Virus record (IMG/VR): IMGVR_UViG_3300018432_000053
Span: 1 to 21,893 of that record
Source of the DNA: a virus
Direction: 5' to 3' (one strand)
DNA: 21,893 nucleotides
Shown here: piece after piece, positions 1 to 21,893 of the stretch
Layout of the letters: every line of letters begins with the position of its first letter
Position numbering within the stretch: position 1 is the stretch's first letter
Notes under the pieces: model-generated
The model's database searches: none
What the model was told of the DNA's origin: nothing
The model's input: the letters and a program-made list of their open reading frames with translations, nothing else
Position numbers and translations under genes: made by a program

Positions 1-1
1 A

Positions 2-178
2 GGCAGCAAACCAGGTGACACGGTTTTGGATCCGTTCAATGGTTCCGGCACCACTGGCGCGGTCGCTCTCAAGCATGGGCGCAAGTACATCGGCTGCGAA
101 CTCAACCCTGAGTACATCGAATTGGCCCACAAGCGTATCCAGCAAAGCCAGCCCATGCTCTTCGCGCTGACGGCGTGA
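2..178 (+). CDS. DNA methyltransferase, C-terminal fragment (5' end outside window)
   Basis: The reading frame enters from the left edge and ends at TGA 176-178, giving the last 58 residues of a protein. The visible part contains DPFNGSGTTG, which is the DPF-x-GSGTT S-adenosylmethionine-binding motif (motif I) of N6-adenine/N4-cytosine methyltransferases. It is followed by GCELNPEYIELAHKRI, the acidic-loop segment that normally comes after motif I. Motif I lying near the C-terminus is typical of the beta-class circular order, in which the catalytic PPY motif comes first; that motif would lie upstream of the window. The likely role is modification of phage DNA, probably to evade host restriction. 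The gene ends ten bases from the stop of the oppositely oriented regulator. The family call is firm; the target base and site cannot be read. Confidence 0.85.
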   Translation, partial: GSKPGDTVLDPFNGSGTTGAVALKHGRKYIGCELNPEYIELAHKRIQQSQPMLFALTA

Positions 179-188
179 CGGTTGCGCC

Positions 189-440
189 TTAGTGCGTGAC
201 GGTGAACAGGTCGTTGAGGGTGACGGGCATACCTTCGGAGGCGAAGAAGTCGAGTAGCGCGGCCATCGTCTTGAACTGGACACCTTGAGGCGTGCCACTG
301 ACAAGCACCTCGACCGTGTGACGGTGGACGCCACTTTTAGCCGCGATGGACTGCAAGGGATAGGGACGCCCGGTATTCGCTTCAAGTTGAGCAATGAGCC
401 TGAATAAATTTGATTCCACTTTTGTCATGCTCCTAAGCAT
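189..440 (-). CDS. Small Cro/CI-type HTH transcription regulator
   Basis: This is the only convincing minus-strand gene, encoding up to 83 residues. Residues 26-55 (PLQSIAAKSGVHRHTVEVLV and onwards) read as a helix-turn-helix of the Cro/CI type. There is no peptidase or oligomerisation domain, so it is the size of a Cro-like or minimal repressor protein. The start is uncertain. ATG at 438-440 has no good Shine-Dalgarno. ATG at 426-428 has AGGAG only one base upstream. A GTG three codons further in sits about ten bases from the same AGGAG. The gene diverges from the early operon, and its promoter faces the operon's promoter within 441-580, which is the usual place for a phage repressor. That it controls the early operon is inferred from this layout. 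Confidence 0.75.
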   Translation of the reverse strand: MLRSMTKVESNLFRLIAQLEANTGRPYPLQSIAAKSGVHRHTVEVLVSGTPQGVQFKTMAALLDFFASEGMPVTLNDLFTVTH

Positions 441-469
441 ATCAGCGGCTTATGTCGCTGGCAAAACAA

Positions 470-498
470 TTGACTTCATGTACAGACTAGTGTACAAT
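470..498 (+). promoter_or_regulatory. Early operon promoter, sigma70-like
   Basis: TTGACT at 470-475 and TACAAT at 493-498 are separated by exactly 17 bases, close to the sigma70 consensus. Transcription would begin near 505 and read into the gene at 581 after a leader of about 75 bases. The spacer and -10 carry the TGTACA-N6-TGTACA repeat and an ACTAGTG sequence, so a regulator bound there would block polymerase. Confidence 0.7.
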
Positions 499-552
499 AC
501 AATGGACTTGAAGTATAGACTTCTGTCATTATCTTAACATGCTGCACTAGTG
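479..552. promoter_or_regulatory. Candidate operator dyads between the facing promoters
   Basis: Three symmetric elements lie here. TGTACA-GACTAG-TGTACA at 479-496 has 6-base arms and overlaps the early -10. GAAGT-ATAG-ACTTC at 510-523 lies between the two predicted start points. CACTAGTG at 545-552 lies in the regulator promoter spacer. ACTAGTG occurs in the spacers of both promoters (486-492 and 546-552). These are plausible binding sites for the adjacent HTH protein; binding itself is inferred. Confidence 0.5.
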
Positions 553-560
553 ACTGTCAA
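531..560 (-). promoter_or_regulatory. Regulator gene promoter, sigma70-like
   Basis: On the minus strand, TTGACA (complement of 555-560) and TAAGAT (complement of 531-536) are separated by 18 bases. Transcription would begin near 524 and run left into the HTH gene at 440 after a leader of about 85 bases. The spacer contains the perfect 8-base palindrome CACTAGTG (545-552). This promoter points toward the early promoter at 470-498, so the two transcripts would overlap for roughly 20 bases. Confidence 0.6.
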
Positions 561-580
561 CAGAAGGGGACGGGAAAATC

Positions 581-1534
581 ATGCAGAATAGCAAAATTGA
601 ATGGACGCATCACACATATAATCCGTGGTGGGGATGTGTCAAGGTATCGCCAGGATGCGAGCATTGTTATGCGGAATCATTTTCCAAGCGCACAGGTCAC
701 AACATTTGGGGGCCAGCCAAGACGACCACGCGCCGCACATTCGGTGATAGGCACTGGAATGAGCCTATCAAGTGGAACGCCCAAGCAAAGGCCACAGGGG
801 AACGCCAGCGCGTCTTTTGCGCTTCGATGGCTGATGTTTTTGAAGATCATCCTGCGGTTGTGGATGAGCGCCGCCGTCTACTTGACCTAATCGTCAATAC
901 GCCCTGGTTGACGTGGCTGCTACTTACCAAGCGCCCTGAGAACGTCAACGACATGATCGAGCAAGCCACTGGCTTCAGTGACTCTGATATGTGGTTTCAC
1001 GCGGTAGGCGACAGGGTATGGGTGGGTACGTCAGTGGAAGATCAGCAGCGCGCAGACGAGCGCATACCTCACTTAATGCAAGTACCCGCCAAGGTTCGCT
1101 TCCTATCCTGTGAGCCACTACTGGGGCCAGTGGATTTAGCCCATGTTGGTACAGAGGATTGGGATGTGTTGGCGGGCTGGAAAGCCAAAGCGAGCAATGA
1201 GCGAGGCTGGGCCAATACGCCTTTGATTCATTGGGTGATTGTCGGTGGCGAGTCCGGGCATAGCGCGCGAATCATGCACCCTGATTGGGCAAAAGCAATA
1301 CGCGACCACTGCGAACGTACAGAAACCGCTTTCCACTTTAAGCAGTGGGGCGAGTACATAGCACGCTTCCAACTCACGCAGACAGAATTGGCGAACTTGC
1401 CAGATACGGTATATGCCAACGCCAAACCGATAGACGGCGATCAGGTCTACCGCGTTGGTAAGCACGCCGCTGGTCGCTTGTTGGATGGCCGCGAGTGGAA
1501 TGAGTACCCAGCAACAAGCGTGAAGGTGGCATAG
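581..1534 (+). CDS. Phage Gp37/Gp68-family protein (DUF5131), radical-SAM-like
   Basis: This 317-residue protein matches the phage Gp37/Gp68 (DUF5131) family. It opens with IEWTHHTYNPWWGCVKVSPG and continues CEHCYAE, giving three cysteines at 19, 26 and 29 in a C-x6-C-x2-C pattern. Later family-typical stretches are CASMADVFEDH, WLLLTKRPENV, VWVGTSVEDQQRAD, FLSCEPLLGPVDL, VIVGGESGHSARIMHP and FHFKQWGE. The Cys triplet and the TKRP/GTSVE strands resemble the TIM-barrel layout of radical SAM enzymes such as spore photoproduct lyase. That assignment is inference and the reaction is unknown. Its start follows a purine-rich AAGGGGACGGG. It is the first gene of the early operon, two bases before the initiator gene, so it is presumably made early. 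Confidence 0.85.
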   Translation: MQNSKIEWTHHTYNPWWGCVKVSPGCEHCYAESFSKRTGHNIWGPAKTTTRRTFGDRHWNEPIKWNAQAKATGERQRVFCASMADVFEDHPAVVDERRRLLDLIVNTPWLTWLLLTKRPENVNDMIEQATGFSDSDMWFHAVGDRVWVGTSVEDQQRADERIPHLMQVPAKVRFLSCEPLLGPVDLAHVGTEDWDVLAGWKAKASNERGWANTPLIHWVIVGGESGHSARIMHPDWAKAIRDHCERTETAFHFKQWGEYIARFQLTQTELANLPDTVYANAKPIDGDQVYRVGKHAAGRLLDGREWNEYPATSVKVA

Positions 1535-1535
1535 C

Positions 1536-2444
1536 ATGACATCAGGCAGCGGCGTTCAGGTTGACGACGGCGAGTTTACGCGCCTCCACAACACCATCTT
1601 AGACAAGTTGGCATTGGCTAGGCTTGCCGCGTCAGAATACCGTTGCCTGATGTTCTTATTCCGCATGACCTACGGTTGGCAGAAGAAAGAGGACGTGATC
1701 AGTCTGTCGCAATGGTGCAAAGGCACAGGCATAGACACAGATAAGCGCCACAACGCACTCAGAACGCTTAACGGATTGGTCGCCAAGCGCGTCATTTACT
1801 GCAAATCCAACGGCAATAACCGTGCCGCAACATGGGGCTTTAACAAGCATTTTGACCAATGGGACGCCTCACTTTTTGTCGAAACTGTTATCGACTCAGA
1901 TAACAGTTTCGACGCAGAAAACAACACATCTGTTATCACGCCACATAACACAAGTGTTATCAGCCCAGATAACAGCACTGTTATCAAACCGCATAACACA
2001 TCTGTTATCACCGGTGATAACCACAAAAGAAATAGAAAGAAAGAATTAAAGAAAGTTAAAGAAAAACCGCGTGCGAAGTCTCGCAGCGGTGCCGCTCACC
2101 CGATGACGCAGCCGATCATGGATGCCTACTTGGAAGCGTTGGGCTATCAACCCGGCAATTATGGGCAAGAGGTTGCGGCAGCTAAGACTTTAGCCAAGCA
2201 AGGCAGAGAGCCAGTAGACATTACCGCAGCCTACGCCTTGTTGAAGGCTCAACCGTTTTGGCAGAGCAAGCACTTATCCCTACAGACACTCGTTAAAGAA
2301 ATTCCCGCCTTGAAGCAAGCGCACCTCAATGGCGTGCCACAGGCGCGCGCCCCAACCAACGGCAATGGGCACATGAGTAAGGGCGAAAAGCAGCAAGCCG
2401 AGGTAGACCGTGCATTTGCGATTCTGGAAGGACATCACCCATGA
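1536..2444 (+). CDS. Replication initiator, lambda O-like (Phage_rep_O N-terminal domain)
   Basis: This 302-residue protein has an N-terminal winged-helix domain (about residues 10-110) reading FTRLHNTILDKLALARLAAS, then a CLMFLFRMTYGWQKKED stretch, the pattern of phage replication protein O. Residues about 115-162 form five imperfect octads of the type TSVITPHN, TSVISPDN and STVIKPHN, encoded by the DNA iterons annotated separately. A Lys/Arg-rich segment (RKKELKKVKEKPRAKSR) and a C-terminal domain from about 185 follow. In lambda, O binds iterons inside its own gene and hands over to the helicase loader; the same layout here supports an initiator that binds its own coding sequence. The next gene overlaps by ATGA and may encode the loader. 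The family call is good; the self-binding is inference. Confidence 0.85.
   Translation: MTSGSGVQVDDGEFTRLHNTILDKLALARLAASEYRCLMFLFRMTYGWQKKEDVISLSQWCKGTGIDTDKRHNALRTLNGLVAKRVIYCKSNGNNRAATWGFNKHFDQWDASLFVETVIDSDNSFDAENNTSVITPHNTSVISPDNSTVIKPHNTSVITGDNHKRNRKKELKKVKEKPRAKSRSGAAHPMTQPIMDAYLEALGYQPGNYGQEVAAAKTLAKQGREPVDITAAYALLKAQPFWQSKHLSLQTLVKEIPALKQAHLNGVPQARAPTNGNGHMSKGEKQQAEVDRAFAILEGHHP
1878..2022. repeat. Five dyad iterons inside the initiator gene (putative replication origin)
   Basis: Five inverted repeats share TGTTAT(C)...(G)ATAACA. The first is GTCGAAACTGTTATC at 1878-1892 against its perfect complement at 1899-1913 (15-base arms, 6-base loop). The others are at 1931-1950, 1955-1974, 1979-1998 and 2003-2022; the last contains the 18-base perfect palindrome GTTATCACCGGTGATAAC (2004-2021). 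Centres of repeats 2-5 lie at 1940.5, 1964.5, 1988.5 and 2012.5, exactly 24 bases apart; repeat 1 is centred 45 bases before repeat 2. Several dyad iterons within an O-type gene followed by an AT-rich tract is the lambda origin architecture. The 24-base period also equals eight codons, so part of the regularity could come from a protein repeat. Confidence 0.75.
2023..2067. other. AT-rich purine tract, candidate DNA unwinding element
   Basis: Directly after the last iteron come 45 bases made almost entirely of A and G on the + strand (runs of AAAGAAA type), with one C near the start and few T. They are far more AT-rich than the surrounding gene. In the lambda origin an asymmetric AT-rich stretch next to the iterons is where strands open. 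The tract encodes the Lys-rich linker of the initiator, so codon choice for lysine contributes to the composition. Confidence 0.6.
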
Positions 2445-3010
2445 ACACAAAAACGATTATCAACAAACTATTTGCCACGTTTCCAAATGGCAACGCGGTC
2501 GCTGCAACGGTGCTTGTCTACGTCGAACGCCTCTCATCCATTCCAGAGCGCGAGCTAGAGGTGATTGTTAACCAGTGCATAGACGAATCTGAGTTTTTAC
2601 CGACCATCGCCAAAATCAAAGAGATGCACCGCAGACTTTACGCTGGCGCATCGCCTGACAAGGCTGGTCAAGGGTGGTTGTCTGTGCAGAACGCGTTGCG
2701 TGACCCCGCTACTTACTCGCCTACTCCAGAAGGGCCAATGCCAAAATTCAAAGATGCTCTAGTAGGCAAGGCGGTGCAAGCACTTGGCTGGTACAACTTG
2801 CGCGTGAGCGAGAATCCGCGTACAGACCAAGCGCAATTTGAGCGTCTTTACAAGATGTTTGCTGAACAAGAGGCGGGAGAGCAACGGTTGTCGCCTGAGT
2901 TTAGGCAATTGCGCGACGACAACAAACGAGCCGTCGAAGAATTGGCGCAAAGGCAAATCGCGGATAGTCACCAGGAGGTGAACGGCAATGGCATCGTTAA
3001 ACGAGTTTAA
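2441..3010 (+). CDS. Putative replicative helicase loader (G39P-like)
   Basis: This is a 189-residue protein whose ATG overlaps the initiator stop (ATGA). Residues 1-70 form a helical domain ending in CIDESEFLPTIAKIKEMHRR. The pattern of an aromatic/Pro N-terminal helix, a central acidic helix and an EF-x-PTIAKI segment resembles the N-terminal domain of SPP1 G39P-type loader/inhibitor proteins, which deliver the DnaB-type helicase to the initiator. The rest is charged and helical with no recognised motif and no P-loop, so it is not a DnaC-type ATPase. Position directly after the O-like gene (compare lambda O-P) supports a loader role. The similarity is judged by eye only; another replication accessory function is possible. 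Confidence 0.5.
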   Translation: MNTKTIINKLFATFPNGNAVAATVLVYVERLSSIPERELEVIVNQCIDESEFLPTIAKIKEMHRRLYAGASPDKAGQGWLSVQNALRDPATYSPTPEGPMPKFKDALVGKAVQALGWYNLRVSENPRTDQAQFERLYKMFAEQEAGEQRLSPEFRQLRDDNKRAVEELAQRQIADSHQEVNGNGIVKRV

Positions 3011-3290
3011 GCTAACCGGCCCTGATTGGGCGCGTGGCTGCGAAGCGTGTGCCTTTGGCATCGTTGCTGCCCCTGACATTGTTCCCGCCCTGCCCATGCA
3101 CGAAAGCCGCGCGGTGCAAGCGCACGAGGAGATGATTCTGTTCTGCGACTGTAAGGCAGGATTCCTCTACAGGCAGCATCTTCGCAAGGTTTACGCCAAG
3201 TTGAGCATGGAACAAGTACGCACCATCCTCGCATGGGTGAACGCCGCCACCGTGCCTACCGTCCACTTTGCCGAAAGCGAGCCAGCATGA
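2988..3290 (+). CDS. Small Cys-containing protein of unknown function
   Basis: A 100-residue protein that overlaps the preceding gene by 23 bases. The start at ATG 2988 is fixed by an ideal Shine-Dalgarno, AGGAGGTG at 2973-2980, seven bases upstream. It contains a GCEAC pair near residues 18-21 and an FCDCK pair near 53-55, which together could bind one metal ion. The rest is mixed helix with no family recognised. It lies between the putative helicase loader and a methyltransferase and is coupled to the latter by an ATGA overlap, so it belongs to the DNA-metabolism operon. Its role cannot be read from the sequence. Confidence 0.75.
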   Translation: MASLNEFKLTGPDWARGCEACAFGIVAAPDIVPALPMHESRAVQAHEEMILFCDCKAGFLYRQHLRKVYAKLSMEQVRTILAWVNAATVPTVHFAESEPA

Positions 3291-4003
3291 ACGCTCACGC
3301 GTTGTTCGAGATGCCCGCGGCACAGCCTGCCCATCCCGCGAAGTACACGCAAGCATTGTTGGTGACGATGGCAAGGATGCTGCAAGGACGCAAGCGTATA
3401 CTTGACCCGTTTGGCGGGCAGGGTGGCATTTTCCAACTCGAAAACTGGTTGCCCGCTGCCACGTTTGATGCCGTGGAAATTGAGCCTGAATGGTGCGCCA
3501 AGCATCCCAGAACAACGCTAGGCAACGCGCTTTGCCTGCCCTGGGCTGATAACACCTTTGACGCCATTTGCACATCGCCTGCTTACGGGAATCGCATGGC
3601 TGACCATTTCGTGACAGCCAATCCCGACCGCGTTGCCAAGTCCTATCGTGACTTCCTCGGACGTGACCTAAATGCGGATAACGCAGGTCGGTTGCAGTGG
3701 GGGCCAAAGTACCGAGATTTCCACCAGCGTACATGGGTAGAGGCGCGGCGGGTACTTCAACCGGCCGGGGCGTTTGTCCTCAACATCAAAGACCACATTC
3801 GAGCGGGCAAAGTCATGGGCGTAACTGATTGGCATATTGGCTGCTTGGAAGGGCTTGGCTTTCGCCTTATGGAGCATAAGCACATAGAGACACCATCGCA
3901 TCGTTTTGGGGCTAACAGTGAGGCGCGTATGCCGTATGAGTCGGTCATCCTGTTCCGACTAGACAGCAAGCCCGCCGCAGCCGCAGGGCAGGAGCGCGCA
4001 TGA
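3287..4003 (+). CDS. Phage DNA methyltransferase (N4-C/N6-A type)
   Basis: A 238-residue protein. The start chosen is ATG 3287, which overlaps the previous stop as ATGA; the frame stays open for 18 more codons upstream, but that part reads as extension. It has ILDPFGGQGGIF (SAM-binding motif I, DPF-x-GxG) near residue 40, an acidic VEIEPEW segment after it, and CTSPAYGNRMADH near residue 98. The last corresponds to the catalytic (D/N/S)PPY motif with the second proline replaced by alanine. TSP-x-YGNRMAD is a form seen in phage methylases. It ends with a beta-strand PYESVILFR typical of the fold. The likely role is protecting phage DNA from restriction. It is the second methyltransferase in the window, of a different motif arrangement from the one at the left edge. 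Confidence 0.85.
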   Translation: MNAHALFEMPAAQPAHPAKYTQALLVTMARMLQGRKRILDPFGGQGGIFQLENWLPAATFDAVEIEPEWCAKHPRTTLGNALCLPWADNTFDAICTSPAYGNRMADHFVTANPDRVAKSYRDFLGRDLNADNAGRLQWGPKYRDFHQRTWVEARRVLQPAGAFVLNIKDHIRAGKVMGVTDWHIGCLEGLGFRLMEHKHIETPSHRFGANSEARMPYESVILFRLDSKPAAAAGQERA

Positions 4004-4383
4004 GCATCCAACCCGCGGTGCAAGTAGGGGCACTACCAGGAACCCACAGGGTAATTTTGCCATTCCCGCCGTCAGCAAACAACTACTGGCGACATAACCG
4101 GGGACGCACGCACCGCACCCACGAAGCCGATGCCTACAAAAAGCATGTTGGATTGCTCTGCATGGCCTTTGATGTAAGGCCGCTTGATGGGCTTTTGTGT
4201 GTCTCATTTACCTTTTATCGACCTGCAAAGCGAGGCGACCTAGACAACATGCTCAAGGTGACAATTGACTCGCTGATTGGCTGGGCGTACCAAGATGACA
4301 AGCAGATTGTGGAATTGCACGCCAAACGCTATGAGGACAAAGGCGATCCCCGCGTGGAAATCGTGATAACGGAAACCGCATGA
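4000..4383 (+). CDS. rusA: RusA-like Holliday junction resolvase
   Basis: This 127-residue protein starts in an ATGA overlap. It carries the RusA hallmarks: LPFPPSANNYWRH near the N-terminus, then KRGDLDNMLKVTIDSLIGWA followed by YQDDKQIVELHAKR. Aspartates at about 80, 82 and 99/100 correspond to the acidic residues that bind catalytic metal in RusA. Length matches the family (about 120 residues). RusA dimers cleave four-way DNA junctions. In phages they resolve recombination or replication intermediates before packaging. Its place in the replication operon fits this role. Confidence 0.92.
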   Translation: MSIQPAVQVGALPGTHRVILPFPPSANNYWRHNRGRTHRTHEADAYKKHVGLLCMAFDVRPLDGLLCVSFTFYRPAKRGDLDNMLKVTIDSLIGWAYQDDKQIVELHAKRYEDKGDPRVEIVITETA

Positions 4384-4565
4384 GAAAGCTACCCGATTGC
4401 CCAAGATGCCAGGAAGATGAGCTGTGGCGCGTTCCAGGCAAAGAGTTGCAGGTCAAGTGCTATTTGTGCGGGTGGGATAGTGGCGTTATTGCCGCGACTG
4501 ATTGGGCGGATAACGTTGACGCGCTGATTGCGAAGGCGGTGAGCGAAGGCAAGGTGAAGTTGTGA
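4380..4565 (+). CDS. Small zinc-ribbon protein
   Basis: A 61-residue protein, coupled by ATGA to the resolvase gene. Residues 7-10 (CPRC) and about 28-31 (CYLC) form two CxxC knuckles spaced about 17 residues apart with intervening beta-like residues, as in a zinc ribbon; a short helix follows (ADNVDALIAKAV). Such small ribbons are frequent in phage early operons (Lar-like or other), and may bind DNA or a host protein. The specific partner is unknown. Confidence 0.75.
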   Translation: MRKLPDCPRCQEDELWRVPGKELQVKCYLCGWDSGVIAATDWADNVDALIAKAVSEGKVKL

Positions 4566-5056
4566 CCCAATTCCATCACAGCCACAACGCCGAGCGTCCT
4601 GCCGTCGTTGCTTGCGTCAAGCAGGGCGAACTCGTATTCGGCAAAGTGCTTTTCTGCAAGGACTTCGTGAGTTGCCCCGACACCGCCATTGCCAGCCTGC
4701 TGCGTGGCGACACTATCCGCTTGCAGCAATATGCGCCGCTCTTTAACGTGGTGCAACGAACCGTAGAGGCTGCGCTAGACAAAGCGCATTTGCAAGTGCA
4801 ACAGGAGGCTAAAGTGCAAAAGACAAAGCCGCAGCGCAAAGTGCGTAAGGTGCGCCAGTCTAACCAGGATAGCGTGTTGGCATTTGTGCAACGCTTTTGG
4901 CAGGAGCGCGGTTACTCGCCCACAATGCGTGAAATAGCGGACGCTTGCGGTATCAATAGCACGTCGGTGATAGCCTACACGCTGGACACACTTGAGGCGC
5001 GCGGCTTACTCAAGCGACAGTTGTCCATAAGCCGCAGCATTGTGCTAACGAAGTAA
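4562..5056 (+). CDS. LexA-like winged-helix DNA-binding protein with extra N-terminal domain
   Basis: A 164-residue protein; the GTG start at 4562 overlaps the previous stop as GTGA. Residues about 103-164 match the LexA N-terminal winged helix: SVLAFVQRFWQERGYSPTMR, then EIADACGINSTSVIAYTLDT and LEARGLLKR. The LexA peptidase domain is absent, so it cannot self-cleave. The first 70 residues form an unrecognised compact domain with several valines and three cysteines, joined by a very basic linker (KTKPQRKVRKVRQ). A possible role is binding LexA-type or phage operators to control early genes; no target is visible. The next gene encodes a shorter protein with the same winged helix. Confidence 0.75.
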   Translation: MTQFHHSHNAERPAVVACVKQGELVFGKVLFCKDFVSCPDTAIASLLRGDTIRLQQYAPLFNVVQRTVEAALDKAHLQVQQEAKVQKTKPQRKVRKVRQSNQDSVLAFVQRFWQERGYSPTMREIADACGINSTSVIAYTLDTLEARGLLKRQLSISRSIVLTK

Positions 5057-5067
5057 GTCGAGGCGAT

Positions 5068-5301
5068 ATGATTCAGCTATCTCGCGTTCAGTGGCACATG
5101 CTGACTTTTATCCAGCATTACACCGAAGTGCATCAGGTGTCGCCTGACCCCGTGGAAATAAATCAGGGCGTGGGCGTGCATAGCATTCACATTGTCAGGC
5201 GTGAACTCAGAACCTTAGAGGCGCTTGGGCTATTGAGCAGGCCAAAAAACGACATTCGGATTATCGTGCTACACAAACAGCCAATAGGATTTGTGCCATG
5301 A
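5068..5301 (+). CDS. LexA-like winged-helix domain protein, stand-alone
   Basis: A 77-residue protein starting 12 bases after the preceding LexA-like gene, with GAGGCG upstream of ATG 5068. It aligns by eye with the C-terminal domain of that neighbour: MLTFIQHYTEVHQVSPDPVE against VLAFVQRFWQERGYSPTMRE, and LEALGLLSRPKNDIRIIVLH against LEARGLLKRQLSISRSIVLT. The two are probably diverged duplicates. It lacks any peptidase or dimerisation domain. It may act as a small repressor or compete with the longer paralogue for the same sites; this is inference. Confidence 0.7.
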   Translation: MIQLSRVQWHMLTFIQHYTEVHQVSPDPVEINQGVGVHSIHIVRRELRTLEALGLLSRPKNDIRIIVLHKQPIGFVP

Positions 5302-5516
5302 CCGCCACCATCCTCGCGGGCGTCCTGTGCGGGTGCGCTGGCCTCATCCTCGGCACCTGTGCGGGCATGTCGTGGCAGTGGCGGCGCGACAGGAAGCGCA
5401 TACCGCCCGACACCGTGGCGCTCATCTACAAGCGAGAGCCAACGCCGGATGAGGTGGCTTACGCAAAGGAGTTGGAGGCAACGTTTAGGGGCGCGGGGGA
5501 TAGGGGGAGCGGGTGA
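5298..5516 (+). CDS. Small single-pass membrane protein
   Basis: A 72-residue protein, ATGA-coupled to the preceding gene. Residues about 4-26 (ILAGVLCGCAGLILGTCAGM) form one hydrophobic segment rich in Gly and Cys. Basic residues follow (WRRDRKR), so the charged C-terminal part would remain in the cytoplasm by the positive-inside rule. No family was recognised. It is in the early operon, not the lysis block, so a holin role is less likely; superinfection or membrane-anchoring functions are possible but unsupported. Confidence 0.65.
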   Translation: MTATILAGVLCGCAGLILGTCAGMSWQWRRDRKRIPPDTVALIYKREPTPDEVAYAKELEATFRGAGDRGSG

Positions 5517-5765
5517 GTGAGATTGAAGCGAAAGCCCATTCAAGTTAACGGCATGGATAACCGACGCGACTGGAACGCTCACCAGCGTGGTGGGTGGGTA
5601 ACGCTATGGCTTTGGCAAGGTTCCAAGATGAGCAATAAGGACATTGCTCGACTCACTGGTATGACGCCCCAGGGCGCGGGCAAGATGATGGCAATCTTGT
5701 CTGCCGCTTTGCCAATTGTGCATATTGACGGTGAGTGGCAGTGGATTGAGAAAGATGGCAAATAG
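5517..5765 (+). CDS. Small HTH protein, last gene of the early operon
   Basis: An 82-residue protein. GTG 5517 directly follows the previous stop and lies seven bases after AGGGGGAG, which supports this start; ATG at 5553 is an alternative giving 70 residues. Residues about 38-62 (MSNKDIARLTGMTPQGAGKM) read as a helix-turn-helix, with a Trp-rich segment before it (GGWVTLWLWQG). It sits 20 bases before a strong terminator. It may be a transcriptional switch at the end of the early operon, but no target can be seen. Confidence 0.65.
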   Translation: MRLKRKPIQVNGMDNRRDWNAHQRGGWVTLWLWQGSKMSNKDIARLTGMTPQGAGKMMAILSAALPIVHIDGEWQWIEKDGK

Positions 5766-5785
5766 AGAAACCAGCAGTTTCATTT

Positions 5786-5817
5786 AGCCTGTTACCCTAG
5801 TGGTGACAGGCTTTTTT
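5786..5817 (+). terminator. Rho-independent terminator of the early operon
   Basis: AGCCTGTTACC at 5786-5796 pairs with GGTGACAGGCT at 5802-5812 (one weak A-G position) around a CTAGT loop, followed by TTTTT at 5813-5817. It separates replication/regulation genes from the lysis block. No clear promoter was seen just downstream, so late genes may depend on antitermination or an unrecognised promoter. Confidence 0.85.
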
Positions 5818-5844
5818 GATTGGTTACAAGAGTCGAAAGAACGC

Positions 5845-6468
5845 ATGGCAGAAGCCGCAGGCCCACGACCAGTGGTTGACCCTACCCAGAACGTCAAAGA
5901 CCTCGTTGAAGAGGTGGTCATCCGGCTCGACCTGCTACGTGAAGCCGAAGGGCGTCTGCACACAGAGTTGCGGGAAGCGGACAGACGCTATGTGGATGCA
6001 GAGTTGCGGCACGTTAGCGAGAAGGCGGAATTGCGCGCAGCCTACGCCGAAAAGTTGGAGATCGCAGAAGCTAAACGCATCGATGCCATCCGCAGCGTTG
6101 ATGTTAACGCCGTCGCCATCGCCAACGAACGCGCAACGGCAGCGGCGACCGTGCTGGCGAATCAAGTAACGCAATCGGCTGAGACGTTGCGTACCCTAGT
6201 GGCACAAACGGCGGCTAATAACAAGCAGCAACTAGACCAGACCACCGCCCAGCTATCCGACCGCCTATCGTCACTGGAGAAATTACAGTATGAGGGCAAA
6301 GGTCTAAGCGGAACGATTCCACCCTCCGTGGTGGAACAGTTGGCGCAATTGCAGGAAAGTCGCTACCGCAACGAAGGCAGAAGTGGCCTAAGCGCGCCGC
6401 TGTTGGCTACTGTTGTCGGTATCGTCGCCGCGGCGATTAGTGCAGCGATTGTAGGGTTTCTGACGTAG
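5845..6468 (+). CDS. Coiled-coil protein with C-terminal membrane anchor
   Basis: The 207 residues counted from ATG 5845 are mostly long amphipathic helix. Residues about 15-155 are charged and heptad-like, rich in Glu, Arg, Ala and Leu (VIRLDLLREAEGRLHTELRE and similar). A hydrophobic segment close to the C-terminus (APLLATVVGIVAAAISAAIV) would place it as a tail-anchored membrane protein with the coiled coil in the cytoplasm. The frame is open upstream to GTG 5800, but that would start inside the terminator stem, so ATG 5845 is preferred; its ribosome site is weak. It precedes the holin candidates. No family was recognised; a lysis-timing or membrane-organising role is a guess. Confidence 0.65.
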   Translation: MAEAAGPRPVVDPTQNVKDLVEEVVIRLDLLREAEGRLHTELREADRRYVDAELRHVSEKAELRAAYAEKLEIAEAKRIDAIRSVDVNAVAIANERATAAATVLANQVTQSAETLRTLVAQTAANNKQQLDQTTAQLSDRLSSLEKLQYEGKGLSGTIPPSVVEQLAQLQESRYRNEGRSGLSAPLLATVVGIVAAAISAAIVGFLT

Positions 6469-6515
6469 GCAACATCGCCGTCTTTGATTGTCGTTACGAG
6501 GCCAGGACTTGAAGC

Positions 6516-6809
6516 GTGGATAGCTTAGATACCTTTTTGACCCTCGTGGAACGGTATGGAGTGTCATTCGCCTTTGCTGTTTATTGCGCCGTGGAAGTGC
6601 GTATCATGCGCGTGCAGATGCTCAAGGTAGAGGCTGCTTACAGCAAGCGCCTAGAGGCATTGAACGATAAGCTAATGGAGCGACTAGATGCCAACACCGA
6701 CGCCAGCCGCGGTCTACGTGACCAGATTCACGAACTCAAGAATGTAATCCAGCGCGGTATCTTCGACATGGGGCGCGAACGTCAAAAGGGGAACAATGGC
6801 GATGATTGA
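6516..6809 (+). CDS. Holin-like membrane protein (BhlA/UviB-like layout)
   Basis: A 97-residue protein starting with GTG 6516, with CAGGA about ten bases before it. Residues about 8-28 (LVERYGVSFAFAVYCAVEVR) form one membrane segment. A charged coiled coil follows to the end. One N-terminal transmembrane helix plus a coiled coil is the layout of BhlA/UviB-type phage holin-like proteins. It is the first of four small membrane proteins before the lysin gene, which supports a lysis role. It overlaps the next gene by 14 bases. Confidence 0.6.
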   Translation: MDSLDTFLTLVERYGVSFAFAVYCAVEVRIMRVQMLKVEAAYSKRLEALNDKLMERLDANTDASRGLRDQIHELKNVIQRGIFDMGRERQKGNNGDD

Positions 6810-6990
6810 CGACAGCCACGACGAATGGACAAAAGCGGAGATTAAGACGCATTTCCGTCACCAGGCTGAACGCTTCCTTGCCATCTGCCTCCTGTTTCTT
6901 GTGCTTGCCTATGCTGTTCACGTCGCGCTAGATACTGTGCCGCCAAGCGATGAACGTTTAATCGAATTGTGCCGGATGATGGGGGATTAG
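6796..6990 (+). CDS. Small membrane protein of the lysis block
   Basis: A 64-residue protein. ATG 6796 follows AGGGGAACA, a usable ribosome site, and lies inside the end of the preceding gene. Residues about 27-47 (FLAICLLFLVLAYAVHVALD) form one membrane helix, flanked by charged ends. The stop is immediately followed by the next ATG at 6991. It could be a holin, antiholin or pinholin partner; sequence alone does not decide. Confidence 0.65.
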   Translation: MAMIDDSHDEWTKAEIKTHFRHQAERFLAICLLFLVLAYAVHVALDTVPPSDERLIELCRMMGD

Positions 6991-7278
6991 ATGCCAAAAG
7001 TATTACAAAGTAGGAAACTTGTCGCGGCGATTGTGGGCCTTGTTTTAATGATTGTCGCTGCTATCAGTAACCGCCAAGCAATAGACCCTAACACGCTCGT
7101 TAACGCAATCATGGTGGTGGTCAGTGCCTACATGGGCGCGGTTGCGCTAGAGGATGGCATGACGCAGCGCAATGCCAATAAGACCACCGTCACCACACCC
7201 GGCACTAGCGACGTGACCGTATCGCAAGCGCCGGAAGCGACGCAGCCGCCGCAGCCGATGATTGGACGAATGGGGTAA
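6991..7278 (+). CDS. Putative holin, two membrane segments
   Basis: A 95-residue protein with hydrophobic segments at about 10-26 (LVAAIVGLVLMIVAAIS) and 36-54 (LVNAIMVVVSAYMGAVALED), a short loop between them, and a Thr/Pro/Gln-rich hydrophilic tail (residues 60-95). The N-terminal SRKLVAAIVG start and the two-helix hairpin are common in phage holins, which make the inner-membrane lesions that release or activate lysins. It starts directly after the preceding stop. This is the best holin candidate of the four. Confidence 0.65.
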   Translation: MPKVLQSRKLVAAIVGLVLMIVAAISNRQAIDPNTLVNAIMVVVSAYMGAVALEDGMTQRNANKTTVTTPGTSDVTVSQAPEATQPPQPMIGRMG

Positions 7279-7280
7279 CT

Positions 7281-7460
7281 ATGGAACCTATCAGCTTTCT
7301 TATTTGGGTCATCGTTCTGGCGCTTGTGGTCTATCTGCTCTTTTGGGTGCTTTCGCAGATTGCCATGCCGCAACCAGTGCGAACCGTCATCGTCGTTGTT
7401 GTCGCTCTGGTGATTCTCGTTTACCTGTTGCAGCGAACGGGACTGCTTGCGGGCTTATGA
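7281..7460 (+). CDS. Small two-helix membrane protein
   Basis: A 59-residue protein read from ATG 7281, two bases after the previous stop, to TGA 7458-7460. It begins MEPISFLIWVIVLALVVYLL and has a second helix at about 37-52 (TVIVVVVALVILVYLL), with a conserved-looking MPQPVRT link. Two strongly hydrophobic segments in such a short reading frame are unlikely by chance. It may be an antiholin or second holin, or one of the widespread small Thivi_2564-like membrane proteins found in prophages. An overlapping +1 frame at 7262-7456 is open but gives an unlikely Cys/His/Arg-rich peptide. Confidence 0.65.
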   Translation: MEPISFLIWVIVLALVVYLLFWVLSQIAMPQPVRTVIVVVVALVILVYLLQRTGLLAGL

Positions 7461-7552
7461 CCATCCATCGCGCCCGTCCCACGCTTGACCGCGCCATAGC
7501 CGAGCTTGCGCGCGTGAGAGAGCGTGCTTTTTTGTGCGGAAGGAAAGTATGA
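7457..7552 (+). CDS. Very small basic protein (31 aa), coupled to lysin gene
   Basis: An ATG at 7457 overlaps the stop of the membrane protein gene as ATGA. The frame runs 31 residues (MTIHRARPTLDRAIAELARV and onwards) to a TGA that overlaps the lysin start as ATGA. Double coupling and an amphipathic helix pattern support a real short gene. It might alternatively be only a translational bridge that keeps ribosomes moving to the lysin start. No function can be assigned. Confidence 0.45.
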   Translation: MTIHRARPTLDRAIAELARVRERAFLCGRKV

Positions 7553-9309
7553 CACACGCACTAGGTTGTTATTACGCCCCAGAACATGCGCGGCAGAGCG
7601 ACAGGGATTTTATTTCTAAACTTCAACCGCCTGTCATTCGCTTGCTAGACCCCGATGTGCAGCAAATAGCCGACATGCACGCGCTTGCACCCAACGCCAT
7701 CATTGCCCCAAGAACCTGGGTGATTGACGACAACAGCGGCGCGGCGGTGCGTAACCTGATGGCTGACCCTATTAAGACGGGGCAAGACCATGCTTGGCAG
7801 TATGGCGGGCAGTTGGATCGGTGGCAAGATGAAGCGCGGCAACGCGGGCTAACATTGCCACCAACAGAGCGCATCTACTTCAACGCCGCCAATGAGCCTA
7901 ACCAGGGTGGCGCGCCTGACAAGATTGCCGCTTACAATGTGGCTTTCTTGGATGCTTGTACCGGGCTTGGCATCCGCGCTTCTGCCCTTTGTCTTGGTGT
8001 TGGCTGGCCCGACAACACTGGCCCTGATACGCCCGTCAACTGGAAGCCCTACGCTGATGCTGGCCTGGTGGAAGCCATCAAGCGCGGCAACCATTGGCTA
8101 GAACTGCATGAGTACAATTACAAGACAGGCCCGCAGGATGGTTGGCGTTGGCTTGCTGGTCGTCACCTACAATGCCCCTTCGACGTGCCTATTTTACTGG
8201 GTGAGATTGGGGTAGACAATTACGTAGACAAGCCGCGTTGGGACAAGGAAGGCGGCAATCGTGGCTGGCAAGGCAATATAAGCGCTGACCAATATGCCGA
8301 GATGATTGAGTACCATATTACGCGCTCAGATACGCGCGTCGTGGCTGCGCTCATTTTCATCACGGACTTCCGCAATAGAGAGTGGCAATCGTTCGACACC
8401 GACCCCGCCCACGGCGCATTATTGGCACGCAAAGACAACATGACACCAAAGGCAAAGCCTACCACGCCCACACAGCCGACGCCCACACCGCCCGCGACCT
8501 CTACCCCCGCGTACATCCTAGCCAAAGCTGGAGCGAATTTACGCACCGCCCCAATCTCCGGCGCAATCATCACTGCCGTGCCATATTCCGAGCAAATACG
8601 CATCATCGGCGTCATGGACACAAGCGGCTGGTTACATGTGCGCTGGCGTGATACAGAGGGCTACATGGCATCGCAGCTTGTCGGACTCGTTGCGCCTGAG
8701 CCTTTGCAGCCTGAGCCTGACAAGCCAGTGGAGCCGCCTGATAAGCCGCAGCCTATGCCAACGGGTATCTTGGATCCGCGTGTGTTACAGGCCATCCTCA
8801 ACATTGAATCGGGTGGACGCACGCATGGCGAGAATGGCAAGCCCATCATTCGCTTTGAAGCGCATGTATTTGAGGATAGAGCGGGCCATACAGGACATTT
8901 CCGCTACAACGAACTAAGGCCGTGGACAGACCAGCAGTGGCGTTCTGGCGATATTGCACCGTGGCGCAACGTCCACACGGGACAGCAGGCTGATGAGTAT
9001 GCTGCGTTTGAGTTTGCCAAAAGCATTAACCCTGAAGCTGCCCACCAAGCTATCAGCGTGGGCGCGGGGCAAATACTCGGTATCAACCACGCGCGTATTG
9101 GCTATCCAAGTGCAATCGCAATGTACAAGGCGTTTCAGAGCGCACCTGTGCAGACCATTGGCTTTATTAACTTCTTCCTGAGTGACGCTAAGTTGATGGA
9201 AGCTATACGCAACAAAGACTGGCGCGAGATAGCGCGTCGATACAATGGTTCTGGCGCGGTGGACACCTACGCACCTTTGTTGGAAAAGGCATATAAGGAG
9301 CTTGGTTAA
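7549..9309 (+). CDS. Modular endolysin: TIM-barrel glycosidase-like, SH3b and N-acetylmuramidase domains
   Basis: A 586-residue protein from ATG 7549, preceded by AGGAAAGT. Residues 1-295 read as a glycosidase-like TIM barrel. NAANEPNQ (Glu116) and LLGEIGVD (Glu219) match the acid/base on strand 4 and the nucleophile on strand 7 of clan GH-A. A Thr/Pro linker (298-320) leads to an SH3b wall-binding domain (about 322-380: ANLRTAP, SGWLHVRW, GYMASQLV). A second Pro-rich linker leads to an N-acetylmuramidase domain (PF11860-like, about 407-586). That domain shows AILNIESGGR, IIRFEAHVF, ISVGAGQILGINH and ARRYNGSG; Glu420 and Glu437 are catalytic candidates. No signal peptide is seen, so export would need the holins upstream. 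Two catalytic modules in one lysin is notable. Confidence 0.85.
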   Translation: MTHALGCYYAPEHARQSDRDFISKLQPPVIRLLDPDVQQIADMHALAPNAIIAPRTWVIDDNSGAAVRNLMADPIKTGQDHAWQYGGQLDRWQDEARQRGLTLPPTERIYFNAANEPNQGGAPDKIAAYNVAFLDACTGLGIRASALCLGVGWPDNTGPDTPVNWKPYADAGLVEAIKRGNHWLELHEYNYKTGPQDGWRWLAGRHLQCPFDVPILLGEIGVDNYVDKPRWDKEGGNRGWQGNISADQYAEMIEYHITRSDTRVVAALIFITDFRNREWQSFDTDPAHGALLARKDNMTPKAKPTTPTQPTPTPPATSTPAYILAKAGANLRTAPISGAIITAVPYSEQIRIIGVMDTSGWLHVRWRDTEGYMASQLVGLVAPEPLQPEPDKPVEPPDKPQPMPTGILDPRVLQAILNIESGGRTHGENGKPIIRFEAHVFEDRAGHTGHFRYNELRPWTDQQWRSGDIAPWRNVHTGQQADEYAAFEFAKSINPEAAHQAISVGAGQILGINHARIGYPSAIAMYKAFQSAPVQTIGFINFFLSDAKLMEAIRNKDWREIARRYNGSGAVDTYAPLLEKAYKELG

Positions 9310-9443
9310 TGCGCCTCTTCGCCCTACTCACCCTCTTCGTCCTGTGGGTACACCTCATGCTAGAGAGCGAGTATGAGCATTGGCTGGTGATGCGCGGCGA
9401 CTTCGAGATGATCGGCGCAATGTGGAATTGGGGGGACGAATGA
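9309..9443 (+). CDS. Small membrane peptide after the lysin (44 aa)
   Basis: ATG 9309 shares its A with the lysin stop codon (TAATG). The 44-residue product starts MRLFALLTLFVLWVHLMLES, one membrane helix or uncleaved signal, then an acidic and aromatic tail ending NWGDE. It overlaps the following lipoprotein-like gene by ATGA. Position immediately after the lysin is where spanin genes usually lie, but it is short for an inner-membrane spanin and lacks a periplasmic coiled coil. Confidence 0.5.
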   Translation: MRLFALLTLFVLWVHLMLESEYEHWLVMRGDFEMIGAMWNWGDE

Positions 9444-9709
9444 GCTATGACCCGCTCGTCCATAACTACGTTAAGGGCAAGATGATTGGTGGGTGCTTGG
9501 GACTTGTACTAGGTGTCTGTCTGATTGTGATTAGCTCTTGCCTCTCAGCCTGTCAACCCGTTCGCCCTGTGCCGCCAGTGGATATTCGCCCGCGCATGGT
9601 GCCGCCTGTGCATCTATTCATCCCAACGCCAACGCCACAGGCTACGTACAAGTGCCACCGCTGGCGTGCGCGTGCGTGCGAGACGATCTTGAGAGTGGGT
9701 GAGATGTGA
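9440..9709 (+). CDS. Proline-rich lipoprotein-like protein (spanin candidate)
   Basis: An 89-residue protein from ATG 9440 (ATGA overlap). A hydrophobic segment (about 16-36: MIGGCLGLVLGVCLIVISSC) ends in LSAC, a good lipobox, so cleavage and lipidation at Cys38 are plausible. The mature part is proline-rich (PVRPVPPVDIRPRMVPPVHL). Proline-rich small lipoproteins after a lysin gene recall Rz1-type outer-membrane spanins, and a signal anchor plus lipobox is also seen in unimolecular spanins. If the host has a single membrane this reading fails. The C-terminal part is basic with two cysteines. Confidence 0.5.
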   Translation: MSYDPLVHNYVKGKMIGGCLGLVLGVCLIVISSCLSACQPVRPVPPVDIRPRMVPPVHLFIPTPTPQATYKCHRWRARACETILRVGEM

Positions 9710-9728
9710 TGAGCGCCATCGTAGCAGC

Positions 9729-9750
9729 GGGCGTGGGGTAGGGTAGGGGG
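9729..9750 (+). other. G-quadruplex-type motif in front of the small terminase gene
   Basis: Four runs of guanines (GGG 9729-9731, GGGG 9735-9738, GGG 9741-9743, GGGGG 9746-9750) are separated by loops of two or three bases, fitting the G3+N1-7 rule for intramolecular quadruplexes. The last run is also the only plausible ribosome site for the gene starting at 9756. Folding in RNA could hide it. Confidence 0.5.
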
Positions 9751-9755
9751 TAGTA

Positions 9756-10139
9756 ATGGCAGCTGAAGGTTTCCGCAAAGCTTCCACTTTCAAGTGGAGT
9801 AAAAAACATGAATTGGCGGCTATTGCCCTTGCAGAAGGAAGAACTCAGCAAGAGGTAGCGGAAATTGCTGAAGTAACAGACAGAACTATTCGTAATTGGT
9901 TGGATGAGCCTGAGTTTTCCGAAGAGGTAGATCGCCTCACATTCCTAACGGGAGTCGCGCACAAGGCCGAACGACTGCGATTAGCGAAACGCGTTGTTAG
10001 GCAATTGGGCATTACGACAGAGAAAGACTTGCTGGATTGGCTGAAGTACATGCAGGGCGAAACAGATGGTATCAAACTGGACTTTACCGAACTCCTTGCC
10101 GCCGTCGCTAAGGATGGTGACAAGGTGGCCTCAAGCTGA
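9756..10139 (+). CDS. terS: Terminase small subunit (HTH, phBC6A51-like)
   Basis: A 127-residue protein. Residues about 18-52 (ELAAIALAEGRTQQEVAEIA, then EVTDRTIRNWLDEPEFSEEV) form a helix-turn-helix followed by the DEPEF segment typical of small terminase HTH domains. The rest is helical (KAERLRLAKRVVRQL). In dsDNA phages the small subunit binds the packaging site and recruits the large subunit. Location directly before the large terminase gene, overlapping it by about 26 bases, strongly supports this. GGGGGTAGTA precedes the ATG. Confidence 0.8.
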   Translation: MAAEGFRKASTFKWSKKHELAAIALAEGRTQQEVAEIAEVTDRTIRNWLDEPEFSEEVDRLTFLTGVAHKAERLRLAKRVVRQLGITTEKDLLDWLKYMQGETDGIKLDFTELLAAVAKDGDKVASS

Positions 10140-11478
10140 CCAGCAGCAGTTCTTGGAAAGCAGGAAGGTCGAAACAATTGAAGCGACGGTTGATGCCGCG
10201 CTCTTTGACCTGCACGAAGCACAACGCCAGGTAGCGTTAGAGTCGCGCAGATTTAACGTTCTTAATTGCGGAAGAAGGTTCGGGAAAACTTTATTTGGCC
10301 TGAACCGCGCCAAGCAAACGCTGCGTCAAGGTAAACCCGTAGGCTGGTTTGCGCCCACCTATAAACTCATGCTCGAAGTGTGGGCAGATGCCAAGCGCGC
10401 GTTGGCTGATGAAATTCTAACCGCCAACAAAACAGAGATGCGTCTGGAATTGCACAATGGCGGCATCTTCGATATGTGGACGCTCGACAACGAGGATGCA
10501 GGGCGCGGGCGCAAGTATGCGCGTGTCATCATCGACGAGGCGGCAATGGTCAAGGGGCTGATGGGTGCGTGGCAATCCAGTATTCGCCCAACGCTGACCG
10601 ACCTCAAGGGTGATGCGTGGTTCTTGTCCACACCAAAAGGCCGCAACGCTTTTTGGCACATGTACCAATGGGGCATCGACCCAGAGCGAACAGATTGGGC
10701 AGCATGGCAAATGCCGACTGTCGCCAATCCCTACATTGACCCAAGCGAGATTGAGGCGGCGCGTCAAGAGTTGCCCGAACTGACATTTGAGCAAGAATAC
10801 CTAGCGGTATTCCTGGAGTCAGAGGGGGCGGTCTTTCGCAACATTGGGGCTTGCATCCATGCGCCGGAAGCAACGCCAGATGACCATGTGGGGCATACGA
10901 TAGTAGCGGGTGTGGATTGGGCCAAGCAGCGCGACTTTACAACCTTCTCCTTTGGCTGCATCAACTGTCGCTGCGAGGTGGCACGCGACCGCTTCAACAA
11001 GATTGACTACATCTTCCAGCGCGGACGCTTGCAAGTGCTATGTGATTTGTGGAAACCAAAAGCGATACTCAGCGAAATCAACAGCATTGGCACGCCTGTC
11101 TTTGAAGAGTTGGAGCGTGCCAGATTGCCCGTGATAGCTTTTGAGACAACGGCATCGAGCAAGCCGCCGCTGATCGAAAACTTAGCACTGGCGTTAGAGC
11201 GCGCAGAATGGCAATTTCAGAATGACCCAACATGGACTGCGGAACTTGAAGGCTACGAGCGCAAGGTTAGCCCCGTGACGGGCCGTAGCAGCTATAGCGC
11301 GCCGGAGGATGGGCATGACGACACCGTAATGGCGCGTGCGCTGATGGTGTGGCAGGCAACCAATATGCCACAGGCTATGCTACAAATCGCACCCAAAGCC
11401 GTGACGCTCTTCACCAGTCGCGAACAGGAACGACAGCGCGGCAATGACCGCAGGGGGTTACATGGCAGCAGGACGTAA
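10114..11478 (+). CDS. terL: Terminase large subunit (ATPase/nuclease)
   Basis: A 454-residue protein. ATG 10114 is preferred; the frame is open to ATG 10066 but that would overlap the small subunit by 74 bases. Walker A CGRRFGKT is at about 52-59. Walker B VIIDEAA is at about 138-144. The coupling motif LSTPKG is at about 171-176. The RNase H-like nuclease has GVDWAKQRDFTTF (Asp268), SEINSIGTPVFEEL (Glu321) and HDDTVMARAL (Asp412/413), a complete acidic set. The enzyme translocates DNA into the prohead through the portal and cuts concatemers. Neighbours are the small subunit, a zinc-ribbon protein and the portal, the standard packaging order. Confidence 0.93.
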   Translation: MVTRWPQADQQQFLESRKVETIEATVDAALFDLHEAQRQVALESRRFNVLNCGRRFGKTLFGLNRAKQTLRQGKPVGWFAPTYKLMLEVWADAKRALADEILTANKTEMRLELHNGGIFDMWTLDNEDAGRGRKYARVIIDEAAMVKGLMGAWQSSIRPTLTDLKGDAWFLSTPKGRNAFWHMYQWGIDPERTDWAAWQMPTVANPYIDPSEIEAARQELPELTFEQEYLAVFLESEGAVFRNIGACIHAPEATPDDHVGHTIVAGVDWAKQRDFTTFSFGCINCRCEVARDRFNKIDYIFQRGRLQVLCDLWKPKAILSEINSIGTPVFEELERARLPVIAFETTASSKPPLIENLALALERAEWQFQNDPTWTAELEGYERKVSPVTGRSSYSAPEDGHDDTVMARALMVWQATNMPQAMLQIAPKAVTLFTSREQERQRGNDRRGLHGSRT

Positions 11479-11671
11479 CGCCTCACTCACCAAGATGCCC
11501 GCACCAATGATGCATGGCAACGAGGGTGAATGGATTGCTGCTGTTTGTCCTGCCTGTGGCAAATATCCAGGCGGCGAGGGTCAACGAGTTTGTCAATGGT
11601 GCGACCGATTTATTGAGGCTTACGGACGTTGGAGCAAACCCCAAAACAAAAAATGGTGGCATATATTCTAA
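11462..11671 (+). CDS. Small four-cysteine zinc-finger-like protein
   Basis: A 69-residue protein. ATG 11462 is preceded by AGGGGGTTAC and overlaps the large terminase gene by 17 bases; ATG 11444 is possible but lacks a ribosome site. Two knuckles, VCPACGKYPGG and VCQWCDRF, form a CxxC-x(14-16)-CxxC zinc ribbon. A basic, Trp-rich C-terminus follows (SKPQNKKWWHIF). Lying between terminase and portal, it may assist packaging or head assembly, but no family was recognised. Confidence 0.7.
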   Translation: MAAGRNASLTKMPAPMMHGNEGEWIAAVCPACGKYPGGEGQRVCQWCDRFIEAYGRWSKPQNKKWWHIF

Positions 11672-11685
11672 GCATAGGTGACTAA

Positions 11686-13311
11686 ATGGCTCCACGTAAA
11701 CAACGAAGACGCCAACGACATACCCCCCAGGCTAACGAGCGCGTTGCGGAGATCATCGGGCGCAATGCCTATGGCGCAATGCAGGCGTCTATCTACCGTA
11801 GCCGCGCCAGCATGAGCGTAGACCAGACCGTACCCGACTACGAGTTCTACGATAATCTGCGCCGCGGCAAATTGGCAGGTTACAAGCTGGGGGCTATCTT
11901 CGCGCCCCGTATTGAGCGCGTGCTGGCAGCCTGGGTCTTTGGCGAGGGTGTCAATGTCACGCTTAACAAGGACGTGGCTGAACAATACCCCGATGAGGCC
12001 GTACAGTACACCAACGAGCAACTCAAGAACTTCGTCGGTGGCTTGCTGGATAGTGGGCAGGACAATGAGGGTGACAATCCCGACTTTGACGACCAAAGCG
12101 GCGCGCAACTACTCAGCATCTTTAAGGACGCTTGCGGCTTGGGCGACCAGTACGTTGTCATCAACGCCGATGGCTCTATCAGCGTGCCAAGCGTGGATAC
12201 CGTCGAAGTGGTGCGCGACGAGCTAGATTACCGCCTGGTGTTGGCGGTACGGATTATCACCCACCTGCCCAAAGTCGTCATCACCGACGAGTACCGCGCC
12301 GATGGGCGTACCGTGACCTACAAGATGAGTGGCGTGGATACACCGCGCGTGGAAACTTACGCCAACCTGATTGGGCGCATCCAGGTTGTACACGTCGCCT
12401 ATGGGCGCAGCGGCAACGAGACCAACGGGCATAGCATCCACGAATGGCTACTCAAGCTCTACGACCAGTATGACGACACGCTGCACAAGATGTTGGATGG
12501 TGCCAAGTTGCTAGGTAATCCCCTGCTTGCCTTTACAGGCTTAGAGGACTTGACCGCTGTGGTTGACGCCAACAAGCCTATGCAGATGGAAACCTACGCT
12601 GACTTAGACGGCAATCAGGTTAACCGTCCCCAACTCAACATCGACCGCAACAGTATCCTGCTGATTGGCAAGGGGGGCGATGCCAAGTTTGTGGCGCCGC
12701 CGGTGGGCTTCACCGAGGACACCAAGACCGCGCTCAAGACGCTCTTCCTGCTGCTACTCGACTACACGGGCATCCCTGAATCGATTTGGGGCAATGAGCT
12801 ATCCAGCGCGCGCGCATCGTCCGAAACACAGATGTCGCAGTTCGTGAAAGAGCTACGTGGCTGGCAGAACGACAATGGCGGCTGGGTGGTGCGTCTGTGC
12901 AAGATTTGGTTGCAGTATCGTGCGCTGACCGACCCACAGCTTATCGTGGACAAACTCACGGCTGAGTGGCCCGCTGCCATCGAAGAGGACAAGGAGCTAT
13001 TGCTCAAGTTTATCGAGTTTGCCCGCAACAACAACTTGCTCACCGATGAAACCGCGCTCAAGCTGACTGAACTGGTTGAGGACGTAGAGCAAGAGGTGGA
13101 ATCGGCAAAGGAGCAGGCTACCGCCCGCGCCGACGACGAACAGGCGCGCATGGAAGCCACCGCCGCGGCAGCAGCAAAGGCCAACCCGCGACCCGTGGGC
13201 GAGATGGCGACGGAATACACCAACGGCTATAATGCAAGCGAAGCCACTGCAATTGTGCAGGCGGTAATTCGGCAAGAAACCGAACGCATGTTAGTCAACG
13301 GAGGTGTGTAG
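11686..13311 (+). CDS. Phage portal protein
   Basis: A 541-residue protein, with ATAGGTG upstream of ATG 11686. Features typical of SPP1/HK97-like portals include a basic N-terminus and FYDNLRRGKLAGYKLGAIFA followed by VFGEGVNVTL early on. KDACGLGDQYVVINADGSIS and VVHVAYGRSGNETNGHS lie centrally, then LLLLDYTGIPESIWGNELSS and ASSETQMSQFVKELRGW in the stem/clip region. A long acidic helical C-terminus ends it (VEDVEQEVESAKEQA). Length and position after terminase support the call. The portal is the dodecameric ring through which DNA enters the head and to which the tail joins. Confidence 0.88.
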   Translation: MAPRKQRRRQRHTPQANERVAEIIGRNAYGAMQASIYRSRASMSVDQTVPDYEFYDNLRRGKLAGYKLGAIFAPRIERVLAAWVFGEGVNVTLNKDVAEQYPDEAVQYTNEQLKNFVGGLLDSGQDNEGDNPDFDDQSGAQLLSIFKDACGLGDQYVVINADGSISVPSVDTVEVVRDELDYRLVLAVRIITHLPKVVITDEYRADGRTVTYKMSGVDTPRVETYANLIGRIQVVHVAYGRSGNETNGHSIHEWLLKLYDQYDDTLHKMLDGAKLLGNPLLAFTGLEDLTAVVDANKPMQMETYADLDGNQVNRPQLNIDRNSILLIGKGGDAKFVAPPVGFTEDTKTALKTLFLLLLDYTGIPESIWGNELSSARASSETQMSQFVKELRGWQNDNGGWVVRLCKIWLQYRALTDPQLIVDKLTAEWPAAIEEDKELLLKFIEFARNNNLLTDETALKLTELVEDVEQEVESAKEQATARADDEQARMEATAAAAAKANPRPVGEMATEYTNGYNASEATAIVQAVIRQETERMLVNGGV

Positions 13312-13620
13312 ATGCCGACTATCAGTGAGACCATTAAGCAGTTGATTGACGCGTACCGTGAGCAATGGGATGAACCGAATCGGGTACGGATGGGCATAAA
13401 CGTCTATCGGCAACTGTACAATGAATTGGCGATAGCGGATGGCAGGGAGCCAATCGGAGCGGGTGACGACACCCCTCTTGCGTTTGGGAAGGTGCATGGG
13501 CTTCCGATTTTATTGGGTGTTGCTTATTCGCCTGATGATATTTCTGTGGATCACACGGACTATCCAGGCTATGAGGTTAAGCAGGCAACATGGAGATTAG
13601 GCGCGGCAAATGCCAACTGA
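13312..13620 (+). CDS. Small protein of unknown function in head module
   Basis: A 102-residue protein. The start is fixed by GGAGGTG at 13300-13306, within the end of the portal gene. The N-terminal half is helical (ISETIKQLIDAYREQWDEPN) and the C-terminal half is predicted beta, with the motif DDTPLAFGKVHGLPILLGVA. It overlaps the next gene by 11 bases. No family was recognised. Its expression appears tied to portal and minor head proteins. Confidence 0.65.
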   Translation: MPTISETIKQLIDAYREQWDEPNRVRMGINVYRQLYNELAIADGREPIGAGDDTPLAFGKVHGLPILLGVAYSPDDISVDHTDYPGYEVKQATWRLGAANAN

Positions 13621-13882
13621 CCTCGAACGCTGGGCCAATAGCCAAGTAGCCGCAGCCGTCGCCATCGGCATCAACCCACTCGACGCCCAACGCGCAGCCA
13701 AAGCGTTTCTTGCCCTGCTACCACCAGGCGCAGACCCAAACACTTACATCGTGCCTGGGCATCAGCTTGAGCAGGACATAACCGCGCCTGAGATGGCACA
13801 GGATGCCTTGAGTGCGTTTGTTGCGCGTGAGGACGTGCCGAGCCAATTCAAGTTGATATTAGCAGCGGGGGAGGGTGAATGA
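13610..13882 (+). CDS. Small helical protein of unknown function
   Basis: A 90-residue protein in an 11-base overlap with its upstream neighbour. It is Ala-rich and helical (LERWANSQVAAAVAIGINPL) with a PGADPNTYIVPGHQLEQD turn. ATG 13610 is the only sensible start. It overlaps the following gene by ATGA. No motif was recognised. Confidence 0.6.
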   Translation: MPTDLERWANSQVAAAVAIGINPLDAQRAAKAFLALLPPGADPNTYIVPGHQLEQDITAPEMAQDALSAFVAREDVPSQFKLILAAGEGE

Positions 13883-14073
13883 TGACCGTGGCTGAGATAA
13901 TCGAAAAGCTAAAAGAGTTTCCAGCGGATATGCCCGTACTCCAGTACGATGATGAAAATCTTATCCTGAATGATATAGAGTGGGTGGGAGAAATGGGCAA
14001 CGAAAAAGTTGCGGGCGTGGTAATTCATGGCTTTCAACCTAGTGGACTAGGAGATTGGATCGTGCGTGCCTAG
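13879..14073 (+). CDS. Small conserved-type phage protein (TVAEIIEKLKEFP motif)
   Basis: A 64-residue protein. It begins MMTVAEIIEKLKEFPADMPV, followed by LQYDDENLILNDIEWVG. Many phages carry small proteins with the TV-x-ELIE-x-L-x-FP-x-DMPV pattern followed by a beta segment and a conserved Asp. Their function is generally unknown. It is coupled on both sides by overlaps (ATGA upstream; GTG of the minor head gene inside its last codons). Confidence 0.65.
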   Translation: MMTVAEIIEKLKEFPADMPVLQYDDENLILNDIEWVGEMGNEKVAGVVIHGFQPSGLGDWIVRA

Positions 14074-14743
14074 CACCGTCCTCCCTGGCTTTACTTTCTC
14101 GCGCTCCCTTGCCCGTTTTCGCAACACGGCAACGGGTAGATTCGTTTCGCGTGACCGCATTCTTGACCTGTTGGATGGGCAGATTCGCCATGCCGAGAAC
14201 CGTTTAGGCGACATCGTGACCGCCATGCACGAACGCACGATAGCACCCGGCATGGGCGAGATGCTGATGCGCGACGAGTTGCGGCGCTTGAGCCTGACCA
14301 ATGCCGCGTTGGGCAAGGGTGGCTTTGAACGCTTAGACTTCCGTGATTACGGCAGAGCAGGTAGGCAGTTGCGCGACACCTACGCCCGCGTGAGCAACCT
14401 AGCGCGTGACCTGGAGGCGGGGCGCGTGAGCCTACCGCAAGCGTTGAACAGGGTAGCGGGCTATGTAGGTGAGGCACGGCGCAACTTCTTCGAGACAGAG
14501 CGTGAGGCACTACGGGCTACAGGACGGGCGTATGAGGAACGGCGCAGAATAAATTCACACGAAACCTGTAGGGATTGTGTTCGTTGGGCTAGTATGGGGT
14601 GGCGTCCACTTGGTCAGCTTCCAGTACCCGGCGAACAGTCTAGGTGCAACAGCCATTGTCGCTGCAACATGGAGCGGCGCGAGGTAACGCCTGAGATGAT
14701 GCGCGAACGGATGACGGTAAGGTTAGAAAGGGCGATGGCGTGA
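14066..14743 (+). CDS. Minor head protein, MuF/SPP1 gp7-like
   Basis: A 225-residue protein from GTG 14066, overlapping the preceding stop by eight bases. The C-terminus contains SHETCRDCVRWASMGWRPLG, then QLPVPGEQSRCNSHCRC. This is the Cys/His-containing block of MuF/SPP1 gp7-type minor head proteins, with cysteines at 168, 171, 194, 198 and 200 that may bind metal. The preceding region is Arg-rich and helical. In SPP1, gp7 binds the portal and a few copies enter the head; some are thought to help DNA ejection. Its position a few genes after the portal fits. The N-terminal domain looks shorter than in the classic family. Confidence 0.75.
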   Translation: MPSTVLPGFTFSRSLARFRNTATGRFVSRDRILDLLDGQIRHAENRLGDIVTAMHERTIAPGMGEMLMRDELRRLSLTNAALGKGGFERLDFRDYGRAGRQLRDTYARVSNLARDLEAGRVSLPQALNRVAGYVGEARRNFFETEREALRATGRAYEERRRINSHETCRDCVRWASMGWRPLGQLPVPGEQSRCNSHCRCNMERREVTPEMMRERMTVRLERAMA

Positions 14744-14985
14744 ACGAACCACAATTCAGCGGCATGACCTGCTGCGTTTATGACGCAGAGTACGAACGTG
14801 CCGAGATGATTGCATTTGGTGGCAAAGTTTGGATCCGCCAGTGGGCATACGGTGTGTTCGAGGCAAAGATTGGCGGACAGTGGTATTCCTGTGAACTTGC
14901 CGACTTTGATTTGTCGAAGGGCATGGATGAATATATTGCGAGTCTGAAACGTTTGCGAGATAAACAACAGGAGGTCACACCATGA
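14740..14985 (+). CDS. Small protein of unknown function
   Basis: An 81-residue protein from GTG 14740, in a GTGA overlap with the minor head gene. The N-terminal two thirds look like a small beta domain with aromatic residues (MIAFGGKVWIRQWAYGVFEA), the rest a helix (MDEYIASLKRLRDKQQ). It ends in an ATGA overlap with the next gene. No family was recognised. Confidence 0.6.
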   Translation: MNEPQFSGMTCCVYDAEYERAEMIAFGGKVWIRQWAYGVFEAKIGGQWYSCELADFDLSKGMDEYIASLKRLRDKQQEVTP

Positions 14986-15305
14986 ACGACGGACAGTACA
15001 CCAATCTTCGTAATTACCTAGAGGAAATCGCCAGCCAGGGCAAGCAACTGTTGGCAGAGCAGAAGCGCACGAATGAGTTATTGGAGCGCGTTGTTGCGCC
15101 CGTGCCAACATTCAACACGAAGCATATCGACTTGGATGCAATCGACCCAACGCAAGATGCTGTCTACTTGTCGGGTGGTAGCAAGATTGAGCGCGTCAGC
15201 CCACCCTTTACAGTCGAAACCGTCAAGGAAGAGCCGCTCAAGACGACTGAGACAGTCGAGGTAGTTGAGGACAAGCCCGCGACGGCGACGAAGAAGGGCA
15301 AATGA
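14982..15305 (+). CDS. Coiled-coil/acidic-tail protein of unknown function
   Basis: A 107-residue protein with an ideal Shine-Dalgarno, AGGAGGT at 14969-14975, so probably well translated. Residues 8-42 form a coiled-coil-like helix (LRNYLEEIASQGKQLLAEQK). A beta-like segment (DAVYLSGGSKIERVSPPF) and an unstructured Thr/Glu/Lys tail (TTETVEVVEDKPATATKKGK) follow. It could be a structural accessory or linker protein. Its ATGA coupling to the next membrane peptide is clear. Confidence 0.65.
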   Translation: MNDGQYTNLRNYLEEIASQGKQLLAEQKRTNELLERVVAPVPTFNTKHIDLDAIDPTQDAVYLSGGSKIERVSPPFTVETVKEEPLKTTETVEVVEDKPATATKKGK

Positions 15306-15424
15306 TACATTGGTTGCAAGGCGAAACGTTGGTGCCGAACTGGTTATTTGCCCTGATTATTGGCACAACCGTTTTAGAGTATTTGATTCGTTTTGGTCTT
15401 TGGCTTTGGCGAGGACGCAAGTGA
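15302..15424 (+). CDS. Small membrane peptide (40 aa)
   Basis: From ATG 15302 (ATGA overlap) to TGA 15422-15424, this encodes 40 residues: MIHWLQGETLVPNWLFALII leads into a helix ending in the basic stretch LWLWRGRK. It overlaps the glycosyltransferase start by GTGA. One membrane helix with a basic end suggests an inner-membrane peptide. Its coupling to a glycosyltransferase gene raises the possibility that it anchors that enzyme; this is speculative. Confidence 0.5.
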   Translation: MIHWLQGETLVPNWLFALIIGTTVLEYLIRFGLWLWRGRK

Positions 15425-16104
15425 ACGTCACCCTATGCAGCGCGTTTCGCAACAGCGCGGGCTATATTGCGCGGTACTTTGAGCAGGTCACAGCGTTGCA
15501 AGAGTCCATAGAATCGCGCGGCGATTGCCTGTATCTTGTTCTTGCCGAAGGTGACAGCACAGATGATACGCCCGAAAGGTTGGATGGCGTATTGTCGGAA
15601 TTGGGGGTAGAGGCGACGTTGCTAGGTGTAACCCACGGCGGCAAGGATTACGGCAGCGTGGTCAACGCCGAACGCTTTGCAAACCTGGCGAAAGTGTGGA
15701 ACGCCATTTGGCAGCGCATCCCAGAGGACGCCGACGCGGTTATCTTCGTGGAGTCCGACCTGATATGGGCGACCAGTACGATGCTGGCCTTGCTGGATGA
15801 CCTTGAGCATGTGCCATGCGTCGCGCCGATGGTGATGATGAAAAACGGCTGGTTCTGGGACACTTGGGGGTTTGTGCGTAATGGTCACAACTTTCGCAAC
15901 CAGCCACCATTCCATGCTGAGATGACTGCGCAAAGCCTTTGGTTTGAGCTAGACAGCGCGGGTAGTTGCTTGGTGATGCGTGGCGATGTAGCGCGCAGGG
16001 TGCATTGGCCCGCAGCGGATGTGGTCAAGGGCGTATGCAAGCAGATTATCGATGGCGGCGATAGTGTTTGGCTGAACACAAGACAAAAGGTGATGCACCC
16101 ATGA
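15421..16104 (+). CDS. Glycosyltransferase, GT-A fold (GT2- or Anp1-like)
   Basis: A 227-residue protein from GTG 15421 (GTGA overlap). The frame is open 52 codons further upstream but that part is Arg-rich shadow sequence. The N-terminus NVTLCSAFRNSAGYIARYFE and the LAEGDSTDDTPERL segment (Asp45-Asp49) fit a nucleotide-sugar-binding Rossmann half. VIFVESDLIWATSTML (Glu111-Asp113) is in the place of the metal-binding DxD motif. Later WFWDTWGFVRNG and SAGSCLVMRGDVARR resemble acceptor-site regions of GT2/Anp1-type enzymes. No membrane segment is seen, so it would act in the cytoplasm. The substrate is unknown. It is directly coupled to an acyltransferase gene, suggesting sequential sugar modification. 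Confidence 0.75.
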   Translation: MNVTLCSAFRNSAGYIARYFEQVTALQESIESRGDCLYLVLAEGDSTDDTPERLDGVLSELGVEATLLGVTHGGKDYGSVVNAERFANLAKVWNAIWQRIPEDADAVIFVESDLIWATSTMLALLDDLEHVPCVAPMVMMKNGWFWDTWGFVRNGHNFRNQPPFHAEMTAQSLWFELDSAGSCLVMRGDVARRVHWPAADVVKGVCKQIIDGGDSVWLNTRQKVMHP

Positions 16105-16727
16105 TTCACGATAACGTTCTCATCTTGAAACACGATCTCGTCACCATAGACGATACCGCCCGCGTCGATTCGTACTGCAAGATCGAAGGCGGCTTAGGCG
16201 TTCGCATTGGCAAAGGCGTGCATGTCAGCAGCTTCGCGCATCTCAACATTGGCGGTGGCTTGCTTGTTGTTGGCGACTACGTTGCGCTTACCTCTGGCGT
16301 GCGCGTCGTCACCGGCAGCAACACGGCGGCGGGACTGAGCATGTCGAGCGCGTCCCCTGTGGAGATGCAAGTGGTTGAGCGCAAGGAAGTCGTCATAGAC
16401 GACTATGCCTTTGTGGGCGCGGGTGCTACCATCTTGCCTGGTGTGCATATCGGACGCTTTGCCATCGTGGGCGCGGGTAGCGTCGTCACAAAGGACGTAA
16501 AGGCGTCTGAGGTGGTGATGGGCATCCCTGCGCGTGTAGTAGGGCATCGCTGCTTTGACACCGAGACGGGCGAAGGGTTTATCGCCTGGTTGCCTAAGCT
16601 ACGCGACTTGGCTGCACAGCGCGACATAGACCGCGTGCGCCAGCGGTATGGGGATGCGATGCCTGAGGCTATGGCAGTGGACTTGGTTGAGGCGATCAAC
16701 GCGCTGACGATGGAGGTGACGGGTTGA
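16101..16727 (+). CDS. Hexapeptide-repeat O-acyl/acetyltransferase (LbH fold)
   Basis: A 208-residue protein from ATG 16101 with AAGGTGA upstream, in ATGA overlap with the glycosyltransferase. Residues about 20-155 carry hexapeptide [LIV]-G-x4 repeats (GVRIGKGVHVSSFAHLNIGG, then VVIDDYAFVGAGATILPGVH and IGRFAIVGAGSVVTKDV), ending in VVMGIPARVVGHR. This is the canonical left-handed beta-helix of sugar O-acetyltransferases; the VGAGSVVTKDV and GIPA signature is typical. Such enzymes trimerise and transfer acetyl from acetyl-CoA to a sugar hydroxyl or amino group. With the adjacent glycosyltransferase it likely modifies a sugar on a virion or host glycan; the acceptor is unknown. A short helical tail follows. 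Confidence 0.88.
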   Translation: MIHDNVLILKHDLVTIDDTARVDSYCKIEGGLGVRIGKGVHVSSFAHLNIGGGLLVVGDYVALTSGVRVVTGSNTAAGLSMSSASPVEMQVVERKEVVIDDYAFVGAGATILPGVHIGRFAIVGAGSVVTKDVKASEVVMGIPARVVGHRCFDTETGEGFIAWLPKLRDLAAQRDIDRVRQRYGDAMPEAMAVDLVEAINALTMEVTG

Positions 16728-16969
16728 GCAGAGAAACCATTGACCAGATTTGGGCATTGTGCCAACTTATTGCTTTTTTTGCTGTCCCCATTGCAGTTGC
16801 TTATTATACTGGATCAACGGTTGGCTTTTTGGCTCTAGCCGCGGAAAGTCTAATTGGGGCACGTATTAGCAATGGTAGCGATAACGGCGGCTTTGGCTAC
16901 ATCTTCATCATGGCGATGTACGCGGCGTTTGTGGCTGCGATCATTTGGCTCGTAACTGGAGTGACCTAA
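16724..16969 (+). CDS. Small membrane protein, two or three helices
   Basis: An 81-residue protein with TTG start at 16724, supported by GGAGGTGA at 16712-16719. Hydrophobic segments are at about 11-28 (LCQLIAFFAVPIAVAYYT), a weaker one at 32-45, and one at 58-78 (YIFIMAMYAAFVAAIIWLVT). It follows the acyltransferase by TTGA overlap. It could provide a membrane partner for the sugar-modifying enzymes, or be an unrelated phage membrane protein. No family was recognised. Confidence 0.6.
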   Translation: MSRETIDQIWALCQLIAFFAVPIAVAYYTGSTVGFLALAAESLIGARISNGSDNGGFGYIFIMAMYAAFVAAIIWLVTGVT

Positions 16970-16970
16970 G

Positions 16971-17174
16971 TTGAGCGAACGACGCGAGCTGTACCTAGCC
17001 GCTGTACCTAGCCGCTGGATTGACATTCGTTTCAACGATGGCAAGCACACGGGGCTGCGCGTCCTCAGTGGCACGACCGTCATTGAGATAAAGCGCGATG
17101 GGCGCAAAATGGTCGTGGATATTGTCGAGTGTATGCCTATTGATTTGGCTAGGGAAAAAGTGTATGATAAGTGA
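16971..17174 (+). CDS. Small beta-rich protein of unknown function
   Basis: A 67-residue protein from TTG 16971, one base after the previous stop, with GGAGTGA upstream. The sequence alternates hydrophobic and polar residues (RWIDIRFNDGKHTGLRVLSG, then TTVIEIKRDGRKMVVDIVEC), which suggests a small beta barrel. It overlaps the next gene's first codons. No family was recognised. Confidence 0.6.
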   Translation: MSERRELYLAAVPSRWIDIRFNDGKHTGLRVLSGTTVIEIKRDGRKMVVDIVECMPIDLAREKVYDK

Positions 17175-17373
17175 CATGACCAACCGTAACCAGTCCGTAG
17201 CCTACATCAATAATGCCAATGGCGTCATCCTAGACGCCGAACGCACCAACGTGCCACCCAAGAAGGGCGATAGCGTTGCCTTTCTTGAGACTGAGGGGCA
17301 ATGGTGCGTAGGTGATGTGGAGCGCGCTGAGGGTAGGTTTGACAGGCTGGTGTATGTGGATAGGCGGGGATAG
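17164..17373 (+). CDS. Small beta-rich protein of unknown function
   Basis: A 69-residue protein from ATG 17164; GGGA lies nine bases upstream inside the previous gene. ATG 17176 (65 residues), two bases past the previous stop, is an equally reasonable start. Segments such as SVAYINNANGVILDAERTNV and KKGDSVAFLETEGQWCVGDV suggest a small beta domain of SH3-like size. No family was recognised. Confidence 0.6.
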   Translation: MISDMTNRNQSVAYINNANGVILDAERTNVPPKKGDSVAFLETEGQWCVGDVERAEGRFDRLVYVDRRG

Positions 17374-17658
17374 ATGATGAATGAGAATTTAACAGCGGTT
17401 TTCCTTAATGATCGGCGTTTCGAGAATCCTCAACCACGCCTTGAGGTTGATACAGACAAGAAGAGATTTGCTGTTATTATCAATGGAACCCAAGATGGCA
17501 AAGTGCCAAGTTTTCAGCTTGGCGATAGTATTAAGGTCGAGTTAATTGGCGTCCCTGGGACGTATCGCCTTATTGGGAAATACAAGTGGTTCATTGCAAA
17601 TGGAGAGTTCACAGGGATAGTCGAAGGTGACATTCCTGACCACCTACAACCAAGTTGA
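17374..17658 (+). CDS. Small beta-rich protein of unknown function, last gene before the terminator
   Basis: A 94-residue protein whose ATG directly follows the previous stop, with GGGGATAG upstream. Beta-type segments (RFAVIINGTQDGKVPSFQLG, DSIKVELIGVPGTYRLIGK) recall its smaller neighbour, which also has a GDS-V/I motif after a charged stretch; distant duplication is possible but weak. It is followed by about 60 non-coding bases and a strong terminator. No function is recognised. Confidence 0.6.
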   Translation: MMNENLTAVFLNDRRFENPQPRLEVDTDKKRFAVIINGTQDGKVPSFQLGDSIKVELIGVPGTYRLIGKYKWFIANGEFTGIVEGDIPDHLQPS

Positions 17659-17718
17659 GTCAACGTAGCACCATAATCGAATCGGCGGTTTAGCCGCACA
17701 ATTACCACAAGACCGTTT

Positions 17719-17764
17719 AAGACGGGGTGGATTACTCGAAAGAGTAACCCACCCCGTCTTTTTT
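17719..17764 (+). terminator. Very strong Rho-independent terminator inside the head module
   Basis: AAGACGGGGTGG (17719-17730) plus TTACTC (17732-17737) pairs with GAGTAA (17742-17747) plus CCACCCCGTCTT (17749-17760) around a GAAA tetraloop, with one mismatch. The stem merges into six T (17759-17764). A short GCGG/CCGC hairpin lies just upstream (about 17686-17698). It splits the portal-side genes from the capsid genes, only 22 bases before the next gene. Confidence 0.92.
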
Positions 17765-17786
17765 GTGCCTTTTGACCAGGACACTA

Positions 17787-18566
17787 ATGCCCGACCTGAC
17801 ACCCGCACCACCCGAATTTAACGAACGCATCCAGCGGCTCATCGCTGCTTACTTTGCCGACTTGCAAGAGGCGCGCATTGAACTACAGGTGCGCGACACC
17901 GCAGACGGCACGCAGACGGTGCAAGCGTGGGGCGAGGCCGATACGCCGGACAATCCAAGCGAGGCGCGCAAGTTCGACTTTAGCATCTGGTTTGCATTGG
18001 ACGTGTGGGCAACGCTTGACGACTACCAGCGCGACGCGTTGGCGTACCACGAGCTAATGCACTGTCGCTTTGACGACGCGGGCAAGCCCATGTTGGTTGA
18101 CCACGATGTTGAGGTCTTCAACAACGAGATAGCAACCTTCGGCCTGTGGTGGGGTGAAGGCGCGCAGGACACGCTAGACGCAATTGAGAATATGCCGCCC
18201 CCACATGGGGCAGAAGGAGATAGCAACATGCCGCGAGGATACCGAAGCCCAATGCAGGGGTCACATGGTTCATCGGGAGCGGGTAGTCATGGTTCATCTG
18301 GTGCTGGTTCGCACGGCTCTAGTGGCGCAGGCTCACATGGGTCAAGCGGGGCAGGTAGCCACGGCTCTAGTGGAGCCGGTTCTCATGGCTCATCCGGCGC
18401 TTTTGCTGACCCGCATTTGAGCGTGGGCGCTGACTTCGTGACCGTGCCGATTGGCGACGGGCGCACGATTGACATTTGCCCTGAGTGTTGGGAAACGCTC
18501 AAGGCGTTTGTCATCGACCAAACAGCAGGGGCTATGCAAGGTAGCCACGGTTCAAGTGGGGCGTAA
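17787..18566 (+). CDS. Putative zinc metallopeptidase with GSHGSSGA repeats
   Basis: A 259-residue protein from ATG 17787 (AGGA upstream); the open frame further upstream lies in the terminator. Residues 80-120 contain ALAYHELMHCRF (HExxH, His88-Glu89-His92), then LVDHDVEVFNNEIATFG. This spacing resembles the phage putative-metallopeptidase family, with His106/Asp107/Glu109 as further ligand candidates. From residue 158 come six perfect tandem GSHGSSGA octads, then a short domain (ADPHLSVGADFVTVPIGDGR, then TIDICPECWETLKAF) and a seventh octad as the extreme C-terminus. MQ precedes both the first and seventh copies. A strong internal ribosome site lies within (see nested start). Located just before the capsid protease, so head-related. 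Substrate unknown. Confidence 0.7.
   Translation: MPDLTPAPPEFNERIQRLIAAYFADLQEARIELQVRDTADGTQTVQAWGEADTPDNPSEARKFDFSIWFALDVWATLDDYQRDALAYHELMHCRFDDAGKPMLVDHDVEVFNNEIATFGLWWGEGAQDTLDAIENMPPPHGAEGDSNMPRGYRSPMQGSHGSSGAGSHGSSGAGSHGSSGAGSHGSSGAGSHGSSGAGSHGSSGAFADPHLSVGADFVTVPIGDGRTIDICPECWETLKAFVIDQTAGAMQGSHGSSGA
18228..18566 (+). CDS. Possible nested in-frame product: repeat domain alone
   Basis: Within the metallopeptidase gene an in-frame ATG at 18228 (its codon 148) follows AGAAGGAGAT at 18212-18221, a much better Shine-Dalgarno than the one at the gene's own start, with eight bases between AGGAG and ATG. Initiation there would give 112 residues starting MPRGYRSPMQ, made up of the GSHGSSGA repeats and the C-terminal CPEC domain without the peptidase. 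If made, the repeat protein would be in excess over the peptidase. The alternative is that the octads are only a tail of the peptidase and the purine run is chance. Confidence 0.45.
   Translation: MPRGYRSPMQGSHGSSGAGSHGSSGAGSHGSSGAGSHGSSGAGSHGSSGAGSHGSSGAFADPHLSVGADFVTVPIGDGRTIDICPECWETLKAFVIDQTAGAMQGSHGSSGA
18258..18401 (+). repeat. Six tandem 24-base units encoding GSHGSSGA, codon-scrambled
   Basis: Units occupy 18258-18281, 18282-18305, 18306-18329, 18330-18353, 18354-18377 and 18378-18401; a seventh copy is at 18540-18563. All seven encode exactly GSHGSSGA, yet no two are identical in DNA. The first serine is TCA, AGT, TCG, TCA, AGC, TCT, AGC; the third is TCG, TCT, AGT, AGC, AGT, TCC, AGT. 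Switching between TCN and AGY codons needs two base changes, so the array is old and held constant at protein level. Confidence 0.95.
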
Positions 18567-18569
18567 GCC

Positions 18570-19670
18570 ATGAGCGATGAAATTGTTCGTGAGTACCACG
18601 TCTCGACTTTTCGCGGAAAGGTTGAGGACGTACCTATAGCCGATGGCGTGGACATGGAGGAGATTCGTCGCAGCGATCCCAATGCCATGTTTGTCACGTT
18701 GCCCATTGCCGAGATTGGGGCGATCTCCAATAACGGCTTGCTGTATGACGAATCACTTGTCAACAGCATTGTGGCGCAAATCAACGCAGACCGTCCGGGT
18801 GGCATTTTGGGCCACGTTCCAGACGAAGAACGTAGCACCTCGTTTCCACTACCCGCGGGGCTGTGGGTGGGTGCGATGTTGGCAGGAGAGACCTTGTGGG
18901 CGAAGTCTTATGTACCTCCTGGCGCGGCCAGGGAGTACATGGGCAACCTCAAGAAAGTGGGCGGGCAGATTGCGACCAGCATCTATGGCAAGGGCAAGTT
19001 TGAGCGTGTGCGTGATGGCGTGCGACGCCTGACTAACTTCAAGCTCGAGAGCCTGGACTTTGCACCTCCTGGGCGCGCGGCGCTAGGGATGGGCGCAATC
19101 CCCCACGTAACAGCAGAAATGGATTCAGAACAGGAGCCAATTATGGCAGACAAAGCACAAGTGATTGCCGAGCTACGCAATGCGAAGGTAACGCCGCAAC
19201 GCGGGTGGCAACCCAGCGGCGAAACAGTGGACGTGAGCGAGATGCAAGGTCTACTCGCTGAACGTGACGACCGTATCACGGTGCTTGAAACCACCGTGGG
19301 TGAGTTCCGTCGTCGCGAGTTTGAGCGCGCTGTGGATGCGGTTGTGGTCGAGATGACGGACTGGCCCGTGCGCGAAACCGCACCCGACAGCAACGGCAAG
19401 ACCGCGAAAGACAAGCTGGCCGCACTACGCGCCATGTTCAAGCGCGCCGTCGTGGACAAGATGGGCGACGAGCAGGACAGCGCCAAAGTCGCTGAAATGG
19501 CGGCGGCGGCGTGGGAAGAAATCAAGCCCATTGCCGAGATGATGCGCGATGCATTGGCAGGGCCAGCGGCAATTGTGGGCGGGCGCGTCAGCGAGGGCGG
19601 GCGCAAGCCACTGGAAGACACGCCAGAGAATCGTGACAAGGCAATGTCCCAAATGGGCATTACGGTATAA
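18570..19670 (+). CDS. Capsid maturation protease with C-terminal scaffold-like region
   Basis: A 366-residue protein starting four bases after the previous stop. Residues about 35-175 resemble phage prohead proteases of the assemblin-like fold. ILGHVPDEERS gives a candidate catalytic His82. VGGQIATSIYGKG gives Ser137. LESLDFAPPGRAALG has the conserved Asp163 loop. From about 192 onward the protein is charged and helical (VSEMQGLLAERDDRITVLET, FERAVDAVVVEMTD), as in scaffolding domains. A strong internal ribosome site precedes Met192, reminiscent of lambda C/Nu3. The protease would cleave scaffold and capsid precursors during prohead maturation. The decoration and major capsid genes follow. 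The catalytic assignment is by eye. Confidence 0.75.
   Translation: MSDEIVREYHVSTFRGKVEDVPIADGVDMEEIRRSDPNAMFVTLPIAEIGAISNNGLLYDESLVNSIVAQINADRPGGILGHVPDEERSTSFPLPAGLWVGAMLAGETLWAKSYVPPGAAREYMGNLKKVGGQIATSIYGKGKFERVRDGVRRLTNFKLESLDFAPPGRAALGMGAIPHVTAEMDSEQEPIMADKAQVIAELRNAKVTPQRGWQPSGETVDVSEMQGLLAERDDRITVLETTVGEFRRREFERAVDAVVVEMTDWPVRETAPDSNGKTAKDKLAALRAMFKRAVVDKMGDEQDSAKVAEMAAAAWEEIKPIAEMMRDALAGPAAIVGGRVSEGGRKPLEDTPENRDKAMSQMGITV
19143..19670 (+). CDS. Possible nested in-frame scaffolding protein
   Basis: In-frame ATG 19143 inside the protease gene follows AGGAG at 19132-19136 with six bases between, an ideal site. The product would be 175 residues beginning MADKAQVIAELRNAKVTPQR, mostly helical, with a coiled-coil-like segment (residues about 30-60). 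Lambda makes its scaffold Nu3 from an internal start in protease gene C, and related phages do the same; this arrangement matches. The free scaffold would be made in excess of the protease fusion. Confidence 0.6.
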   Translation: MADKAQVIAELRNAKVTPQRGWQPSGETVDVSEMQGLLAERDDRITVLETTVGEFRRREFERAVDAVVVEMTDWPVRETAPDSNGKTAKDKLAALRAMFKRAVVDKMGDEQDSAKVAEMAAAAWEEIKPIAEMMRDALAGPAAIVGGRVSEGGRKPLEDTPENRDKAMSQMGITV

Positions 19671-19681
19671 GGGAGGATGAC

Positions 19682-20107
19682 ATGGCTGTAGTTGCAGTAA
19701 CGAGCGCCAATGTGCGCGCATTAACCAGCCACGGGGCGATTGTGTTGCCCGGTACAGCGGGCGCAACCGTCACCAATGGCTATCTTGTGTACGCCGCCGC
19801 TGATGGCGATTGGGAACATGCCGACGCCAACGCAGCGGGGCTTGAGGGTGTGATGGGTGTCTGCGTCGAAACCTACGACGGCGAAGATACGGTCATCGCA
19901 GGCAACGCACTGAGCGTCTGCGTCAAGGGGCCGGTGTCAGGCTTTACGGGCTTGGTCGCAGGGGCCATCTACTATCTGAGCGACACCGTAGGGCGCTTAG
20001 ACGACGCTACGGGAACGTTTGACCGCCTGATTGGGCGCGGTGTGGAGCTTGCAGGCGAGGTTGTCCTGTGGGTTGACATCACCCTCACCGACGCGGCCAG
20101 CGCATAG
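19682..20107 (+). CDS. Capsid decoration/cement protein (DUF2190-like)
   Basis: A 141-residue protein with GGGAGGATGAC directly before ATG 19682. It is small, Gly/Val/Ala-rich and beta-type, with the pattern GVMGVCVETYDGEDTVIAGN, then ALSVCVKGPVSGFTGLVAGA and IYYLSDTVGRL. The pattern of a per-domain GV, then V-x-G-PVSGF, then GA-IYYLSD-x-GRL is characteristic of DUF2190-type head decoration proteins. It lies between protease/scaffold and major capsid genes, the usual place for cement proteins, which stabilise the expanded head. Confidence 0.75.
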   Translation: MAVVAVTSANVRALTSHGAIVLPGTAGATVTNGYLVYAAADGDWEHADANAAGLEGVMGVCVETYDGEDTVIAGNALSVCVKGPVSGFTGLVAGAIYYLSDTVGRLDDATGTFDRLIGRGVELAGEVVLWVDITLTDAASA

Positions 20108-20122
20108 AAGGGATAAAGAACA

Positions 20123-21253
20123 ATGGCAACAATCCTAGGGCCGCTTACCCTTCAAAACAAAGCACTGCCCATCGGCGTAGACGGCACACGTGTAGCGCAA
20201 TGGGCCATGCGCGATGGCATCAGTTATGGCGAGTTTGTCAACCGCGTAGCGTTGGCGTTGGGCGCGGCCAACCAAGCCTTGATGGAGAAATGGGGCTTCC
20301 TGCTCAACGTCACCGACGAAATCATGATGGAGTATCCCAACGGCGGCACCATTGAGCCAATGACGGAACTCACCGACATTGACAAGCATCCGCTGGTGCA
20401 TGGCACAACCATCGGTCACATGCTGCCCCTCAAGTTCTATGGCGAGGCGGTGGGTGGCACCTGGCGCTATTTCCGTGATGTACGCAGCGTGCAGATTCAG
20501 GCCGCTGTCACTGAAATCGTCAACCGTGGCATCTGGCGCTTTGAGCAGGCGTTGCTCACGCGCTTTTTCAGCAACAGCGAATTGGCGATTGGCGCATCGG
20601 GCTACAGCGTACCCTTCGTGCGCGGCACAGGCGGCAACGTGGACTTTGCGCCGCCTGCCTATGACGGCGTGACCTTCCCCACCACACACGATCATTTCCT
20701 GGCCTATGACATCGATACTGGCCCCGACACGATGGATGATGTGTTGGAGGGCTTGGCCTTGACGTTGGCGGAGCATGGACACATGGCTCCCTTCACCGCC
20801 ATTGTCAGCCGCGCCGACATCGCGCTCTTTAGCGCGTTGACCAACTTCGTCACCATCGTGGACAACACCGTACAGGTGATTGACCGCGGCAGTGGCACCA
20901 CGGGCAGCCAGTTCTTTGCGCGTGGCTCGCGTGATATTGGGCGCATCGGCTGGTACCAGAGCGCCGTGGGCCTGATTGAGCTAGTGGCATCTGGACGCGT
21001 GCCAACAGGCTACGTGGGCATGACCAAGAGCTATGGCAACAACAACCCGCGCAATGCACTGGCGGTACGCGTGCATCCCGACCAGGGCTTTGGCTTTTTC
21101 ATCGTCACCAAGACCAGCGAAAACCTGGACTGGCCCGTTGAGCAAGTCGATGTGGGCCTTGAGTTTGGCGTCGGCGTCGGTGCAGACCGCACCAATGGCG
21201 CAGCCGGGCTACTTGTCGCCAATGACACCTGGGCCAATGCAACCATCACCTAA
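20123..21253 (+). CDS. Major capsid protein (HK97-like)
   Basis: A 376-residue protein from ATG 20123 with AGAAGGGATAA upstream. There is no clear motif, but the size, abundance-type context (after protease and decoration protein) and composition fit a phage major capsid protein. An N-terminal helical arm is followed by GGTIEPMTELTDIDKHPLVH, a long beta/alpha core (VSRADIALFSALTNFVTIVD), and IGWYQSAVGLIELVASGRVP near the end. LNVTDEIMMEYPNGG is a typical early strand. The N-terminus may be trimmed by the protease upstream, but no cleavage site is obvious. Neighbour order makes the call fairly secure. Confidence 0.78.
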   Translation: MATILGPLTLQNKALPIGVDGTRVAQWAMRDGISYGEFVNRVALALGAANQALMEKWGFLLNVTDEIMMEYPNGGTIEPMTELTDIDKHPLVHGTTIGHMLPLKFYGEAVGGTWRYFRDVRSVQIQAAVTEIVNRGIWRFEQALLTRFFSNSELAIGASGYSVPFVRGTGGNVDFAPPAYDGVTFPTTHDHFLAYDIDTGPDTMDDVLEGLALTLAEHGHMAPFTAIVSRADIALFSALTNFVTIVDNTVQVIDRGSGTTGSQFFARGSRDIGRIGWYQSAVGLIELVASGRVPTGYVGMTKSYGNNNPRNALAVRVHPDQGFGFFIVTKTSENLDWPVEQVDVGLEFGVGVGADRTNGAAGLLVANDTWANATIT

Positions 21254-21261
21254 GAGGCGCT

Positions 21262-21893
21262 ATGCGGCTGAATTGGCTTGGCTACAACTGGAGAACGTTT
21301 GATGGCTATGGGCGTTATGGCGCATACATGGCGCGTGCATTAGCGCGCGCGGGTGTGACTGTAACGCCTCACTTCACTGGCGCAGCGGACGCCCCCAAGT
21401 GGCTACAAGATGAGTGGGGTGTTGACTTTGGCATCCCCACCATCTCCTGCCTGCCCCCCTACTATCTGCGTAAGTTGCCCAGGCACGCCACAGGCCCACA
21501 TTGGCTGCTAACGATGACCGAGGGCAGCGAGTGTCCCGATGGGTGGGCTGACATCATCAACCAGAGCGGCGTAGCGCGCGTGATTGTGCCGTGTGAACAT
21601 AACAAGGATGCCTTCACGCGTGGGGGTGTAGTCGCGCCGATCTCGGTTGTGCCGGGTGGCACTGACCCGTTCGAGTTCCCGCTGTTACAGCGTGAGCGCA
21701 AAGAGGGCGCGCCTTACACCTTCCTTGCGCTTGCCGACCGTGGCAGCCGCAAAGGATGGGACGAGGTCTATGACGCCTTCTACAAGGCGTTTGGTGGCAA
21801 GACGACAGGGCAACAGGACGTGCGGCTGATTATCAAGTGCAGGCCAGAAGGCAACGCCCAGCTTGAAATGATAGCCAAAGCCACTGACCTTGA
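21262..21893 (+). CDS. Glycosyltransferase, GT-B fold (GT4-like), 3' end outside window
   Basis: The gene starts at ATG 21262 (GAGGCG upstream), eight bases after the capsid stop, and runs off the right edge after 210 codons with no stop. The start MRLNWLGYNWRTFDGYGRYG, then AYMARALARAG, is typical of GT4-type enzymes that begin with a Rossmann-like domain. Mid-protein VIVPCEHNKDAFTRGGV and VVPGGTDPFEFP are the standard inter-domain segment. TFLALADRGSRKGWDEVYDA, then FYKAFGG and VRLIIKCRPEG, form the start of the nucleotide-sugar-binding domain. It would transfer a sugar from a nucleotide donor in the cytoplasm. Its coupling to the capsid gene is unusual and hints that a virion component is the acceptor; this is inference. 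Confidence 0.82.
   Translation, partial: MRLNWLGYNWRTFDGYGRYGAYMARALARAGVTVTPHFTGAADAPKWLQDEWGVDFGIPTISCLPPYYLRKLPRHATGPHWLLTMTEGSECPDGWADIINQSGVARVIVPCEHNKDAFTRGGVVAPISVVPGGTDPFEFPLLQRERKEGAPYTFLALADRGSRKGWDEVYDAFYKAFGGKTTGQQDVRLIIKCRPEGNAQLEMIAKATDL

Follow-up and report, generated by a model that had tools for sequence, protein, structure and literature searches.

Seven copies of the octapeptide GSHGSSGA, encoded by one gene of an environmental phage, are perfect in protein, yet at synonymous sites they have been randomised further than two related phages have diverged. Perfect peptide repeats are commonly taken as recent duplications; this array provides a rare clean case in which one can ask which forces fix a low-complexity peptide. 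The gene lies on a virus fragment of 21.9 kb carrying terminase, portal and capsid genes, analysed here over its whole length of 21,893 nucleotides (the window), and, as judged from the sequence and its surroundings, it belongs to the accessory genes of the phage and stands first in the capsid operon. The explanation that we favour, at a probability of about 45%, is that this accessory gene encodes a peptidase extended by the octads and a small CPEC domain, the octads being multivalent recognition units that are probably made both as a fusion and as a free protein of 112 residues. The features concerned are the following.

17719-17760, + strand: strong hairpin with a GAAA loop followed by a T-run (terminator-like), just 5' of the octad gene; fold z = -8.6
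17787-18566, + strand: whole reading frame, comprising metallopeptidase, octads, CPEC domain and C-terminal octad; 259 aa from ATG 17787
17787-18188, + strand: metallopeptidase domain, HELMH ... HD..E, residues 1-134; PF18894
18214-18219, + strand: Shine-Dalgarno-like AAGGAG, 8 nt upstream of the internal ATG 18228
18228-18563, + strand: candidate separate 112-aa octad protein with an in-frame internal start, proposed from Shine-Dalgarno and ATG
18258-18401, + strand: six tandem GSHGSSGA octads, synonymously saturated
18402-18539, + strand: short CPEC domain, predicted beta-beta-alpha, ending in Met-Gln; AF2 pLDDT about 75
18540-18563, + strand: seventh GSHGSSGA octad, at the extreme C-terminus
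18570-19670, + strand: next gene, presumed head protease/scaffold; phrog_3219, E = 3.7e-14; 60% identity to the closest relative

The exact units lie in one frame at 18258-18281, 18282-18305, 18306-18329, 18330-18353, 18354-18377, 18378-18401 and 18540-18563, the stop codon TAA (18564-18566) coming right after the last, and the pair Met-Gln precedes both the tandem block of six and the C-terminal octad. The sequence-only reading of this DNA had described seven perfect copies, six in tandem and one C-terminal, with codons that differ in every copy and include TCN/AGY swaps of serine. This description holds throughout: all seven units are exact and in frame, no two of them are identical in DNA, and the serine swaps are present at octad positions 2 and 6. 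Tandem Repeats Finder misses the array even at a score of 30, while it picks up another, imperfect octad array on the contig; the alternative reading frames through the octads contain no supported gene.

Pairwise, the seven octads differ at 4-11 of 24 nucleotides, with a mean of 7.81 where independent draws from the codon usage of the phage would give 7.97 +/- 0.65. Codons are identical between units in 47 of 168 cases (0.28). At four-fold sites, 74% of comparisons show a difference, against 65% expected if these sites were saturated under the codon usage of the phage (P = 0.15). At least three swaps between the serine boxes are required on any tree, because all four TCN/AGY combinations are present at positions 2 and 6. 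Despite this codon identity of 0.28, the 56 octad residues show zero changes. A rough calculation (taking some 121 non-synonymous sites, one or more substitutions at each synonymous site in every unit and zero non-synonymous changes) bounds omega below approximately 0.025. Since synonymous sites are saturated and amino acids unchanged, the simplest reading would be strong, strict or long-standing purifying selection on the octad peptide, as seen within a single sequence; the earlier argument for long-standing selection on the exact octad stands in this form. The scrambling is not total, because the serine at position 5 is TCN in every unit (P = 0.03, rising to 0.09 once the three serine positions are corrected for), which may be a weak trace of common origin or of constraint. 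All of these codon statistics are based on 56 codons from one genome.

Three controls give this divergence its scale. Between the window and L033, the closest relative found, the capsid genes keep the codons of identical Gly, Ser, His and Ala residues at 59% in a decoration-like protein, 63% in the major capsid protein and 56% in the protease/scaffold; the octad units thus show more synonymous divergence from each other than the two phages do in their capsid genes. On the same contig, the imperfect array at 1923-2018 retains 25 of 30 codons where its residues match. It consists of the octads NTSVITPH, NTSVISPD, NSTVIKPH and NTSVITGD, near-identical in codons, and is part of a Phage_rep_O replication protein. 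The third control came by chance: an array of DEDMEGME octads in another phage contig (L003) has a codon identity of 0.95-1.0 and, by comparison, the look of a young array. Young tandem duplications have near-identical DNA between their units, whereas the octads share only 0.28 of their codons. The previous claim that fresh duplication does not account for them is accordingly borne out, the synonymous divergence between units exceeding that from L033, with which the window shares 80% amino-acid identity in the major capsid protein.

In codon composition, the array departs from its surroundings. Its GC3 is 22/56 (39%), against an expectation of 38.4 +/- 3.4 (69%); its flanks within the octad gene have values of 0.71 and 0.65, and the count does not drop below 28 in other runs of 56 such codons in the genes of the window. 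Among the serine codons, TCA is over-used (7 of 21 vs 8% expected) and AGC under-used, and the codon entropy of 3.75 bits vs 3.49 expected (P = 0.009) indicates a flattened usage. Because of the GC3 deviation, drift to the codon equilibrium of the phage is insufficient as an account. The RNA structure predicted for the array is weaker than that of recodings with phage usage (-55.8 vs -68.2 +/- 6.6, P = 0.015) and is not below that of recodings with uniform usage. Lower RNA structure, acquisition of the array from a foreign source or a preference for mixed codons may lie behind the codon bias.

Could the scrambling itself be under selection, synonymous differences being favoured against slippage or recombination that would alter copy number? 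The flattened codon usage would fit such natural scrambling, as would the slightly greater difference between neighbouring octads than between others (8.8 vs 7.8, P = 0.13). The self-homology of the DNA argues otherwise: the array has 12 shared 8-mer pairs, compared with 16.5 under phage usage (P = 0.39) and 7.7 under uniform usage; it has 7 shared 10-mers, compared with 7.0 and 2.5, respectively; and its longest repeat of 14 nt is not below that of recodings, whether their codon usage is that of the phage, uniform or taken from the array itself. Moreover, the mean distance between units is slightly below, not above, that of codon permutations (P = 0.046). Selection against DNA homology, as previously suggested, is consequently not supported, since shared 8-mers, 10-mers and the longest repeat are no lower than in synonymous recodings, and we consider natural scrambling quite unlikely. 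An engineered or contaminating sequence, namely a designed codon-scrambled repeat, would explain the near-uniform codon usage unlike that of the flanks, which is the outcome of designed scrambling (method in PMC12365220), and the lack of any relative of the array in the collections searched. However, the array lies within a novel environmental phage head operon, in continuity with a divergent PF18894 gene and with phage-like flanks, and a designer of scrambled codons would be expected to leave out a repeat as long as the 14 nt present here; this origin is highly improbable.

The N-terminal domain of the gene is a putative zinc metallopeptidase of PF18894 with intact HExxH...HD residues. Its match to the PhageMetallopep profile has E = 1.2e-14 and 54.9 bits, against a curated cut-off of 23.7, over positions 6-132 of 134, and H88, E89, H92, H106, D107 and E109 are invariant in 13 aligned sequences, of which 12 are homologues from IMG/VR and genomes. 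AF2 folds the peptidase as a block with pLDDT of 63-92 (residues 1-110), leaves residues 136-214 unstructured, with no predicted secondary structure in the octads, and places a beta-beta-alpha unit at residues 218-251 around CPEC. Foldseek searches of PDB with both AF2 models gave nothing significant, the best matches of the peptidase being small zinc-peptidase folds (selecase, HtpX domain) at E = 0.1-0.5.

This architecture invites two other explanations. The octads could be a soluble and flexible Gly/Ser linker joining the CPEC domain to the peptidase, their perfection being incidental, in line with their richness in Gly and Ser and with the absence of AF2 structure there. Yet a linker would tolerate substitutions, of which there are zero at synonymous saturation, and the perfect octad at the C-terminus links nothing; a plain linker is disfavoured because the second, separated copy is also perfect, and we judge it unlikely, if still deserving of some weight. 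Alternatively, the octad module could be a reservoir of zinc or nickel that loads the metallopeptidase, given that seven regularly spaced His, the CPEC pair and a zinc-type peptidase occur in one frame. Isolated His residues within flexible Gly/Ser form a weak ligand set, however, and PF18894 relatives manage without octads, so this possibility appears decidedly unlikely.

The octads may also be produced apart from the peptidase. The homologous metallopeptidases that we found end near 18228, where an ATG follows AAGGAG by 8 nt, and for this reason an internal start is proposed there. Its Shine-Dalgarno strength is -8.8 kcal/mol, stronger than the -4.0 kcal/mol of the upstream start, and a free octad protein of 112 aa may thus be made besides the 259-aa fusion.

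The genomic position of the gene is precise: it sits exactly between the hairpin and the head operon, having been either gained in the phage of the window or lost from L033. A gap of 3 nt separates it from the protease/scaffold gene, which relatives that lack the octad gene also carry. In L033 the head genes are the same and follow one another as in the window; directly 5' of its head protease/scaffold gene lies a counterpart hairpin (about 8345-8382, z = -6.4) of the same shape and GAAA loop, with a different stem sequence. In its sequence, which is incomplete or of unknown completeness, L033 has no metallopeptidase, octads or CPEC domain, and the relatives L034 and L035, with sequences of the same standing, have no match to the octad gene. 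The octad is hence not essential to this phage group, as its nearest relative is without the whole gene. The sequence-only reading had named relatives with degenerate or absent octads as evidence against constraint on the exact sequence: absence is indeed found in the nearest relative, which lacks the entire gene, while no other copy of the octad gene was found in the collections searched.

Two further elements were noted in this region. The motif AATCGGCGG(CA or TT)TAG occurs in leaders, once in the window ahead of the hairpin (17680-17697) and twice in L033 (8077 and 8306), followed by CCGC in two of the three cases; and a perfect 13-bp direct repeat, GCTGTACCTAGCC, is present in 2.3 copies at 16988-17017, close to the beginning of a small gene. 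Glycosyltransferase-like and hexapeptide-transferase genes are interleaved with the head genes (15265-16727 and 21262-21891 in the window, 6107-7586 in L033, the latter region also containing a sulfotransferase family gene, PF13469). The octad could be a modification site, its serines glycosylated or otherwise modified, as the glycosyltransferase-like (21262-21891) and hexapeptide-transferase (16068-16727) genes of the head region would suggest. But L033 has homologues of the window genes at 21262 (74% identical) and 15265 (39% identical) and yet no octads, so these genes are not octad-specific and serine modification seems very unlikely.

How, then, would the gene work in the explanation that we prefer, with octads as recognition units appended to a peptidase? 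A small PF18894 zinc metallopeptidase would have been extended in frame by the octad array and the small CPEC domain, the 259-aa fusion and the 112-aa protein from the internal start both being probable products. Each octad would act as a short recognition motif, its ligand being either a partner protein or, through the His, a metal, with several copies providing avidity and the C-terminal octad adding one more copy. Amino-acid changes in the octads would be removed, while codons would drift or be reshaped by weak synonymous selection, for instance for reduced RNA structure. Against the recognition part stands the consideration that recognition would not require each Gly and Ala to be fixed; against drift, that it predicts phage-like codon usage, yet GC3 is 39% vs 69%. 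A stronger version, in which selection maintains the perfect array with actively diversified codons and the multivalent octad is both fused to the peptidase and free via the internal start, looks rather improbable. As a concrete motif, the octad is a candidate for recognition by a partner in the assembly of the phage head or in contact with the host, and the array allows one to ask whether phages stabilise or unfold repetitive messages by codon choice.

The sequence-only reading had proposed a search for further octad arrays. Tandem octad DNA patterns were not found beyond the window in the IMG/VR contigs and GTDB genomes searched. The one hit of a looser pattern, L003, arose by chance on the strand opposite to that encoding an Asp/Glu/Met array; this 459-kb viral contig (IMGVR_UViG_3300023179_000009) encodes near-identical DEDMEGME/DEDMEGMG octads at 166-353, within a 298-aa protein. 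Searches of IMG/VR, phages and plasmids for relatives of the octad protein, of gene 18570 and of the CPEC domain returned nothing or distant short matches. GSHGSSGA octads are absent from NCBIfam, Pfam and PDB; the only hit to a PDB entry (E = 0.41) depends in part on a run of GSSGSSG. A literature search did not find a paper on the octads, its text matches being, as judged by titles, to glutathione GSH/GSSG ratios.

Compared with known systems, the gene combines familiar and unusual parts. Its first 134 residues match nearly the whole PF18894 PhageMetallopep profile, including HELxH and HD..E, whereas the homologues that we inspected stand alone, at about 130-220 aa, and have neither octads nor a CPEC domain. 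The CPEC domain resembles the end of gp74 of Mycobacterium phage DrLupo, at 47% identity across the columns that align in a two-sequence alignment, a short likeness with E = 5 when the whole phage set is searched; the small CPxC proteins of DrLupo gp74 or Predator type share with it (V/L)TVPI-D...D(I/L)CP(E/S)C...LKAFV, but are free-standing, devoid of octads and mostly equipped with a second upstream Cys pair. Two Cys pairs define the zinc-ribbon type; the domain in the window has the single pair CPEC and is for that reason not classed with these proteins. Epicuticlins likewise have perfect or near-perfect tandem repeats that are predicted to be disordered (PMC11529277), but they are nematode cuticle proteins with repeats of 49-51 residues in Ascaris epicuticlin 1 and no homology to the octads. 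With the codon-scrambled repeat genes of Tang and Chilkoti (PMC12365220) the octads share an identical peptide encoded by diversified DNA; those genes are designed, whereas the octad array does not minimise its shared k-mers.
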